Shown in pieces: positions 1-64,000 of a stretch of DNA of 64,000 nt. Every line of letters starts with the position of its first letter. Positions within the stretch are counted from its first letter, which is position 1. The notes below the pieces were generated by a model. The model was not told the DNA's origin and searched no databases. It saw nothing but the letters and a program-made list of their open reading frames with translations. Position numbers and translations under genes: made by a program. This stretch comes from Aminobacterium mobile DSM 12262 (GTDB lineage: Bacteria > Synergistota > Synergistia > Synergistales > Aminobacteriaceae): the NCBI RefSeq assembly GCF_000526395.1, contig NZ_JAFZ01000004.1:1-64000 (forward strand). Reading direction: 5' to 3'.

Positions 1-28
1 CCTGAGCCAGGATCAAACTCTCCATAAA
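1..28 (-). rRNA. rrs: 16S ribosomal RNA, 5' end (partial)
   Basis: The complement of the first bases reads AGAGTTTGATCCTGGCTCAG, the universal sequence at the 5' end of bacterial 16S rRNA. Only about 28 nucleotides are in the window and the gene continues beyond position 1. The exact mature 5' end is estimated by comparison with E. coli and could be off by a few bases. The gene lies downstream of recA on the same strand but has its own promoter. Confidence 0.95.
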
Positions 29-122
29 TTTCTCTTTACGAATTGACTGGCTTGATTTCTTTGTCTCACCTATTCACTTCTCAAGGTTCTTTCGCACTCA
101 GCATTCCCTCGAGTGCCTGAAG
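29..122 (-). other. 16S rRNA leader
   Basis: This is the transcribed leader between the rRNA promoter and mature 16S. It holds a small hairpin with GCACTC/GAGTGC arms (94-116). Just downstream on the transcript is a motif AACCTTGAGAAGTGAATAG, similar to rRNA leader sequences involved in antitermination or RNase III processing in other bacteria. Its function is inferred from position. Confidence 0.6.
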
Positions 123-151
123 ATAATACTTGACTTTAAGAAGACTGTCAA
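123..151 (-). promoter_or_regulatory. rRNA operon promoter
   Basis: On the minus strand, TTGACA (146-151) and TATTAT (123-128) are separated by exactly 17 bases. The -35 box is perfect and the -10 is near consensus. The start site should be near 116, giving a leader of about 90 nucleotides. The upstream DNA is A/T-rich and could serve as an UP element. Confidence 0.85.
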
Positions 152-161
152 CACTTACATG

Positions 162-190
162 TGGAACATACTATTATTATTTATGTTCCA
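162..190. promoter_or_regulatory. Inverted repeat upstream of the rRNA promoter
   Basis: There is a perfect 9-bp inverted repeat, TGGAACATA-N11-TATGTTCCA, whose proximal edge is about 10 bp upstream of the -35 box of the rRNA promoter. The position (about -46 to -74) suits an activator site or an UP-element-associated protein. A separate 10-bp direct repeat, ACTTACATGT, occurs at 153-162 and 250-259. The binding protein is unknown. Confidence 0.45.
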
Positions 191-319
191 ATAGTAATCA
201 AACCCTAACATTATTTATTTTTAAACAAACAAAGATCGTTCCTTTATCAACTTACATGTAGTTTATTTTTTTAATGGCAACCTTTTTAAGAATGAACTAA
301 TACTTCTGCATAAATTATT

Positions 320-1432
320 TTATTCTTCGTCGAGCTCTAGAATTCCCTCTTCAATAGGCAGTTCGTTCTCCTCTTCCGCTTCTTCGCCCCCTTCTCCCTC
401 TTCAAAACCAAGAGTAAAGCCCAGACCTTCAGAGACTTTCCCCATAACGTCATTGGTAATTTCCGCCATTAAATCGCTATGCTCCTCTAAATACTGAGCT
501 ACGTTATCCTTCCCTTGGCCTATAGTTTCCCCTTTGTAAGCAAGCCATGATCCTTTTCGCTTTATTACATCAAGGTCAATGGCCATATCAAGCACAGCCA
601 TGCCACGAGGAATGCCTTTCCCATAAACGAGAGAAGTATGAGCACTTCGGAAAGGAGGGGCTTGCTTGTTTTTTACCACCTTTATCCAAAGCTCATGACC
701 GATAGTTTCATCGCCTTTTGTAAGACTTTTCCCCCGTTTTACTTCAATGCGAACAGAGCTGTAAAACTTGAGTGCGCGCCCTCCTGTAGTAGTTTCTTGA
801 GGGCCAGAACTGTATCCAGTGCTAATTTTGGCTCGAAGCTGATTTATAAAAATGACAACACAGTTGCTCTTAGAAATAGCCGAAGTCAACCGGCGCAACG
901 CATAGGACATAAGACGCGCTTGCAATCCGACTTGGCTGTCTCCTATTTTCCCATCAATTTCCGCTTGGGGAGTTAATGCTGCTACAGAATCTACTACCAC
1001 TAAATCCACAGCACCGCTACGCACAAGAGTATCCAACACATAGAGAGCCTGTTCACCACTATCAGGTTGGGCGACATAAAGAGATTGGACATCCACACCT
1101 AATGATGCCGCTAATCTGGGATCCAACGCATGTTCCGCATCGATAAAAGCAGCTATACCACCGCTTTTTTGCGCTTCTGCTATGCTATGAAGGGCCACAG
1201 TTGTTTTCCCTGACCCTTCAGGACCAAATACTTCTACAATTCTCCCCTTAGGAAGTCCGCCTATCCCTAGTGCCACATCAAGAGGCAGAATACCCGTAGA
1301 AATAACCTCTACCTGCTCCTTGAAGGGATCGCCTAGTCGCATAATGGATCCTTCTCCAAATTTACTACGAATATCGTCTATAGCCTGTTCGAGAATATCT
1401 TCCCGCGTTTGCGGGTTTTTCTTTTTAGCCAT
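320..1432 (-). CDS. recA: RecA recombinase
   Basis: RecA forms ATP-dependent filaments on single-stranded DNA, catalyses strand exchange and promotes LexA-type autocleavage. The 370-residue product has the expected length. It shows the Walker A motif GPEGSGKT at residues 70-77, the Walker B region LVVVDSVAAL, the INQLRAKI segment of loop L1/L2, and an acidic C-terminal tail rich in Glu. The start ATG follows AGGAGG at good spacing. It is the last gene of a long minus-strand operon after cinA and thpR. The order cinA-thpR-recA is also known from Deinococcus. No LexA-box motif was recognised just upstream, so damage control may act at an operon promoter further up. Identification is secure. Confidence 0.98.
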   Translation of the reverse strand: MAKKKNPQTREDILEQAIDDIRSKFGEGSIMRLGDPFKEQVEVISTGILPLDVALGIGGLPKGRIVEVFGPEGSGKTTVALHSIAEAQKSGGIAAFIDAEHALDPRLAASLGVDVQSLYVAQPDSGEQALYVLDTLVRSGAVDLVVVDSVAALTPQAEIDGKIGDSQVGLQARLMSYALRRLTSAISKSNCVVIFINQLRAKISTGYSSGPQETTTGGRALKFYSSVRIEVKRGKSLTKGDETIGHELWIKVVKNKQAPPFRSAHTSLVYGKGIPRGMAVLDMAIDLDVIKRKGSWLAYKGETIGQGKDNVAQYLEEHSDLMAEITNDVMGKVSEGLGFTLGFEEGEGGEEAEEENELPIEEGILELDEE

Positions 1433-1493
1433 ATAAATGAACCTCCTATAGATCCATTCCGATTCTCTATCAGATTACTTTTATACCATATCA

Positions 1494-2066
1494 TTACAAG
1501 GAATATGTTTCCAGTGGAGTATAAAAAGGGCCTTCCGGCCGAAGTTGGCTTTGCATAAGAATCATCTGATGAGCCTCCCAACGAAGGCCAGAAAAATCTA
1601 TTTTCTTAAGACGCTCCTCTAGTTCCTGTGGGACTCCTTTGCCGTATCGGATGCGAGCCAGGGTAAGGTGGGGATGGAACGGGCGCTCCTCCTTCTCTAA
1701 TCCTGCTGAAAAGCCAGAGGTTTCTACTATGTTTTTCAGCTCTTCAAGAACAGGGGCACCCTCACTTACGCCCACCCACAAAACGCGAGGAGAGCGCAAA
1801 GAAGGGAATCCTCCTATAGAGCCAAGACGTATCTGGAAAGGCTTTGTTACTGCTTGAGCTAAAGATTTCTTCAAAGAGGAAGAAAAAAGTTGCAATTGGT
1901 CTTCTTGCAACTCTCCACAGAACTTAAGGGTCACATGCAATCCGCTAGGGGCAACCCATTTCAAGTTAGGGTATTCTTTTTTTAGCAGAGAGAGGACGGA
2001 AGCAATTTTTTTTCGTTCCTCTTCCGGTATTTCTATACAAACAAAGGCTCTGATAAAAACAGGCAT
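1494..2066 (-). CDS. thpR: RNA 2',3'-cyclic phosphodiesterase (2H family, LigT/ThpR)
   Basis: This is a member of the 2H phosphoesterase family that hydrolyses RNA 2',3'-cyclic phosphate ends and was historically called 2'-5' RNA ligase. The protein is 190 residues. Both catalytic H-x-T motifs are present: HVTL at 44-47 and HLTL at 133-136. The start is set at the ATG that overlaps the cinA stop codon (TAATG) with GGAGG upstream; a longer reading from 2096 would run into cinA and lacks support. It sits between cinA and recA, an order conserved in several bacterial groups, which suggests a link to repair or competence. The physiological substrate is not known. Confidence 0.93.
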   Translation of the reverse strand: MPVFIRAFVCIEIPEEERKKIASVLSLLKKEYPNLKWVAPSGLHVTLKFCGELQEDQLQLFSSSLKKSLAQAVTKPFQIRLGSIGGFPSLRSPRVLWVGVSEGAPVLEELKNIVETSGFSAGLEKEERPFHPHLTLARIRYGKGVPQELEERLKKIDFSGLRWEAHQMILMQSQLRPEGPFYTPLETYSL

Positions 2067-3280
2067 TAAACAGAAACCTCCTTCAGAACACGCCAAAAAT
2101 ATTCCAAAGCTACGGCAAGAGATCTCTTGCGTACACGCTCACGATCTCCAGAAAATTGCCGTTGAAATGTTCTTGTCTCTTTGGGCGTGGCTATTCCAAA
2201 ACATACCGTTCCTACAGGTTTCTCTTGTGTTCCTCCTTCTGGGCCTGCTATTCCAGTAACAGATACAGCCAGATCTACTTCATAGATGCGACGTGCTCCT
2301 TCTGCCATGGCAGCGGCACACTCTTGGCTTACAGCTCCTTTGTTTTCTATAATAAAAGAAGGGACTGAAAGAATCTTTATCTTTGCTTCATTGCTATAAC
2401 AAACAGCGCTTCCTCGAAAAAAAGCAGAGATTCCCGGCACATCGGTCAAGGCAGCACCCACAAGGCCCCCTGTACATGATTCTGCTGCTGCGAGGGTCCA
2501 ATGTGTGCGTTCTCCCTCATGATAAATAGCCTGAGGGATAGAGGTGCAATCAGTCGGAAGACAATCTTCCGCAACAAGCGAACGTATCTGTGCGGCAACT
2601 TCTTCCACCTTTTTATCTTCTCCGCTTAAAGCCAGCTCTATAATGTTAACAGAGGGAAGAATAGAGATATGAAGATCTTTTCTTTTCAAAGCAGGAGCAA
2701 GTTTATCTTTTAAAAGGCTTTCTGCCCAACCCACGACAAAAAGAGAGAGTCGCCGAGCCGAACCTTGATATATTAAAGGAAGAACAGACTCTTCAGCCAT
2801 AGCCTGAAATTCCACGGGCACTCCTGGGAAGGAGAAGAAGAGAGTTTTATCAATGCGAAAGGAAATACCTAAAGCTGATCCCTTAGAGTTGTGAATTGGA
2901 GATGTGCCTTGCGGAATAGCTCCTTGGGTGCTTCTTGATCGTTCCACTGCATCTCGCTCTGAGAGGCTATAGCGTCCCACAATTTTATTATATGCCTGAT
3001 GATTAACTTCTAGGGGTACCCCAAGGTAAGAAGCTAGCGCTTGGCGGGTCTTGTCGTCATGGGTAGGTCCTAACCCCCCTGAAAGGACTACAAGCTCAAC
3101 TTGTCCGGCCCACCTTCTCAAGGCCTCGATAATTTCACGCTCTTCATCTGGTATAAACTCAATTTCCCGAACCAGACACCCGACTTCAGAAAGTTTAGAA
3201 GCGAGCCAAGTGCAATTTATATCGTGTCTGCTACCGCTTAAAAGTTCATCGCCTATTGCTAACAGTACTGCGGTTTGCAT
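2066..3280 (-). CDS. cinA: CinA, competence/damage-inducible protein (NMN deamidase type)
   Basis: The 404-residue protein has the two-domain CinA layout. An N-terminal MoCF-biosynthesis (molybdopterin-binding-like) domain covers roughly residues 4-170 with the LSGGLGPTHDD motif. A C-terminal CinA amidohydrolase domain covers roughly residues 245-404 with the AESCTGGL motif. Members hydrolyse nicotinamide mononucleotide to nicotinate mononucleotide in pyridine nucleotide salvage, and some cleave ADP-ribose through the N-terminal domain. It follows pgpA by 6 bases and overlaps thpR by one base. In Gram-positives cinA precedes recA in the same way. Family identity is secure, but which activity dominates is not visible. 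Confidence 0.95.
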   Translation of the reverse strand: MQTAVLLAIGDELLSGSRHDINCTWLASKLSEVGCLVREIEFIPDEEREIIEALRRWAGQVELVVLSGGLGPTHDDKTRQALASYLGVPLEVNHQAYNKIVGRYSLSERDAVERSRSTQGAIPQGTSPIHNSKGSALGISFRIDKTLFFSFPGVPVEFQAMAEESVLPLIYQGSARRLSLFVVGWAESLLKDKLAPALKRKDLHISILPSVNIIELALSGEDKKVEEVAAQIRSLVAEDCLPTDCTSIPQAIYHEGERTHWTLAAAESCTGGLVGAALTDVPGISAFFRGSAVCYSNEAKIKILSVPSFIIENKGAVSQECAAAMAEGARRIYEVDLAVSVTGIAGPEGGTQEKPVGTVCFGIATPKETRTFQRQFSGDRERVRKRSLAVALEYFWRVLKEVSV

Positions 3281-3286
3281 AGACCA

Positions 3287-3751
3287 TCATCTCCCAAAAA
3301 GATATTGAAAACCTCCTCCGTAGTAAAGCCAATGGAATCCCCAAAGCAGTAAATTAGATAAAATACCGCCTACCACATCATCTGCAACAATTCCAACTCC
3401 CCCGGGAAGTTTTTCAGCTGTAGAAACAGGGATAGGTTTAAGAATATCTATAACGCGAAAGAGGAAAAGCGCCGGCAAGAGGAACCCCGCTGGTAAGCCA
3501 TACATAGCAATCCATGTCCCTACTACCTCATCCACAACTACTTCCTTAGGGTCTTTCTGGCATGTTTCCGCAGCGTAGCGGCCAGAGGCCCAGATACCTA
3601 AAAACATTACAGCTACAATCCCCCACAATGGAATAGGGAGAATTAAAGCAAAAAGAAACGCAACTCCTGACCCCAAGGTCCCGGGCATGGAAGAGAAAAA
3701 CCCCAGCCCTCCAAGGGTGCTAATAGCCCCCGCTAATGAAAGTTTCCTCAT
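3287..3751 (-). CDS. pgpA: Phosphatidylglycerophosphatase A
   Basis: PgpA dephosphorylates phosphatidylglycerophosphate to phosphatidylglycerol in the inner membrane. The 154-residue protein has the family length, several hydrophobic segments and the conserved acidic stretch VVDEVVGTW that forms the active site, and ends with the DDVVGGILSN motif typical of the family. The start ATG overlaps the end of rimO by 4 bases (ATGA), indicating translational coupling. In Firmicutes the equivalent slot between rimO and cinA holds pgsA, the preceding enzyme of the same lipid pathway, so the locus keeps a phospholipid function with a different step. Confidence 0.93.
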   Translation of the reverse strand: MRKLSLAGAISTLGGLGFFSSMPGTLGSGVAFLFALILPIPLWGIVAVMFLGIWASGRYAAETCQKDPKEVVVDEVVGTWIAMYGLPAGFLLPALFLFRVIDILKPIPVSTAEKLPGGVGIVADDVVGGILSNLLLWGFHWLYYGGGFQYLFGR

Positions 3752-5037
3752 CGGGGAACCTCCACACCTAACAAATCATACTCGGAAGCTTCTTTTATTT
3801 TTACGTTCACCAAAGCCCCTTCCTGGAGATGTGCCCCATTTATAATGCCCACAAGACCGTCAACTTCCGGAGCATCACGATATGAACGGCCCCACGCTAT
3901 TCCTTCTTCTATATCTTTCTCTTCCACAAGGACCATGAGCTCTTTCCCTTCAAAAAGCTGCTGTCTACGCCATGATATATCGGATTGAAGCTCCATAAGA
4001 CGACGATAGCGCTCTTCTTTGACATCTTGGGGAATTTGTTCAGATAATGTTGCCGCCACAGTCCCATCTTCCTGGCAATAGGTAAAGGCTCCAACTCTAT
4101 CGATTTCCATATCTTCCAAAAAATCAAGAACTTTTTCGAATTGGACATCTGTTTCTCCTGGGAAACCGACAATCAAGGTTGTACGGAGAGCAAAAAGAGG
4201 GTTTTTTGCCCGTATATATTCAAAAAGGTGACGAAGAGATGATTCTGTCCCCTTTCTATTCATAGCTCTTAAAATATGCTCGTCCACATGCTGGATGGGT
4301 ATATCCAAATAAGGCAGAACCCCTGGAACATCACCAAGACAATCTATAAAATTACTGTCGATTCTGTCGGGATGAAGGTAGAGAAGCCGAAGCCATACAC
4401 TCTGAGGAATAGCGCAAGAAAGGGCATTGAGAAGCGATAGAAGAGAAGACTTTCCGTAAATATCTCTTCCGTAAATGGTAAGATCCTGCCCTACCAAACA
4501 TATCTCTTTAGCTCCTTCTTCCACAAGGCGGGTCGCCTGATTGACAAGCCTTTCGATGGGGTAACTCCGCGCACGACCACGAATAGAAGGAATTGTACAA
4601 TAGGAGCAAAAACTATCGCAACCTTCTCCTACTTTCAGATAGCGGCTCCACAAACGAGTCTCTGGTAGCTGACCTCGATGCCAGGGTGCTGGTGCCCCCC
4701 CAAGTTGCAAAATTACAGATTCCCACTCCTCGGAACGAGCCCAAATATCTACAGTAGGCAGCTCTTTCTTCAGATCTTCTCCATAACGATTAACAAGACA
4801 GCCAACAACTCCAATCTTCTGTAAATGTCCTTTTTGTTTCATTTTTTCAAGGTCAAGAATCACATCGATACTCTCTTCGACTGCTGGTTGGATAAATCCA
4901 CACGTATTCACCAATGCAACCTGAGCCTCTTCAAGTTTTTTTACTACGTGAAACCCGGAGCCTTCCAACATGCCAATAAGATTTTCACTATCTACAGAAT
5001 TTTTAGCACAACCTAAATTAATGACATAAATGTTCAC
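3748..5037 (-). CDS. rimO: Ribosomal protein S12 methylthiotransferase RimO
   Basis: RimO is a radical-SAM enzyme that adds a methylthio group to the conserved Asp of ribosomal protein S12. The protein is 429 residues. The N-terminal UPF0004 domain carries the cluster cysteines C10, C46 and C80. The radical-SAM motif CxxxCxxC is at C140, C144 and C147. A TRAM domain lies at about residues 365-429. It overlaps pgpA by 4 bases downstream and the RodZ-like gene by 4 bases upstream, so the three are probably translationally coupled. Family assignment to RimO rather than MiaB is supported by the sequence N-L-G-C-A-K-N at the start and by gene context. Confidence 0.96.
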   Translation of the reverse strand: MNIYVINLGCAKNSVDSENLIGMLEGSGFHVVKKLEEAQVALVNTCGFIQPAVEESIDVILDLEKMKQKGHLQKIGVVGCLVNRYGEDLKKELPTVDIWARSEEWESVILQLGGAPAPWHRGQLPETRLWSRYLKVGEGCDSFCSYCTIPSIRGRARSYPIERLVNQATRLVEEGAKEICLVGQDLTIYGRDIYGKSSLLSLLNALSCAIPQSVWLRLLYLHPDRIDSNFIDCLGDVPGVLPYLDIPIQHVDEHILRAMNRKGTESSLRHLFEYIRAKNPLFALRTTLIVGFPGETDVQFEKVLDFLEDMEIDRVGAFTYCQEDGTVAATLSEQIPQDVKEERYRRLMELQSDISWRRQQLFEGKELMVLVEEKDIEEGIAWGRSYRDAPEVDGLVGIINGAHLQEGALVNVKIKEASEYDLLGVEVPR

Positions 5038-5927
5038 TCTTTCACCTTGCCCATCTTCCCGTCTTTAGAATAAAAGTAACGTTCTACACGTCCACCATTT
5101 CCAACGTGGCCAAGTTCCTCTCCATTCCAAGTAATTCGGACATCGTTAGGACGTCCATATGTCACTACCACTCTACCCGTTACTTCCAGGGAATACGTTT
5201 GTCCCTTAGAAAGGATTCCTTGATAAATTGTAGCGTTACCATCACGTATCTGGATCCAACACTTTCCTGTACTTACTATTTCAAGCTTAGGCAATTTCGG
5301 CTCCGCAGGCTTTTGAGGCTCCTGAGGTAGGACTACGTCAGGACTTGAAAAAAGCGGATTTTCCGGCTGAGATACAGCACTTTGAATGCCCAAAGACGGA
5401 ATATCTTTAGAGAAAAGCATTATATCTGGAGAGATAATTTCACTGGGGGCCTTTTCATTTTGATAGCTTTGAGAACTCTCTTTTCCTTCCCCCTGCATTC
5501 CCTGTTCCATATGAAAACCTTTTTCATTCCATGTATACCAAACATACCATCCCGTTCCTACCACAGCCAATACCAATACAAGAATGACCCAAAAGCGAGA
5601 AGCCAAGCGAAACCCCTTCGCTGGAGGAGTACACGCCCCTATAAGAGAATCTTCTCCTTCCTGTTTCTCCATATCATACAAAAGGGGCTTGTAATATTCC
5701 CATAGATCCTCCGCCTCTATAATACGAAGATAGGTACGAACAAAGCCCCGCACATAAACAATGCCGGGGAAATCTTCATACCGCCCCTCCTCAATGTTCT
5801 CAAGAAACTGAGCTCTAATTTTCGTTAGATCAGCTACATCATCAAGATTCAAACCACGTTGCTCTCGCCTCTCCCGTACCGCTCGACCAAGTTCCTCAAG
5901 AGTTATTTGACGTCGTTCCTTTTTCAC
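5034..5927 (-). CDS. rodZ: RodZ-like membrane HTH protein (DUF4115)
   Basis: The protein has an N-terminal Xre-like helix-turn-helix (about residues 7-75), an acidic linker, one transmembrane helix at about 113-132, a proline-rich periplasmic linker and a C-terminal beta domain of the RodZ/DUF4115 type. RodZ binds MreB and organises rod-shape cell-wall synthesis. The start is placed at GTG 5927 because AAGGAGG ends 9 bases before it; an upstream GTG at 5948 has this Shine-Dalgarno inside its own reading frame. The gene overlaps the end of rpe by 32 bases. The order RodZ-like, rimO, cinA, recA matches the Firmicutes ymfM-rimO-cinA-recA locus. The MreB link is by family, not shown here. Confidence 0.88.
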   Translation of the reverse strand: MKKERRQITLEELGRAVRERREQRGLNLDDVADLTKIRAQFLENIEEGRYEDFPGIVYVRGFVRTYLRIIEAEDLWEYYKPLLYDMEKQEGEDSLIGACTPPAKGFRLASRFWVILVLVLAVVGTGWYVWYTWNEKGFHMEQGMQGEGKESSQSYQNEKAPSEIISPDIMLFSKDIPSLGIQSAVSQPENPLFSSPDVVLPQEPQKPAEPKLPKLEIVSTGKCWIQIRDGNATIYQGILSKGQTYSLEVTGRVVVTYGRPNDVRITWNGEELGHVGNGGRVERYFYSKDGKMGKVKE

Positions 5928-6627
5928 CGACCACTGCCTCCTTAACACAAGCTCTTAATTCACGAATTGTCTCAGCAGGGTCTGGGGTTCCAAAAACGGA
6001 ACTTCCCATGACTACTACATCGCATCCAGAAGCAACTACCTGCCTTATAGAATTACGACCAATGCCGCCATCCATTTCTATAGCAAAAGACAAGCCTTGC
6101 GCTTCACGATATCGATAGATATTTATCGTTTTCTCTAATGTCTCAGATATAAAAGACTGCCCACCAAAACCAGGATTTACCGACATGATTAAAACAAGAT
6201 CTACCATGTGCAGTACAGGGTAAACCCATTCCGATGGCGTTGCCGGGTTAAGAGCAACCCCTGGCCGGCAACCAAGACTCCTTATTCTTGATAACACTCT
6301 ATGGAGATGTGGCGTAGCCTCTACATGCACTGTAAGATAATCAGGTTTAGCAGAAGCAAAAGCCTCTATAAAATCCTCTGGCGGCTCTACCATGAGATGG
6401 ACATCTAGCACTTCCTGAGGGTAGCAAGCTCTCATCGCTTTAGCCAAAGATGGCCCATAAGATAGATTGGGAACAAAATGGCCATCCATAATATCTAAAT
6501 GAAGCCAATCATGTTGTTCCTGTAAGGAAGAGATGCTCTTCTCCATGTTTAAGACATCGGCAGAAAGAAGAGATGGTGCCACAAAGAAAGAGTGAGATTT
6601 TTTTCCTATCGGTAGCGATCTTGCCAT
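5896..6627 (-). CDS. rpe: Ribulose-phosphate 3-epimerase
   Basis: Rpe interconverts D-ribulose 5-phosphate and D-xylulose 5-phosphate in the pentose phosphate pathway. The 243-residue TIM-barrel protein shows the family motifs: APSLLSAD near the start, LDIMDGHFVPN, the metal-binding VHVEA strand, and MSVNPGFGGQSF. It begins at an ATG preceded by GGGAGG at 9 bases and overlaps the upstream PASTA gene by 22 bases. The 3' end is overlapped by the RodZ-like gene. An N-terminal extension of about 15 residues before APSLLSAD is slightly longer than usual. In Firmicutes rpe follows prkC and rsgA, and here it directly follows a PASTA gene in the same position. Confidence 0.96.
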   Translation of the reverse strand: MARSLPIGKKSHSFFVAPSLLSADVLNMEKSISSLQEQHDWLHLDIMDGHFVPNLSYGPSLAKAMRACYPQEVLDVHLMVEPPEDFIEAFASAKPDYLTVHVEATPHLHRVLSRIRSLGCRPGVALNPATPSEWVYPVLHMVDLVLIMSVNPGFGGQSFISETLEKTINIYRYREAQGLSFAIEMDGGIGRNSIRQVVASGCDVVVMGSSVFGTPDPAETIRELRACVKEAVVGEKGTTSNNS

Positions 6628-7784
6628 ACAAATTCACCTCCCAGGAATATAGTCACTACACCTTCATCTACATAAGGCGATTCCAGGGAGATATACTCTC
6701 CTCCTTTAACTTCCTTATTTAAAAGAACACGAGTACCATTCCCATCCACCATCTCTATCTTCAACGGCATCGGCCTGGTAAGGGGCGGTACTTGATAACG
6801 GACTTTCGCTATTTTGCCACCAGCAGGAACTGGAGCCGTTTTCCGAACTTCAGTCGTTTTGCTTTCCCCTCCTGACGTTGAAGAAGAGGTTTGGGAAGGT
6901 GTAGTAGCTGTCACTTTTTCTTTAGACTTTGGAGGAATTACAGGAACCATAGTTCCAGAACTCTTCGGTTGAGTTGCCACATCTGGCTGAACGGTTGTTG
7001 TGGCCTGATCTTCTATAAGAGAAGCACCTGGAATCGCCACCACCTGAGAAGAGGAGACTTCTTCAACAGGCTTCCTGAGAGTCGCAACCTGAAGAACCAC
7101 GCCTTGACCTCGTTTGAGGGTGCTTCCTGCGCTAGGACGCATAGCAATGACCATGCCCTCTGGAGAGTTTTGAGTATAAACTCTCTCTATATTTGAAACG
7201 GCAAGACCTGCCTCTTCTAACATTTTCCGTGCTGTAGCTTCTTGTCTCTGTAATACATCCGGGACAGAAATTTGACCACTCTGAGTTACTTGCCCCAAGC
7301 TTATTAAAAGATCGACTTTTCTACTGTTTTCCACCATCACGGGAGCAGCTGGGCTTTGAGCAACGACAGTACCCGCAGGGCGAGATTCATCTTGAATGCG
7401 CAAAACATCTCCTGTTTGGAAGCCCGCTTCTTCTAGTTTTTTAAGGGCTTGAGAGTACTCAAAGCCTCGAACATCTGGCAAAGGAACCCTATTGCCCCCT
7501 TTACTCACTTTAAGGATAATAGTGGTATCTTGCTTAATCTTAGTGCCTGGATCAGGCCATTGAGTAAGGACTGTCCCACTCGGGAGATTCGACTCTATTT
7601 GCTCTATTTTCACCTTAAGGCCGAGACGATGCGCCTCATCTACTGCTTCTACTACCGACATCTCTTTTAAAGGAGGAACTGCCAATCCCTTCCCACCAGT
7701 CCAGATAGTGAAAACCGCTATTCCTCCTGAAATAACAATAATAAGAAGGATCAAAAGCATGACCCACTTATACATTTTATTCAT
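6606..7784 (-). CDS. Membrane-anchored PASTA-domain protein without kinase domain
   Basis: The 392-residue protein starts with a short cytoplasmic tail and one transmembrane helix (about 8-28). Three consecutive PASTA domains follow, at roughly 34-96, 97-167 and 170-235. Then come a Ser/Thr/Pro-rich linker (about 236-320) and a small C-terminal beta-rich segment. PASTA domains bind peptidoglycan fragments or lipid II and normally form the ectodomain of PrkC/Stk kinases or PBP2x-type transpeptidases. No kinase or penicillin-binding domain is present. It lies between rsmB and rpe, exactly where Firmicutes carry prpC-prkC-rsgA, so it may be a kinase-less descendant. Its role as a wall sensor or scaffold is inference. 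Confidence 0.88.
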   Translation of the reverse strand: MNKMYKWVMLLILLIIVISGGIAVFTIWTGGKGLAVPPLKEMSVVEAVDEAHRLGLKVKIEQIESNLPSGTVLTQWPDPGTKIKQDTTIILKVSKGGNRVPLPDVRGFEYSQALKKLEEAGFQTGDVLRIQDESRPAGTVVAQSPAAPVMVENSRKVDLLISLGQVTQSGQISVPDVLQRQEATARKMLEEAGLAVSNIERVYTQNSPEGMVIAMRPSAGSTLKRGQGVVLQVATLRKPVEEVSSSQVVAIPGASLIEDQATTTVQPDVATQPKSSGTMVPVIPPKSKEKVTATTPSQTSSSTSGGESKTTEVRKTAPVPAGGKIAKVRYQVPPLTRPMPLKIEMVDGNGTRVLLNKEVKGGEYISLESPYVDEGVVTIFLGGEFVWQDRYR

Positions 7785-7789
7785 CTCTT

Positions 7790-9118
7790 CTAAACCTCCC
7801 GATTTCTTTTCAGGATTGCAGCTATAAAAAAGCCGTCAAGCCAAGGCAATTCCGGCCATATATATGTACCCCAAGGTCTCCCTTTTTTTATATACCGCCC
7901 ACCGAGCGGGATTGACATTTCTACAAGATCCTCATTTTCGGCTAAAATTTCAGCAACAACCTGCTCATTTTCCTGCTTCATAAGACTACAAGTAGAGTAA
8001 ACGATGAAACCACCTGGCGCAACTAGCGATACTCCTTTTCTTAAAAGTTTTTTCTGGAGAAACACTAGATTTTCTAATTTTTCTTTTGATAAAGCCCAAC
8101 GCCCCTCTGGATGTCTATTCCATGTACCGCTGCCAGAGCAAGGGGCGTCAAGAAAAACAAGGTTAGGTAGCATTTGTGGCGTCATTTGAAGGGCATCCCC
8201 TTGACGAAAAACAACCCGCGCCCCCAGGGAAAGACGCTCCTTTTCCCTTCGAGCAGCATGGTAACGTCCTTTCGAAAGTTCCCAAGCTTCAATGGTAGCA
8301 TGGGGCAACAGAGATGCGAGTTGCCCTGCCTTTACTCCTCGCCCAGCGCACATATCAAGGATAAGACCTTCTTTCCAAAATTGAGCCACTATATCCGCTA
8401 CAAGCATCGAAGACTCGCTCTGGACTGTTACTTGCCCTTCTTTAAAACCAGGAATATCGAGAGGAAAAACAGAAGAAGCTGTTCGTATGGAATAATCAAG
8501 CAAAGGAGAAGCCCAGCCTCGTATCCCTATTTTTTTTAGATTTTCAACAACAATAGGAACGTGCCCCTGAGGAAAAACTCGAAGGGACGCGTATGGACGC
8601 ATTCTAAAAAGTTTAAATAATTTTAAAGTATCATTATACCCCAACACATCTTTCCATTGATACGCGACCCACAAAGGGACCCCTGCCAGAAGAGATTGTT
8701 CTTGGATACCACTGCTCCTTTCCAACGTTTCAAGGAAAGCTCGCCCGTTCTCTTCCACCCTCCGTAATACGGCATTTACAATTCGAGCCTCTTGCGGACG
8801 CCCACTTTCTTTTATTTCCTGAACAAGGGCACTTACAAGGACCCTCGGAATAAAGTGTTTCAACTCTAAAAGACCTGCCGTTCCAAGAATCAATGCGTTT
8901 CGAGTCTTCTTGGAAAGAGACTCGAAGGATGGGCGAAGGAAACGCCCCACAACAGCCCTCCATAATGATTGACGACGAAGAGTCGCGTAAATAAGGGAAG
9001 CTGCTAGTATACGATCTCCATCATTCATATTTTCTGAGAAATGGCGCAACGACTCGCTAGCAAATTTCCCTTTGGAAACATCTTCAAGAACACAAAGTGC
9101 AGCTTCTATACCTCTCAT
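7790..9118 (-). CDS. rsmB: 16S rRNA m5C967 methyltransferase RsmB
   Basis: RsmB methylates C967 of 16S rRNA using S-adenosylmethionine. The 442-residue protein has the N-terminal NusB-like helical domain (about 1-140) and a C-terminal Rossmann methyltransferase domain. The two cysteines of the m5C mechanism lie in DAPCSGSGTW and YSTCSL, and the SAM-binding stretch is LDMCAGRGVKAGQ. The start ATG overlaps the stop of the upstream DUF6391-like gene (ATGA). It follows the Zn-peptidase/DUF6391 pair and precedes the PASTA gene by 5 bases, a compact operon arrangement. Confidence 0.96.
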   Translation of the reverse strand: MRGIEAALCVLEDVSKGKFASESLRHFSENMNDGDRILAASLIYATLRRQSLWRAVVGRFLRPSFESLSKKTRNALILGTAGLLELKHFIPRVLVSALVQEIKESGRPQEARIVNAVLRRVEENGRAFLETLERSSGIQEQSLLAGVPLWVAYQWKDVLGYNDTLKLFKLFRMRPYASLRVFPQGHVPIVVENLKKIGIRGWASPLLDYSIRTASSVFPLDIPGFKEGQVTVQSESSMLVADIVAQFWKEGLILDMCAGRGVKAGQLASLLPHATIEAWELSKGRYHAARREKERLSLGARVVFRQGDALQMTPQMLPNLVFLDAPCSGSGTWNRHPEGRWALSKEKLENLVFLQKKLLRKGVSLVAPGGFIVYSTCSLMKQENEQVVAEILAENEDLVEMSIPLGGRYIKKGRPWGTYIWPELPWLDGFFIAAILKRNREV

Positions 9119-9810
9119 GGGAAAAGAACCTCCGGTTGAATAGCTTCAGATTTTCGACGGGTGCGAATAAAAAGCTGAGACGGACCATATACAGAGAAGC
9201 CACCCCATCCTGTATTAACTGCACGCACCTCTACTCCTGTAATCTCTATATCTTCTACATCAGAATCTGTTGTAACATATCGTTGTACCACAGTGCTTAA
9301 AGCCGGTCCCAAAAGATGAGATAATAAAAGGGCTACTATTACATTGAGCAACCCCATAGTACCAGTGGCTAAAAGAAGCACTATAAATAGCAGGGAAGAA
9401 AGGGTATTAATAACCACAATAGTAGTACCACAGCGAGGATGAACAGCTAAAGAAGACTCCCCTCTTTTCATTCGTTCGAGAGCAACTCTTGCGGCATAAA
9501 GAGCAGAAGCTGGATCTACAAGACCGCGCAGAGAAAAACCATCATCATAAGCCATTCCTTCTATGTTACAACGTCCCAAGGATTCTTCCAGAACGTGAAT
9601 TGTCCCATGTTCTAGTCCATGATTCTTCCGAACTTTTTTGTTAAATAGAACCTTAAATAGCTGAGTAGGACCCGCGATAAGCCAAATAAAAGAACTGGCC
9701 GCAAACCCTAAGGGGATAAATACCAAGAAAAAAATCACAAAAAGGAGCAACGCTATAAATCCAGCCCATGGAGCTATAAAAAACAAAAGCAGAAGAAGAA
9801 TAAAAGGCAT
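9115..9810 (-). CDS. Integral membrane protein, probably DUF6391 family
   Basis: The 231-residue protein has strongly hydrophobic segments at about 3-50 and 135-165, with a central hydrophilic part carrying LEHGTIHVLEE and a histidine/cysteine motif HPRCGTT. These features match the uncharacterised DUF6391 family as I remember it; I am not certain of the accession. The His-rich conserved motifs could bind a metal. It is encoded between a membrane zinc peptidase and rsmB and overlaps rsmB by 4 bases. The start ATG has AAGGATGG upstream. No function is known. Confidence 0.75.
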   Translation of the reverse strand: MPFILLLLLFFIAPWAGFIALLLFVIFFLVFIPLGFAASSFIWLIAGPTQLFKVLFNKKVRKNHGLEHGTIHVLEESLGRCNIEGMAYDDGFSLRGLVDPASALYAARVALERMKRGESSLAVHPRCGTTIVVINTLSSLLFIVLLLATGTMGLLNVIVALLLSHLLGPALSTVVQRYVTTDSDVEDIEITGVEVRAVNTGWGGFSVYGPSQLFIRTRRKSEAIQPEVLFP

Positions 9811-9835
9811 AAGATACCATCCTTTTCAAAACAAA

Positions 9836-9864
9836 TGGTGAGGCGCACCCATAACGCCCCACCA
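9836..9864 (-). terminator. Intra-operon stem-loop, possible partial terminator
   Basis: Between the zinc peptidase and the DUF6391-like gene is a 10-bp stem with one mismatch, TGGTGGGGCG/CGCCTCACCA on the transcript. It is followed by a T-rich stretch (TTTGTTTTG). It could attenuate transcription or stabilise an mRNA end. There is no other terminator here, so the operon probably reads through at some level. Confidence 0.4.
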
Positions 9865-9896
9865 TCTATTGTACCGCTCGACAGGAGGAACGTATG

Positions 9897-10592
9897 CTAA
9901 TCGCGATTACCAAACATCCCGCGAAGCACTAAAAGCCGTGCCAATTGGGCGAAAGCCATAACTGCAGCTGCAACATAGGTAAGAGCCGCTGCATTAAGAA
10001 CAACTTTAGCTCCCTGAACTTCATCTGAGGCCAACATGCCCGTATTCCCTAGCAAACGTAACGCCCTTGAGCTCGCGTCAAATTCAACAGGCAACGTAAC
10101 CAGGTGAAAGACAATTACACCAACAAAAAGGAGAATTCCAACATCCATTAGAATCGGGCCACGAAAAAGCAATCCCAGGAAAAAGAGAGGGAAAGCTAGA
10201 GAAGACCCTATTCCCACAGCTGGAACTACAGCGTTACGAAACTTTAAGGGGGCATAATTCTCCTGATGCTGAATAGCATGGCCCACTTCATGAGCTGCCA
10301 CGCCTATTGCAGCTATACTCGAACTATTATAGACACCCTCTGACAGATGAAGAGTTTTATCTCTAGGATCATAATGGTCTGTAAGGTTCCCCGCAACTCT
10401 TTGAATAGGAACACCTGTCATTCCAAAACGATCAAGCAACGCACGCGCTGCTTCGGCACCAGTGACTCCTCTTCGAGAAAGGACACGACTGTATTGTGAA
10501 TATGCGCTTCTCACCTTCATCTGAGCCCAAAAGGCTAAAATAACAGCCGGGACAAGCAGAACAAATGTTGGGTCGAAAAAAAGAGGAAACAC
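9897..10592 (-). CDS. Membrane zinc metallopeptidase (Zn_peptidase_2, YugP-like)
   Basis: The 231-residue protein has an N-terminal membrane segment, then the zinc-binding motif HEVGH at 101-105, and three further hydrophobic segments. This is the layout of the Zn_peptidase_2 (YugP/PF04298) family of inner-membrane neutral peptidases with unknown substrates. The start is GTG with GGAGG seven bases upstream. It is the first gene of the long recA-side operon. In clostridia a similar peptidase precedes rsmB, so this arrangement is old. The biological substrate cannot be told from the sequence. Confidence 0.9.
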   Translation of the reverse strand: MFPLFFDPTFVLLVPAVILAFWAQMKVRSAYSQYSRVLSRRGVTGAEAARALLDRFGMTGVPIQRVAGNLTDHYDPRDKTLHLSEGVYNSSSIAAIGVAAHEVGHAIQHQENYAPLKFRNAVVPAVGIGSSLAFPLFFLGLLFRGPILMDVGILLFVGVIVFHLVTLPVEFDASSRALRLLGNTGMLASDEVQGAKVVLNAAALTYVAAAVMAFAQLARLLVLRGMFGNRD

Positions 10593-10651
10593 GCCATCAC
10601 CTCCGTACTATGGCTTTTGAAACTATTGTGACAAAATTTTTCTTTTCTTAC

Positions 10652-10670
10652 ATCCGTATTTTACACGGAT
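10652..10670. promoter_or_regulatory. Inverted repeat over the -10 box
   Basis: ATCCGT-N7-ACGGAT is a perfect 6-bp inverted repeat whose centre contains the -10 box of the operon promoter. A protein bound here would block RNA polymerase, so it is a candidate operator. The motif does not match the LexA consensus sequences I know. The regulator is unknown. Confidence 0.4.
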
Positions 10671-10686
10671 CCTCAGGAAAGAGCAA
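10658..10686 (-). promoter_or_regulatory. Promoter of the Zn-peptidase to recA operon
   Basis: On the minus strand TTGCTC (10681-10686) and TAAAAT (10658-10663) are spaced by 17 bases. The start site would be near 10651, leaving a leader of about 58 nucleotides before the GTG of the peptidase gene. Confidence 0.6.
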
Positions 10687-10697
10687 TATTGGTCAAA

Positions 10698-11828
10698 TTA
10701 TTTTTTTGCGTAAAAATCAGCCGCAGCACCAACAATGTATTCTTGTTCTTCCACTGTCAACTCAGGGAAGATGGGGAAAGCTAAGCTCTCATGACTTAAC
10801 TTCTCGGCTTCAGGGAAGTCTCCTTCTTTATAACCTAAGAAACCAAAACATTGCTGTAGATGCAAACAAAGCGGGTAGTATACTCGTGTTGTTATCCCTT
10901 TCCCCTCTAAAAATGCTGAAAGCTTACTTCGATTGTTTACCCGAGGAACATATTGGTGGTAAATATGATAATTCCCCTTCAACTCTTTAGGCGGCTTAAC
11001 GTTCTCAAGAAGGTCGTGCTCCGCAAAAAGGAGATTATACCGATCAGCAACCAAGCGTCTCTCCTCATTCCATTCGTCCAAATGACGCAACTTCACCCGA
11101 AGAATAGCCGCTTGCAACGCATCAAGACGGCTGTTTAAACCTACTTCTTCATGAATGTATGTAGTTCCAGCGCCATGAACTCGCAACGTTCTTAATCTAG
11201 CAGCCAGATCAGAACGGGATGAAACTACCATCCCCCCGTCTCCATATCCACCAAGATTTTTTGTAGGGAAAAAGGAATAACATCCTATGGATCCCCACGC
11301 ACCAGCTCGTATAATTTCACCTTCTACCTGTCGCCAGGAACCGAAAGCCTGAGCTGCATCTTCAACAATAGCTATCCCTCGGCTTTCAAGCTCATGGGAC
11401 ACCTCTTCCAGAGGAGCCATTTGACCAAAAAGATGAACAGGGATAATTGCTTTTGTGCGAGACGTAACCTTGTCCATAAGCTGTTCCAAATTTATATTGT
11501 ACGTGTCGGGGTCAATATCCACAAAAACAGGCTTCGCACCTAGTCTTGTTATGCAACTTACAGTGGCAAAAAAAGAGTAGGGAGTGGTAATTACTTCATC
11601 TCCCTCTGAAACATCGAGAGCCATCAACGCCAAAAGCAACGCATCGCTGCCAGAAGCGCACCCAATAGCTTGGGCTCCTCCTAAATAGGCAGAAATCTCT
11701 TCCTCAAAGGCTTTTTCTACTGGCCCCAAAATAAAATACTGACTTTCAAGCACCTCTTCAAGCGCATCCGCCACTTCCTCTCTGATACGCTCATAATTAC
11801 GCGTCAAATCTAATGTAGGTATTTTCAT
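10698..11828 (-). CDS. DegT/DnrJ/EryC1/StrS-family sugar aminotransferase
   Basis: Members of this fold-type I PLP family transaminate nucleotide-linked keto-sugars for surface polysaccharides or antibiotics. The 376-residue protein shows the hallmark IGCASGSDAL, the aspartate motif VEDAAQAFGS and the Schiff-base lysine in FFPTKNLGGYGDGG (K190). No glycosyltransferase or dehydratase neighbours are present, so the sugar is unknown. It lies just upstream of the promoter of the recA operon and about 35 bases beyond a terminator that ends the gntR transcript, so it probably has its own promoter at 11829-11930. Confidence 0.92.
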   Translation of the reverse strand: MKIPTLDLTRNYERIREEVADALEEVLESQYFILGPVEKAFEEEISAYLGGAQAIGCASGSDALLLALMALDVSEGDEVITTPYSFFATVSCITRLGAKPVFVDIDPDTYNINLEQLMDKVTSRTKAIIPVHLFGQMAPLEEVSHELESRGIAIVEDAAQAFGSWRQVEGEIIRAGAWGSIGCYSFFPTKNLGGYGDGGMVVSSRSDLAARLRTLRVHGAGTTYIHEEVGLNSRLDALQAAILRVKLRHLDEWNEERRLVADRYNLLFAEHDLLENVKPPKELKGNYHIYHQYVPRVNNRSKLSAFLEGKGITTRVYYPLCLHLQQCFGFLGYKEGDFPEAEKLSHESLAFPIFPELTVEEQEYIVGAAADFYAKK

Positions 11829-11933
11829 TTTTCTCTCATATCCCCCTCATCAGAGTGCAAACTCAAAAAAATATTATGCCCCAAAAAGCCTTTCTCTGCT
11901 ATATATCTTCCCCTCAAAAGCCTGTTTTTTGGT

Positions 11934-11962
11934 AAAAAAATAGGGCTGGAGCATTCCAGCCC
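11934..11962 (-). terminator. Intrinsic terminator of the GntR regulator gene
   Basis: On the minus strand a perfect 8-bp stem, GGGCTGGA/TCCAGCCC with a four-base loop, is followed by TA and seven T residues. It lies 35 bases beyond the stop codon of the GntR gene. Confidence 0.85.
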
Positions 11963-11996
11963 TTATAGTTGTCATCTCACTTGTAATTCTTTTAAA

Positions 11997-12659
11997 TTAG
12001 CGCCCTTCTTCTCTCGCCTGACGCAGACCTTCTATCGCATCCTGAAGATGCCTTTTAAGGAGGGTTACAGACCGTTCAGAATCGTGATGACGCAAAGCTA
12101 TTAAAATCTCTCGATGAGCATCTACACTCGGCACTGTCTCTAATTGATAAAAGGGATCATAAAAGACTACATATGCATTTGTACGAGCCAATATATTCTC
12201 TACATACTCGGCTAGCACTTTATTCCCACTCGCATCAGCAATAGCTTTATGGAAAGCCTCGTTCACTTCCAAGTATTTTTCGAGATCTTTCTCTTCTATA
12301 GCGCGACCTTCTTCAATCATGGCTTCTTCCAATCTACGAAGGTGGCGATCACCAATTCTCTCGGCCGCTAGACGAATAGCGAGGGTCTCTAACTGTTCCC
12401 TAACAAGGAATGTATCCTCTATCTCTCGAGCCGTTGGTGCAGCTAAACGAGCACCACTATTCGGGATAATAACAACGAGCCCTTCGCTTGCCAACCGGCG
12501 CAAAGCTTCTCGAACCGGGGTACGACTTACCCCCATCTGAACCGCAATATTCACCTCCGGAAGTCTCTGCCCTGGTTTGAGTTGTTTGGTAATAATTTTG
12601 TGACGAAGTTCTTGATAAGCATAGTCAGCAGAGGTTGTATACAATCTCGCTTCTCGCAT
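11997..12659 (-). CDS. GntR-family regulator, FadR/FCD subfamily
   Basis: The 220-residue protein has an N-terminal winged helix-turn-helix (about residues 10-75, with SRTPVREALRRL as recognition helix region) and an all-helical FCD ligand-binding domain (about 85-210). The latter has the metal-coordinating pattern Asp/His in NEAFHKAI and DAHREIL. FCD regulators respond to organic acids or amino-acid derivatives. The start ATG follows AAGGAGG at 9 bases. It is monocistronic with its own terminator. A palindrome over its -10 box suggests autorepression. The target genes may include the small membrane protein encoded divergently. Confidence 0.92.
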   Translation of the reverse strand: MREARLYTTSADYAYQELRHKIITKQLKPGQRLPEVNIAVQMGVSRTPVREALRRLASEGLVVIIPNSGARLAAPTAREIEDTFLVREQLETLAIRLAAERIGDRHLRRLEEAMIEEGRAIEEKDLEKYLEVNEAFHKAIADASGNKVLAEYVENILARTNAYVVFYDPFYQLETVPSVDAHREILIALRHHDSERSVTLLKRHLQDAIEGLRQAREEGR

Positions 12660-12685
12660 TCGTTAATTCCTCCTTGATCCAAATG

Positions 12686-12724
12686 GACTCTCTTATATTG
12701 TATAAGAGTCTGTCTTTTTCACAA
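12686..12724 (-). promoter_or_regulatory. gntR promoter with overlapping operator
   Basis: On the minus strand TTGTGA (12719-12724) and TACAAT (12697-12702) are 16 bases apart. The -10 box lies in an inverted repeat, core TTATA-TTG-TATAA (12693-12705), extended to GACTC and GAGTC arms (12686-12710). A related palindrome TTGTATACAA occurs at 12635-12644 inside the start of the gene. The pair is a plausible autoregulatory site for the encoded GntR protein. Confidence 0.6.
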
Positions 12725-12808
12725 ATAACTTTAACATACGTTATACTGTTCTACAAGGGATACGTGGTAAAATACACGAAAAATAAAAAAATAAACAAAT
12801 TGATTGCA

Positions 12809-12835
12809 TTATACCGCATACCTTATACCGCATAC
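12809..12835 (+). repeat. Tandem 13-bp repeat upstream of small membrane gene
   Basis: TTATACCGCATAC occurs twice at 12809-12821 and 12823-12835, a 14-bp period, ending 5 bases before the GGAGG of the downstream gene. TTGATT at 12800-12805 could be the -35 box of a promoter whose -10 lies in the second copy (TTATAC), which would make the repeat a possible operator or a duplicated -10 element. Confidence 0.5.
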
Positions 12836-12851
12836 AACTGGAGGTCGTTTG

Positions 12852-13055
12852 ATGAGAATTACTGTTCTATTATTATCTTTGGCTACTATCATCCTTTTTG
12901 CTTACGCGCTTGCCGGCCTCGGGGGATTTTTCTTTGGGAAGGGAAATACCGCATATATCATTTTCGGCCTTTCTGGAGGTATCCTATCGGCACTAGCTGC
13001 CCTTTGGCTTTGGAAAAAATACCTAAAATCCCTTGAAAATCAGCACTTCGAATAA
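12852..13055 (+). CDS. Small two-helix membrane protein, unknown function
   Basis: A 67-residue ORF starts at ATG 12852, eight bases after GGAGG. It encodes two hydrophobic helices (about 3-24 and 32-52) separated by a glycine-rich turn, with a basic KKYLK segment at the C-terminus. I do not recognise a family. Longer in-frame starts (12804) would run through the tandem repeats and lack a ribosome site. The 3' end overlaps the convergent MocR gene by 16 bases. It is divergent from the GntR regulator, so it may be that regulator's target. Confidence 0.65.
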   Translation: MRITVLLLSLATIILFAYALAGLGGFFFGKGNTAYIIFGLSGGILSALAALWLWKKYLKSLENQHFE

Positions 13056-14410
13056 AAGGCTTGTCTCCAAGCTTCTTGGAGACAACGGACTGCCGAAGAT
13101 ATTTCCTCGTTAACGATGCTGCTCACTGCAAAACGAACAGCTTCTACCCTTTCTCCTTCATAAGAAAATTGATTTCCAGAAGCAACAAGGACACCTGCCT
13201 TGCGAGCTTCAAAAGCAGCTTCTCTGCCATCAATGCCAGGAATATTTAGCCAAAGATATATTCCCCCCTCAGGGAGAAGGAAATCCCCTTCTGGCACACA
13301 AACACGTAAAGAAGCTCCTAATGTTTTCATTCTCGATTCCATCACTCCACGAGTTGTGGTCAGTGCACTTTCCAACCCTTTACTCTCTATGAAACGCTGG
13401 ACTATAAGCTGATCTAGAGAGGAGACCGGCCCATATCGTTTTGCCTGAGCCTGGACAAAAGATTCCATCAGTTGGTTGGGGACAAGAGAATACCCAATAC
13501 GTAGTCCCGGAAAAAGAACCTGACTAAACGATCCCAAATAGACAACCCGTTCAGATCCATCCAGAGCTTTCAAAGCAGAAATACTTCGTTCACCGTAGCG
13601 AAGTTCACCATAAGCATCATCTTCAAGAACCCAGAATCCGTATTTCATACTTCCTTCCAGGATAACATGACGTAACGATTCTGAGATAGTCTGCCCAGTT
13701 GGATTCTGAAAACTAGGGACAAGATAAAGCATATGAGAGCCAGACAGGCATTCATACCACTTTTCACTTATATCTTCAAGAGGGGGCAGTACTTTAATTT
13801 CTATGCCTTCTGATTGTGCCATCATAATAGCGTCAGGGTAAGTCAGCTTTTCAACCCACATTTGACGGACCCCTAATTGCTTAAGTGCATTAAGGGAAAG
13901 CGCAATGCCCTGCCGTCCACCTGCAGTCACAAAAACTTCCCTCCAGGAAGCTGGAATCCCTCGAGAAGCCGCATGTTTAACTAAAACATGACGCAAAGAA
14001 TCAAGGCCTGAAAGAGGCGCCTCACAAAGAGCCTCTTTACTTGAGAAAGCCAAAACATCCCTTGCTACTCTAGAAAGTTCCTCCGAGGGAATAAGATCTG
14101 GGGTTGGCTGTCCTGTCCTAAAATCCCACTTATGGTCAAATTCCCCCGTAAAATAGTCGTCAGAAACGCTTCTCTCACTTACATATGTACCGCTTCGACC
14201 TAACTCCACCACATATCCATAATCAGAGAGAAGCTTGTATGCCTCCATGACCGTTATACGTCCTACACCGAGACTTTGTGCCAACCCTCTTGAGCCAGGG
14301 AGTTTGGTTTTAGGCAATAGCGCTCCTCTCTCTATCATTTTCTGCAAATGAAGAGCTATTTGCCGATATAAAGGTACTTCTGATTTCCGGTTTAGAGGTA
14401 TTTCTAGCAT
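13040..14410 (-). CDS. MocR-type regulator (GntR HTH fused to aminotransferase-like domain), PLP lysine missing
   Basis: The 456-residue protein has an N-terminal GntR winged helix (about 8-78) fused to a fold-type I aminotransferase-like domain (about 95-450), the MocR/PdxR/GabR layout. These proteins sense PLP or amino-acid aldimines. Motifs such as VTAGGRQGIAL, FQNPTGQ and LEDDAYGEL are intact. However, the Schiff-base segment reads GSFSQVLFPGLRIG, with glutamine (Q297, codon CAG at 13520-13522) in place of the lysine of GTFSK in GabR/PdxR. It therefore should not form an internal aldimine with PLP. Start ATG has AAGGGG seven bases upstream. The target gene is not apparent. Confidence 0.92.
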   Translation of the reverse strand: MLEIPLNRKSEVPLYRQIALHLQKMIERGALLPKTKLPGSRGLAQSLGVGRITVMEAYKLLSDYGYVVELGRSGTYVSERSVSDDYFTGEFDHKWDFRTGQPTPDLIPSEELSRVARDVLAFSSKEALCEAPLSGLDSLRHVLVKHAASRGIPASWREVFVTAGGRQGIALSLNALKQLGVRQMWVEKLTYPDAIMMAQSEGIEIKVLPPLEDISEKWYECLSGSHMLYLVPSFQNPTGQTISESLRHVILEGSMKYGFWVLEDDAYGELRYGERSISALKALDGSERVVYLGSFSQVLFPGLRIGYSLVPNQLMESFVQAQAKRYGPVSSLDQLIVQRFIESKGLESALTTTRGVMESRMKTLGASLRVCVPEGDFLLPEGGIYLWLNIPGIDGREAAFEARKAGVLVASGNQFSYEGERVEAVRFAVSSIVNEEISSAVRCLQEAWRQAFYSKC

Positions 14411-14710
14411 ATTGTCGCCCCTTTTGTTTTCTATATTATCTATGTTATGTTTGTAACAAAATTATACTAAATGGCAATACTTTACTGGTATGTTGATATT
14501 TTCCTATCGCATATTCGACCCTCTCGTTCTATATAAAATTTTATATGATGGAATAGGAGAGCCTATCAATTTGGTTTTCATAAACATTAATCCTCTTATG
14601 AAGGCTTTAAAAAACGATAAAAACGTCGCGCAAGAAATAGAGTAAGGGGAATTTCTCTTGCTAAAATCTCATATGGCTAGAGGCACCTGTCAGGTGCCTC
14701 TAGCCATTCT
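14411..14710. other. 300-bp intergenic region, no convincing gene
   Basis: This A/T-rich gap lies between the MocR gene and the end of an unknown gene. It holds a perfect 16-bp palindrome ATATAAAATTTTATAT (14531-14546) and an inverted repeat TGTTA-N6-TAACA near 14443-14458, which could be MocR sites. The 33-bp hairpin described separately is also here. A 24-codon TTG-start ORF (14571-14645) has an AGGAGA upstream but no other support. Confidence 0.5.
14674..14706 (-). terminator. Perfect 16-bp inverted repeat after an unknown gene
   Basis: TGGCTAGAGGCACCTG and its exact complement are separated by one base, starting 4 bases after the stop codon of the unknown 334-residue gene. The transcript would form a very stable hairpin. 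A T-tract is absent on the minus side, so it is either a rho-assisted/atypical terminator or an mRNA-stabilising stem. Confidence 0.55.
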
Positions 14711-15715
14711 TTATAGGTTTCGGACTATCGGATGACCTATGGAAGAAAAAAGGTCATAGATTGTCTCATGTTTCTCTTTTACCTTTCTCAGCTCTTCTAT
14801 ACTCAAGACCCATATATCCATAGGTTTAGCCGGCTCTATTAATATTTGCCCCATGGGAACAAGGAGGCGCAACAGAGCAAAAACGTCTTCTTCCGTCTCT
14901 ACAACCCATACTAACCAGTTCAAAGAATCTTGATCTGCTGAATCTAAATCCACATATCCCGGTATATACATGTGTCGCTGATTCAACAAAAAAAGATGGA
15001 TTTTTCCAATACTCTCAAGGAAAAAGGGGAGCTGTTTTGAAAAAGGGGGTTGGGCACGGAAAAAGAAAAACTTATCGGAATTAACGAGACCGAGGGGATC
15101 ATTGGGATGCTTAGAAAAATTCATATAGTAAGCAAAATCATAACGTCCCAGCAAGAGCAAGTCTACCTCAAAGCTTCCCACAGGAATGTTATTTTCATCG
15201 AGCCAAGAACGGGCTGCATCTCGACTCAAAGGTGTGACTTCTCTCGCTTTTAATCCCGTAACAGGAAAATGACTTTTTATTTTTTCCACGTAGGGGTGAG
15301 AGCAATATGTCCACTCTACAGAAGATGGGTTATGCAGAGCATACATTTCTTGTTGCGACAAAGCAGGGGCATATTCAAGCACTTTACCTGGATAGTAATC
15401 TTTAGCCCCCCATCTAGCAGCAAACCCGCCATCTAAAATATATTGGAATCGAGTCCGCCAAAGAAAAATCTCTTGTTCTTTATCTCCTAAAGAAGCTGAT
15501 CCCGGTTTGTTCTCACAAAACCATTGCCGGCACAATTCCTGAAACGTCTCGCGTCCATGGGAAGTGAGGGAATAAATACCGTTTTTCTCTTTTAACATAC
15601 CTAACTCTCTGAGTCGCCGCAGCCCTTCGACATCTTCCCCTGCCCAAAACACTGTCTCTTCATCCCAACAGGGGTGGAACGTATCAAATAGCAACAAAAC
15701 CATCTCATCACTCAT
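14711..15715 (-). CDS. Conserved-looking protein of unknown function, 334 residues
   Basis: I do not recognise this family. The soluble protein is rich in aromatic residues. Residues about 25-70 (LRRLRELGML...GIYSLTSHGRETF) look like a winged-helix fragment, as in PadR-like or archaeal HTH proteins. The remainder, about 75-334, has several W/Y/F-rich stretches (CSHPYVEKIKSHF, GRYDFAYYMNF, LNWLVWVVETEEDVF) and no transmembrane helix or known catalytic motif that I can name. The start ATG follows AAGGAGGG closely. It is monocistronic, flanked by a large hairpin and divergent from a HAD phosphatase. Codon use looks like that of its neighbours. Confidence 0.75.
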   Translation of the reverse strand: MSDEMVLLLFDTFHPCWDEETVFWAGEDVEGLRRLRELGMLKEKNGIYSLTSHGRETFQELCRQWFCENKPGSASLGDKEQEIFLWRTRFQYILDGGFAARWGAKDYYPGKVLEYAPALSQQEMYALHNPSSVEWTYCSHPYVEKIKSHFPVTGLKAREVTPLSRDAARSWLDENNIPVGSFEVDLLLLGRYDFAYYMNFSKHPNDPLGLVNSDKFFFFRAQPPFSKQLPFFLESIGKIHLFLLNQRHMYIPGYVDLDSADQDSLNWLVWVVETEEDVFALLRLLVPMGQILIEPAKPMDIWVLSIEELRKVKEKHETIYDLFSSIGHPIVRNL

Positions 15716-15890
15716 AAAACTCCCTCCTTTTTGCCCTTACAAAAAGACATCCTTCAGGTATTATTATGATCGAAGAAAAGAACTTTTAAAATCTTTTTTA
15801 TACTTCAAGGCTGAGAATAGATACAAAAAAATTCACACCTGAATGATTTATTATTTGCCTAATTATTACAAACAAAAGGGGTATCTTTCC

Positions 15891-16742
15891 ATGGCATCTT
15901 CTCTGAATCTTAAAACAGACCTTCTTATTTTTGATGTAGACGGCGTTCTCATCGATACGAGCATGTCGTATCCCCTCGTTGTCGCGGAAGCCATTCGATG
16001 GGTATGGAAATATGTTTTAGATCATCATGTTGACGCACCTGGATTCACATTAGGCCATTTTTATGCGACGAAAGTGTTTCCCCCCTTTAACGACGATTAT
16101 GATATCGCCTGGTCTTTTTTATGTGCAACCCTGGCCCAAGAAACCGAAAGCCTACGCCGTTCAGCTCCTTCTTTAAAAGAGTGGAAAAAGCTTTTAGAAA
16201 CATCTCAAGGAATGGATATAGAAGAATGGGTGAAAAAAAACGTAGGTGACAGAATTTCTCGTCTCGTGGTTCGACGAATATGTGAAGAACTTTATTACGG
16301 TGCAGAGAAAATAGAATCTATTATGGGCGAATCTCCTCTTTTCATAACATCCGGTAAAGGATACTGGCGAGAGGAGAAACCACAGATCTCTATGCACTGG
16401 AGTGATCTCTCCCTTCCTGTAGGTATTTATACAGGAAGGAGCAAGGGAGAGATGAAATTGGCACTGCAATTGCTCGGTTGGGAGGACCTTCCAGAAGAAC
16501 AAATTATTACTCCCGAATCAGGCATAACCAAACCTTCCCCTCAGGGAATTGCTCACCTATGTACACTTTTCGAGGCAAATAACCCTATCTTCTTTGGCGA
16601 TACAGAGAGCGACCGTCAAGCCCTATTACAATTTGGGAAGGGGCAATTTATTGCCATTGGGGCCCTATTGCCCTACTGGAGCATGCAGTTTAATTCTCTC
16701 TCCGAGGCTTTCTCTTTCCTTAAAAACAAAATGATCCTTTAA
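15891..16742 (+). CDS. HAD-superfamily phosphatase, subfamily IA
   Basis: The 283-residue protein has HAD motif I as FDVDGVLIDT near the N-terminus, motif II as IYTGRSKGEM, motif III Lys in GITKPSPQG and motif IV as FFGDTESDRQA. A helical cap of about 130 residues follows motif I, as in subfamily IA (beta-phosphoglucomutase/phosphoglycolate phosphatase-like). The start is placed at ATG 15891, after AAGGGG; a 16-residue upstream extension lacks a ribosome site. Its 3' end overlaps the convergent heptose kinase gene by 23 bases. The substrate is not evident. It is not the GmhB heptose bisphosphatase by motif spacing, though the neighbour is a heptose enzyme. Confidence 0.85.
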   Translation: MASSLNLKTDLLIFDVDGVLIDTSMSYPLVVAEAIRWVWKYVLDHHVDAPGFTLGHFYATKVFPPFNDDYDIAWSFLCATLAQETESLRRSAPSLKEWKKLLETSQGMDIEEWVKKNVGDRISRLVVRRICEELYYGAEKIESIMGESPLFITSGKGYWREEKPQISMHWSDLSLPVGIYTGRSKGEMKLALQLLGWEDLPEEQIITPESGITKPSPQGIAHLCTLFEANNPIFFGDTESDRQALLQFGKGQFIAIGALLPYWSMQFNSLSEAFSFLKNKMIL

Positions 16743-17736
16743 GTCTGGAAACCATCGCTTCCATATCTGTTGCATAGCAGCCGGTAAGTACTTCCTCCAA
16801 GGAAACAATGGAGGTGCCTCTTTTCTGTACTGCCACGCCTGCTGCCATATTTGCGAAACGGCAAGCCTCCTCTATGGGGAGCGTTCCACCCAGAGCTAGA
16901 GACAAAGCTGCCACAACCGTATCCCCTGCTCCTGAAACGTCATAAACTTCCATAGATAAGGCAGGCAGATGGAAACATTTCTGGGCATTGGCGTAGGTCA
17001 TTCCATCGCTTCCTTGAGTAATGAGAATACCTGATAAATTAAGACTTTGACAAAGCTCCAAGGCTCCAGCCTCCACCTCTTCCTGATCATAGAGATCCCG
17101 ACCCAGAAGCCTCCCTGCCTCTGACACATTGGGAGTAATAAGAGCCGCATCATAAAAACGATGATAGTGAGGCGGCTTGGGATCGGCAATAACCGGAACG
17201 TTATGAGCTTTCCCCCATAGAATAATTCCCTGGGCGAGAGAAGATGTAATAGTACCTTTTGCATAATCTGAGAGAACTATAACTGATGGGGATGTGGAGA
17301 GGTTCTCCAAAGCATCTAAAAACGCTTGTTCCTCTTCCATACTAAGAGAGATTTTTTTCTCTCTATCGATCCGGACTACCTGCTGATTCAAGGCCAATAC
17401 TCTTGTCTTTACAATAGTGGGAGCTTGAGCCCTCACTAACGGAGACTCAAAGTAAACACCTTTCTCTTTCACTACATTCGTTAATATTTCACCTGCACTA
17501 TCGTTGCCAATGGGGCATAGGAGAGATGCTCTCCCTCCTAAAGCCACTATATTTGTCGCCACATTAGCAGCTCCACCTGCACGATATTCATCGCGTCCCA
17601 CCACTACTACAGGAACAGGGGCTTCTGGGGAAAGGCGCGAGGCTCCTCCCCAAACATAGTGATCAAGTACAGCGTCTCCCACCACCACCACATGGACATC
17701 ACCAAAAAGTCGAGACAAAAAAACAAAAATTTCCAC
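16720..17736 (-). CDS. hldA: D-glycero-beta-D-manno-heptose-7-phosphate kinase (HldA/RfaE1-like)
   Basis: This PfkB-family kinase phosphorylates heptose 7-phosphate at C1 in the ADP-heptose route to lipopolysaccharide core. The 338 residues contain the RfaE domain I motifs GDAVLDHYVWG, RAGGAANVATNI and the catalytic PfkB signature DVSGAGDTVVAAL. The nucleotidyltransferase half (RfaE2) is not fused and is not in the window. The start is GTG six bases after the stop of the AMP-ligase gene, with AAGGG upstream. It is the last gene of an operon with the CbiA-like and acyl-CoA synthetase-like genes. Its presence supports an outer membrane with heptose-containing glycolipid. Confidence 0.88.
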   Translation of the reverse strand: MEIFVFLSRLFGDVHVVVVGDAVLDHYVWGGASRLSPEAPVPVVVVGRDEYRAGGAANVATNIVALGGRASLLCPIGNDSAGEILTNVVKEKGVYFESPLVRAQAPTIVKTRVLALNQQVVRIDREKKISLSMEEEQAFLDALENLSTSPSVIVLSDYAKGTITSSLAQGIILWGKAHNVPVIADPKPPHYHRFYDAALITPNVSEAGRLLGRDLYDQEEVEAGALELCQSLNLSGILITQGSDGMTYANAQKCFHLPALSMEVYDVSGAGDTVVAALSLALGGTLPIEEACRFANMAAGVAVQKRGTSIVSLEEVLTGCYATDMEAMVSRLKGSFCF

Positions 17737-17741
17737 TATGG

Positions 17742-19220
17742 CTACCCTTCTCTCAACTTCCTGCGCAAAACTTTACCTATACTGTTACGAGGGAAATCTT
17801 CCACAAACTCAAATATCCGCGGGGTCTTATAGTGAGCAAGCTGAGTTTTACAATAAGCATAAAGTTCCTTCGAAGTTACCTTCGGATTGCTTCGTATTAC
17901 AAAAGCTTTTACTATTTGCCCGCTCATAGAGTGAGGAATCCCCACAACAGCTGACTCTTTAACTCCAGGATAGCTGTTAAGAACCTCTTCTACCTCTTGG
18001 GGATATACATTGAACCCACCTACAATAATAATATCACTCACTCGATCCACAATAGAGATATACCCCTCTGAATCTATCCGAACCACATCTCCAGTATCAA
18101 ACCAGCCATCTTTAAATTTTTGCGCTGTATTCTCTGAATCATTAAAATATTCCTGGGCAACAGAAGGACCTCTGAGCCATAAAACCCCTTCCTGATCTGA
18201 AGGCAAGACTTTCCCACTCTCATCACGAATCTCATATTCGAAACCTGGCAACAAAGTTCCTACTGTTCCTATTTTTCGTCGCGCTCTATCAGGATTTACT
18301 GCCACTACTGGAGAACACTCCGTTAAACCGTATCCCTCCATCACCTCTACTCCGAAAATGGCACGTACACGATTATCCAGAGCCATAGGGAAACGGTCTC
18401 CACCACTCACTATCGTAGTAATTGTTTTAGGAGCCGGCACATTCCCCTTGGCAGCCGCAGCTACAAGAAGAGAGATCATAGCCGGAACGGCAATAATAAA
18501 ATTAACCCCTGTCGCATTGATGGTTTGGAGAGTGCGATCTGGTGGCATAAAATGGGGAAGAACTACTTGTCTTGCTCCCGTAAGGAGGGGTAAAAGTCCA
18601 CTGGTTGAGTAACCAAGTGTATGGAAATTTGGTAACGCATTAAGTATTATGCACTCCTCCGGCTTAAAAGCCGAGAAATGTTTTGCCGCTGCTTCAACAT
18701 TGCTATATATATTCGTACCAGAAAGAGGAACTGCCTTGGGAAGGCCAGTTGTTCCTGAAGTATAAAACATCACCGCAACATCGAGACGAGAAGAGGTGCG
18801 TTTTTCTCCGTGAAACGATGGAATATTTCCATTGAGATCCCCTTTTACCACTGGTATCCCCATTGATCCCAAGGATTCCTCGTCGAAAGGGACGCTATCA
18901 GGCACTAGGATAACGAAGGGATCAGCATGTCGAATACTACGGACAAGCGAATGTGGGCCTGCCTGTAAATTTAAAGGGACAATAGTTCCGCTCAGACGCC
19001 AACATGCTACAGAAAGAGCGAGGAGCAACGGACTGTTAGGCAACATTGTTACTAGCCTCTGTCCTCCTTCAAAACCGGCTTCACTAAGCACTTTTTCCAA
19101 TTTATTTACAGTAGTATTGAATCGCGCTCGGCTCCACCATTCGCCATTCCACCAAAGATACTCTCTTTCAGGATCTTTTTGGTAAAGGTCACTGACCACT
19201 TCGTCAAGTCTTTTCCCCAT
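17742..19220 (-). CDS. AMP-dependent acyl-CoA synthetase/ligase
   Basis: The 492-residue ANL-superfamily enzyme activates a carboxylic acid as acyl-AMP and transfers it, normally to CoA. It carries the P-loop-like motif YTSGTTGLPKA, the GYGLTECSP motif, the hinge Asp region WFDTGDVV, and the C-terminal catalytic lysine in SIGKVLRRKL. Length and motifs fit medium/long-chain acyl-CoA synthetases, but the acyl substrate cannot be read from sequence. The start ATG follows AGGGGGC. It lies 37 bases after the CbiA-like gene and 5 bases before the heptose kinase gene, which hints at a lipid or glycolipid role for the operon. Confidence 0.88.
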   Translation of the reverse strand: MGKRLDEVVSDLYQKDPEREYLWWNGEWWSRARFNTTVNKLEKVLSEAGFEGGQRLVTMLPNSPLLLALSVACWRLSGTIVPLNLQAGPHSLVRSIRHADPFVILVPDSVPFDEESLGSMGIPVVKGDLNGNIPSFHGEKRTSSRLDVAVMFYTSGTTGLPKAVPLSGTNIYSNVEAAAKHFSAFKPEECIILNALPNFHTLGYSTSGLLPLLTGARQVVLPHFMPPDRTLQTINATGVNFIIAVPAMISLLVAAAAKGNVPAPKTITTIVSGGDRFPMALDNRVRAIFGVEVMEGYGLTECSPVVAVNPDRARRKIGTVGTLLPGFEYEIRDESGKVLPSDQEGVLWLRGPSVAQEYFNDSENTAQKFKDGWFDTGDVVRIDSEGYISIVDRVSDIIIVGGFNVYPQEVEEVLNSYPGVKESAVVGIPHSMSGQIVKAFVIRSNPKVTSKELYAYCKTQLAHYKTPRIFEFVEDFPRNSIGKVLRRKLREG

Positions 19221-19257
19221 TTAGTAACTGCCCCCTAATACGATCGAAACTTTTATT

Positions 19258-20655
19258 TTATCTTTTTCGCAACGTAAGCCAATTAGAAACAGATTCTGCG
19301 CAACTCCAAAGCTCTAAGACAACATGAGAAGCTACGCCATACCCCAGTTCCCAACCAGCTTGATCTATCTCTTGCAAAGAATCTGGGTGGACACACCCCC
19401 ACAAACCCCTTTCCGTAGAGCTTTTAAAGAGAAGACGGGCATAGGGAACCCTGTATCCCCGAGCCTTCTCTCCCCGATCTAAAAAGAGGCCCTTGGTAAA
19501 AGATTGGATCTGTAAAGACTCCGGCCCCCCTTCTTCCAAGATATCTGGAAGAGTAAAGATTCCGTCATAGTTAAAAAGCCCTAAACCTTCGTAGGATCGA
19601 CCACCAGGAAGAGAGAAAGCCTGTCCCAATAACGGCGTCGAGCCCCCATTCACCATAATGGGTTTGCGAGAAAGAAAAAGATTTTTCACTTGTCCCTGCG
19701 TCTCGTGATCCCCTATCAAAACATCGGCGGCTAAGAAACCTATGCCGTGGGGGATATACATGGCATCTATTTCGTGAGTGGATAAAGAAACAAAAGAAGA
19801 AGTTCTTACTACGTCACAACCAAGATAGGAAAAAAGTTGCTCTGCATTATCGCCTGCAAGACTAAAAGCTGGATGATCATATACTGCCACTGTGAAATGA
19901 GATAGTTGTCGTACATTAAGATCTTGAGGACAACTCCACCGCAAATCCAACGTTGCAAGGGCCGCAATAGAAGCCCAATCTACCTGATCGACCAACCCCA
20001 CAAGTTGCGCAGCTGCTGCCCTCAAAGCTAATATGAACCGCGAGCCTCTTTCAGGGAGCGAAAGTTCAAAAAGAGAAGCCCATTGACGTTGCAAGTATGC
20101 AGGGATATACCCCAGACTAATCAAAGGTGTTCTGCGCCCTTGTTCGATTTCAAGAAGCTGATATTCTCTTGGATTAAAGACCGACATATACAACATTGCC
20201 AGAACAGAGGCTGGGCCACCGGCAACTCCATCACATTGAGATACAAGGTTTTCTACAGTTCTAGCCGTTAATGTTGCAGCTGTATCCCCATATACTATAG
20301 GAACGATTCCACATCCAAGGGCTCTTCCTACTTCAATAGTTAAAGGAGAGACGGTGATCATATCTTCCTTGCTTCTCTCTCCAAGAGGAGCAATAATTAT
20401 ATTCAGAGCACTGCTATCAGCAGATTGCTGAAAAAGAGACTTTAAATTCTTTTGGCTGCCGCAAAGGAAGGGATCTAGCACTGTTACTGACTGCCCGCAT
20501 ATACGCTGTAACAGTAAAACGAGTTTCTCATCAACTCCTGCACAAAACAGCCGGAGAGGGTATCTTAGCTGTTTCATGGCGCTCATAACTAAAGCAACAG
20601 GCGGAACCTCCCCTTTTCTTCGTTCATCAGCAAGTATAAGCCGAGGGATATCCAA
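19258..20655 (-). CDS. Degenerate CbiA/CobB-like protein (cobyrinate amidase fold, active sites lost)
   Basis: The 465-residue protein aligns by eye over its full length with cobyrinate a,c-diamide synthase CbiA/CobB. Shared landmarks are PRLILA at the start, VLDPFLCG (61-66; NLDPFL in CbiA), LGCGIVPIVYG, PLISLGYIPAYLQ, LVDQVDWASIAALA and VAVYDHPAFSL. But the P-loop GSGKTT is replaced by ERRKGEVPP. The EGVMGLYDG loop is replaced by APLGERSKE. The glutaminase Cys motif ECGG is VNGG (335-338), and the C-terminal HLH is VLE. It is probably a pseudoenzyme without ATP or glutamine hydrolysis. The start is TTG after AGGGG. It leads an operon with an acyl-CoA synthetase and a heptose kinase and is divergent from asnS. 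Function is unknown. Confidence 0.8.
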   Translation of the reverse strand: MDIPRLILADERRKGEVPPVALVMSAMKQLRYPLRLFCAGVDEKLVLLLQRICGQSVTVLDPFLCGSQKNLKSLFQQSADSSALNIIIAPLGERSKEDMITVSPLTIEVGRALGCGIVPIVYGDTAATLTARTVENLVSQCDGVAGGPASVLAMLYMSVFNPREYQLLEIEQGRRTPLISLGYIPAYLQRQWASLFELSLPERGSRFILALRAAAAQLVGLVDQVDWASIAALATLDLRWSCPQDLNVRQLSHFTVAVYDHPAFSLAGDNAEQLFSYLGCDVVRTSSFVSLSTHEIDAMYIPHGIGFLAADVLIGDHETQGQVKNLFLSRKPIMVNGGSTPLLGQAFSLPGGRSYEGLGLFNYDGIFTLPDILEEGGPESLQIQSFTKGLFLDRGEKARGYRVPYARLLFKSSTERGLWGCVHPDSLQEIDQAGWELGYGVASHVVLELWSCAESVSNWLTLRKR

Positions 20656-20741
20656 CTAAAACGCCCCTTTTTATAGATATGAAACTTAGTGTATCATATA
20701 TATCGATCGTAATATACATGATAAGACGGAGGTTGGTCGAG

Positions 20742-22046
20742 ATGTCCGCACCATGGATCTACATTAAAGATCTCTCTCTTTACGAGGGGCAAACCGTCAC
20801 AGTAAAAGGATGGATGTACAACAAACGAAGCTCTGGGAAAATTCATTTTCTTCAACTCCGTGACGGAACTGGAACGGTACAAGGCGTTATGGTAAAAAAT
20901 GAGGTATCTGAAGATGATTTCGAAGAAGGGAAACGACTCTGGCTGGAAGCTTCAGTGAAAGTTGAGGGGACAGTAAGACTGGACACACGGGCCCCATCAG
21001 GAGTAGAGCTAACCATTACTGGCCTTCGGACCATACAAAATCCAGAAGAAGAGTACCCGTTGGGGAAAAAAGACCATGGGATCGATTTCTTACTCGATCA
21101 TCGTCATCTTTGGCTTCGCAGTAGCCGGCAACAAGCAATCATGCGAATTCGAGAACGTGTTATATGGTCAGCGAGAGAATATCTGCATAAAGAAGGGTTT
21201 ATGCTCATCGACAGTCCAATTCTCACAGGGTCCATAGGAGAAGGTGCTGCAGGTCTCTTCGAAATGGACTATTTTGAAGAGACAAAGGCATATCTGGCAC
21301 AGACAGGGCAACTCTACGCAGAAGCCGCAGCAGCAGCTTTCGGCAAAGTTTACTGCTTTGGCCCTACATTCAGAGCAGAGAAATCTAAAACCCGACGACA
21401 TCTCACCGAATTCTGGATGTTAGAACCAGAAGTAGCTTTTTACGACCACAATAAGAATATTGAACTTCAGGAAAAACTTGTTTCATATATAGTGGAACAA
21501 GTTTTGGACAATTGTCGTCAAGAATTGGAGAGTTTAGAACGAGATATTTCAAAATTAGAACGGATAAAAGCTCCTTTTTATAGAATAACTTACGACAAGG
21601 CTATGGAAATACTTCACGAACTAGGGAGCCAAACTCCCTACGGAGATGACTTCGGGAATGAAGATGAAACAATACTCACCCAGCAATTTGATAAACCAAT
21701 TTTTGTGGAATGTTACCCTAAAAAGGTAAAAGCTTTCTATATGAAGGAACACCCGGAAAATCCTGATCTCGTTTTATGCGATGATCTTCTGGCACCAGAA
21801 GGATATGGAGAAATTATTGGAGGATCTCAGCGAGAAGATGACCTCCATCGCCTCCTTGGTCGCATTCACGAAGAGGGACTGTCTGAGGAATCTTACGATT
21901 GGTATCTTGATCTGCGCAAATTCGGAACCTTCGTTCACAGTGGATTTGGCATGGGAATTGAAAGGGTCGTGGCATGGATCTGCGGCCTTGATCATATTCG
22001 GGAAGCCATCCCCTGGCCACGGACCATCTACAGAATAAAACCTTAA
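20742..22046 (+). CDS. asnS: Asparaginyl-tRNA synthetase
   Basis: AsnS charges tRNA-Asn with asparagine. The 434-residue class IIb synthetase has the N-terminal OB-fold anticodon domain (VTVKGWMYNKRSSGKIHFLQ region), class II motif 2 in FRAEKSKTRRHLTEFWMLE, and motif 3 in GFGMGIERVVAWI. The start ATG at 20742 follows GGAGG; the longer reading from 20679 begins inside the divergent promoter region and is rejected. Asn-specific features such as the TEFWMLEPE stretch favour AsnS over AspS. It faces the CbiA-like gene across about 86 bases and converges on gdh. Confidence 0.95.
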   Translation: MSAPWIYIKDLSLYEGQTVTVKGWMYNKRSSGKIHFLQLRDGTGTVQGVMVKNEVSEDDFEEGKRLWLEASVKVEGTVRLDTRAPSGVELTITGLRTIQNPEEEYPLGKKDHGIDFLLDHRHLWLRSSRQQAIMRIRERVIWSAREYLHKEGFMLIDSPILTGSIGEGAAGLFEMDYFEETKAYLAQTGQLYAEAAAAAFGKVYCFGPTFRAEKSKTRRHLTEFWMLEPEVAFYDHNKNIELQEKLVSYIVEQVLDNCRQELESLERDISKLERIKAPFYRITYDKAMEILHELGSQTPYGDDFGNEDETILTQQFDKPIFVECYPKKVKAFYMKEHPENPDLVLCDDLLAPEGYGEIIGGSQREDDLHRLLGRIHEEGLSEESYDWYLDLRKFGTFVHSGFGMGIERVVAWICGLDHIREAIPWPRTIYRIKP

Positions 22047-22154
22047 AACGCTATGTGGTTACCGCTGAGATCTTCAGGGATTTTATAGTTGGTAACCATC
22101 TAGATGGGGATAAAGGGAAAGAAATTATCGTGTATAACTAATACTTTTTAATTT

Positions 22155-22189
22155 AAAGAGCGGGACAAACTTCTTTCGCCCCGCTCTTT
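22155..22189. terminator. Bidirectional terminator between asnS and gdh
   Basis: A 10-bp stem, AAAGAGCGGG/CCCGCTCTTT with a 15-base loop, lies between the convergent asnS and gdh genes. The A/T-rich ends provide a weak U-tract in both directions. Confidence 0.7.
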
Positions 22190-22225
22190 CCAATCACAGC
22201 ACAATAAGACAAACTTACAAGAAAC

Positions 22226-23506
22226 TTACAGAAAAACTCCTCTCATGCGAGCAGCATCTGCTACACGCTGAATGGCTGCCATAAAGGCTGCCCGGCGCAT
22301 TTTAACGTTCTTTTCCTCAGAGTAACCCCAAACTTTTTTGAAATTCTCTTTCATGATTCGGATCAAACGTTCGTTATACTCTTCTATGGACCAGAAGAAT
22401 CCACCGAGGTTCTGAGCCCACTCGAAGTATGAGCCTATAACTCCGCCTGAGTTAGCAAGAAAATCTGGAACAATCAAAACGCCCTTCTCATCGAGGATAG
22501 CATCAGCACCAGGAGTTAAGGGACCATTAGCAGCTTCAACAATATATCGCGCCTTAACTTTGTCAGCGTTTTTATCGTTGATTACGCCTTCAAGAGCTGC
22601 AGGAATAAAGAGATCTACATCGAGGAAAAGGATGTCAGTAAGTCCCATCTTCTCAAGGCCTGGCTGCTCATAGCCTTCAAGAAGTTTCTTGGGATGGACA
22701 TTCTGCACATGATGCATGGCCTTATCAATATCTATACCGTCTTTGCAATAATATGTTCCTGTAATATCGCTGATACCAACTACTTTTCCGCCAGCATCCT
22801 GAAGAGTCTTTGCGGCATAGGTTCCAACGTTACCAAAGCCCTGGATAGCGAAAGTCGCGCCTTTTACATCCTTCTTCAAAGCCTTGAAAAGCTCAAGAGC
22901 ACACGTAGCAACACCATATCCCGTTGCTGCCGTGCGACCTTTCGATCCCCAGAGACCCACTGGTTTACCCGTAAAAATAGCAGGTTCTAAGCGGCCTCTC
23001 ATTTTACTGATGGTGTCCATGAACCAAATCATCTCAGGAGCTCCTGTATTCACGTCTGGAGCAGGAACGTCAGTCCAGGCATCAAGGAAGGGCTCCATAC
23101 GAGCTGCATAGGTTCTCGCTACACGTTCTTTTTCCTTCTTCGACATTTCGAGGGGATCACAGCAAACGCCACCTTTCCCTCCGCCGTAAGGAATACCTGC
23201 GAGGGAACATTTCCATGTCATCATCATAGCAAGAGCTTCACACTCGTCCAAGCAGACTTCCGGATGGAATCGAACTCCACCCTTCGCTGGCCCAACAGCC
23301 GTAGAATGTTGCACGCGATAGCCTTCAAATACCTTGATAGTTCCATCATCCATTTCTACAGGAATGGAGACTGCAACCTTACGCTCAGAGTGGCTCAGAA
23401 TTTCAACAAGCCCATCTTCGAGGCCCATCTCTTCGGCAGCACCATAGAAGTTTTTCAGGGCCGTATCAAGGAGCACATTAGAGGACGTACGCTTAACCAC
23501 GGACAT
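22226..23506 (-). CDS. gdhA: Glu/Leu/Phe/Val dehydrogenase (glutamate dehydrogenase type)
   Basis: The enzyme deaminates glutamate oxidatively to 2-oxoglutarate and ammonia, or the reverse, with NAD(P). The 426 residues contain the substrate lysine motif PYGGGKGGV, the K in GPAKGGVR, and the Rossmann GFGNVGTYAAK. Length and pattern fit hexameric class II GDH as in clostridia and archaea. An ATG at 23506 is used with AGGAGG ten bases before; a TTG one codon earlier is an alternative. It is monocistronic, convergent with asnS. In an amino-acid fermenter this is a central catabolic enzyme. Confidence 0.93.
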   Translation of the reverse strand: MSVVKRTSSNVLLDTALKNFYGAAEEMGLEDGLVEILSHSERKVAVSIPVEMDDGTIKVFEGYRVQHSTAVGPAKGGVRFHPEVCLDECEALAMMMTWKCSLAGIPYGGGKGGVCCDPLEMSKKEKERVARTYAARMEPFLDAWTDVPAPDVNTGAPEMIWFMDTISKMRGRLEPAIFTGKPVGLWGSKGRTAATGYGVATCALELFKALKKDVKGATFAIQGFGNVGTYAAKTLQDAGGKVVGISDITGTYYCKDGIDIDKAMHHVQNVHPKKLLEGYEQPGLEKMGLTDILFLDVDLFIPAALEGVINDKNADKVKARYIVEAANGPLTPGADAILDEKGVLIVPDFLANSGGVIGSYFEWAQNLGGFFWSIEEYNERLIRIMKENFKKVWGYSEEKNVKMRRAAFMAAIQRVADAARMRGVFL

Positions 23507-23713
23507 CAAACAAACACCTCCTACAAGCTAACGGTTCACGCCATTATTCAAACCAACGTCATTAAGAACTCTTTATTTACAATAATATCACGAATTTTAC
23601 ATACCACCCAACAATAGACCGTCAATTTTGTTAAATAGTACTTTATACCCAGAATTAACTCGATAATTCAGAAAAAGGAATACTTTATACTGTATGTTGT
23701 GCTCTTTATACAT

Positions 23714-23748
23714 AAAAAAGAGGAAGAGGGTTAACCCTCTTCCTCTTT
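23714..23748 (-). terminator. Terminator of the apgM to selenoprotein operon
   Basis: A perfect 16-bp inverted repeat, AAAGAGGAAGAGGGTT with its complement, lies 15 bases after the stop codon of the selenoprotein gene. On the minus strand it ends in six consecutive T residues. Confidence 0.85.
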
Positions 23749-23763
23749 CAAAGCTTCATTTTC

Positions 23764-24093
23764 CTAATGGCAATGACAACTTCCACAACTACTAGATCGT
23801 GAATGTCCGATGAGAGCTGATTCCACAACAAGGTTCGACGCCCAAAGGAAGCCTCTCAATTCTATTTTTACCTCATCGTTCTGGAACTCCATGAAATCTG
23901 GAATCCATAACTTTACTCCCTTTACATCATAGGAAGTATATCCCTGAGCCGCTGGCGGCATACCACTCTCTACGAGAACGGCACGAACAGCAGCTCAACC
24001 ACCACCTACGTTTCTTTCAATTAAGAAAGCTTCACTCATCTTCGACAAACGTTCAAATGCTTTATCAGATATGGCGATTTTTAAATCTCTCAT
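23764..24093 (-). CDS. HesB/IscA-like selenoprotein with in-frame UGA (Sec33)
   Basis: Read through one UGA (23995-23997), this frame gives a 109-residue protein from ATG 24093, nine bases after GGAGG, to TAG. The sequence around the UGA is NVGGG-U-AAVRAV. It resembles the GGGC motif of HesB/IscA A-type carriers with selenocysteine in place of the first cluster cysteine, and the C-terminus carries CGSCHC in place of CGCGxSF. A HesB-like selenoprotein family is known. A long hairpin starts at the UGA (described separately). The gene closes the operon apgM-yhaM-rluA and has its own terminator. Normal annotation would report only the last 65 residues. Sec insertion genes are not in this window. 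A nonsense mutation is the alternative but is much less likely. Confidence 0.85.
23946..23996 (-). promoter_or_regulatory. Bacterial SECIS-like hairpin
   Basis: The mRNA immediately at and after the UGA can fold into a two-part stem. The outer arms GAGCTGCTG (23988-23996) and CAGCGGCTC (23946-23954) pair over 9 bp. The inner arms CGTGCCGTTCTC (23974-23985) and GAGAGTGGTATG (23959-23970) pair over 12 bp with G-U wobbles around a GUA loop. The apical loop is 21 nucleotides after the UGA, inside the range known for bacterial SECIS elements bound by SelB. Confidence 0.75.
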
Positions 24094-24128
24094 GCCTCTA
24101 CACCTCCACTCCCTCTATCTTAAAAGCA

Positions 24129-25076
24129 TTATACCCCCTTAAGGTATATCTGCCAACCCCTCTTCTCAAGGAATTTAGAAAAAAGTTCATCGGGTGGGGC
24201 TACAAAAATTTTCCCCTCCCGATCTTTCAGAGGTGAGGATACGTGTTTAAACTGCACTTTCCACGCATGAAGCAACGGGTGATTAAGACCAATACGATGA
24301 TGCCATTCTCCATTAACCGCATCATCGCCATATTTCACATCTCCAACTATAGGATGACCGATAGAAGCCAGATGGACTCTGATTTGGTGAGATCGTCCCG
24401 TTATAAGTTCTACCTGAAGCAAAGAATAGTCCTGATCCCCTGCGATTTTTACATAACGAGTAAGGGCCGATTGTCCCTCTGGATTGACAGTTACAATATT
24501 ATGCTCTCTATCTTTTAACAATGGCGCGTCTATAGTTCCTTCATGAGGGGTTTTTCCCCGAACAGCTACTAAATAAAATTTTGCTATATCGTCATCCCTC
24601 AACGCTCGCTGAAGCTCTCGAAGAGCCTGTCCATGCAGAGCAATGATCACTAAACCAGATGTGTTTCTGTCGATACGATGGATAGCAGCAGGGCGAAAAT
24701 CAGCTTTTTCCCCCACAATATTCCATACTCGAGTAATTACACTGTCCCCTCCTTGGCAATCTGGTTGCACTAATAACCCAGCAGGTTTGTTAATAGCCAT
24801 GAGCATGGCATCTTGATACACTATCTCGAGTTCTTTTCCATAAACAGGGGAAAGGGCTGGAGCAGGAATATTTTCTGCTGGCTCCCAAGGAACAATAACA
24901 GTTTGCCCCTCTTCAAGGTGGAAAGAGCAATCTACTTTCTTGCCATCCACCCGTACAAGGCCCTTTCGTATCCCCTTCATCATGGCTCCCAAGGGAAGAC
25001 GAGGCCAAAGGGATCGAATAACCTTATCGAGCCTTCGACCCGCTTGATGAACTGAAACCTTAAAAGAGCAGGACAT
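24129..25076 (-). CDS. rluD: RluA-family 23S rRNA pseudouridine synthase
   Basis: The 315-residue protein isomerises uridines in large-subunit rRNA. It has an N-terminal S4 RNA-binding domain (about 12-70) and the RluA catalytic domain with HRIDRNTSG (133-141), whose Asp136 is the nucleophile. Family features such as ITGRSHQIRVHL are present. Exact target sites (RluC versus RluD type) cannot be decided by eye, so the symbol is tentative. It follows the YhaM-like gene by 6 bases and precedes the selenoprotein gene by 35 bases. Confidence 0.9.
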   Translation of the reverse strand: MSCSFKVSVHQAGRRLDKVIRSLWPRLPLGAMMKGIRKGLVRVDGKKVDCSFHLEEGQTVIVPWEPAENIPAPALSPVYGKELEIVYQDAMLMAINKPAGLLVQPDCQGGDSVITRVWNIVGEKADFRPAAIHRIDRNTSGLVIIALHGQALRELQRALRDDDIAKFYLVAVRGKTPHEGTIDAPLLKDREHNIVTVNPEGQSALTRYVKIAGDQDYSLLQVELITGRSHQIRVHLASIGHPIVGDVKYGDDAVNGEWHHRIGLNHPLLHAWKVQFKHVSSPLKDREGKIFVAPPDELFSKFLEKRGWQIYLKGV

Positions 25077-25082
25077 GCGCTA

Positions 25083-26096
25083 TTACTCCCATTTCCAAAA
25101 TCGGCGCTGAGCAGAATAGCTCCACTCAGATATCTCTTTACCATCATCAATCTGGTCTACAGCGTCTCTCCAACAATACAGCTTAAAGTCCAACTCATCT
25201 GCCGCTGAAACAATCATGGCCTCAGGAGTAGCTGGGACAACGGGAGAACCGAATTCCTTACTTCCATGATGGCTCACTACAATATGCCCTAATGCCGAAG
25301 CATACCGCTGATCAAGGTTGTACTCTTCAAAAAGACGAGCTAACCGGTTATATCCCAAAACTATGTGATCGATAACAGTTCCCTCAACTGTCATTTCGGG
25401 GGCTGGAGAGAGTTTATAAGAATCTAACTTCCCTATATCATGCAATAACGCTCCGCCAATAACAATATCTCGGTTTACTTCGTACCCAGAATGAGAGCTA
25501 GCCTCTGCCATGGAACAAGCCAATCGAGCTACTCCAAGTGTATGTTCCAGCAAACCAGAAACATATGCGTGATGGTGAGAAACAGCAGCAGGCCAAACTT
25601 TGAAGCATTCCCAGAACTCCCCCTTAAAAACAAAGTTTAAAAAATCTTTTATAGGAGAGGTACATGTTTCTATCATCCCACGAAAGTCTTTCTCCATATC
25701 TTCTTCTTCGAAAGGAGAACGCTGCACAAAAGAGTGGGGCTTATATCGCTCTTGGTCCACATAAAAAACCGCGTTAAAATTATATTGAGACTGGCCTCGA
25801 AATTCCACAACTTGACCTAAAAGACCTATGCTGTGTCCAGCCAAATCGGTGGTCAGTTCCCATGTCAGGGGATCTATCGATTGTTGAGGTTCTACACGTC
25901 GATCCCACCATTGGGCATTCCCCCAGATTTTACCCTCAAGGGCACCTTCCTCATCCATAATGGATAGCTCCCAATAGGTTTTTCCATTACGGTCTCTTTT
26001 CGATATTATTTTATTGACGACACCAAGACAATAAAATTTACTCTCCCGAGGCAGCTTTCGAACAGCTCCTGTTTTAAGATATTCAACTTCCGCCAC
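25083..26096 (-). CDS. YhaM-like 3'-5' exoribonuclease (OB-fold plus HD domain)
   Basis: The 337-residue protein has an N-terminal OB-fold nucleic-acid-binding domain (about 10-110) followed by an HD hydrolase domain with HHHAYVSGLLEHT, the metal pair in LLHDIGKLDSY and a later HHGS motif. This is the layout of the YhaM/CBF1 family of 3'-5' exonucleases acting on RNA and DNA. The start is placed at GTG 26096, seven bases after AGGAGG; the TTG at 26123 would put that Shine-Dalgarno inside the gene. It is second in the apgM operon. Confidence 0.88.
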   Translation of the reverse strand: MAEVEYLKTGAVRKLPRESKFYCLGVVNKIISKRDRNGKTYWELSIMDEEGALEGKIWGNAQWWDRRVEPQQSIDPLTWELTTDLAGHSIGLLGQVVEFRGQSQYNFNAVFYVDQERYKPHSFVQRSPFEEEDMEKDFRGMIETCTSPIKDFLNFVFKGEFWECFKVWPAAVSHHHAYVSGLLEHTLGVARLACSMAEASSHSGYEVNRDIVIGGALLHDIGKLDSYKLSPAPEMTVEGTVIDHIVLGYNRLARLFEEYNLDQRYASALGHIVVSHHGSKEFGSPVVPATPEAMIVSAADELDFKLYCWRDAVDQIDDGKEISEWSYSAQRRFWKWE

Positions 26097-26123
26097 ACAA
26101 ACTCCTCCTATCCTGAAACTCAA

Positions 26124-27338
26124 TCAAGCTCCATATTTTTCTAATTTCAAGCTGTGAGCTAACAATAATCCCATAAGTTTTTCTCCCGGCAAACGCCCCA
26201 GAGTTCCAGAGGCGCAGCTCCGCTCACCAAAGAACAACGCTCCACTTCGACGGGCATAAGGGCTCCAAAGCAAAACGGGAACATCATGCCATGAATGGCC
26301 GGCGAGGCGCGATGGCGTGCTATGGTCACCTGTAATTGCTAATACATCAGGTTTCAAGTCGAGGATTTTAGGAAGAAGTCTGTCTACCTCCTCTATCACC
26401 TTCACCTTTTCACCAAAGTTACCATCCTCTCCTCTACTATCTGTGTACTTCACATGGACATAGAAAAAATTATATTCTGACCAGTATCTGCCAACAGAAT
26501 GGAAAAGCTCTTCCATTGTTTCTCCTGGCTCTCCAATATCCATGCCTACAAGACGAGCCAAACCTCGATACATGGGGTATGTGGCCAATGCTATTGGTTT
26601 TATCTTGTATAGTTCAGAAAGAGAGGGGAGATGAGGCGCAGAGGAAAAACCTCTTAGGAGGCACCCATTAGCAGGAGTCTCCGATTTTAATACTTCCCAA
26701 ACACGGCGAATAAAACCATTGATAATTCTCTCTGTTTTCTTTGCCTCTTCATTTTGAGCTACGGCCCAGCGCATAGGGTGACCATCTTTTTGAGGATCTG
26801 CATCATGGACAGCTTCAGACAAGCCTTCACCTGAAAAAACAACTACAAAACGATGTTCTTTGCCCGGATAGAACGTTACTTTCACATCGTCAATAGAATG
26901 AATAGCCTGCTGAAGTTTTTTTATAATTTCCTCGCTTTTTTCCGTGGGAATGCGGCCAGCTCTACGATCCACAATAATATTTTTTTCATGATCCACTGTA
27001 CAAAAATTCCCCCTGGCACAAACATCTCCAGCACCTACATGAGCTCCAACACCAAGAGCTTCGAGAATTCCCCGTCCAATTGACCACGTAAGAGGATCAT
27101 ACCCAAAAAGAGCCAAATGGCCTGGACCACTTCCTGGCGTAATTCCAACATCTACCATAGAAAGAAGTCCCATTTCACTTTCAGCCGCTAAACGGTTCAT
27201 AAGAGGAGTAACAGCCTCTTCCAATTCTGTCGATCCCTCTTCTCCTGGAAGACCCCCAAGACCATCCATGACGAGCAAAAGAATTTTCTTTTCATTCTCT
27301 GTTGCCAACGATTGAAGCAGTTCTGCACGGGACACCAC
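26124..27338 (-). CDS. apgM: 2,3-bisphosphoglycerate-independent phosphoglycerate mutase, archaeal type
   Basis: ApgM interconverts 3- and 2-phosphoglycerate. The 404-residue alkaline-phosphatase-superfamily protein has the N-terminal metal motif LLVMDGLGGLP, the nucleophile region ITPGSGPGHLALFGYDP, and the C-terminal metal motifs TGDHSTPS and GHSWHDVPVLLWSP. These are typical of the archaeal aPGAM rather than the GpmI form. The start is GTG with GGAGG seven bases upstream. It is the first gene of an operon with yhaM-like, rluA-like and the selenoprotein gene. The archaeal form is also found in several bacterial phyla, so transfer is not proven. Confidence 0.95.
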   Translation of the reverse strand: MVSRAELLQSLATENEKKILLLVMDGLGGLPGEEGSTELEEAVTPLMNRLAAESEMGLLSMVDVGITPGSGPGHLALFGYDPLTWSIGRGILEALGVGAHVGAGDVCARGNFCTVDHEKNIIVDRRAGRIPTEKSEEIIKKLQQAIHSIDDVKVTFYPGKEHRFVVVFSGEGLSEAVHDADPQKDGHPMRWAVAQNEEAKKTERIINGFIRRVWEVLKSETPANGCLLRGFSSAPHLPSLSELYKIKPIALATYPMYRGLARLVGMDIGEPGETMEELFHSVGRYWSEYNFFYVHVKYTDSRGEDGNFGEKVKVIEEVDRLLPKILDLKPDVLAITGDHSTPSRLAGHSWHDVPVLLWSPYARRSGALFFGERSCASGTLGRLPGEKLMGLLLAHSLKLEKYGA

Positions 27339-27365
27339 GCTAACACCTCCATGAGATCGGGCTTA

Positions 27366-27394
27366 TTTATATATATTTCAAATTTTTCTTGCAA
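27366..27394 (-). promoter_or_regulatory. Promoter of the apgM operon
   Basis: On the minus strand TTGCAA (27389-27394) and TATAAA (27366-27371) are separated by 17 bases. The predicted start site near 27359 leaves about 20 bases before the GTG of apgM. Confidence 0.7.
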
Positions 27395-27503
27395 TAATAT
27401 ATTATCCTAATGTTTGATAAAGCATTAACGTTTCCAGGCTCTTATGTTATGATTCAAAAAGATATTTTGCTTCATAATATACGCATAAGGGGGACGTTGT
27501 TAT

Positions 27504-28715
27504 ATGAAGTTTTCCAAAAGAATCACTTCCATGCAATCTTCTCCTATCAGAAGATTGATTCCGTACGCTGATGAAGCAAAGACCAAGGGCAAAAAGGTGT
27601 ATCACCTCAACATAGGCCAACCCGATATAAAAACTCCTCCCTCTTTCCTCTCTGCGATTAAAAATTTCGCTCAAGAAGTTATTGCCTATTCTACCTCTCA
27701 AGGGAGCAACGAACTTCGCGACGCTATGAGAAAATACTATGAAAATTTCAATATTCATTTCGATCGGGATCATATTCTTGTCACTAACGGGGGCAGTGAA
27801 GCCATTATGTTCTCTATTATGGCTACGTGCGATCCTGGCGACGAAATTCTGATTCCTGAACCTTTCTACGCCAACTACAATGCCTTTTCACAATGCGTAA
27901 GTGTCAATGTGGTACCTATTACCACCAAAGCCGAGGAAGGATTTCACCTCCCGCCACGAGAGAAGATAGAGCCTCTTATCTCTCCTCGAACACGTTGTAT
28001 TCTCATCTCAAATCCTGGGAACCCTACAGGAACTATCTATACTCTCGATGAGATGAAAATGCTAGCTGAGCTGGCCAAGAAACACAACTTGTTTATCATA
28101 GCTGACGAGGTCTACAGGGAGTTTGTTTATGATGGCCTTAAATATACCAGTTTTGGCAATCTCCCAGAAATAGAAGACAGGGTTATTATCGTCGATTCTG
28201 TATCGAAACGCTATAGTGCATGCGGAGCTCGCATTGGATGCATCGCTTCGAAAAACCTTGATCTTATGAAGGAAATATTAAAGCTTTGTCAGGGGAGACT
28301 CTGTGTCCCAACCCTTGAGCAAGTAGGTGCTACCGCCCTTTACAGTACCCCTGTCTCTTATCTGGAAGACGTGAACAAAGAGTATCAAACGAGGCGAGAT
28401 ACGCTATATAAAGCTCTAAAAGAAATGCCCGGCGTAGTATGCGAACAGCCAAAAGGGGCCTTTTATGTCATGGTAAAAATGCCAGTGGACGACGCTGAAA
28501 AATTCGTTATCTGGATGTTACAAAACTACGACATCAACGGGGAAACTATGATGGCAGCACCGGGAGAAGGATTTTATGCTACTCCCGGGCTTGGCAAGAA
28601 TGAAGCCCGCCTCGCTTACGTATTAAATAATGAAGATATTGTAAAAGCTATGAACATTTTGAAAGGTGCCCTTGAGGCATATCCTGGCAAAATAGAATCA
28701 ATAGCAGCTAAATAA
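27504..28715 (+). CDS. Class I/II PLP aminotransferase (aspartate aminotransferase-like)
   Basis: The 403-residue fold-type I enzyme transfers an amino group between an amino acid and a 2-oxo acid. It has the motifs NIGQPDIKTP, the NPGNPTG stretch, IADEVYREF with the PLP-ring Asp, the Schiff-base lysine in DSVSKRYSACGARIG, and the carboxylate-binding Arg in ARLAYV. Substrate specificity is not certain. The sequence is close to AspC-type class I gamma enzymes of thermophiles and clostridia. The start ATG follows AAGGGGG. An extended -10 (TGTTATGAT) lies upstream, and a terminator follows the stop codon. It is monocistronic. Confidence 0.92.
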   Translation: MKFSKRITSMQSSPIRRLIPYADEAKTKGKKVYHLNIGQPDIKTPPSFLSAIKNFAQEVIAYSTSQGSNELRDAMRKYYENFNIHFDRDHILVTNGGSEAIMFSIMATCDPGDEILIPEPFYANYNAFSQCVSVNVVPITTKAEEGFHLPPREKIEPLISPRTRCILISNPGNPTGTIYTLDEMKMLAELAKKHNLFIIADEVYREFVYDGLKYTSFGNLPEIEDRVIIVDSVSKRYSACGARIGCIASKNLDLMKEILKLCQGRLCVPTLEQVGATALYSTPVSYLEDVNKEYQTRRDTLYKALKEMPGVVCEQPKGAFYVMVKMPVDDAEKFVIWMLQNYDINGETMMAAPGEGFYATPGLGKNEARLAYVLNNEDIVKAMNILKGALEAYPGKIESIAAK

Positions 28716-28743
28716 GAGATAAAAAACGGTATCTTAAAAAATA

Positions 28744-28783
28744 TAAAGGCCCTTTTCGGATAGTATTCCGGGAAGGGCCTTTA
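28744..28783 (+). terminator. Terminator after the 27.5-kb aminotransferase gene
   Basis: An 11-bp stem TAAAGGCCCTT/AAGGGCCTTTA closes an 18-base interior that can pair further (CCGGAA/TTCGGA). It starts 29 bases after the stop codon. The U-tract on the plus side is short. Confidence 0.65.
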
Positions 28784-28833
28784 TGATAGCATAGAGACTA
28801 CCATCTAGAGAATTTGAAGGGAGCGTCATCCCA

Positions 28834-30954
28834 ATGTCACTACGGGTCAAAGAGGCTTTAGCTAAAGATGTAGGTCATGGTATTGCGCGAATGGATCCTC
28901 AAGACATGAAAAAATATGGGCTCTCTGAGGGACAAATAGTTCTTATAGAAGGTAAACGCCAGACTCCTGTGAGAATTCTATCTTGCGATTCCAGTGATAT
29001 GGGGCAACAGATCGTCCAGATTGACGGCATTATCCGGGAAAACGCCCATGTCGGTCTGGATGAAAAGATAAAAGTGCTTAAAACGGATCATCATTTTGCG
29101 GGAAGTATTGCCCTCCGCCCTCTTACCACTACTCCATTACTTGAGAAAGAACGTGACTCTATCTATCTTAGTTCACAGTTGGAAGGCCTCCCCGTCCTCA
29201 AAGGAGACAGAATCCGGGTAACACTTTTTGGGACAAGAACATGCGATTTTCTCGTATCAGACACAACGCCAGACAGTGTTGTGATTATTAGCACTGCTAC
29301 ATATGTTAATGTGGAAAAGCAATCTTCCTCCCTACAAAAGGCAAGCCGTATATCTTATGAGGATATAGGTGGGCTTGGTCCCCAGATTCAAAGAGTGCGA
29401 GAAATGATTGAGCTCCCCCTCCGTTTCCCCCAAGTTTTCGATAGGTTGGGAGTACAACCTCCTAAAGGTGTGCTGCTGTACGGGCCTCCAGGAACAGGGA
29501 AGACAGTGATCGCACGAGCTGTAGCCAATGAAACAGACGTCTATTTTACACATATTTCAGGCCCTGAAATTATTGGGAAATTCTATGGTGAAAGTGAGGA
29601 ACGACTTCGCAATGTTTTTGACGAAGCTCAGGCTCATTCCCCCGCTATTATTTTTATAGATGAAATCGATGCTATCGCCCCAAAACGAGAGGAAATGGGG
29701 GGCGAAAAACAAGTAGAGAGGCGAGTCGTTGCTCAACTTCTTGCCTTAATGGACGGTCTTGAATCTCGTGGGCAAGTTATTGTGATTGGGGCTACCAATA
29801 TTCCCAACACTCTTGATCCCGCATTGCGCAGGCCAGGACGTTTTGATAGGGAAATCGCCATCCCCATCCCGGACCGGAACGGTCGGCTTGAAATACTGCA
29901 AATTCACACTCGAGGCATGCCTCTGGCACAAGATGTAGATCTTCCCCGGCTTGCAGAAATTACTCATGGTTTTGTAGGAGCGGATTTAGAAGCTTTGGCA
30001 AAAGAAGCCGCTATGGCATCCCTTCGGCAACTCTTGCCAAGTATAGATTATGAAAAAGCTCAAATTCCCTATGACCTACTGCTCTCCATGAATGTCTCCA
30101 TGGAAAATTTTCTCGATGCTCTGAAGGAAGTAGAGCCTTCTGCGATTCGAGAAATTTTTGTGGAGGTTCCAGATGTAACTTGGGACGATATTGGCGGACT
30201 CGATACGATTAAGGAAGAACTTATTGAAGCTGTACAATGGCCACTTAAATATAGTGAAATCTATGAAAAGTTTAACATAACGCCGCCACAAGGTATTTTG
30301 CTCTATGGCTCTTCCGGTACGGGGAAAACCCTCCTTGTTCGGGCGCTGGCCCATGAAAGTGGAGTTAACTTTATTCCCGTCAAAGGCCCCTCGCTCATGT
30401 CAAAGTATGTAGGTGAAAGCGAACGGGCTATTCGGGATGTTTTTAGAAAGGCCAAACAAGCCTCTCCGTCTATCCTCTATTTTGATGAAATTGAATCTCT
30501 CGTTCCCATACGAGGGCGAGACAGCGGTGCTGGTGCCAGCTTTACAGAACGCGTAATCAGCCAATTTCTGGCAGAAATGAGCGGCATAGAAGAATTAAAG
30601 GGCGTCACAGTTCTGGCCACAACAAATAGGATCGATCTTATCGACCCCGCTCTCCTTAGCAGTGGCCGTTTTGATGTGGTTTTAGAACTACCGTTACCAG
30701 ACAGGGAAGCTAGAGGAAAAATTTTCAAAATCCACCTTCGCCAGAAACCTTTAGCAAAAGACGTAAAAATAGAAAAATTAGCAATACAAACGGAAGGCCA
30801 CTCGGGAGGAGATATTGCTCTTCTTTGTAGGAAAGCCTCTGCTCTGGCCATTCGAGATTACCTAAAAAACAAGAAGCGGAAAGTTCCCCTTTTACAGAAC
30901 AAACATTTTGAGGCAGCTTTTGTTTTCTTAAGAGATCATTTAGGGAAGAACTAG
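28834..30954 (+). CDS. Cdc48/VAT-type AAA+ ATPase with two ATPase domains
   Basis: The 706-residue protein has the complete Cdc48/p97/VAT plan. An N-terminal double-psi beta-barrel region covers about 1-160. D1 carries Walker A GPPGTGKT (217-224) and Walker B IIFIDE. D2 carries Walker A GSSGTGKT (492-499) and Walker B LYFDE. Pore loops KFYG in D1 and KYVG in D2 retain aromatic residues used to thread substrates. Arg-finger segments RRPGRFDRE and LSSGRFD are present. A C-terminal HbYX proteasome-docking motif is absent (ends HLGKN), so proteasome coupling is unlikely. VAT unfolds proteins in archaea. Bacterial copies are uncommon and sporadic, suggesting ancient transfer. The gene is monocistronic. 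Confidence 0.95.
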   Translation: MSLRVKEALAKDVGHGIARMDPQDMKKYGLSEGQIVLIEGKRQTPVRILSCDSSDMGQQIVQIDGIIRENAHVGLDEKIKVLKTDHHFAGSIALRPLTTTPLLEKERDSIYLSSQLEGLPVLKGDRIRVTLFGTRTCDFLVSDTTPDSVVIISTATYVNVEKQSSSLQKASRISYEDIGGLGPQIQRVREMIELPLRFPQVFDRLGVQPPKGVLLYGPPGTGKTVIARAVANETDVYFTHISGPEIIGKFYGESEERLRNVFDEAQAHSPAIIFIDEIDAIAPKREEMGGEKQVERRVVAQLLALMDGLESRGQVIVIGATNIPNTLDPALRRPGRFDREIAIPIPDRNGRLEILQIHTRGMPLAQDVDLPRLAEITHGFVGADLEALAKEAAMASLRQLLPSIDYEKAQIPYDLLLSMNVSMENFLDALKEVEPSAIREIFVEVPDVTWDDIGGLDTIKEELIEAVQWPLKYSEIYEKFNITPPQGILLYGSSGTGKTLLVRALAHESGVNFIPVKGPSLMSKYVGESERAIRDVFRKAKQASPSILYFDEIESLVPIRGRDSGAGASFTERVISQFLAEMSGIEELKGVTVLATTNRIDLIDPALLSSGRFDVVLELPLPDREARGKIFKIHLRQKPLAKDVKIEKLAIQTEGHSGGDIALLCRKASALAIRDYLKNKKRKVPLLQNKHFEAAFVFLRDHLGKN

Positions 30955-30962
30955 ACAAGGAA

Positions 30963-31009
30963 AAGCGGCAGGATAAATACAAGAATATCTCGTTTTTATT
31001 CTGCCGCTT
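30963..31009. terminator. Hairpin between convergent genes
   Basis: AAGCGGCAG and CTGCCGCTT form a 9-bp stem, extendable by ATAAA/TTTAT. It lies between the Cdc48-like gene and the convergent transglycosylase gene and may end both transcripts. Confidence 0.6.
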
Positions 31010-31025
31010 CAAACGTACGTAAAGC

Positions 31026-32987
31026 CTAATAAAGTACCCTATAGATAAATAGGTTCCCCATAACTTTTCTTACATAATTCCTTGTTTCATTGTAAGGAAT
31101 ATCTTCCATCCATTCATCAAAGGGGCGATCCTCTCCCTCTTTTATCCACTTCCCTACAGATCCACTTCCTGCATTATAAGCTGCTACCGCCCACTCCAAT
31201 CGTCTGAAACGCTTCTGTAATCTAGCCAGGTGAGAAGCACCAAGCAAAATATTTGTCGCTGGATCCCATAAATCTGCATTTCCCATCTCCAGAAGCCGAG
31301 CCTCTTCTTGTCCTGTCGCAGGCATAAGCTGCATAAGACCGACAGCTCCCACCCAGCTATTCACATCAGCATCAAAGGCACTTTCCTGTCGCATAACAGC
31401 CCAAATAAGATTCCCCTCTACGCCAAAACGCTGAGAAGCAGACTCCACAAGATTTTTAAAGGGCCTAGGATAGAGAAAGCGTATCCCCTCTCGCGGCAGA
31501 GGTACGTTCTTGAGCAGCGTAGAGGACAAAGAAGAAACGGTGCTATAAGCACCGGCTTCATCTCCAAGCCATTCTGATAAAACTGCAGCTCTGTACATAG
31601 CGGAAGGAGTCCCTTCCTTCAATAAGCTCAGTTTGGCATAAAAAACAAAACCCCATTTTTCAAGAATACCCTGCGACCGATTGAGTTCAGAAGGGATCTC
31701 GTTACTAAAAGAGGGCCCTCCTGGAGAGGCGAGAGAACTATAAATAGAGAGAGGATATTCAGCGAGGAGTTGATAAAAACGTTCCTCAGCTTTATTCTTT
31801 TCCCCTACTTTTTCGTATCCACGAGCTGTCCAGTACAAAAGACGCTCTCTCCACACACCCTCGCCGCCCGATAGAAGCTGTTCCCATATTACAAGAGCAT
31901 CTTCCGTCCTCTCTTTCTTCCAGGCTTCCCATGCTCGATCCCAAAGGATCGATCGCGCCCCTTCCGACGTAGGGTAACGTTCTATAAGTTCTAGTTCTAA
32001 GTTTTTCTTAACATCCCCGTCAGCGACAGTAAAAAGAGCAAATAGTGCTTTGGATCGAAATGGAACTGGGCCACTATCTGCAATACGACGTAATGAAGCT
32101 ATAGCTTTTTCTTCTTCTGCCCGCCCTGCTAAAACACCAATTCGACGAATAGAGGATTCCGCATACCCCTTCCCATTCATAGCTAACCATTCCCATAAAT
32201 CCAACGCCTCTTTATAGCGCTCCAGCCGATAGCAAGACATCGCTCGATAATAACGGGATTTTAACCCTTCTGCTGAATCTAGAGGAACAGATAAAAAAAG
32301 GGAGATAGCTTTCTTGTAATCCCCTTTTAAGTACGCTGCGTAACCGACAGCTCCAGCCACAGCTGCATTCCAAGGTTCCGGGCTCTTTTCTAGGACAGAA
32401 AAAGCTTTTTTGTTGAGAGGCTCAAAACGTACAAGCTGTAATCCATAAGCCACGTTATCACCTGGGAGGGAAAGAAGCTCGTTCAGAGTTTGGACTGTCT
32501 GAGCTTGGCTAGTGGAAAGCTTCAACATGGCTTCAAGCCAGCCCCTTTTCTCCTCATCTGTTGCTGTCAAGCGATACAGAGCATAAGCTACGTAATAGTT
32601 TAAGCCTTCCGGAGCCCTTGAGTAGAGAGAATGAGCCGCCTGTAATGCTTGAGCTATATTCCCCGTACGTTCGTGAGCCAAAACAATCATCATATCTCTA
32701 TAAGGAATCAGCTCTTCAGGGAGCTCGCTTCCTATTCTCTGCAAAACATCTAAAGCTTCTTTCCAGCGTCCTTGAAGCCAAAAAGCATTTGCCACAAGAG
32801 AAAGCTCTCGCGGCGAAATCGTCTCTCCCTGCTGATAGAGGGAATCGAGTAACTTCCAATCTCTATTCCAAAAGGCTTGATCCAGAGAAGGTCTTTCTTC
32901 TGCGGAAAGGGCCAGTACTCCCGCTCCATTTACCAGTAAAAGGATTCCTAACACCATTGCCAGAGTTCGAAGATATCTCCTTGTCAA
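31026..32987 (-). CDS. slt: Soluble lytic murein transglycosylase (Slt70-like)
   Basis: The 653-residue periplasmic protein cleaves peptidoglycan glycan strands to 1,6-anhydro ends. It begins with a signal peptide (about 1-29). A long alpha-helical TPR-like superhelix follows (about 35-490). The C-terminal SLT domain has the catalytic Glu in MRQESAFD (about residue 525) and the motifs GLMQLMP and AYNAG. The start is TTG preceded by AAGGAGG at 8 bases. This layout is typical of diderm bacteria. The gene is convergent with the Cdc48-like gene and divergent from the M48 peptidase gene. Confidence 0.92.
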   Translation of the reverse strand: MTRRYLRTLAMVLGILLLVNGAGVLALSAEERPSLDQAFWNRDWKLLDSLYQQGETISPRELSLVANAFWLQGRWKEALDVLQRIGSELPEELIPYRDMMIVLAHERTGNIAQALQAAHSLYSRAPEGLNYYVAYALYRLTATDEEKRGWLEAMLKLSTSQAQTVQTLNELLSLPGDNVAYGLQLVRFEPLNKKAFSVLEKSPEPWNAAVAGAVGYAAYLKGDYKKAISLFLSVPLDSAEGLKSRYYRAMSCYRLERYKEALDLWEWLAMNGKGYAESSIRRIGVLAGRAEEEKAIASLRRIADSGPVPFRSKALFALFTVADGDVKKNLELELIERYPTSEGARSILWDRAWEAWKKERTEDALVIWEQLLSGGEGVWRERLLYWTARGYEKVGEKNKAEERFYQLLAEYPLSIYSSLASPGGPSFSNEIPSELNRSQGILEKWGFVFYAKLSLLKEGTPSAMYRAAVLSEWLGDEAGAYSTVSSLSSTLLKNVPLPREGIRFLYPRPFKNLVESASQRFGVEGNLIWAVMRQESAFDADVNSWVGAVGLMQLMPATGQEEARLLEMGNADLWDPATNILLGASHLARLQKRFRRLEWAVAAYNAGSGSVGKWIKEGEDRPFDEWMEDIPYNETRNYVRKVMGNLFIYRVLY

Positions 32988-33155
32988 ACTACTCTCCTCC
33001 TTCCACTCCGGAGTGTGGATATTCTATTATACAAGAATGATATATACTCTTGAAATTTTATAAATTACAAATAAGATCATTGTTTTTACTCTGGAGCCTC
33101 TGAATATTCTATGCTAGCATGAGTCTAGAAAAAATAGAGAGAAGGTGGCGAGATT

Positions 33156-33776
33156 ATGTGTTGCTTCTTTAAAAAATTTGTACTCTTTCTTTTTGTTCTT
33201 TCTCTCTCAGCTGGAGCTGCAGAAGCTGCCCTATCTCCACAACAGCTTGAACGGGCATGGGAAAGAATATCTAAGGCTGCTGGGCTGGAAACAGCTCCTA
33301 TTACTATAGAAAATAAAAAAGAACCCAATGCTTGGGTTCAATTTTCTGGAGATAATCGTTCCGTCCACGTTACATCAGGACTAATGAACCTTCTCGATAC
33401 AGAAGATGAAATAGCTGGAATTCTCGGCCACGAGACGGGCCATATCAAGCTGAATCATTATGGAAGTACGGTAGGGCGCAATCTCCTCTGGACCCTTCTT
33501 TTCAAGAATATCAAAGGCTCCAGTGGCGAGATTCTTGCCAATCTTGGTGTCGGCCTTGCAGAATCTGGTTTTAGCCGAGAACAGGAAGTAGAAGCAGATG
33601 ACTATGGGGTGGATCTGGCTGTTAAAGTTGGATATAGCCCTTGGGGGCTAGTTAAGGCCTTGGAAAAGATGCGTGATGCAGGGTATGCTACATCGCCCAG
33701 TGGCTTCAACTCCCATCCTCCTACAGAGCGGAGATTGCAACATATACGGGAAACCGCTTCAAAATACAGCAAATAA
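33156..33776 (+). CDS. M48-family metallopeptidase, exported
   Basis: The 206-residue protein has an N-terminal signal sequence (about 1-25) and the Ste24p-like zinc peptidase motif HETGH (92-96), with the third zinc ligand in EQEVEADDYG. Compact M48 proteins of this size act in the periplasm in envelope protein quality control (BepA/LoiP type). There are two cysteines at positions 2-3 of the signal peptide but no lipobox at the predicted cleavage site. The start ATG follows AGAAGGTGG. It is divergent from the lytic transglycosylase gene. Confidence 0.9.
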   Translation: MCCFFKKFVLFLFVLSLSAGAAEAALSPQQLERAWERISKAAGLETAPITIENKKEPNAWVQFSGDNRSVHVTSGLMNLLDTEDEIAGILGHETGHIKLNHYGSTVGRNLLWTLLFKNIKGSSGEILANLGVGLAESGFSREQEVEADDYGVDLAVKVGYSPWGLVKALEKMRDAGYATSPSGFNSHPPTERRLQHIRETASKYSK

Positions 33777-33838
33777 AAACTTCGCCTAAATGTATATTTT
33801 ATTCTTCACTAAAGTGAGCATATTCTTGCTTTTTTCAA

Positions 33839-33847
33839 TGTTATAAT
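33839..33847 (+). promoter_or_regulatory. Extended -10 promoter of the first tandem aminotransferase
   Basis: TG-T-TATAAT is a perfect extended -10 element (TATAAT at 33842-33847), about 120 bases upstream of the GTG start. No good -35 box is seen, which is usual for extended -10 promoters. Confidence 0.55.
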
Positions 33848-33966
33848 TGTCTTATCATGTCTTCTTTTTTCTTGTTTATATCAATGTAGTTTACAATTTA
33901 TGGATTTTACGGCCTTGTTTTTAGATTTGTTTGACTTTCTATAACGCCAATGGGGAGGCGATATGT

Positions 33967-35193
33967 GTGAGCAAAATTTGGGAGGCAAATTTCAGTTACA
34001 ATGCTGTGAACGTAAGGCCTTCGCCTATTAGAGAGATGCTTTCTGTTATCAAACAACCTGGTATGATTTCTTTTGCAGGAGGAATGCCTGCTCCAGAGAT
34101 TTTCCCGATTGATGAGTTTTATGAAGGAGTCCACATTCTTAAAGATGATGGTAAAAATCTCCTTCAATATGGGACGACAGAGGGCTACCTCCCTTTGAAA
34201 GAATTTTTGGCAGAGTGGACCGCCCCGCGAATGGGGCGAGCTGTGTCTCCTACAGAAGAAATGATTATTACCACTGGATCCCAACAAGCTCTTGACCTTT
34301 TCTCTTGGGCCATGGTAGACAGAGGCGATTATGTCATCACCGAAGATCCTTCATACCTTGCTGCCCTCACTACTTTCTATAATCATGGAGCCCGCTTCAT
34401 CGGCATTCCTACGGATAGGAACGGTATGCAAGTCGATCTGCTGCCGGAAGCCATAGAAAGAGCTCGTAAAGAAGGAAAGAATATAAAGTTCATTTACACT
34501 ATCGTTAATTTCCATAATCCTGGCGGCTCTACCATGTCAATTGCAAGGCGGAAAAAGCTTGTGGAATTTTCTCATAAATACAATATACCTATCTTCGAAG
34601 ACGACCCTTACGGTTATGTGCGTTATGACGGAGAACATCTCCCATCTATATTTTCTTTCGATAGTCAGGGAGGAGTTGTCTACGCTGGCTCTTTCTCCAA
34701 AATTCTATCGCCAGGCAGTCGTGTAGGATGGGTTGCCGGTTCCAAAGATATTATAAGGAAAATGACGGTGTTTAAACAGGCTACAGACCTGTGCACTAGC
34801 ACCATTACCCAAGCGTTGGTAGCCGAATATTGCCGCAATGGCTATCTCGATAAACATTTACCCGTCATTATCGGTAACTACCGCGTTAAACGAGACGCTA
34901 TGGACGAAAGCTTCAAGCGCCATCTCGATCCTTTAGGGGTATCGTGGGTTAAACCTGAAGGAGGATTCTTTTACTGGCTCCATTTCCCTGGGGTCAATAC
35001 TCATGATCTCTTCAAAAAAGCTATCGAAAAGAAGGTAGCTTTCGTAGTTGGAGAACCTTTCTGCACAAACCCAGGAAGTGGAATTCATAACGCTCGACTG
35101 TGCTTCACATTCCCTACGCCAGAGGTAATAGAGGAAGGAGTTAAAAGGTTGGCGGTAGCAGTGCAAGAACTGGTTCAAACCGTTGAAGCATAG
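33967..35193 (+). CDS. PLP aminotransferase, 2-aminoadipate/LysN-like (tandem copy 1)
   Basis: The 408-residue fold-type I enzyme belongs to the group of 2-aminoadipate/aromatic aminotransferases with the MISFAGGMPAPEIFP start motif, FEDDPYGYVRY, and the Schiff-base lysine in YAGSFSKILSPGSRVGW. It starts at GTG 33967 eight bases after GGGGAGG. The longer TTG start at 33931 would place this Shine-Dalgarno in the coding region. The adjacent gene is a clear paralogue, and the intergenic terminator implies separate transcripts. The probable role is transamination in amino-acid degradation; the exact substrate is unknown. Confidence 0.9.
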   Translation: MSKIWEANFSYNAVNVRPSPIREMLSVIKQPGMISFAGGMPAPEIFPIDEFYEGVHILKDDGKNLLQYGTTEGYLPLKEFLAEWTAPRMGRAVSPTEEMIITTGSQQALDLFSWAMVDRGDYVITEDPSYLAALTTFYNHGARFIGIPTDRNGMQVDLLPEAIERARKEGKNIKFIYTIVNFHNPGGSTMSIARRKKLVEFSHKYNIPIFEDDPYGYVRYDGEHLPSIFSFDSQGGVVYAGSFSKILSPGSRVGWVAGSKDIIRKMTVFKQATDLCTSTITQALVAEYCRNGYLDKHLPVIIGNYRVKRDAMDESFKRHLDPLGVSWVKPEGGFFYWLHFPGVNTHDLFKKAIEKKVAFVVGEPFCTNPGSGIHNARLCFTFPTPEVIEEGVKRLAVAVQELVQTVEA

Positions 35194-35229
35194 GAGTGTA
35201 CTCCGCTGCTACCAGAAAAAAGAATAGAT

Positions 35230-35267
35230 AAAAAGAGCCCGTGTGTAAAACATAACGGGCTCTTTTT
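35230..35267 (+). terminator. Terminator between the tandem aminotransferase genes
   Basis: AAAAAGAGCCCGT and ACGGGCTCTTTTT form a 13-bp stem with a U-tract, 37 bases after the first paralogue's stop codon. Confidence 0.88.
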
Positions 35268-35293
35268 GAACGACAAGGGAGGGAATTGCAAGC

Positions 35294-36499
35294 GTGGACA
35301 ATTTTTGGGAACCTCTCTATAGTGAAGCAGCACAAAAAATAAAACCTTCTCCTATTCGTGACATCTTCCATATTATTAGAAAACCTGGCATGATCTCTTT
35401 CGCAGGTGGAATGCCCGACCCAGAAATTTTTCCAATAGAACAGTTTTATGAAGCCTCGTCCATTATCCGAAAGCATGGGAAAGATATTCTTCAATATGGG
35501 GTTACAGAAGGATATCCTCCCCTCAAGGAGTTTCTAATTCAATGGCTCGCCCCCCGTTTGGGACGCACAATCTCCATGGAAGAGATACTTATAACTTCTG
35601 GATCTATTCAAGCAACAGACCTTCTCACCCTCTCTACTATTAATCGTGGAGATTACGTTATTACAGAAGAGCCCACTTTTCTGGGAGCCACTATTGATAT
35701 GTATAATCATGGAGCTCGTTTCCTTTGTGTCCCTTGTGATAACCACGGTATGGAAGTAGACAAACTACCTGAAATCATAGATAAAGCTCATGCAAAAGGG
35801 AACCGCATTAAATATATTTATACCATTCCCAACTTCAATAATCCTTCCGGTGTTACCATGAGCTTGGAGCGGCGTAAAAAACTGATAGCTATTGCTCAAA
35901 AATACAAAATAGCCATTCTGGAGGATGATCCTTACGGTTATATCCGTTTTGAGGGAGAAAATATACCCCCTCTCTATTCTCTTGATAAGACAGGCCTCGT
36001 CATCTATGCTGGATCTTTTTCAAAAATTCTTGCGCCAGGAACGCGAGTAGCGTGGTGTTGCGGCAATAAAGACATTATTAGAAAAATGGCAGTCTTTAAA
36101 CAAGGAGTAGATACATGTACGAGCGTAGTGGCTCAGGCTCTCGTTTATGAATATTGCCGATTAGGATATTTAGAGTCCTTCCTGCCTCGAATTGTAGATC
36201 ATTATAGAAAAAAACGGGATTACATGGAGGACGCATTGAACGTCCACCTACCTGAAGAGACCGCTTTTTTTCATACTCCAGCTGGTGGTTTCTTCTATTG
36301 GGTTGAAACCCCCTATATATCATCGAACGACCTCTTCGAAAAGGCACTAGAAAAAAATGTAGCCTTTGTAAAAGGAGAACCTTTCTATCCCAACGGAGGA
36401 GGGGCACATCACTTACGGCTTTGTTACACATTTCCTTCCCCAGATATGATCGATGAAGGGATACGTCGGCTCGGAGTGTCTGTGAGAGAGCTTTTATAG
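35294..36499 (+). CDS. PLP aminotransferase, 2-aminoadipate/LysN-like (tandem copy 2)
   Basis: The 401-residue protein is a paralogue of the preceding gene. It shares the MISFAGGMPDPEIFP, EDDPYGYIRFEGE and YAGSFSKILAPGTRVAW motifs, the latter with the PLP lysine intact. The start GTG is ten bases after GGGAGGG. It has its own terminator downstream. The two copies differ at many positions, including the substrate-side segment NFNNPSGVT versus NFHNPGGST, so they may have different specificities. The origin by tandem duplication is inferred from order and similarity. Confidence 0.9.
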   Translation: MDNFWEPLYSEAAQKIKPSPIRDIFHIIRKPGMISFAGGMPDPEIFPIEQFYEASSIIRKHGKDILQYGVTEGYPPLKEFLIQWLAPRLGRTISMEEILITSGSIQATDLLTLSTINRGDYVITEEPTFLGATIDMYNHGARFLCVPCDNHGMEVDKLPEIIDKAHAKGNRIKYIYTIPNFNNPSGVTMSLERRKKLIAIAQKYKIAILEDDPYGYIRFEGENIPPLYSLDKTGLVIYAGSFSKILAPGTRVAWCCGNKDIIRKMAVFKQGVDTCTSVVAQALVYEYCRLGYLESFLPRIVDHYRKKRDYMEDALNVHLPEETAFFHTPAGGFFYWVETPYISSNDLFEKALEKNVAFVKGEPFYPNGGGAHHLRLCYTFPSPDMIDEGIRRLGVSVRELL

Positions 36500-36517
36500 T
36501 ACCTAAAGTGGAAGATT

Positions 36518-36553
36518 AAAAAAAGGGCTGCTTAACAAGAAGCAGCCCTTTTT
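36518..36553 (+). terminator. Terminator of aminotransferase copy 2
   Basis: AAAAAGGGCTGCTT and AAGCAGCCCTTTTT form a 14-bp stem with a 6-base loop, followed by U-rich sequence. Confidence 0.88.
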
Positions 36554-36613
36554 GTTGTAATATACGTATAGAAAATATTATGATCGTTTAAAACGAAGGG
36601 AGGTTATGTAACT

Positions 36614-37981
36614 ATGCCTGAAGAAACCATCGCTGCAATCTCTACTGCCTGGGGAGAGGCTGGTATTGCTATCGTGAGACTTTCTGGTCCAAACTCTAGA
36701 ATTTTAGCAGATGAAGTAGTTCAAGGCCTCATTCCTTTAGCACAAACACCCCCTCGTTTTTTGCGAAATGGCTATCTCCTCGATGAAAAAGGAGTATGCA
36801 TTGATCAGGTGCTTTATTCCTGGTTTAGGTCTCCAAAAAGCTACACTGGGGAAGAAATGGTAGAAATATCCACCCATGGAGGCACTTTGGTTGCTCAAAA
36901 ATGTTTAGAGCACCTCATTAAAAAAGGAGCTCGCCTAGCCGAACCTGGAGAGTTTACAAAACGCGCTTTCCTCAATGGGAAAATTGACCTTTCGCAAGCA
37001 GAGGCTGTTCTCGGTATTATTCGTTCAAAAAGTGAAGAAGCTCTTAGGGCTGCAACCCGCACTCTTCGCGGAGAACTTTCCACCTTTGCCCATGATATCT
37101 ACAACGAACTGCTCTCGCTCTCCGCAAGCGTTGAGGTTGGATTGGATTTCCCTGAAGAAGACCTTCCCTATATAGACCGTAACGACGCAGAATCAGGATT
37201 TTGGATGTTACGTCAGAGCTTGGAAGATCTATTGGATCGTTGCAACACAGGGTTACTCCTCAGAGAAGGAATACGAGTAGCCCTTGTAGGTCGTCCCAAT
37301 GTAGGAAAATCGTCTCTTCTTAATGCTCTGTTGAAGGAATCTCGAGCGATAGTAACAGCCATTCCAGGAACTACGAGAGATCTCATCGAAGAAGTTCTTA
37401 CATACCGAGGCATTCCGATACGTTTAGTAGATACAGCAGGGATCGGTGCGCCTACAGACGAAGTTGAAGCTATAGGAGTCGCTCGAGCAGAACAAGCGAT
37501 GAAAGAGGCTGATATTCGGATCTGGGTTATCGATGGAAGCGAAGCCCTTACGTCTGTAGATCTGTCTTTGGCACAGAAAATTTCCGCTACTGACCATATT
37601 GTAGTCATAAACAAAGCCGATTTACCTATGGTTGTCACAGAAGAAATAATCAACGGTATTCTGCCGGAGAGCCCCGTATTTGTTATCTCTGCACAAAAAA
37701 AGGAGGGGTTGGAATCTCTCAAAGACGCTATTGTTGCACGTATTGCAGGAGGGGGAACATTAACCTCAGGCCTCAATGCTTCCTCGCGTCAAGTCGGAGA
37801 GATCCGAAAAGCCATAGATTCGCTTGCGCGCGGGATAGAGGCGTTAGAATCTAAACTGGGAGATGATGTAATAGCATTGTGTCTTTCTGAGTGTCGGCAA
37901 GCTATGGAGCGTCTTCTCGGTCTCTCTGTAGACGATGCTCTTCTGAACAAAATTTTTAATGAATTTTGTGTAGGAAAATAG
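36614..37981 (+). CDS. mnmE: tRNA modification GTPase MnmE
   Basis: MnmE, with MnmG, modifies U34 of certain tRNAs (cmnm5U/tau-type). The 455-residue protein has the N-terminal tetrahydrofolate-binding domain with ISTAWGEAGIAIVRLSG, and a helical domain interrupted by a G domain with P-loop GRPNVGKSSL, the DTAGIG switch and NKAD. It ends in the required FCVGK with the catalytic Cys. Start ATG follows GGGAGG. MnmG is not adjacent. A nitroreductase gene follows at 28 bases and may be co-transcribed. Confidence 0.97.
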   Translation: MPEETIAAISTAWGEAGIAIVRLSGPNSRILADEVVQGLIPLAQTPPRFLRNGYLLDEKGVCIDQVLYSWFRSPKSYTGEEMVEISTHGGTLVAQKCLEHLIKKGARLAEPGEFTKRAFLNGKIDLSQAEAVLGIIRSKSEEALRAATRTLRGELSTFAHDIYNELLSLSASVEVGLDFPEEDLPYIDRNDAESGFWMLRQSLEDLLDRCNTGLLLREGIRVALVGRPNVGKSSLLNALLKESRAIVTAIPGTTRDLIEEVLTYRGIPIRLVDTAGIGAPTDEVEAIGVARAEQAMKEADIRIWVIDGSEALTSVDLSLAQKISATDHIVVINKADLPMVVTEEIINGILPESPVFVISAQKKEGLESLKDAIVARIAGGGTLTSGLNASSRQVGEIRKAIDSLARGIEALESKLGDDVIALCLSECRQAMERLLGLSVDDALLNKIFNEFCVGK

Positions 37982-38009
37982 ATACGCCAGAGGAAAGGGG
38001 CAATAGATT

Positions 38010-38603
38010 ATGAAGAAAAGCGCTTCCGCCAATTATCCTATACATGACTTGATTCGAGAACGTTGGAGTCCACGCTCTTTTACAGAAGAAATTCCGTCCA
38101 AAGATAAAATATTGTCGCTTTTTGAAGCGGCACGTTGGGCACCGTCATGTTATAACGATCAGCCTTGGTTTTTTCTTGTAGCTATAAAAAATAACCATGA
38201 GTCTTTTCGCAAGATGCTCTCGTGTCTAGCTGAACAAAATAGCATATGGGCTCAAAAAGCCCCTATTTTAATCATCGCTTTGGCTCGAACAACTTTTTCA
38301 TTGAATGGAAAAACAAATCGCCATGCATATCATGACGTAGGAATGGCTATTCAAAATATTGCTCTGCAAGCAACCGCTCTCGGCCTGGCAGCTCATCCTA
38401 TGGCGGGTTTCTCTTCCTCTCGCGTCAAAGAACTTTATAACGTGCCTGCAGATTTTGACCCCATTACTGCTATTGCAGTAGGATTCCCTGGTTCTCCTGA
38501 CGCTTTGCCAGAGGAACTACGCCAGAAAGAGCTGGAAACACGATATAGAAAAAGTCTTCAGGATTTTGTTTTTGTAGATGAGTGGGGCAAATCTATATCA
38601 TAA
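38010..38603 (+). CDS. Nitroreductase-family flavoprotein
   Basis: The 197-residue protein resembles FMN-dependent nitroreductases. It has an N-terminal RWSPRSFTEEIP motif binding the FMN phosphate, AARWAPSCYNDQPWFF, a central DVGMAIQNIALQATALGLAAHPM helix typical of the fold, and a C-terminal lobe with VGFPG. Such enzymes reduce quinones or nitro compounds using NAD(P)H. The in vivo substrate is unknown. It begins 28 bases after mnmE with AAAGGGG upstream. Confidence 0.88.
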   Translation: MKKSASANYPIHDLIRERWSPRSFTEEIPSKDKILSLFEAARWAPSCYNDQPWFFLVAIKNNHESFRKMLSCLAEQNSIWAQKAPILIIALARTTFSLNGKTNRHAYHDVGMAIQNIALQATALGLAAHPMAGFSSSRVKELYNVPADFDPITAIAVGFPGSPDALPEELRQKELETRYRKSLQDFVFVDEWGKSIS

Positions 38604-38670
38604 AGAACGAAAAGGTACGCTCCTCCAGGCTCCTATTGTTTTCCTCCAGCTGGGAATCCATATCATAAAA

Positions 38671-38705
38671 GATAAAAGGGCCTGGTTCTACATGAACCAG
38701 GCCCT
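38671..38705 (-). terminator. Terminator of the ABC transporter operon
   Basis: GGGCCTGGTTC and GAACCAGGCCC form an 11-bp stem with a 5-base loop, followed on the minus strand by TTTT. It lies 13 bases beyond the stop codon of the last gene of the operon. Confidence 0.85.
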
Positions 38706-38717
38706 AAAAAACACAAG

Positions 38718-39098
38718 TTACTGACGTTTCTGAATCCACTGTGGGTAATTTTCTCCAAGAGCAGGGATACTTAAAAGATCACCGGAATCTCGAGAAAGCT
38801 TAAACTTCTGTTCTACCTCTCTTATAATGTTTTTACCTTCATCTAAAATTTCTACACGAACTTTATGTGCCTTCCCTACTACAAAAACAGAATCTCTTCC
38901 CCCTGCCTTTAACATTACAGGTTCATCCACGCTGCTTATATACACTTTTACCCACGGATAGGGCTGAAAAGACTGCTCTCCAATCGTGATAGGCTTATTA
39001 TCTACAAGCAACGTATATCCTTTCCCCACGTTATAAAGTAAGAAAGAAAAAAGCACCAGAATTACCATCAGCCCTACATTAACCGTTAATCGCCTCAT
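38718..39098 (-). CDS. Single-pass membrane protein in ABC transporter operon
   Basis: The 126-residue product has one transmembrane helix (about 6-24) followed by an extracytoplasmic beta-rich domain. I do not recognise a named family. The start ATG 39098 follows GGGAGG at seven bases; an upstream start at 39197 would overlap the permease gene deeply and is rejected. It is the last gene of the binding protein-ATPase-permease-permease operon, so it may be an accessory component of that transporter. This is inference from position. Confidence 0.8.
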   Translation of the reverse strand: MRRLTVNVGLMVILVLFSFLLYNVGKGYTLLVDNKPITIGEQSFQPYPWVKVYISSVDEPVMLKAGGRDSVFVVGKAHKVRVEILDEGKNIIREVEQKFKLSRDSGDLLSIPALGENYPQWIQKRQ

Positions 39099-39126
39099 TA
39101 TTACGCCTCCCGTCTCTTCTCCGTCG

Positions 39127-40233
39127 TCAGGCATTGCCGCGTAAAGCTCGTCGCGCCCGCTCCCTATCACGGTGACGTCGCCACGAGTGAAGCACAAGGG
39201 CTATAGCGATGATTCCGTAAGAAACAAAAACACGGAAGTATTCTCCCAGCTGGGCTTCTCCTATAAGATATTTCCCTGCCATAGGAGAAACAACAAACAT
39301 CAAATGGAAGAGTATAACCCCTATGAATACATTAGGAATTGTGGCCTTTGAAACGCTGGCTCCCCCAACAAGCAAAGCTGCGATGGCAAACATTCCCGCT
39401 TGTTCGTGGCTATTATACGTGTTCATCGTTCCAATGTTCTGAAGGAAAATAATCTGTCCATAACAGGCAAGAACGGTAGAAATAACAATAGATATAATTC
39501 TCGTTCGCTCCACAGGAATACCCGCCGAATCAGCAACTTCCATATCCTGCCCCACAGCTCGCATATCTTGCCCTAACTTTGTCTTTCGGAACCATACTAC
39601 AAAGACACAGAAAAGGGCAATAACGATAAAAGTAGCCACGGGAATCGCAACCCCACCAATAGTAATAGGGATGAGATTATCGAGACATTTCCGAATGTTT
39701 TCTAGATTCGTAACGTTACGGATGCCAAAACCTCGAGACAGCACAAGATCAGGGCTTTTAATGGGAAATACGCTGCCAAACCCATAAAGAACGATAAGCT
39801 GATAGACCCCATTCATAAAAAACCCCAAAATAAAGGACGTAACCATTTCACGTCCTTTAGCCTTGTTGAGAATAACACCACACATCCACCCTAAAAATAT
39901 AGCTAGAGGGGTGGAAATAATCATAGCCAGAAGCATTCCAGGCAACCCTACTACATTCCAGTCTGTAATGAGGATAAGGCCGATCTCGCCAGCCATAGCC
40001 CCAAGGACCATTCCGAAATTGAGGCCCATCCCTGCCATAATAGGAATGAGAAGGGAAAGGACAAGAAAGGAATCTCGAGCTAGCCGAACGAGCATTTCCT
40101 GCACAAGATATTGCGTGGAAAATCTCGAAATAGGGATAGCTACGGCGCTCAATACCAAGAATATTATTGGAACTGCGTTGCTAATAAGAAAATGAGAGAG
40201 GTCGTCTCGGAAAGACGATTTTTTTGTCATCAT
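39127..40233 (-). CDS. ABC transporter permease, sugar/nucleoside (BPD_transp_2) type, second subunit
   Basis: The 368-residue protein has about nine hydrophobic segments and the permease motif GASVSKATIPNVFIG, an EAA-like loop of the RbsC/YufP family. Together with the preceding permease it should form the membrane channel. It overlaps the upstream permease gene by 4 bases. The C-terminus ends in a basic tail (WRRHRDRERARRALRG). The transported compound is not evident. Confidence 0.9.
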   Translation of the reverse strand: MMTKKSSFRDDLSHFLISNAVPIIFLVLSAVAIPISRFSTQYLVQEMLVRLARDSFLVLSLLIPIMAGMGLNFGMVLGAMAGEIGLILITDWNVVGLPGMLLAMIISTPLAIFLGWMCGVILNKAKGREMVTSFILGFFMNGVYQLIVLYGFGSVFPIKSPDLVLSRGFGIRNVTNLENIRKCLDNLIPITIGGVAIPVATFIVIALFCVFVVWFRKTKLGQDMRAVGQDMEVADSAGIPVERTRIISIVISTVLACYGQIIFLQNIGTMNTYNSHEQAGMFAIAALLVGGASVSKATIPNVFIGVILFHLMFVVSPMAGKYLIGEAQLGEYFRVFVSYGIIAIALVLHSWRRHRDRERARRALRGNA

Positions 40234-41276
40234 GATTTCATTTTCACCGCCCTCGTGAGAGCATACAGAATCATGCCGTTAGAAACAATGATTCGTATAA
40301 CTTCCGACATGTCCGTCTCGATTAAACTATTAATAACCGATGGCGTCATTGTCAAAATACCCTGGAACAAAATTGTCCCAACAACCACGTTAAAGATAGA
40401 GGCCTTGTTCACCGATGCTCCCCCGATAAGAATGGCAGCCACTGCGGGGAAAGCCATATAAAAAGGCCCCATGTACAACTGAATAAACCCGAAACTCTGC
40501 TCATAAATAATAATCCCTACGGCTCCTAAGACAGTGGAGAGAACGACAGAGAGAGTTCTCATTTTATCTACATCCACCCCTGATGCTTTTGCATATTCCG
40601 GGTTTGATCCTACAGTGGTCATTGCTGTTCCAATCTTTGTTTTCATAAAGAGCCACATGAGAAAACACATGAGGGCAAAAAACAGAAGCATCCCCGTGGG
40701 GCAATAAAAGAATCTTCCGATTTTAAAAGCAAAAATATCGCTGATAGCCTTACTCCAAAAGCCATCGACAGAAATGGTGGTACGTAGCCCCGTTCCAGCA
40801 TACCCCCACACCATGTTGGGGCTTTTATAAGGGAGCATTAGCCACATAATACACATGAAGGCCACAGAAGAGAAACCTACATACGTAGCTATCATCATCT
40901 CTCCGCCTTTAACTCTGTTAAGGAGCTGTCCATACAACCATCCTAAGACGGCCGCAATAGGAACAGCGATAACCATTGCTATCAAAATCCCCGGAAGCCC
41001 GGTAACTCCTATTTCAATACTGGTCACTGCACCTAGAAGGCCAGCAATAATTCCTAAGGGGAGGCCAAAGTTCAAGCCACACCCAGCCTGAACCATGGGA
41101 ACCATGGCTAATACCATAACACCATTCATTCCAAAACGAACCAATGTATCGCTTATAGAAGCATCGACCCGAACTCTTACAAAGGGAGCGACAACAAAGA
41201 GGACCCCTAGGAATAAGGCTATTATTACCCGTGGCCATCCAGCTTTTTCGACAAAGCTTCGCAATGTATTCATCAT
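40230..41276 (-). CDS. ABC transporter permease, sugar/nucleoside (BPD_transp_2) type, first subunit
   Basis: The 348-residue protein is polytopic with about nine helices and shares the motif GGASVNKASIFNVVVG with its partner permease. It overlaps the ATPase gene by 4 bases (41273-41276) and the next permease gene by 4 bases, so the transporter subunits are translationally coupled. The paired permeases fit a heterodimeric importer of the BmpA-NupP-like type. The substrate is unknown. Confidence 0.9.
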   Translation of the reverse strand: MMNTLRSFVEKAGWPRVIIALFLGVLFVVAPFVRVRVDASISDTLVRFGMNGVMVLAMVPMVQAGCGLNFGLPLGIIAGLLGAVTSIEIGVTGLPGILIAMVIAVPIAAVLGWLYGQLLNRVKGGEMMIATYVGFSSVAFMCIMWLMLPYKSPNMVWGYAGTGLRTTISVDGFWSKAISDIFAFKIGRFFYCPTGMLLFFALMCFLMWLFMKTKIGTAMTTVGSNPEYAKASGVDVDKMRTLSVVLSTVLGAVGIIIYEQSFGFIQLYMGPFYMAFPAVAAILIGGASVNKASIFNVVVGTILFQGILTMTPSVINSLIETDMSEVIRIIVSNGMILYALTRAVKMKS

Positions 41277-42883
41277 GCTCCCACCTTCTCCGCACCATTT
41301 TGAATAGCACCAAGCATAAGCAAACCGAACTCGGTGGACGGGCTTGTCGCAGGACGGGTTCCTGCTATTTTCCCTTCATTGACAATCGCTATCCTATCGC
41401 AAATTGAACGAAGTTCTTCAAGCTCGGAAGAAATCATAACAATAGTCGTACCTTGTTTTTGATTATATTCACGAAGGGTATCGAGAACAACTCTCTTCGC
41501 CCCCACGTCAATACCCCGCGTAGGTTCAGATACGAAAAGCAATTTAGGATTTAAAGCAAAAGCCTTCGCTAAACATATCTTCTGCTGATTACCACCAGAT
41601 AGTTCTTGAACTCGCTGATGTCCGCCTGTGCACTTAATATCCAGAGACTGAATATACTCTTCAGCACATTCCGCTATAGCCTTTTCATCTCGAATTTTAA
41701 CAAGCCCTCCACATACTGGCTTCAAAAATTTGTTTTGTGTCTGAAGAGCTGTGAAAATAATGTTCCACGATATGGGTTCTTCCAGCAAAAGCCCCACACC
41801 GCGACGATCTTCTGATACAGAAGCTATTCCAAGAGAAAGGGGAGAGCGAGGATCATTCAAAACGATAGCCTGTCCACCAAAAGAGACTGAGCCACCAGAA
41901 GGATACATGCCCATAATGCCGTTAGCTATGCCAAGCTTCCCCTGACCTGCCAATCCTCCGATACCAAAAATTTCCCCTTCTTTAACTGTAAAAGAAACGT
42001 CTCGGACAGTCTCTCCAGGCATATCTACCCACAGATGCTCCACATGAAGAATATCTTTACTTAATGGTTTTTCCCTTTCTTGCCGAGCAAAAGCAGATTC
42101 AATGCTTCTCCCCACCATATGAGAGGCAATCTCCATTACATTCGTCTTTTCCGGAGTTGTTTCATGTACAACTTGGCCATCTCGCAAAATTATAATTTTA
42201 TTGCAAACATCGATAACTTCATGCAATCTGTGAGAAATAAAGATTATAGCAATCCCCATAGACGACAACTTTTTCATTGATGCTAAAAGTATCTCTGCTT
42301 CCGATTCTGTCAAAACAGCGGTAGGTTCATCCAGCACTAAAAGCTGCGTCTTTTCTTTATCAATTTCTCTGGCTATTTCAGTGAATTGTTTATGCCCGAC
42401 AGGCATTTCCGATACGAGAGTATCTGCATCTATAACTACATTGAGTTTTTCAATAGCTTTTACAGCTCGATCTTTCATTTTAGACGTATCAAGGGTCCGA
42501 AGACGCTCCCCAAAAGACTCCACAAGAACATTGTATTTTGTAGATTCTCTATTCAAAACAATATTTTCTGCGGTAGAAAAACCTGGGATCAGGGAAAATT
42601 CCTGATGTACCATGCCTATTCCTGCCTCTAAAGCGTCAAAAGGGCTTTTGAACTGAACTTCCTGGCCGTTAATACTAACTTTTCCCTCATAGCCTCCAGT
42701 TTCTTGAATAACCGGCATTCCAAATAATATATTCATGAGGGTGGATTTGCCGGCACCATTTTCTCCGACCAACCCCAAAATTTCCCCTTTTTCAAGGGTA
42801 AAACTAATATCCTTCAGAACTCTGTTACCAAAATACGCTTTACCGATGTTTTCCATTCTCAATAAGGGCTCAGATAAAGCCAT
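41273..42883 (-). CDS. ABC transporter ATP-binding protein with two nucleotide-binding domains
   Basis: The 536-residue protein is a fusion of two NBDs, as in RbsA/MglA. The first has Walker A GENGAGKST and Walker B LLVLDEPT. The second has the usual degenerate Walker A region GLAGQGKLG and a canonical signature LSGGNQQK. Start ATG 42883 follows AGAGGTG; a TTG eight codons upstream is less likely. A hairpin terminator lies between it and the binding-protein gene, which would make the ATPase less abundant than the receptor. Confidence 0.92.
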   Translation of the reverse strand: MALSEPLLRMENIGKAYFGNRVLKDISFTLEKGEILGLVGENGAGKSTLMNILFGMPVIQETGGYEGKVSINGQEVQFKSPFDALEAGIGMVHQEFSLIPGFSTAENIVLNRESTKYNVLVESFGERLRTLDTSKMKDRAVKAIEKLNVVIDADTLVSEMPVGHKQFTEIAREIDKEKTQLLVLDEPTAVLTESEAEILLASMKKLSSMGIAIIFISHRLHEVIDVCNKIIILRDGQVVHETTPEKTNVMEIASHMVGRSIESAFARQEREKPLSKDILHVEHLWVDMPGETVRDVSFTVKEGEIFGIGGLAGQGKLGIANGIMGMYPSGGSVSFGGQAIVLNDPRSPLSLGIASVSEDRRGVGLLLEEPISWNIIFTALQTQNKFLKPVCGGLVKIRDEKAIAECAEEYIQSLDIKCTGGHQRVQELSGGNQQKICLAKAFALNPKLLFVSEPTRGIDVGAKRVVLDTLREYNQKQGTTIVMISSELEELRSICDRIAIVNEGKIAGTRPATSPSTEFGLLMLGAIQNGAEKVGA

Positions 42884-42962
42884 TATAGTCACCTCTTCAT
42901 ACTCCAAGGCCCCTCTTACAGCAGGCCTTAGGCCTTATTTTCCCCTGCTCTTATAAACAGGA

Positions 42963-42995
42963 AAAAGGGGAGGAATAGGGACTTCCTCCCCTTTT
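42963..42995 (-). terminator. Intra-operon attenuating terminator
   Basis: A 13-bp perfect stem AAAAGGGGAGGAA/TTCCTCCCCTTTT with a 7-base loop, ending in TTTTT on the minus strand, separates the binding-protein gene from the ATPase gene. It probably sets higher receptor than transporter levels, as in many binding-protein operons. Confidence 0.8.
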
Positions 42996-43027
42996 AGGAA
43001 AGGCTTAAGTTATATTCACGGAGCCTA

Positions 43028-44335
43028 CTATTTAATGGTGAAGTATTTTTCAGGAACAACGACATCGGTCATACCAAGATATCCAAGACCGAACACATAG
43101 GTATCCTGATAGACGAGCACGTGATTCTTCTTCTCTACGCCGGTAGCTACATCGGTATAAAGACTTCCGTTCCATTTAGCTCCTGGTGTATATTTTCCGT
43201 AGCAATCAAAAAGCTGCTCCACATTACCCACTTCTGATGTTTTCTCAATAACTCTCTTCGCAAACTCACCAAGAGCTGCGGTAGTGGTGTAACCATAAGA
43301 GTACGCCCATGTGCCCATTCTCTTGGCACCGCCCTTATCAGCAACAGCCTTCTCTACTCTTTCAAGGATTGCCGGCCAATCGCCTTTCACATCAGAAAGC
43401 TCGATGCCCAAAGCTCCGGGATACCCCATAAGAGGTGAAGGAAGGTCGGCCTCCACAAAATAGCCGCCCTCTTCAGCAATTCTCTTCAACAAAGGTTCGG
43501 TATGAGCGTCATTGGTGCAGAAGAAAGCCGTATCTTTTCCATATTTTTCAAGCCAAGCTGGAACCTTTTCAAGAATAAACTGCTGTGCTCCTGCTACGCC
43601 AACGTCGCTCGTGGGATCTGGAGCCGTCTCAAAATGGAAACCCATCCCTAGATCTTTACAAGCCTCTTCCATAATGTTACGACGACGGGAAAGGAGCTCA
43701 TAGCTCATATGGCGCGGGAAGGAAATATGAACAAATTCTTTTGCTCCCATTTTCTGGGCTGCTGCAACAATCAAGTAGCCTCGAGCAATATTGTCACAGT
43801 TAATAACTAAGTCTGCGGCAGACTCGATAACACCTGGATCTTCGTGAGCTTCACCAGCAAAAAGAAGGATGTCAGGGCGTTTCTCACGCACTCTTCGGAA
43901 AGCTTCTGTGGTTCCTGGGATAGCCTGGTTCACCACGATGGCCTTCATCAATGGGTCGTCGGCAAGACCAGCTATCTGAGCAATAGTCGTTTCCATTTCT
44001 ACCATGAAGTTATCAGGGTATGTAATATGCTGGATCATGCCACCGTCGCTGACGCTTCCGTACTCTTCAATAAGACGCTCAGCGCCACGAAGGTCATCTT
44101 CCGACTGAGAAACTGTACCTGTGCAAATACCGATATGGAACTTGGCAGCTTCAGCTGGTGCTTCTGACGTTTTCTCCGCTGGAGCTTCGGCTGGTTTCTC
44201 TGCCGGCTGTTCAGCCGGTTTTTCTGCTGCCTGCTGTTGAGGTGCAGGAGCCTGCTCCTGAGGTTTGTTGCCTACAACCATCCAACCTCCAACTGCAACA
44301 AGAAGAACAATAACCAAAATGACGAGTTTCTTCAT
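43028..44335 (-). CDS. Membrane-anchored substrate-binding protein, DUF3798 family
   Basis: The 435-residue protein has an N-terminal hydrophobic anchor (about 2-22), a low-complexity Pro/Ala/Glu linker of about 45 residues, and a periplasmic binding-protein fold resembling the DUF3798 family (FHIGICTGTVSQSEDD start, then MIQHITYPDNFMVE). No lipobox cysteine is present, so attachment is probably by the uncleaved helix. The start ATG 44335 follows GGGGGG. It is the first gene of the ABC import operon and downstream of a TTGACA promoter. The ligand is unknown. Confidence 0.88.
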   Translation of the reverse strand: MKKLVILVIVLLVAVGGWMVVGNKPQEQAPAPQQQAAEKPAEQPAEKPAEAPAEKTSEAPAEAAKFHIGICTGTVSQSEDDLRGAERLIEEYGSVSDGGMIQHITYPDNFMVEMETTIAQIAGLADDPLMKAIVVNQAIPGTTEAFRRVREKRPDILLFAGEAHEDPGVIESAADLVINCDNIARGYLIVAAAQKMGAKEFVHISFPRHMSYELLSRRRNIMEEACKDLGMGFHFETAPDPTSDVGVAGAQQFILEKVPAWLEKYGKDTAFFCTNDAHTEPLLKRIAEEGGYFVEADLPSPLMGYPGALGIELSDVKGDWPAILERVEKAVADKGGAKRMGTWAYSYGYTTTAALGEFAKRVIEKTSEVGNVEQLFDCYGKYTPGAKWNGSLYTDVATGVEKKNHVLVYQDTYVFGLGYLGMTDVVVPEKYFTIK

Positions 44336-44381
44336 TACCCTACCCCCCACTTAATAAGTATGAATCAACTTACTTGTTTGA

Positions 44382-44410
44382 AGAGTATCTCATTGCTATT
44401 TTATTGTCAA
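44382..44410 (-). promoter_or_regulatory. Promoter of the ABC transporter operon
   Basis: A perfect -35 TTGACA (44405-44410) is 17 bases from a weak -10 TACTCT (44382-44387), upstream of the binding-protein gene. The weak -10 suggests an activator is needed, possibly the nearby CdaR-type protein. Confidence 0.5.
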
Positions 44411-44465
44411 TGCATAGAAAAGACAAGATAATTGTTTATTAGAGAGTTATTTCTTTACTAAGGTA

Positions 44466-44510
44466 AATAAAAAAATAAAAAATAAACGGGAGGACAGTTG
44501 CGTCCTCCCG
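44466..44510 (-). terminator. Terminator of the 28-codon membrane gene
   Basis: A perfect 9-bp stem CGGGAGGAC/GTCCTCCCG with a 6-base loop is followed on the minus strand by a long T-rich tract. It lies 63 bases beyond the stop codon. Confidence 0.88.
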
Positions 44511-44573
44511 TGGGAAAGGGGAATATATTTTAAAATGGCACGGCCAAGCCATTCAAAAAATATAAAACTCTAT

Positions 44574-44660
44574 CTACAGCACTTCAGCCATACCCGCCAT
44601 GAGAACAACAAAAAGAAACGCTGCTCCGGCACAGGCAGAGAGTATAACCCGGTTTTTCAT
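44574..44660 (-). CDS. 28-residue single-helix membrane micro-protein
   Basis: A short ORF, MKNRVILSAC... ending AEVL, starts at ATG 44660, eleven bases after AGGAGG. It encodes a basic N-terminus and one hydrophobic helix (about 4-23). A candidate promoter (TTGTGC-N15-TATAAC) lies upstream and a strong terminator downstream, so it looks like a complete transcription unit between the CdaR-type regulator and the ABC operon. I do not recognise a family. The longer reading from 44756 crosses the promoter and is rejected. Confidence 0.6.
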   Translation of the reverse strand: MKNRVILSACAGAAFLFVVLMAGMAEVL

Positions 44661-44847
44661 AGTTCCTCGAACCTCCTTTAAGCTTGAGAGAAAATCCTTT
44701 TTAACTCTGGTTATAGTATAGATAAAAAAAGCACAAATATCTTGGGGTAAAAACACAGTAAAAGATATTATTTACTGCAAATTATTGTATTTTTAGACAA
44801 AACATGCTTAAATAAAAACAAAATTCCCGTAAGGGGGAACTATCAAA

Positions 44848-46053
44848 ATGCTTGATAAAATAGCACAAAAATTAGCTTCATCCACAGCAGAATTAATCGG
44901 GATAGATATTATTATCACCGATGAAAAGGGGATGATTATCGGGGCAAGCGATCCCAGTCGGAGAGGCACTCTTCACGAGCCATCGCTAGAGGTCATTCGA
45001 ACCGGACAAAACTCTATTCAACAGGAACAAGACGTACAACACTTACAAGGGGTAAAATCTGGGGTGACTCTTCCTATAGAATTCACAGGGAAACGGATAG
45101 GAACCATAGCCCTTGCAGGAGTTCCCTCAAAAGTAACTCCGTTTGGAATGCTCGTGAAGAAACACACGGAGCTTATCCTCAGCGAAAAAATGTTTTCTGA
45201 GGTTTTCTTCCTCCGAAGCAGGGCCATCCAGAGCCTTTTAGAACAAATAGCTGCTTTTGATCCAGAAAAAGATGATGAAACTTCTCTCTTGGCTACTGCG
45301 AGAGGCCTTGGTTTTGAACTGCAAATTCCGAGAATAGCTGTCACTATAGAACTTCTCGATGCCCGTGCCGTTACCTCTCAGGGATTAGAAATTGAAACCG
45401 TTCCTTACACACAAATGGACATTATGATGGCCATTCGAACTATTTTTAATCGCCCACAAGATATTTCTACGATGATGGATTCCGGTCGTTACGAAATCCT
45501 ACGGGCAGCCAAGGCTCTACTCAATGAAAAAGAAGTTGTACAGAGAACCTGGAAGGAATGCGAAAAGCTGAAGAAACTCATGGAAGGGAAAGGACTGCAT
45601 GTTGTAATAGGAATTGGTTCTTTAGCTCAAGATATATCATGCTTACCAGCGTCTCATCGTGATGGATGGAAGGCAGTTACCATTGGTAAAAACATCCACT
45701 ATGGACCCAGTATATACTCTATCTCCGATTTGATGCTCGAAGATTTACTGACTACTGCGAGTCGAGATATAGCGAAGCGCTATCGGGAATCCATCCTGGC
45801 CCCTTTAAAAGCAACATCAGACAGCGTTGAACTTATAAACACGTTCCGCGTTTGGTGCGAACATCGTTTCAGCCCAAGTGGAGCTGCAAAAGCTCTTAGC
45901 ATTCACAAAAATACCCTTAACTATAGAATCAATAAAATAGAGTCTATGTGCAATATCGACTCTCAGAATTTTCGCGAACTTTTATCTCTTTATATAGCTA
46001 TCCTTATTAATGAACTTTCTGACCGAAACACCGATCAGCTTTCCTCTCGATAG
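44848..46053 (+). CDS. CdaR/PucR-type transcriptional regulator
   Basis: The 401-residue protein has an N-terminal sugar-diacid recognition-like domain (about 1-135, MLDKIAQKLASSTAELIG). A central region follows, and the C-terminal PucR/CdaR helix-turn-helix (FSPSGAAKALSIHKNTLNYRINKIE, split by its turn) binds DNA. CdaR activates genes for glycerate and sugar-diacid use in E. coli. Here it is divergent from an ABC import operon and could regulate it. The start ATG follows AAGGGGGAA. The 3' end overlaps the convergent EamA gene by 19 bases. Confidence 0.9.
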   Translation: MLDKIAQKLASSTAELIGIDIIITDEKGMIIGASDPSRRGTLHEPSLEVIRTGQNSIQQEQDVQHLQGVKSGVTLPIEFTGKRIGTIALAGVPSKVTPFGMLVKKHTELILSEKMFSEVFFLRSRAIQSLLEQIAAFDPEKDDETSLLATARGLGFELQIPRIAVTIELLDARAVTSQGLEIETVPYTQMDIMMAIRTIFNRPQDISTMMDSGRYEILRAAKALLNEKEVVQRTWKECEKLKKLMEGKGLHVVIGIGSLAQDISCLPASHRDGWKAVTIGKNIHYGPSIYSISDLMLEDLLTTASRDIAKRYRESILAPLKATSDSVELINTFRVWCEHRFSPSGAAKALSIHKNTLNYRINKIESMCNIDSQNFRELLSLYIAILINELSDRNTDQLSSR

Positions 46054-46928
46054 TTCACAATTCCTACTCCTATAAGAACCAAACCCCCTCCTACAAGAGT
46101 AGAAAACGAAATAGGTTCGTCTAGGAAAAACGTAGCTACAGCCACTGCTACAATTGGATTAAGATAAAGAAAGGCACCTACCTCTGAGGCAGGAAGTTTT
46201 TTCAAAGCATCATACCAAAAAACATAGGCTATAGCTGAACAGAAAACACCTAAAAAAATGACGCTATACCAACCTGACTTATCAAGTATAAAAACCTCCT
46301 GGCTCCCCTGGAAAAAGAAGGGGACTGAACAAAAAATCCATCCGGAAAGAATCACATAAAACATGGCAAGACTTGAAGACATCCTCTGTAAAATCCTACG
46401 AGATAACACAGAAAAAAGAGCCCAGGTAAACGATGAGAGGAGGACCAATCTCTCCCCCAGATTACCTACATTCCCCCACCCGCTCCACAGAGAAGATAAA
46501 TGCCCTTTAGACACGATAAAAAGGACACCGAAGGCAGCCAAAAATATTCCTCCTAACTGAATAGAAGAAAGTGCTTCCCGAAGAAAAAAGGCCCCCAATA
46601 AAGCGATAAGAATAGGAGTCCCGGCAATAATCAAACCAGAGATACCTGCCGCTGCCGTTCGAAGACCCAAAGATTGGATATAGTTATGAAGAAATACGCC
46701 AAGGAACCCCAAGAAACACAGCTCTACAACTTGCCGAAAAGAGAGCGGGTGGAACCCATGCTTCACCCACAAAATTCCCCCTAAAACCACGGCTCCTATA
46801 CCAAAACGAAGCCATAAAAGAGTAAGAGGAGAAACCTGAGAAACCACCATTTTGATCGCCGTAAAAGAACCTCCCCAAAAAACAACTGCAAGCAGCGCCT
46901 CCAGTCTGGCTCCCGTTCGCTCCGTCAC
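46035..46928 (-). CDS. EamA-family DMT transporter
   Basis: The 297-residue protein has ten hydrophobic segments in two EamA repeats, each beginning near a conserved Trp/Pro motif (WGGSFTAIKMV and ALFSVLSRRIL). These proteins export or import amino acids and related metabolites. The start is GTG after GGAGG. The substrate is unknown. It is convergent with the CdaR-type gene, overlapping by 19 bases. Confidence 0.9.
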   Translation of the reverse strand: MTERTGARLEALLAVVFWGGSFTAIKMVVSQVSPLTLLWLRFGIGAVVLGGILWVKHGFHPLSFRQVVELCFLGFLGVFLHNYIQSLGLRTAAAGISGLIIAGTPILIALLGAFFLREALSSIQLGGIFLAAFGVLFIVSKGHLSSLWSGWGNVGNLGERLVLLSSFTWALFSVLSRRILQRMSSSLAMFYVILSGWIFCSVPFFFQGSQEVFILDKSGWYSVIFLGVFCSAIAYVFWYDALKKLPASEVGAFLYLNPIVAVAVATFFLDEPISFSTLVGGGLVLIGVGIVNYREES

Positions 46929-46957
46929 GTTACAACCTCCTCTAAAAACTGAGAGGG

Positions 46958-47653
46958 TTAGTTGCTATCTGGAATTTTGCTTATTTTCTTTTCAAAACGA
47001 GCATCTAACTCCTGTTGATAAGAAAAAATATTTTTTATATATTTTGTATTATTCCCTCCACAATAAGAGGCTAGGGCCTTGGCTAAATCACCATCTGCCG
47101 AGTTGAGGTAACATGAAAAAATGTACGTTCCTACAGAGATGTTATTTTTGGGTTTCATCATTTCTGCCAAGGACTTTATATGAGAAAAGGCCTTGCCTAT
47201 ATTATTACGATGAACTTTCCAGTTGATCTGCATAAGTCCATACGCCGCTTTAGATCGAGCCTCATGATAAGCTCGCGATTCTTTTATAATAATTGAAGCT
47301 ACAATAAAAGGGTCAACGCCAAATTGGTTGCCTGCCTCAAGAACATAATGAGCATATTTTTCAGCCCGATCTTTCTCTAGTGATCCATTTTTATCCTGAA
47401 AAAACTCAGCAATGGCCTCTTTCCGAACTTGAGCCTCCATCTCTTGTTTCGCCTGAAGCTCTCTTTGGCGCTCCATCTCTGCTGCTCTCTTCTGTTCCAT
47501 CTCCATCTCTTTAAGCTCTTTTTCTTTTGCAAAAACCTCGGAAGGAATGGAAAGATACTGTCCCTCAGCATAAGAGGGCGGAGCCGTAATACCCATCAAA
47601 AGAAACAGAAGGGTAGAGAAAAAAAACACTCTTTCTGTTTTATGGAGTGTCAT
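46958..47653 (-). CDS. Lytic transglycosylase-like protein with coiled-coil linker
   Basis: The 231-residue exported protein has a signal peptide (about 1-29), a charged coiled-coil segment rich in Glu, Lys, Arg and Gln (about 40-95), and a C-terminal SLT-like domain with IIKESRAYHEARS (Glu being the catalytic residue) and GLMQINW. It probably trims peptidoglycan in the periplasm. It overlaps dsdA by 4 bases (ATGA), so it is translationally coupled to it, a functional link that is unexpected. Confidence 0.82.
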   Translation of the reverse strand: MTLHKTERVFFFSTLLFLLMGITAPPSYAEGQYLSIPSEVFAKEKELKEMEMEQKRAAEMERQRELQAKQEMEAQVRKEAIAEFFQDKNGSLEKDRAEKYAHYVLEAGNQFGVDPFIVASIIIKESRAYHEARSKAAYGLMQINWKVHRNNIGKAFSHIKSLAEMMKPKNNISVGTYIFSCYLNSADGDLAKALASYCGGNNTKYIKNIFSYQQELDARFEKKISKIPDSN

Positions 47654-48918
47654 CCTAGCAACTCCTTTCCTTTTTCATAACATTCTCTAAAAATATTTTC
47701 TGGCAAAAAAAGCCCCCCTGTTAGCCAAGCTATGTGGGTGCCCCCAGAAGGGATGTCCTGTGTGACGAGAGGCCCCTTCAAGCTTGCTGCAGCAGAGGGT
47801 TCTATTTTGCAATCCTCAGAATCTCGTAAAAGGGCCAACAACCGATAAAGATCATCATCCTCTATCGTGTAAATACCATCAATGAGATAGCGCTCTAAAC
47901 CCATAACCAGCTTGGAGGGGGATCCTACCGCTAGCCCGTCAGCTTCCGTCAACCCATCAATGCCGTAGTCAACAACTCGAACGGAGTCGTCATTTTTCAG
48001 CATTCCCAAAAGTACAGAAGGAGAATGGGTCGGCTCCACAAAGTAACATCGAGCCGCATCCCCGAAAAGGTGTTTTAACCCAAAAGTTATGCCACCAGGA
48101 GCGCCTCCCACACCGCAAGGCAAATAAACTTGGAGAGGGGTATCTTCACATATATGAATGCCCAGGCTCTCAAGCTGTGTTTGAAGGCGAAGAGCAGCTA
48201 CAGCATAGCCCAAGAAAAGGTCAACAGAATTTTCATCGTCTATAAAATAGGCCCGTGGATCCCCCGCACATTGGCGCCGTCCCTCTTCTACTGCTCGAGA
48301 ATAATCTTCAGTATGCTCTATAACTGTCACCCCATGTTTCCGAAGAAAATCTTTCTTCCATTGCTTAGCATCTCGAGACATATGAACGGATACTTGGAAG
48401 CCAAGGGCGGCAGAAACAATACCTATGCTCATCCCTAGATTTCCAGTGGATCCAACAGATATTTTATATTGGGAAAAGAAGTTACGGAAAGATTCATTAC
48501 AAAGAACGCTGTAGTTATCAGTGATAGAAAGTATCTTTGCCTGAAAGGCAAGGTCTTCTGCATGCTTTAGGACTTCATAAATACCGCCACGCGCCTTTAT
48601 AGAGCCAGCTACTTTCAGTTCGCTATCACACTTTAAAAGGAAGCGGCCTTCTATTTTCCGCCCGTAGTAGTTTTCCATATTTTTTTTAAAGGAATGGGCT
48701 TCTCGCAGAGGTGACTCAATAACCCCATTTTCCGTTTCAGGGAAGGCTTCTTTGAGGAAAGGAGCAAAACGCTGTAACCTGGCTTGAGCCTCTTGTATAT
48801 GGAGAAAAGTTACAGGCAATTTTTTTAAAGGGTCAGCTGATTTTTCCTTCTCTTCGTTAAACCATGTTACAGGCTTCATTTGGAGGACATCTTGAAGTAT
48901 CTGGGTCGTTTCCGGCAC
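47650..48918 (-). CDS. dsdA: D-serine ammonia-lyase
   Basis: DsdA converts D-serine to pyruvate and ammonia with PLP. The 422-residue fold-type II enzyme shows the PLP lysine in SIKARGGIYE, the SVGSTGNLGMSIG glycine-rich loop, and the LPCGVGGAPGG motif that holds the phosphate. The start is GTG after GAGGTG. The coupled transglycosylase gene and the periplasmic cell-wall context suggest it may also use D-amino acids released from the wall, but this is inference. In an amino-acid fermenter it also feeds pyruvate. Confidence 0.93.
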   Translation of the reverse strand: MPETTQILQDVLQMKPVTWFNEEKEKSADPLKKLPVTFLHIQEAQARLQRFAPFLKEAFPETENGVIESPLREAHSFKKNMENYYGRKIEGRFLLKCDSELKVAGSIKARGGIYEVLKHAEDLAFQAKILSITDNYSVLCNESFRNFFSQYKISVGSTGNLGMSIGIVSAALGFQVSVHMSRDAKQWKKDFLRKHGVTVIEHTEDYSRAVEEGRRQCAGDPRAYFIDDENSVDLFLGYAVAALRLQTQLESLGIHICEDTPLQVYLPCGVGGAPGGITFGLKHLFGDAARCYFVEPTHSPSVLLGMLKNDDSVRVVDYGIDGLTEADGLAVGSPSKLVMGLERYLIDGIYTIEDDDLYRLLALLRDSEDCKIEPSAAASLKGPLVTQDIPSGGTHIAWLTGGLFLPENIFRECYEKGKELLG

Positions 48919-48987
48919 AACAAATCACCTCTTCCTCTTGTTTATCGAAGTATTCTAATTCAACATTGCTATACAATCAACCCGCCA

Positions 48988-51900
48988 TTATACGGAGGTA
49001 GATGTTCGCCTTTCATGAAACCAGTAACGAAATCGCCAAGATAAGATATAAATAGGGGGTACAGCAAAAAGAGCGAGCGTACCTCCGGCTACAAGACCAC
49101 CTATAGAAACAATAGCCATTGGAGCCCTATATGGCCCACCTTCCCCCAGACCTAAAGCAAGGGGAAGCATAGCTATAATTGATGTCAGATCTGCCATTAC
49201 AATGGGACGAAGTCTCACCGCACACGCTTCTTGTATGGCTTTAAAAGGCTCAATACCCTCCTTTCTCCTTTTTTCACCATAATCGATGATAATAATTGCA
49301 TTATTTACTACAAGGCCCACAAGCATAATCATCCCTAAAAGTCCGTAAAGAGAGACTGCCGTCCTTGTTATAAAAAGAATTGGAATAACACCAATGGCTG
49401 AAAGAGGTAGCGTTATCATTATGATAAGAGCAAAAAGATAAGATTCCAGAATAGCCGCTATCATAAGAAAGGTGAGAATGACAGACATGGCAAAAGCCGA
49501 ATAAAGGTAGGCAAAATTTTCTTTAATATCTTCTACTTCTCCTGCAAATGAAAATTTATATCCTTGAGGTAGAGAAATATCTTGAACACGCTTCTGTATC
49601 TTTGAGAAAGCATCACCGACACTCCGGTTGTTTACATTAGCCGATATTGTAATAGCTCGGTTACGATCTGAGCGTAATATACTTGTGGGGCCCGTACCGT
49701 AACTAAGATCTACCACTGAGGAAAGGGGGATAAATTCTTCTCTGAACGGCAAGGGGAAATCTTGTATTTTTGCTATGGCATCGGCATGTAGAGGATCAAG
49801 AATTGTGAGGATATCATACTCCTTCCCTTCCTCCCTGAAGATGCCTGCCTTCGTACCAGTAATGTAATTTCGAACAGTATCAACCACAGCTTCTGTCGTA
49901 AGACCGAGATAGCCAAGTCGCCACGACACAGGAGAGATACGATACTCTGCCCGCCCTAACCTCCAGTTCGTGTCTACATCAACTACGTTAGAAGTTTCTT
50001 TCATAATATCAACAACTTGAAAGGCTATTATATTAAGGGTTTCTATACTTTCTCCAGAGACAATAATCTGAATAGGCTTCCCTGGGGATCCCCCTCCACT
50101 CACTGAAGCGCTAATGCTGCTTCGTACATCAGGGATAGAATTTAAGTAGCCTCGAAGTTGTTCTGCCAGCATAAAAGAGCTCGGCCGATGAGGATCGTCT
50201 GTAAGAAGCACTCTCAAACGGCTTCTATTCACTCCGGTTTCAGATCCACTTCCTCCAACAGCTACTTCTACCGCTTCTACACTAGGTAAAAAACGAAGGT
50301 ATCTTTCCACTTCTCCCGTGATTTTTTCTGTATAAGTCAAGGAGGCATCCGAAGGAAGTTCTAATGTAATCTCCATTACGCCTCGATCTACCTTAGGAAT
50401 AAATTCCACTCCCAAACGAGGAATTAAGAAGAGGCAAAACAAGAAAAGGCATATAAAAAAACTTATAGTGACATAAGGATATTGTAATGTTCCCTTTACA
50501 AATGAACGATGTCCTGCCTCAAATCTGTTATAAGGCCCAATCCACCAAGATGTCATTTTTCGCTCTAAAGAGGAGGGAGCTTTTTCGTAATGGACTTGAG
50601 CCATGACCATCGGGGTCAGCGTCATCGCTACCCAAAGAGAAAAGAGCGTAGAGAAAACGATAGTTATGGCAAAATCCTTCAAAAACTGGCCCGCAATGCC
50701 CTTCATAAAAATGACCGGAATAAAGACTCCAAGGTTTGTTGCTGTGGTCGAAAAAACAGATAGCGCAATTTCTTCTGTCCCCTTCTCCGCCGCATCCAAA
50801 GATGAGAAGCCAAGATCTTTGTACCTGGAAATGTTTTCGAGAACAAGAATGGAGTTATTCACTAAAATGCCAATGGAGATGGCAAGACCCAAAGTACTCA
50901 TCATATTCATCGTCATGTGAGTCATAAACATGGGGATAAAAGTAGAAACAACTGCTGTAGGCATAACGATACCTACTACCACTGTAAGAGAAAGACGCTG
51001 AAAAAAAAGAAACAATACAAGTCCTGTAAGAAAAATGCCCACCACCATGTCGCGAAACACATTGTGAATAGCTTCTTTGACAAAAGAAGATATGTCATCA
51101 GTAATAGTTATATCAAATCCCTCTGGTAATGAAGAGCGGAGTTCATCCAGCGTTTGTCTGATACGAGAGCTTAGATCCACTACATTACTTCCAGGTCTGG
51201 ATATACAGTCGAGAAGAATGGCATCTTTCCCTCCGTACTTCGCATATCCTCTCCGTTCTTCTGTGGTATCTAGTATTCTGCTCAAATCTCCAAGGCGCAC
51301 GGCAATAGCTCCTTTGAGAGAAATATAAATATTTTCTAGCTCCACAACCTTTTGAGCTTCGCCTAAAACTCGCACAGAAAATTCTTTTCGACCTTGGACA
51401 ATATGGCCAGAAGGGTCGTTTCGGCTTCCCATTTGAATCGCTTCTGCTACCTTCCGGGGAGAGACTCTATATTGATAGAGCTTTATTGGGTCTAGATATA
51501 CATGTATCTCGCGCTTTAAACCGCCTAGTATTTCGACTCGCGCTACCCCTTCTATTTGCGTTAAACGTCGTTGGATTTTATCTTCTACAACATCGTAAGC
51601 ATATTGAGAAGGGAGGTTAGATGTTACCGCTATAGTCATAAACGGGAAGGCATTAATATCAAATTTTTCGGTTACAGGATCCTCAGCATCTTCTGGCAAT
51701 AAAGCAGAAATAGTTTTAATTTTATTAGAAACGCTGACGGTAGCATCTGAAACATTAACGTCATATTCGAACTCTATAACTACAAAGGAAACCCCTTCAA
51801 GAGAGTAGCTAAGGATGCGTTTTACTCCTTCTACCTGAGCCACCGCATCCTCAATAGGTTTGCTCACAAGCAGTTCTATTTCAGAAGGTCCCGCTCCTCG

Positions 51901-52053
51901 ATAAGTAGTGCTTACTGTGACAACCGGAATATCTACTTCTGGAACAAGAGCAACTCCAAGATTTGCGTAACTATATAGACCAAGAACGACTGCTATTAAA
52001 ACTGTTACACTTGTAAAGACGGGACGGTTTATAAATATCTGTATCAATTTCAT
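48988..52053 (-). CDS. RND efflux transporter, HAE1/AcrB-like
   Basis: The 1021-residue inner-membrane pump has the MKLIQIFINRPVFTSV amino terminus, two large periplasmic loops, and twelve predicted helices including ISIGILVNNSILVLEN and VGLVVNNAIIIID as TM4/TM10 motifs with the proton-relay acidic residues. ATG 52053 is used; an ATG overlapping the adaptor stop codon (52071, TAATG) adds six residues and is possible. It is encoded just after its membrane-fusion adaptor. No TolC-type gene is present nearby. The substrates are unknown. Confidence 0.93.
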   Translation of the reverse strand: MKLIQIFINRPVFTSVTVLIAVVLGLYSYANLGVALVPEVDIPVVTVSTTYRGAGPSEIELLVSKPIEDAVAQVEGVKRILSYSLEGVSFVVIEFEYDVNVSDATVSVSNKIKTISALLPEDAEDPVTEKFDINAFPFMTIAVTSNLPSQYAYDVVEDKIQRRLTQIEGVARVEILGGLKREIHVYLDPIKLYQYRVSPRKVAEAIQMGSRNDPSGHIVQGRKEFSVRVLGEAQKVVELENIYISLKGAIAVRLGDLSRILDTTEERRGYAKYGGKDAILLDCISRPGSNVVDLSSRIRQTLDELRSSLPEGFDITITDDISSFVKEAIHNVFRDMVVGIFLTGLVLFLFFQRLSLTVVVGIVMPTAVVSTFIPMFMTHMTMNMMSTLGLAISIGILVNNSILVLENISRYKDLGFSSLDAAEKGTEEIALSVFSTTATNLGVFIPVIFMKGIAGQFLKDFAITIVFSTLFSLWVAMTLTPMVMAQVHYEKAPSSLERKMTSWWIGPYNRFEAGHRSFVKGTLQYPYVTISFFICLFLFCLFLIPRLGVEFIPKVDRGVMEITLELPSDASLTYTEKITGEVERYLRFLPSVEAVEVAVGGSGSETGVNRSRLRVLLTDDPHRPSSFMLAEQLRGYLNSIPDVRSSISASVSGGGSPGKPIQIIVSGESIETLNIIAFQVVDIMKETSNVVDVDTNWRLGRAEYRISPVSWRLGYLGLTTEAVVDTVRNYITGTKAGIFREEGKEYDILTILDPLHADAIAKIQDFPLPFREEFIPLSSVVDLSYGTGPTSILRSDRNRAITISANVNNRSVGDAFSKIQKRVQDISLPQGYKFSFAGEVEDIKENFAYLYSAFAMSVILTFLMIAAILESYLFALIIMITLPLSAIGVIPILFITRTAVSLYGLLGMIMLVGLVVNNAIIIIDYGEKRRKEGIEPFKAIQEACAVRLRPIVMADLTSIIAMLPLALGLGEGGPYRAPMAIVSIGGLVAGGTLALFAVPPIYILSWRFRYWFHERRTSTSV

Positions 52054-52070
52054 GATACCACCACCAAGCA

Positions 52071-53132
52071 TTATAGCTGGTCCTTTTTTCCAATGACCTG
52101 AATAAGAGCCCCGTCATAGATCTTATCCAAGCCTTCCCTCACAAGAAAACTCCCTTCATCAAGCCCTTCTTTTATTTCTATCAAACTATTCTGACTCTCT
52201 CCCGTAACAACCTTTCTTCGCACCGCCCTCCCTTCTTTTATAAGAAAGACATAAACGTCTTTCCCCTCTCTGCGTAAAAGATCGTCAGGAATAGCTACAA
52301 CTCCGTCTTTGGCATCCAATCGAACCTTCACTTCTACAAAAGAACCTGGGGGAAGACAGACACCTTTCTCGAGAGAAATAAGGCACCGATACATACCAAT
52401 ATCCGCTAGCGCTTCAGGATCCACTCTCTTCACTACACCTCGTAAAATATTTGTATTTTGCAGTATCTGGCACTGAGTGAAAGGAGTAAAGTGCTCTATA
52501 TCCGAATAAGGAATATTGACCTCTACTTCAAGATGTTCAAGGTTCCCCAAACGAAAAAGTTCTTGCCCTGGCTCCGCTATCTCGCCTACTTCTATGTTTT
52601 TCGAGAAGATGACCCCCTTCAGAGAGGAACGAACTAATGTGCGCTTTAACAACATCTGCGCCTCTTCAAGACGAGCTTTTTTCTCAGCTACAAGAGCCAA
52701 CGCCCGCTCTACCTCCTGCTGAGAAATCCCTCCTGACGCATACAGATTTTTTTTACGTTTAAGATCTCTCTGAGCATTTTCATAATCGGCGAGTTTAGAC
52801 GCAGAATCCGAAGATTGCGCTATATTTGAAAGTTCGGCAAGAATTTGATTAGGCTCCACCTGATCTCCAACATCCACATATACAGTTGTCACATATTCCC
52901 TGACATATACCGTAACTGTCTGTTCAGAGACTGGGCGAATTTTCCCATAATATAATTTCCAATATTCCCAGTGAGACTCTTCCACCTTATAAGACATCAC
53001 TGGAATAGCTTGCTGCTGCGTTGTTACTTTAAGTGTTTCTTTATCTCCATTCGCCCATAATCGCAACAAGAGGAAGATTCCAATTACTATAGCAAGCCCC
53101 GCCACCACCCCTATAAAAAAACGAATCCTCAT
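52071..53132 (-). CDS. RND efflux periplasmic adaptor (membrane fusion protein)
   Basis: The 353-residue protein has an N-terminal membrane anchor (about 5-26), a lipoyl-type barrel-sandwich domain split by a short helical hairpin, a beta-barrel domain and a membrane-proximal domain with LLRREGKDVYVFLI. It links the RND pump to an outer-membrane channel. It is first in the operon. The ATG at 53132 has AGGAAGTGAG upstream. It lacks a lipobox, so it is probably held by the helix rather than by lipid. Confidence 0.92.
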   Translation of the reverse strand: MRIRFFIGVVAGLAIVIGIFLLLRLWANGDKETLKVTTQQQAIPVMSYKVEESHWEYWKLYYGKIRPVSEQTVTVYVREYVTTVYVDVGDQVEPNQILAELSNIAQSSDSASKLADYENAQRDLKRKKNLYASGGISQQEVERALALVAEKKARLEEAQMLLKRTLVRSSLKGVIFSKNIEVGEIAEPGQELFRLGNLEHLEVEVNIPYSDIEHFTPFTQCQILQNTNILRGVVKRVDPEALADIGMYRCLISLEKGVCLPPGSFVEVKVRLDAKDGVVAIPDDLLRREGKDVYVFLIKEGRAVRRKVVTGESQNSLIEIKEGLDEGSFLVREGLDKIYDGALIQVIGKKDQL

Positions 53133-53213
53133 GACGAAAACTCACTTCCTCTGTCTCATCAACTCCTCTTTCAGAGCTGGGGAAGTATAAACTTTATAAA
53201 CGCCCTTAACGGT

Positions 53214-53243
53214 ATAATATTCTAAAAATTTCAAGGCTGTCAA
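53214..53243 (-). promoter_or_regulatory. Promoter of the RND efflux pair
   Basis: TTGACA (53238-53243) and TATTAT (53214-53219) on the minus strand are 18 bases apart. The start site near 53207 leaves a leader of about 75 nucleotides before the adaptor gene. Confidence 0.75.
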
Positions 53244-53282
53244 GGAACGTTTTGCCCACTTAAAAATAAGGGAGGACAAGAG

Positions 53283-53310
53283 TTGACAAAGAGTAAAACA
53301 TCTGCATAAT
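53283..53310 (+). promoter_or_regulatory. Promoter of the DEAD-box helicase gene
   Basis: TTGACA (53283-53288) and CATAAT (53305-53310) are 16 bases apart on the plus strand, divergent from the RND promoter 40 bp away. The start site would be near 53317. Confidence 0.7.
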
Positions 53311-53334
53311 AGGAGAGCATAAGAAAGGGATAGT

Positions 53335-53374
53335 AAAAAGTGGCCCTCTTTTTGCAGACGGGTCACTTTTTTTA
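53335..53374 (+). terminator. Leader terminator upstream of the DEAD-box gene
   Basis: AGTGGCCC/GGGTCACT form an 8-bp stem (one G-U) flanked by A5 and T7 tracts, only about 20 bases after the predicted start site and 35 bases before the helicase ATG. It has the form of an attenuator in the 5' leader. Confidence 0.65.
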
Positions 53375-53408
53375 TGCCCCAATAGAAACGGGAGGCACTA
53401 TTACATTT

Positions 53409-55100
53409 ATGGAACAAAACTATTTTGAAGAATACAGCCTTCGGCCAGAACTTTTACGGGCCTTGGCAGAGAAAGGTTTTACAACACCTACACCTGTACA
53501 AGACCGAGTTCTATCAGAAGACATTGCCGAACGAGATATTGTCGTTCGAGCACGTACCGGATCTGGAAAAACCCTAGCTTTCCTTCTCCCCTTATTGCAA
53601 GAAACATCTCGAGGCGACCGCTCCTCCAATATTCTTATTCTTTCTCCCACTCGAGAACTTTCTCAGCAAATATGGAAAGAAGCCTGCTGGCTCGGTGATT
53701 ATCTAGATCTTTCTGTAGCATCTCTTGTAGGCGGCATGGATATGTCGCAACAGATCCGATCTTTACGCAACGGATCCGCTATTGTAACAGGAACCCCAGG
53801 GCGGGTTCTTGATCATATACGCAGAGGAACCCTTGTTACTACAGATATACATACTGTAGTTCTCGACGAAGGGGATCATATGCTCGATTTAGGTTTCAGA
53901 GAGGAACTTGAAGCTATACTTGAAAGTCTTGTGAATTGCCAAAGGACATGGCTTTTCTCAGCAACTATGCCCCCAGAGATACATTCTCTTTCTAAGAAGT
54001 TCCTTAAAAGCCCCTTGTTTATTTCTCTTTCAGAAGAAGGGGAGGCCAACGAAGACATTACGCATGAGGTCTACCTTGTTCCTTTTAAACATAAGGAAGA
54101 AGGACTCGTAAATGTTATTTTATGGGAGAAACCTGTTAGAGCCATTATTTTCTGCCATACACGGGTGGAGACAGTGGATTTAAGCCGACGACTTCACGAT
54201 GAAGGTTTTCAAGCAGTGTGTCTTCATGGCGAAATGACTCAAAGAGAACGGAACACCGCTCTCTCGCAGTTCAGAAGTGGTCGAGTACCCCTTCTCGTTG
54301 CTACAAATGTAGCAGCACGAGGTTTGGATATACAAGGAGTTTCTCACGTAATTCAGATGGGACTCCCTGATAACAGAGAAACTTTCGTACACCGTAGTGG
54401 TCGTACTGGCCGAGCCGGACATGAAGGTCGGGATTTGCTCGTCCTTTCTCCTAAAGAGGCTTCAAACTTTAAACGCATGGTAGGGCCTAAGATCAAGTTT
54501 ACGTGGAAAAATGTGCCGGATCCCAAAGATATACGGCATAAGCAGAGAGAAGCCTACGAAGAAAAAATTCTTACTGCAGATCATTATGAACAAGAAGAGT
54601 ACTTAGAGTGGGCTGACGCTCTTCTTAGCAATAATGATTCACAGAAGTTGACAGCACGTTTGCTTGGCCTACTTTTTGCCCGTAAACAATCCGGATACCC
54701 TTTAACAACAGAACTAGAACGAGAGCTCAAAGATGCTAACAGACCTAAACGTTCTCGCACCCCCAAGGAAGAACTGTGTTCATCGGCTTTTGTTATCCGT
54801 TTGGAAAGAGGCAGGAGCCACGGCTGGGATGTAGGCAAAATATTGCGGATTATATGTTCAACCCTCCATATCGAAAAATCTGGAGTTGGAGCAATCCGCC
54901 TAAAAGATGACCATTCGTTGGTAGAGCTTTTACCTACGTCAGAGAAAGAATATCGACGATACGGGAATAAACTTGTAGAAAAAGGATTACTGCATGAAGC
55001 TCTTTCTGAGACACGAAAGTCTTCTCGCAAAGGTGGGGGAAAAGGCGGAGAGAAAAAAGCAAACAAAGGTTTCCGGCACCGTAAAAAAGAAAAAAGATAA
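53409..55100 (+). CDS. DEAD-box RNA helicase with DbpA/CsdA-like C-terminal domain
   Basis: The 563-residue protein unwinds RNA. It shows motif Q (FTTPTPVQ), Walker A ARTGSGKT (48-55), PTREL, TPGRVLDH, motif III SAT, and motif VI HRSGRTGRAG. Motif II reads DEGD (153-156) rather than the usual DEAD. The C-terminal part (about 450-530) is like the RNA-binding domain of DbpA/CsdA, followed by a lysine-rich tail. The start ATG 53409 is 13 bases after GGGAGG, a rather long spacing. It is next to a convergent cold-shock gene and has a leader terminator, suggesting cold or autogenous control. Confidence 0.92.
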   Translation: MEQNYFEEYSLRPELLRALAEKGFTTPTPVQDRVLSEDIAERDIVVRARTGSGKTLAFLLPLLQETSRGDRSSNILILSPTRELSQQIWKEACWLGDYLDLSVASLVGGMDMSQQIRSLRNGSAIVTGTPGRVLDHIRRGTLVTTDIHTVVLDEGDHMLDLGFREELEAILESLVNCQRTWLFSATMPPEIHSLSKKFLKSPLFISLSEEGEANEDITHEVYLVPFKHKEEGLVNVILWEKPVRAIIFCHTRVETVDLSRRLHDEGFQAVCLHGEMTQRERNTALSQFRSGRVPLLVATNVAARGLDIQGVSHVIQMGLPDNRETFVHRSGRTGRAGHEGRDLLVLSPKEASNFKRMVGPKIKFTWKNVPDPKDIRHKQREAYEEKILTADHYEQEEYLEWADALLSNNDSQKLTARLLGLLFARKQSGYPLTTELERELKDANRPKRSRTPKEELCSSAFVIRLERGRSHGWDVGKILRIICSTLHIEKSGVGAIRLKDDHSLVELLPTSEKEYRRYGNKLVEKGLLHEALSETRKSSRKGGGKGGEKKANKGFRHRKKEKR

Positions 55101-55134
55101 AAGTTAAAAGTAAAGATATATAGAAGAGATAAAT

Positions 55135-55165
55135 AAAAAAGGGTTGCCGTTTGGCAACCCTTTTT
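55135..55165. terminator. Bidirectional terminator between helicase and csp genes
   Basis: AAAAAGGGTTGCC and GGCAACCCTTTTT form a perfect stem with a 4-base loop and A/T tracts on both sides, so it can end both convergent transcripts. Confidence 0.9.
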
Positions 55166-55195
55166 ACTATTTTCGATGAATGATTTAAAGAAAGG

Positions 55196-55396
55196 CTACA
55201 ACTTCTGAACGTTAGCAGCTTGCGGTCCCTTGTCTCCTTGTGTTACATCAAAGGAAACCCGCTGGTTTTCGCTCAATGTTTTAAATCCATCCCCCAGAAT
55301 AGCACTGTAATGGACAAAGACATCTTTTCCCTCATCGGTCGTAATAAATCCATACCCTTTACTATCATTAAACCATTTCACTGTGCCCTGAGCCAT
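55196..55396 (-). CDS. Cold-shock protein, CspA family
   Basis: The 66-residue OB-fold protein binds single-stranded RNA/DNA and melts RNA structures. It has both RNA-binding motifs: KGYGFI (13-18) and VFVHY (26-30). The ATG at 55396 follows AGGAGG; a longer reading (55459) would start before the promoter's transcription start and is rejected. A TTGACA/TATTGT promoter precedes it with a short leader of about 50 nucleotides. It is convergent with the DEAD-box helicase gene, which is often co-induced by cold. Confidence 0.94.
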
Positions 55397-55455
55397 AAAA
55401 GAGAAGCCTCCTAGTACTTGAATATAGAGCCGTTTCTGTATATTTCGGCTGTTAG

Positions 55456-55484
55456 ACAATACCCGATTTAGTAAATACTGTCAA
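55456..55484 (-). promoter_or_regulatory. Promoter of the cold-shock gene
   Basis: TTGACA (55479-55484) and TATTGT (55456-55461) are 17 bases apart on the minus strand, giving a start site near 55449. Confidence 0.75.
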
Positions 55485-55652
55485 GCAATCTTTAACGTTT
55501 TGCGCACCTTAAACAATTTAAGCATGCAATGAAAATTCGACAACATTCCTTTTTTAGCAGACATTTTTTATAATACACTTGTCTTAAACTTCAGCAAACA
55601 GCCTTATAAAGTATTCAAAAAAGAAATGTCATCGATCTATTATCTCTCGTGA

Positions 55653-55658
55653 TATAAT
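55653..55658 (+). promoter_or_regulatory. Extended -10 promoter of the ABC-F gene
   Basis: TATAAT at 55653-55658 is preceded by TGA, so the extended -10 TGATATAAT is present. The start site near 55665 leaves a leader of about 18-27 nucleotides. Confidence 0.55.
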
Positions 55659-55682
55659 TCCAGCCGCAGAATAGATGAAAAG

Positions 55683-57656
55683 GTGAAAAAATTGATTCAA
55701 TTGTCAAACATAACCCATTTTTTTGGAGAACAAACTCTTTATAAAGAACTAAATTGGATAATTCCTTTCGGAACTAAAACTGGATTTGTAGGAAACAATG
55801 GTAGCGGAAAGACTACTCTTTTCAAAATCCTCATGGGATCTATAGAACCCCATGAAGGGAATGTATTCTTTCCTAAAGATTGCCGTATAGGATATCTGCC
55901 CCAAGATCTTGTGGAAATAGAAGACATTCCGCTCTTAGAGTACCTACAAAAACAGGCCGGTGTCTACAAAACAGAGAAAGAACTGAAAGCCCTTGAAAAG
56001 GCTATTACTCAGGCTGTGGAAAGTGGGCAAGAATATTACCAGCTCTTAAAACATCATGATTTTATACTTCACCGCTATGAACAGCAGGGAGGCTATGAAT
56101 TCTCTGCTATGGCTCAGAAAGTCATGAAAGGATTAGGTTTTTCCAATGAAGACATCCACCGTAAAAGCAGCGAGTTTTCTGGCGGATGGAAAATGAGGAT
56201 ATCTTTAGCGGCCCTTCTCCTTTCCGCACCAGATATTCTTCTACTTGATGAACCTACCAACCATCTCGATACTGAAAGTATGGAATGGCTCGAAGAATGG
56301 CTCCTTTCCTTTAACGGAACTCTCGTGGCTATTTCCCATGACCGGAGATTTCTTGATAAGGTCTGTTCTGTTACTGCCGAACTTTCTAACAAAACTATTA
56401 CCGTATATAAAGGGAATTTCTCGTGGTATCTAGAAGAGAAAGCACGTAAAGAAGAAGAGTTAGAGCGAACTTTCAAAAAACAAAAAGAAGAGATCGAGAA
56501 GACAAAAATCTTCATTGAGCGTTTCCGTTATAAAGCAACAAAAGCAGCTCAGGTTCAAAGTAGAATTCGACAACTTGAAAAAATGGACTTCGTAGAATTA
56601 GACAGCGAGGAACGGGCTATAGCCATTCATTTTCCACCATGCCCCAGAAGTGGACATAATGTCCTTTCTGTAGAAAGGGCAGGAAAGCAGTATGATGCTC
56701 ACTGGGTCTTCAGCGATATATCGTTCAATGTAACTCGTGGTGAAAAAATTGCTTTAGTCGGAGTTAATGGAGCAGGAAAATCAACTTTATCACGACTGAT
56801 AAGCAAGGCAGAACCTCCCACTGAGGGAAAGGTTCTCTACGGTTACAATGTCAAAATGGGATTTTTCTCCCAGGAAAGCGCTCAGAACCTCGATTACAAG
56901 CGCACTGTCTGGGAAGAAATATCTCATACTGGTTATCTTGGCTCTGATGGAGAAAAACGGAATCTCCTTGGTGCCTTTCTTTTTTGCGGCGATGATATTT
57001 ATAAGTCTATATCCGTGCTTTCAGGAGGAGAAAAGTCCCGAGTCGCCTTACTTAAGCTTCTTTTAAAAGAAACAAATTTGCTGATCCTTGACGAACCAAC
57101 AAACCATCTGGACATGCGTACACGTGATATTTTTCAGCAGGCATTAATGGAATACAGTGGAACGTTGATCATCGTCTCTCACGATAGATACTTTCTCGAT
57201 AACCTGGTTTCACGTGTTATTGAAATTCGGGATGGGCAAATTTACGATTATCCCGGCAATTATTCTTATTTCATTGAGAAACGAAAAGCTCTTTCTCAAG
57301 CAGAGAAAGTAGCATTGATGAATGAAGAGGCTAAAGCCAGCAATACGAACAAAGAAAATGAGCGAAAAAGGAGACGGAAAGAAGGAGAGATACGTAATAT
57401 AATTTATCGGGAAAAGCAGAAAGTTAATAAAGTTCTCGAGCCTTTGGAACAATCCATAGCAGAACTGGAGTCAGAGAAAGCAGAAATTGAAAAACAACTT
57501 TGTTCTTCAGATTTTCTAATAAATTCGGAGGCCGTCCAAGAAGTTATGGTAAGACATAATTTCATTGAAACCCAACTTGAGGAAAAGATGAAGGAGTGGG
57601 AAGTCCTTATGGAAAAGCTAGAGGCAATAGAAGAAGAAAACACTTCGTCTGTTTAA
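55683..57656 (+). CDS. ABC-F family ATPase (translation factor type)
   Basis: The 657-residue soluble protein has two ABC ATPase domains. Walker A motifs are GNNGSGKTTL (about 38-47) and GVNGAGKSTL, and signatures are FSGGWKMRIS and LSGGEKSRVA. They are separated by a charged helical linker, the region that reaches the P-site tRNA in ABC-F factors. A C-terminal coiled coil of about 85 residues resembles Uup/YheS. It acts on stalled ribosomes and has no membrane domain. The start is GTG 55683 or TTG 55692; the TTG has GGTG six bases upstream and the GTG has only a weak site. Confidence 0.93.
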   Translation: MKKLIQLSNITHFFGEQTLYKELNWIIPFGTKTGFVGNNGSGKTTLFKILMGSIEPHEGNVFFPKDCRIGYLPQDLVEIEDIPLLEYLQKQAGVYKTEKELKALEKAITQAVESGQEYYQLLKHHDFILHRYEQQGGYEFSAMAQKVMKGLGFSNEDIHRKSSEFSGGWKMRISLAALLLSAPDILLLDEPTNHLDTESMEWLEEWLLSFNGTLVAISHDRRFLDKVCSVTAELSNKTITVYKGNFSWYLEEKARKEEELERTFKKQKEEIEKTKIFIERFRYKATKAAQVQSRIRQLEKMDFVELDSEERAIAIHFPPCPRSGHNVLSVERAGKQYDAHWVFSDISFNVTRGEKIALVGVNGAGKSTLSRLISKAEPPTEGKVLYGYNVKMGFFSQESAQNLDYKRTVWEEISHTGYLGSDGEKRNLLGAFLFCGDDIYKSISVLSGGEKSRVALLKLLLKETNLLILDEPTNHLDMRTRDIFQQALMEYSGTLIIVSHDRYFLDNLVSRVIEIRDGQIYDYPGNYSYFIEKRKALSQAEKVALMNEEAKASNTNKENERKRRRKEGEIRNIIYREKQKVNKVLEPLEQSIAELESEKAEIEKQLCSSDFLINSEAVQEVMVRHNFIETQLEEKMKEWEVLMEKLEAIEEENTSSV

Positions 57657-57817
57657 AATTATGAAAAGACACGATCCTTTTAGACGAATCGCCCCTTTTT
57701 ATGATTTTTTATAATTTTTTCAGGTCTCTATAAAACCCAAGAGATACTTCGCATATTACTTCTTAATGATAGAATACTTACAAGGAACATAGTTGTGATT
57801 CTTAAGGAGGATATGCA

Positions 57818-58618
57818 ATGAGACGATTTCCCCTCTATTTTGTAATATGTTTCTTTATAACATTATTGGTCGTTAACACAGGTTTTGCGGCTACGCTGCC
57901 CGTTATGACACCGGGACGAAAACTTCAATACCATTTTATAAAACAACTAGATCCTGAAAAAATGGTTATGATTTTCGACGAAGAGCCTGGAGAAGAGGGG
58001 TATATTCGCGACGTTTACATGGATCTTAAGGGAGCTGTTATAGGTGGGGTGCGAATTAAAAGCCTCGTTATACGAGGCTCGGGGATCCAGCTCTCTCCTG
58101 TTCACACATGGGGTGAAGACGGCCCTGAAGTAGAGCAGATATTGAATATTCACGCCAAAGGAATCATTGACGAAAACGACATTAACCAGAATCTTCTACA
58201 AAAAGAATTCGGAGACGACGATCATTGGCACAACCTTCAGCTCGATATTCATCCTGGTGGAATATATGCTAAAGGTTATTATCTGGTCCGAATGTTATTT
58301 AAACTTGATATCCTTATAGAGATAGAAAGTCGTTTGAAGATCGTAGATTTTCAACAAATATGGCTTGACCAATATACAGTACGGGTAAATCGAGTAGACA
58401 TCCCAGCTTTCATTACGGAAAAGGCCGTATCCCAAATTCAGCCTCTTCTTGACTTAAGCCGTTTTGTCTTCCCCCTTAAGTTAACGTCCATATCCTATGA
58501 TGATACGTCCATAACTCTTTCGAGTTCCAGAGAGCCAGAACCTTTTGACGGCATCATCTACCAATATGAAAAGGGGTTTTCTGACCCTGTGGTCTGCTCG
58601 CCCAAATTAAAGCGATAG
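57818..58618 (+). CDS. Secreted LmeA/DUF2993-like protein
   Basis: The 266-residue exported protein has a signal peptide (about 1-25) and a predicted beta-rich core with LVIRGSGIQLSP, a GIYAKGYYLVRM segment and an IEIESRLKIVDFQQIWLD stretch. The pattern resembles LmeA/DUF2993-type lipid-binding proteins, but I cannot confirm this by eye. The start follows AAGGAGG. Its last 61 bases overlap the convergent glucokinase gene. It lies alone downstream of the ABC-F gene. Confidence 0.72.
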   Translation: MRRFPLYFVICFFITLLVVNTGFAATLPVMTPGRKLQYHFIKQLDPEKMVMIFDEEPGEEGYIRDVYMDLKGAVIGGVRIKSLVIRGSGIQLSPVHTWGEDGPEVEQILNIHAKGIIDENDINQNLLQKEFGDDDHWHNLQLDIHPGGIYAKGYYLVRMLFKLDILIEIESRLKIVDFQQIWLDQYTVRVNRVDIPAFITEKAVSQIQPLLDLSRFVFPLKLTSISYDDTSITLSSSREPEPFDGIIYQYEKGFSDPVVCSPKLKR

Positions 58619-59547
58619 TACCCATATCGCGCCGCACCCCATAGTCCCATATCCTCTCTAAGCAAAACATACAGTGGGATGCGAGATAAAAGACTTGAAT
58701 GAGTAAGAGAGAAATTAAACTCTTCTCTAAAGAAATCGTTATTGACTAACCACGGGTTGGAAACGGCAACACCTCCGCTGATAAAGAGACCGTGCATGGG
58801 GAGTATCGTCAATGCAAAATCTCTGCAAGCCCTGGCATAGAACGAAGCAAAAAAATAAGTTGTAAGTGATGTAGAGGATATTTCAGCCACAACAGCAGGA
58901 GAAGATAGCTCTCGACCGGTGAGAAATAAATGAAGCAGAGAAAGCCCCCTCCCAGAAACAGCCATTTCTTTTGTTATATAGGGGACACTCAATCGTTTTT
59001 TCAGAAAAAGCTCGAAGTCTTTTTCTTTCTCATAAAAAGAGATGAGGGTATGCCCAGCCTCAGAAGCAACTGGAATATACTCTTCGTTTCTCCAAGGGAA
59101 GAGAGCACTATGCCCTAATCCCGTTCCCGCTCCTATCACAGCAAGAGGAGACATCTTTCGAGGAACCCCATATTGTACAACTTCCATATCCTCAGCTTGA
59201 GCAGCGAGACACCCATAGCTCTGGGCCACAAAATCATTTACTACCTCTATAGAAATCTGTGGGTATTGCTTACGAAGAACTGCCACAGGTATAGTCCATT
59301 CTACATTGGTAAGAACAACCACATCTTCATCTTCTAACGGCCCCGGGACAGCAAAAACACATCCCTGAACCTGCGCCAAGGAAAACCGCAGGTCTATCTC
59401 TGCTGCTTTTTTTAAAAGGTTAAAGAAAGAAGAAAATGCCGCAGTTTTCAGTTCTAAAGAACCTTCCAATTCGATGCTTTCCCTTCCAATCATAAAAAGT
59501 CCCAGTCGACTCGTAGTCCCACCTATATCCGCCGCTAAAATCTTCGT
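58558..59547 (-). CDS. glk: Glucokinase with ACG start
   Basis: The 329-residue protein phosphorylates glucose with ATP. The phosphate-binding motif ADIGGTTSRLG (about residues 6-16) and the catalytic VVNDFVAQS are intact, and GAGTGLGH is present. The first ATG in frame (59493) would remove the DIGGT motif. Upstream of it the frame runs back to TGATAA, leaving ACG at 59545-59547 as the codon matching the usual Met of MKILAADIGG, seven bases after AGAGGTG. ACG is therefore taken as the start. An ATT three codons later is a weaker alternative. It overlaps the convergent 57.8-kb gene by 61 bases. Confidence 0.85.
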   Translation of the reverse strand, partial: TKILAADIGGTTSRLGLFMIGRESIELEGSLELKTAAFSSFFNLLKKAAEIDLRFSLAQVQGCVFAVPGPLEDEDVVVLTNVEWTIPVAVLRKQYPQISIEVVNDFVAQSYGCLAAQAEDMEVVQYGVPRKMSPLAVIGAGTGLGHSALFPWRNEEYIPVASEAGHTLISFYEKEKDFELFLKKRLSVPYITKEMAVSGRGLSLLHLFLTGRELSSPAVVAEISSTSLTTYFFASFYARACRDFALTILPMHGLFISGGVAVSNPWLVNNDFFREEFNFSLTHSSLLSRIPLYVLLREDMGLWGAARYGYYRFNLGEQTTGSENPFSYW

Positions 59548-59562
59548 GGTTTATCACCTCTC

Positions 59563-59655
59563 TTAACTCAAAAATCTGGCCAGATACACTTGAAGCCATG
59601 CGATAAAAATTATAAAAAAAAGAATCAAAAAGAACCGAGTCATTTTCTCTTTCAT
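59563..59655 (-). CDS. 30-residue single-helix membrane micro-protein
   Basis: This small ORF starts at an ATG that overlaps the stop codon of the MBL hydrolase gene (ATGA), after GGAG, and ends just before the glucokinase ribosome site. It encodes MKEKMTRFF followed by one very hydrophobic helix (about 8-23) and a short tail YLARFLS. The coupling, the hydrophobic composition and the tight fit in the operon support translation. I do not recognise a family. The function, perhaps membrane attachment of a neighbour, is unknown. Confidence 0.6.
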   Translation of the reverse strand: MKEKMTRFFLILFFIIFIAWLQVYLARFLS

Positions 59656-60623
59656 GAAGAAGCTCCTTCTTTTTTCTCGTCAGCGAGCCCTTCTGCTATC
59701 CCGCGAAGACTGTTAGTAATAAAATATCGCTCTCGACGCTGCTCATCCACAGACATTTCATAAAATCTTTCCACATAAGGATCTTCTTTTAAGATACGAT
59801 CAACTAGATCAGGAATCGCCCCCCCTTCCTCTCTCTTCACTTTTTCTCTCCACTCATTAAGTTGCTCTAATGATCGCTTTAAAAAAAGGTCCCCATGACG
59901 CACCATTCCATAGTGAGCATAAAGTAGTAACGAACAAGGTCTTCTTAAGAGAAGTTTAATGGAATCCATAGCGGAATGGAAGAAAAATCTCGGCGGCGTT
60001 GTAGGGCGCATATAAAACTGCTTCCCTTCCATATCGCCCCAAAAAACACCTGCAGCTTCCCCTGCAAAAAGCAAAGGATTTTCACCTTCTAAAGGATAAT
60101 AAAAGGAATGATGATGGGGGGCGTGCCCTGGAGTATCCACAAAAAGAATATCTGTCAGATCTTCACGCGGAATGATAGCATCTGCAGGTACAGCTGCCAT
60201 TTCTCCATACTCCAAAGCTACTTGGCGCAATGTTTTAAGGCTAGCTTTTTGAAGACGAGATGGGTCTATTAAATGCTTTACCCCTCTATTTGGAGCTACG
60301 ACTTTGCTCTCAGGGAAATATTTTAATAAGTTTCCCACTCCGCCGGCATGATCTATATGGATATGGGTTAAAACAATATAATCTATACACGAAACACCCA
60401 CGCTCTTTAACGCATTTAAAAGTTTTGGGAGAGTGGACGTCGGGCCTGGGTCTACTAATATGGTTCTTCCCTTTTTCTCATCCCGAAGAAGCCACGACGA
60501 AAGGAAGTGGCTAAAGCCAGGGAGAGAAAGAGGAAGATCGATAAGATCTAACGTTCCTCCTTCAAATTCCAACGCACGATGAAATGTAGCTAAAGAGGCA
60601 TCAATAGGGTAAAAGTTCATCAT
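59652..60623 (-). CDS. MBL-fold metallo-hydrolase
   Basis: The 323-residue protein has the metallo-beta-lactamase metal motif THIHIDHAGG (HxHxDH), followed by further ligands in DTPGHAPHHHSFY. A C-terminal extension of about 90 residues, partly helical, is typical of GloB-like or PqsE-like members. The substrate is unknown. The start ATG 60623 follows GGGAGG at 8 bases; the longer reading from 60692 begins near the transcription start and is rejected. A TTGACA promoter precedes it, and it is first in the operon with the micro-ORF and glucokinase. Confidence 0.85.
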   Translation of the reverse strand: MMNFYPIDASLATFHRALEFEGGTLDLIDLPLSLPGFSHFLSSWLLRDEKKGRTILVDPGPTSTLPKLLNALKSVGVSCIDYIVLTHIHIDHAGGVGNLLKYFPESKVVAPNRGVKHLIDPSRLQKASLKTLRQVALEYGEMAAVPADAIIPREDLTDILFVDTPGHAPHHHSFYYPLEGENPLLFAGEAAGVFWGDMEGKQFYMRPTTPPRFFFHSAMDSIKLLLRRPCSLLLYAHYGMVRHGDLFLKRSLEQLNEWREKVKREEGGAIPDLVDRILKEDPYVERFYEMSVDEQRRERYFITNSLRGIAEGLADEKKEGASS

Positions 60624-60696
60624 TATTTTTTCCTCCCAAGGACTATCTTTTTTTAAAAAAATCATGTATCTTTTTATATTCAATGCGCACAAATAT

Positions 60697-60726
60697 AGTT
60701 TATGGAGAATGAAAAGCCTCTGTCAA
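60697..60726 (-). promoter_or_regulatory. Promoter of the MBL-glucokinase operon
   Basis: TTGACA (60721-60726) and TAAACT (60697-60702) are 18 bases apart on the minus strand, upstream of the MBL hydrolase gene. Confidence 0.65.
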
Positions 60727-60814
60727 GGAAAGACTCCCTCTATGTTATTGCGCAAAAATCTTCGTACCTTTACTATAAAATATAAACAGAAATTTTCTTA
60801 CTGGAGGTGCTGCA

Positions 60815-62014
60815 GTGGAAACATCCCGTCACTACGAATTTGATATCGAGCGGTATATGCCCCGAGAGAAATTCGAAGAAATAAAGGCTTTTGCTGGCAA
60901 CAAAGAAACCCCTTGTCTTATTGTGGATTTAGACAAGATAGAAGAGCAGTTCGACTCTCTTCAAAAAGGGATGCCCTTTGCGAAAATTTATTACGCTGTA
61001 AAAGCTAATCCGCTTGATGACGTGGTGAAGCTGCTCGTAGAAAAGGGCAGCTGTTTCGATATTGCTTCAGTCTATGAGCTGAATCAGGTTCTAGCCCTTG
61101 GAGCAACACCGGATCGTGTCAGTTATGGTAACACAATTAAGAAAGCAAAAGACATTGCTTATGCATATGAAAAAGGAGTTCGCCTTTTTGCCACAGACTC
61201 GGAAAACGACCTCTACAAGCTCGCCCAAAATGCTCCCGGCTCTAAGGTCTTTTTCCGGATTCTCACTGATGGAAGCGGGGCCGACTGGCCTCTTTCCAGG
61301 AAATTCGGAGCCCATCCTGACACTATTTACAAGCTTATTATTATGGCGAAAGGGTTGGGATTGGTTCCCTATGGAGTTTCATTTCACGTGGGTTCTCAAC
61401 AGAGAGACCTGGGTCAATGGGACCATGCCATATCCACATGCAAATACCTTTTTGATGCAGTAGCTGAAAAAGGGATAAAGCTTAAAATGATCAATTTGGG
61501 CGGAGGGTTCCCTTCAAAATATATTTACCCTACCGTCGGCCCTGATGTATACGGCACTGAAATAACTCGTTATCTAAAGGAAGATTTTGGTGAAGACCTC
61601 CCCGAAATTCTTCTCGAGCCCGGCCGCTATATGGCTGGCGATGCAGGAGTTTTGGTTTCAGAAGTAGTTCTTGTCTCAAGAAAATCTGAATATAATCAAT
61701 ATCGTTGGGTCTATCTCGACGTTGGCAAGTTTGGTGGGCTTATTGAAACATTGGATGAATCGATTAAATACCCGATTTATGTAGAAAAAACAGGGTTGAC
61801 TCAAGAAGTAATATTGGCCGGTCCCACATGTGACAGTATGGACATCCTTTACGAGCAAGAAAAATATGAACTGCCATTAACCTTAGAGGAAGGTGACCGT
61901 GTCTACATTTTTACTACTGGTGCCTATACTCAAAGTTACTCGTCTATTTACTTTAATGGGTTCCCACCTCTGGCAGCTTACATCTTACCTCGGGGGTCTC
62001 ATAAGGAGAAGTAA
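60815..62014 (+). CDS. Ornithine/lysine decarboxylase, fold-type III (alanine-racemase-like) PLP enzyme
   Basis: The 399-residue enzyme decarboxylates ornithine or lysine to putrescine or cadaverine. It has the PLP lysine in YYAVKANP, the HVGSQ and GGGFPS motifs, the LEPGRYMAGDAG loop and the substrate-side cysteine in GPTCDSMD, typical of ODC-like rather than diaminopimelate decarboxylase. Start is GTG seven bases after GGAGG. It precedes spermidine synthase by 38 bases, which strongly suggests a polyamine operon. Whether it prefers ornithine or lysine cannot be decided. Confidence 0.88.
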   Translation: METSRHYEFDIERYMPREKFEEIKAFAGNKETPCLIVDLDKIEEQFDSLQKGMPFAKIYYAVKANPLDDVVKLLVEKGSCFDIASVYELNQVLALGATPDRVSYGNTIKKAKDIAYAYEKGVRLFATDSENDLYKLAQNAPGSKVFFRILTDGSGADWPLSRKFGAHPDTIYKLIIMAKGLGLVPYGVSFHVGSQQRDLGQWDHAISTCKYLFDAVAEKGIKLKMINLGGGFPSKYIYPTVGPDVYGTEITRYLKEDFGEDLPEILLEPGRYMAGDAGVLVSEVVLVSRKSEYNQYRWVYLDVGKFGGLIETLDESIKYPIYVEKTGLTQEVILAGPTCDSMDILYEQEKYELPLTLEEGDRVYIFTTGAYTQSYSSIYFNGFPPLAAYILPRGSHKEK

Positions 62015-62052
62015 CGCACAGGGCCAAAAACATCGAAAGGAGATGGTGCTTT

Positions 62053-62904
62053 TTGGAACGCCGGGGGAAAAGATTTAACCAGATATGGCTAACGGAAGAG
62101 CAGACTCCAAATATGAAGTTGAGCTTAAGGGTAAATCGCGTACTTGTAAACAAGAAATCCGATTACCAAGAAATCCTGCTTGTGGAAACGGCAGAGTATG
62201 GTCGGATGCTTGTTCTTGATGGCGCTATACAAATAGGGGAAAGAGAGGAATTCTGCTATTCAGAGATGATGGCTCATATCCCTCTCTGTGCCCATCCCGA
62301 TCCCAAACACGTACTTATAGTAGGAGGGGGAGACGGTGGGGTTCTTCGCGAGGTTCTTCGACATAAAAACGTAGAAAAAGCTGTCCTCATCGATATTGAT
62401 AGCGACGTTATTGAAGCAGCAAAGGAATATCTTCCTACTCTTAGTTGCGCTATGGATGACCCTAGAGCAGAAATACGTTCTGAAGATGCTTTATCCTATA
62501 TACGTTCCGTCTCTGAATGTTTTGACGTGGCCATTGTCGACAGTACAGACCCTGTGGACTTTGCCGCAGGACTTTTCGAATCGAGTTTTTATGAAGAGGT
62601 GAAAAAGGCTCTTAAGAAAGATGGAATAATAATTGCCCAGACAGAGTCTCCATTCTCCGATACGAAGATTATGATAGAAGCATATAAAAACATGAAAAGT
62701 GTCTATCCAATAACATCCTTGTGTTGGGGAGCTATGCCTACATATCCATCAGGGATGTGGACATATACTATCGGTTCGAGAGAAGTCGACCCATCGACTC
62801 CAAGGCACACCGTGCCAGAAGGAACTAAATATTACACTCGCGACATTCACAAAGCAGCTTTTGTTTTGCCTCCTTTTTTAAAGGATCTTCTTCATGATAA
62901 ATAA
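62053..62904 (+). CDS. speE: Spermidine synthase
   Basis: SpeE transfers aminopropyl from decarboxylated S-adenosylmethionine to putrescine. The 283-residue protein has the motifs LVLDGAIQIGEREEFCYSEM (family signature), GGGDGGVLREVLRH (nucleotide-binding), and DSTDPV with the catalytic Asp. The start is TTG 62053, after AAAGGAG; no in-frame ATG with a site exists before NMKLSLRV. It follows the decarboxylase gene in the same operon. SpeD, needed for decarboxylated SAM, is not in the window. Confidence 0.93.
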   Translation: MERRGKRFNQIWLTEEQTPNMKLSLRVNRVLVNKKSDYQEILLVETAEYGRMLVLDGAIQIGEREEFCYSEMMAHIPLCAHPDPKHVLIVGGGDGGVLREVLRHKNVEKAVLIDIDSDVIEAAKEYLPTLSCAMDDPRAEIRSEDALSYIRSVSECFDVAIVDSTDPVDFAAGLFESSFYEEVKKALKKDGIIIAQTESPFSDTKIMIEAYKNMKSVYPITSLCWGAMPTYPSGMWTYTIGSREVDPSTPRHTVPEGTKYYTRDIHKAAFVLPPFLKDLLHDK

Positions 62905-62948
62905 AAAGAGAAGGGGCTTGATCCTAGGATCAAGCCCCTTCTCTTTTT
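62903..62948. terminator. Strong bidirectional terminator after speE
   Basis: A 22-bp perfect inverted repeat with A and T tracts at its ends, AAAAAGAGAAGGGGCTTGAT and its complement, lies between the convergent speE and NSS transporter genes. Confidence 0.92.
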
Positions 62949-62963
62949 TACAATAGACCTTAT

Positions 62964-64000
62964 CTAAAAAGATATGATACCAATGGTATTTAGTAAAATG
63001 ATAACAAGCAATGCTGGCGAAACATAGCGTATAACAAAAGAGAAAAAGCGCACATAAAAACCGTTCTCAAGGGTACCATGATTCGAAAGTTCGTACGCCA
63101 CGTCCTCTTTTTTTGAAAAATATCCTACAAAAATGGCAATAAGCAATCCTCCAAGAGGCATAATAATGTTAGAGGATAAATGGTCATAAAAATCAAAGAA
63201 TCCATCTCCAAAAAGCTTTATTCCACCTAACAGACTTGAACTATCTACAGAAAGAGTCGCAGTAATACCGACCAGTCCAATAAAAAGACAGTTCATAAAG
63301 GTTGCTTTCTTTCTAGACATCTTGAACTCTTCAGACCAGAAAGCTACTGGAACTTCCATAAGAGAAAGAAGAGCCGTTGTAGCAGCAAAAGACGTTAGTA
63401 AAAAGAAAGCGGCAAGTAAAACCGTTCCAAAGGGCATTTTTGAGAAAACCAGCGGAATAGTCATAAACAGAAGGCCAGGCCCCGCCGATGGCTCCATTCC
63501 AAAAGAAAAAACTGTTGGGAAGATGGCCAGTCCCGCCAACATAGAGACGAGCGTATCTGAAAAAGCGATTTTCCCAGCTGTTTTAAAAAGGTGAACATCC
63601 TCGGTAAAATAAGAACCATACGTGATCATAATACCCATAGCTAGAGACAATTTAAAGAAAGCTAACCCCAAAGCGCTTAAGGCCACTGAAGGGGTAATCC
63701 GAGAAAAATCTATATGAAAAAGAAATCGAATACCCTCTCCAGCGCCAGGCAAAGTTAGGGCCCGGATGTCACAAATTACGATAAGAACAAAAAGCAGCGG
63801 CATAAGAGTCTTAGTAATTCGCTCTATTCCACCGCGCACACCCATAGAGATGCCAAATCCAACAACACAAAGCACTATAAACTGCCAAAAGATAGGGGAA
63901 AGAACAGCCTTCGAAAAGAAAGACTGCCCAGCTGTCCCTACCCCAATAACCTCACCAAAAAGCCCCTCAACACTCTCGGCACTAATAGAAGCAAACGCAC
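62964..64000 (-). CDS. NSS/SNF-family sodium-dependent transporter, 5'-truncated
   Basis: The frame is open from its stop at 62964 to the window edge at 64000, so the gene begins outside. The visible 345 residues have about eight hydrophobic segments typical of the C-terminal two thirds of neurotransmitter:sodium symporters, including PIFWQFIVLCVVG, GGIERITKTLMP and a long final helix. Bacterial members import amino acids such as tryptophan, tyrosine, leucine or methionine with sodium. Substrate and full length cannot be given. An internal GTG at 63875 is not the real start. Confidence 0.9.
   Translation of the reverse strand, partial: AFASISAESVEGLFGEVIGVGTAGQSFFSKAVLSPIFWQFIVLCVVGFGISMGVRGGIERITKTLMPLLFVLIVICDIRALTLPGAGEGIRFLFHIDFSRITPSVALSALGLAFFKLSLAMGIMITYGSYFTEDVHLFKTAGKIAFSDTLVSMLAGLAIFPTVFSFGMEPSAGPGLLFMTIPLVFSKMPFGTVLLAAFFLLTSFAATTALLSLMEVPVAFWSEEFKMSRKKATFMNCLFIGLVGITATLSVDSSSLLGGIKLFGDGFFDFYDHLSSNIIMPLGGLLIAIFVGYFSKKEDVAYELSNHGTLENGFYVRFFSFVIRYVSPALLVIILLNTIGIISF

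Follow-up and report, generated by a model that had tools for sequence, protein, structure and literature searches.

A-type Fe-S carriers (IscA, SufA and ErpA) are characterized by three cysteine ligands, one internal and two in a C-terminal C-x-C motif (C35, C99 and C101 in IscA). Their fold alone is no proof of cluster carriage, since DsrR of Allochromatium vinosum is an IscA-like protein, yet is not known to be an Fe-S carrier. Among selenoprotein families, NF041239, the 'CC/Se motif family (seleno)protein', is already listed in a 2026 review, whose Table 1 enters it as a 'hypothetical protein predicted in Moorella thermoacetica' (PMC13188914); the family is also entered, under no family name, in PMC9312934. 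The NF041239 entry itself carries neither a fold nor a function. The phylum Synergistota has already been described as rich in selenoproteins (PMC5029168).

The gene discussed here lies in the window, i.e. the whole stretch of 64,000 nucleotides from Aminobacterium mobile DSM 12262 (Synergistota; contig NZ_JAFZ01000004.1) that was analysed. Our main reading, to which we assign a probability of roughly 0.9, is that it encodes an NF041239 selenoprotein with a HesB fold, whose Sec33 is decoded via SelB. Among the open-access texts searched, PMC13188914 alone uses the terms 'NF041239' and 'Se motif family', and its available portion makes no tie to HesB; absence from these texts is no proof of novelty. 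No description was found, in the available portions of that literature, of the HesB fold, of where Sec sits in the structure, of the distribution within Synergistota or of the exported-looking relatives.

Gene, reading frame and family

The features of the locus are collected in Table 1. With UGA read as Sec, the gene gives a product of 109 aa, MRDLKIAISDKAFERLSKMSEAFLIERNVGGGUAAVRAVLVESGMPPAAQGYTSYDVKGVKLWIPDFMEFQNDEVKIELRGFLWASNLVVESALIGHSRSSSCGSCHCH. A readthrough protein of this length, with one UGA at this place, had been proposed in an earlier note made from the sequence alone, which gave no strand; it is the minus strand that carries the gene, and no open frame runs along the plus strand of the same interval. 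A Shine-Dalgarno-like GGAGGTG is found 7 nt 5' of the ATG.

Table 1. Features of the selenoprotein locus in the window. Genome counts given for neighbours refer to genomes carrying the family, within 6 kb.
Feature	Position	Strand	Description	Basis
CC/Se motif (NF041239) selenoprotein gene, predicted HesB fold	23764..24093	-	109 codons + TAA, one Sec (UGA); ATG at 24093, TAA end at 23764	translation with TGA = U, family match, 62 relatives in phylum
In-frame UGA = Sec33	23995..23997	-	read from 23997 to 23995	invariant Sec/Cys column in 28-sequence alignment; TGT in the Cys copy of the G113 tandem pair
SECIS-type hairpin	23944..23998	-	lower stem 23998-23988/23954-23944; upper stem 23985-23974/23970-23959; loop GUA 23973-23971	
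C-terminal cysteine motif CGSCHC	23770..23787	-	C103, C106, C108	translation; shared by the genus and one subclade, missing or reduced in other members
Intrinsic-terminator-like hairpin	23716..23749	-	15 bp, T-rich tail; directly 3' of gene	pattern scan
Promoter-like site	24128..24156	-	TTGGCA-17-TATAAT, 11/12; directly 5' of gene	pattern scan, consensus match only
RluA-family pseudouridine synthase	24129..25076	-	immediately upstream neighbour	TIGR00005 214 bits; close upstream in 33 genomes
YhaM-like 3'-5' exoribonuclease/HD protein	25083..26123	-	next upstream	NF010007 132.7 bits, below equivalog cut-off; kept in 29 genomes
Cofactor-independent phosphoglycerate mutase (ApgM type)	26124..27338	-		NF003160 613.7 bits; kept in 19 genomes
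Glutamate dehydrogenase	22226..23509	-	next downstream, past terminator-like hairpin	NF040817 457.6 bits, below equivalog cut-off; kept in 16 genomes

ORF calling under the standard code leaves two ORFs, of 32 aa (24093-23995) and of 65 aa starting from Met45 (23961-23764), so that the first 44 residues disappear from a normal annotation, just as had been anticipated. The present finding corrects the annotation, because the standard code splits the gene and half of it is lost. The same split is what would be seen if the UGA were a true stop, within a pseudogene, at a sequencing error or between two small genes. This explanation is scarcely credible: 56 sequences from all over the phylum retain the UGA, relatives have Cys in its place, a conserved hairpin follows it, and the protein is constrained on both of its sides (dN about 0.07-0.20, dS above 1.4 or saturated, in comparison with two other Aminobacterium genomes).

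The protein matches NF041239 with 45.2 bits (E 7.1e-12, over 88 residues, UGA being read as Cys; cut-off 40), and so do all 28 aligned members, while a Pfam search of the window protein matched no family. The window protein is not matched, at E up to 1, by the model of the known HesB-like selenoproteins, TIGR01911 (cut-off 66.35 bits), which has no match above its cut-off in 188 Synergistota genomes either. Membership in that family, as initially suggested, has consequently to be given up in favor of NF041239, which is a different listed family.

NF041239 members were found in 48 of the 188 Synergistota genomes searched. The 63 family sequences, that of the window included, comprise 56 with exactly one in-frame TGA, 4 with Cys at that position and 3 with neither. 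The Cys homologues are a tandem copy in genome G113 (TGT) and three exported-looking relatives. Invariant columns in the 28-sequence alignment are, besides Sec/Cys, G30, G32, V41, G44 and P65. Three relatives in which the conserved position holds neither Sec nor Cys, L074 and L109 (genomes G185 and G186) and L069 (G119), indicate that the residue can be lost in paralogues. A single-sequence scan of the genome contigs returned no relatives, and tblastn against plasmid records returned one weak match.

Some additional features of the relatives were recorded. In G113, the Sec copy (TGA) and the Cys copy (TGT) lie in tandem (L054:3678-4479). The genome of A. mobile contains a second, divergent NF041239 relative (L050:5006-5353, contig C1 at about 483,000), which has an in-frame TGA, a GU-loop hairpin of its own and an N-terminus resembling a signal peptide. 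G121 contains a similar gene (L080), beside an AddB-like nuclease gene. Signal-like N-termini are present in some relatives, and the exported-looking ones bear, at the same position, either Cys (YSC in L060, L075 and L079) or Sec (YYTU in L067 and L082).

Selenocysteine machinery and SECIS-type hairpin

The search for selA, selB, selC and selD that had been called for shows all four to be present in the genome, and the proposal thereby withstands the chief refuting condition set by the earlier note, a lack of this machinery. SelB scores 363 bits (cut-off 242), SelA, whose gene adjoins selB, 557 bits, and SelD, which has an in-frame TGA of its own, 327 bits; tRNA-Sec is matched by RF01852 with 67.7 bits (cut-off 47) on contig C1:1158603-1158697. 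A YedF selenium-metabolism gene (L017:7386-7997, minus strand) adjoins selA-selB and is transcribed in the opposite direction. Within the window, a tRNA-Sec call made by ARAGORN at 61030-61110 (plus strand) was rejected, as it falls inside a decarboxylase-type ORF (60815-62014) and the Rfam-supported tRNA-Sec is the one on C1; the Rfam scan over the window gave no matches. At the level of the phylum, 45 of the 48 family-bearing genomes have SelB, versus 82 of the 140 others (Fisher p 1.9e-6, not corrected for kinship). The three family-bearing genomes without SelB are 56-83% complete. Genome G010 has a family member with UGA and SelB, and no SelD over the cut-off.

In the bacterial SECIS model, a G is located in the first two positions of the loop, which lies 16-37 nt from the UGA (PMC13188914). 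The hairpin following the UGA of the window agrees with it, having a GUA loop at a distance of 21 nt. The two-part stem originally described holds for the upper 12 bp, the loop and the SelB-compatible distance; the lower stem, in contrast, is of 11 bp and not of 9. RNA from 24003 to 23940 folds at -30.6 kcal/mol, compared to -20.6 (sd 2.8) for shuffled sequences (z -3.6, none of 200 as low).

Among 38 distinct sequences, covariation amounts to 0.337, versus 0.216 upon shuffling (none of 500 reaching the observed value) and at most 0.148 in slid registers. The G and U of the loop are invariant, and 7 of 9 pairs are altered on both sides, one of them being C-G in 18 sequences and U-A in 18. Since the hairpin region is also coding, synonymous recoding with local codon usage was applied: the upper stem has 7.13 of 8 pairs where 5.31 are expected (p 0.006 for the window), and CTC encodes the loop-closing leucine in 49 of 51 cases, versus about 26% locally, although, the sequences being related, these tallies of pairing and codons are not independent counts. 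Three sequences rebuild the stem round the same GU loop with very different bases (CCACGGTCCGTGG, CCACGGTTCGTGG and TCTTCAGGGTTGAAGA). The Cys copy of G113 has CTG at the loop-closing leucine and matches the hairpin more poorly. From an alignment of 42 columns, RNAalifold predicts no more than the inner 5 bp of the hairpin. Compensatory changes thus preserve the upper part of the hairpin to a degree that the needs of the protein do not account for.

The complete decoding machinery, the conserved UGA, its replacement by Cys in relatives and a conserved, covarying SECIS-type hairpin uphold the proposal of a selenoprotein, and it is practically certain that the gene is a genuine one, decoded with Sec.

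Predicted fold

Structure was predicted by AlphaFold from the window protein and four relatives, at loci found with a narrower alignment. The model (pLDDT 80, pTM 0.70) features one early strand and a helix, followed by strands, and a C-terminal tail with pLDDT below 50. The first ten Foldseek matches are proteins of the IscA/SufA fold, led by SufA, IscA, AQ_1857, HI1723 and DsrR. In VIA-align, Z is 7.0 for SufA and 6.4 for IscA, and the ten matches with that fold, the lowest at 4.1, stand clear of the next, unrelated row at 2.1, with sequence identities of 10-21%, a TM of about 0.5 and the tool's own warning that Z below 8 can reflect a common arrangement.

Profile comparison agrees with this picture. 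The alignment by hhalign of the family to IscA, SufA, ErpA and two more proteins (E 3e-6) sets Sec33 opposite IscA Cys35, and placement is the same with the Sec column masked (E 5.5e-5); its score, 38.9, compares with no more than 16.8 in 60 column shuffles. The window protein does not match PF01521 (gathering score 26.3 bits), while the best relative, with U read as C, reaches 25.0 bits (E 2.3e-5), just under that score. As the family profile, run by hmmsearch against PDB sequences, yielded chance matches only, the link to HesB rests on the profile-profile and structure comparisons and on this near-cut-off match. Taken together, they make a HesB/IscA fold very probable for the modeled protein, and the description of the product as HesB/IscA-like, with the Sec of GGG-U at the first cluster-cysteine position, stands as far as the predicted fold is concerned.

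Fold and position raise the question of a true A-type carrier, which would bind a cluster or iron through Sec33 and two tail cysteines and take the place of undetected IscA, SufA or ErpA. PF01521, which covers these proteins, is found at E 0.001 in none of the 188 Synergistota genomes, so that recognisable A-type carriers are apparently missing from the phylum, and the CGSCHC tail of the window clade could, with Sec33, still ligate a cluster. The candidate ligands of the window (U33 with C103, C106 and C108) are spaced differently from those of IscA, and the set is lost in many relatives. Among 56 members, 12 have a vicinal U-C and no tail cysteine; of the others, 20 have one, 16 two or more and 8 none. 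The Sec-containing A-type carrier of the earlier note is not supported, because the C-terminal cysteines are missing, or down to one, in much of the family; some relatives, in addition, look exported. Nor could such a carrier be a general replacement in the phylum, as the family is present in only 48 of the 188 genomes. Overall, we consider carriage unlikely.

A tail cysteine is found in none of the 12 U-C members and in 36 of the 44 others. This mutual exclusion is a lead only, because the tree, which is poorly resolved, offers just 1 to 3 independent contrasts and does not separate it from ancestry.

Genomic context

The promoter-like site and the terminator-like hairpin flanking the gene allow its transcription on its own. 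Promoter and terminator scans in the region are near shuffle level, and the terminator-like hairpin is weak evidence by itself, because the scan finds no more such sites here than in shuffled sequences. The recurring order of phosphoglycerate mutase, YhaM-like nuclease, RluA synthase and selenoprotein gene points to a locus of old standing, passed on vertically, more than to a functional partnership; the adjoining RluA synthase is not part of the mechanism.

The neighborhood bears on another possible role, that of a trap for soft metals or metalloids (Hg, As, Cd) or for electrophiles, acting through the selenol and the tail thiols. A cysteine-rich tail combined with Sec would suit it, no redox-partner gene adjoins the locus, and such roles are proposed for other small, cysteine-rich selenoproteins (PMC13188914). 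The conserved surroundings are, in contrast, of the housekeeping kind (phosphoglycerate mutase, exoribonuclease, pseudouridine synthase, glutamate dehydrogenase), and resistance or transport genes were not found among the neighbors. A trap appears rather improbable.

Possible role and comparison with known systems

The family, the Sec position, the decoding machinery, the SECIS conservation and the predicted fold were computed here; chemistry and role we infer. SelB, with Sec-tRNA, would read the hairpin just 3' of the UGA, and Sec33 would be inserted into a small cytosolic protein of 109 residues with the HesB/IscA fold, placing a selenol where A-type carriers hold their first cluster cysteine. 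This selenol and the thiols of the flexible tail (C103, C106 and C108) could then engage in reversible selenenylsulfide redox chemistry. Such chemistry, rather than Fe-S cluster carriage, has in our opinion about an even chance of being the role of the protein. On a broader and more tentative view, which falls somewhat short of even odds, an entire branch of the HesB/IscA fold, made up of selenoproteins that are cytosolic or look exported, may have given up Fe-S carriage and turned to redox reactions, using Sec at the former first-ligand position together with an adjacent (U-C) or a tail thiol. If so, a carrier fold would have been the starting point of a redox protein, and this in a phylum without any detected canonical A-type carrier.

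Because Sec occupies the first-ligand site of an IscA/HesB fold, carrier, redox and metal-trap functions can be tested on one small protein. In addition, a predicted fold and a structural position for Sec are now supplied for a listed family that is still entered as a 'hypothetical protein'.

With the TIGR01911 family, the window protein shares the HesB type and the replacement of the first conserved cysteine by Sec, but the UxGP motif of that family is absent from it. It resembles the A-type carriers IscA, SufA and ErpA in its predicted fold, with Sec33 at the position of IscA Cys35; their CGCG tail is, in contrast, CGSCHC here, and other members retain a single cysteine or none in its place. 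DsrR (2K4Z) is among the structural matches (Z 5.8), but is without Sec and has another genomic setting. As a member of NF041239, the protein passes the curated cut-off and has Sec at the conserved position. It differs from the CxxU motif of the review table, having GGGU followed by Ala and the CGSCHC tail, and most Synergistota members have GxGU; CxxU is an annotation, not a criterion of the model, and leaves the match over the curated cut-off unaffected.
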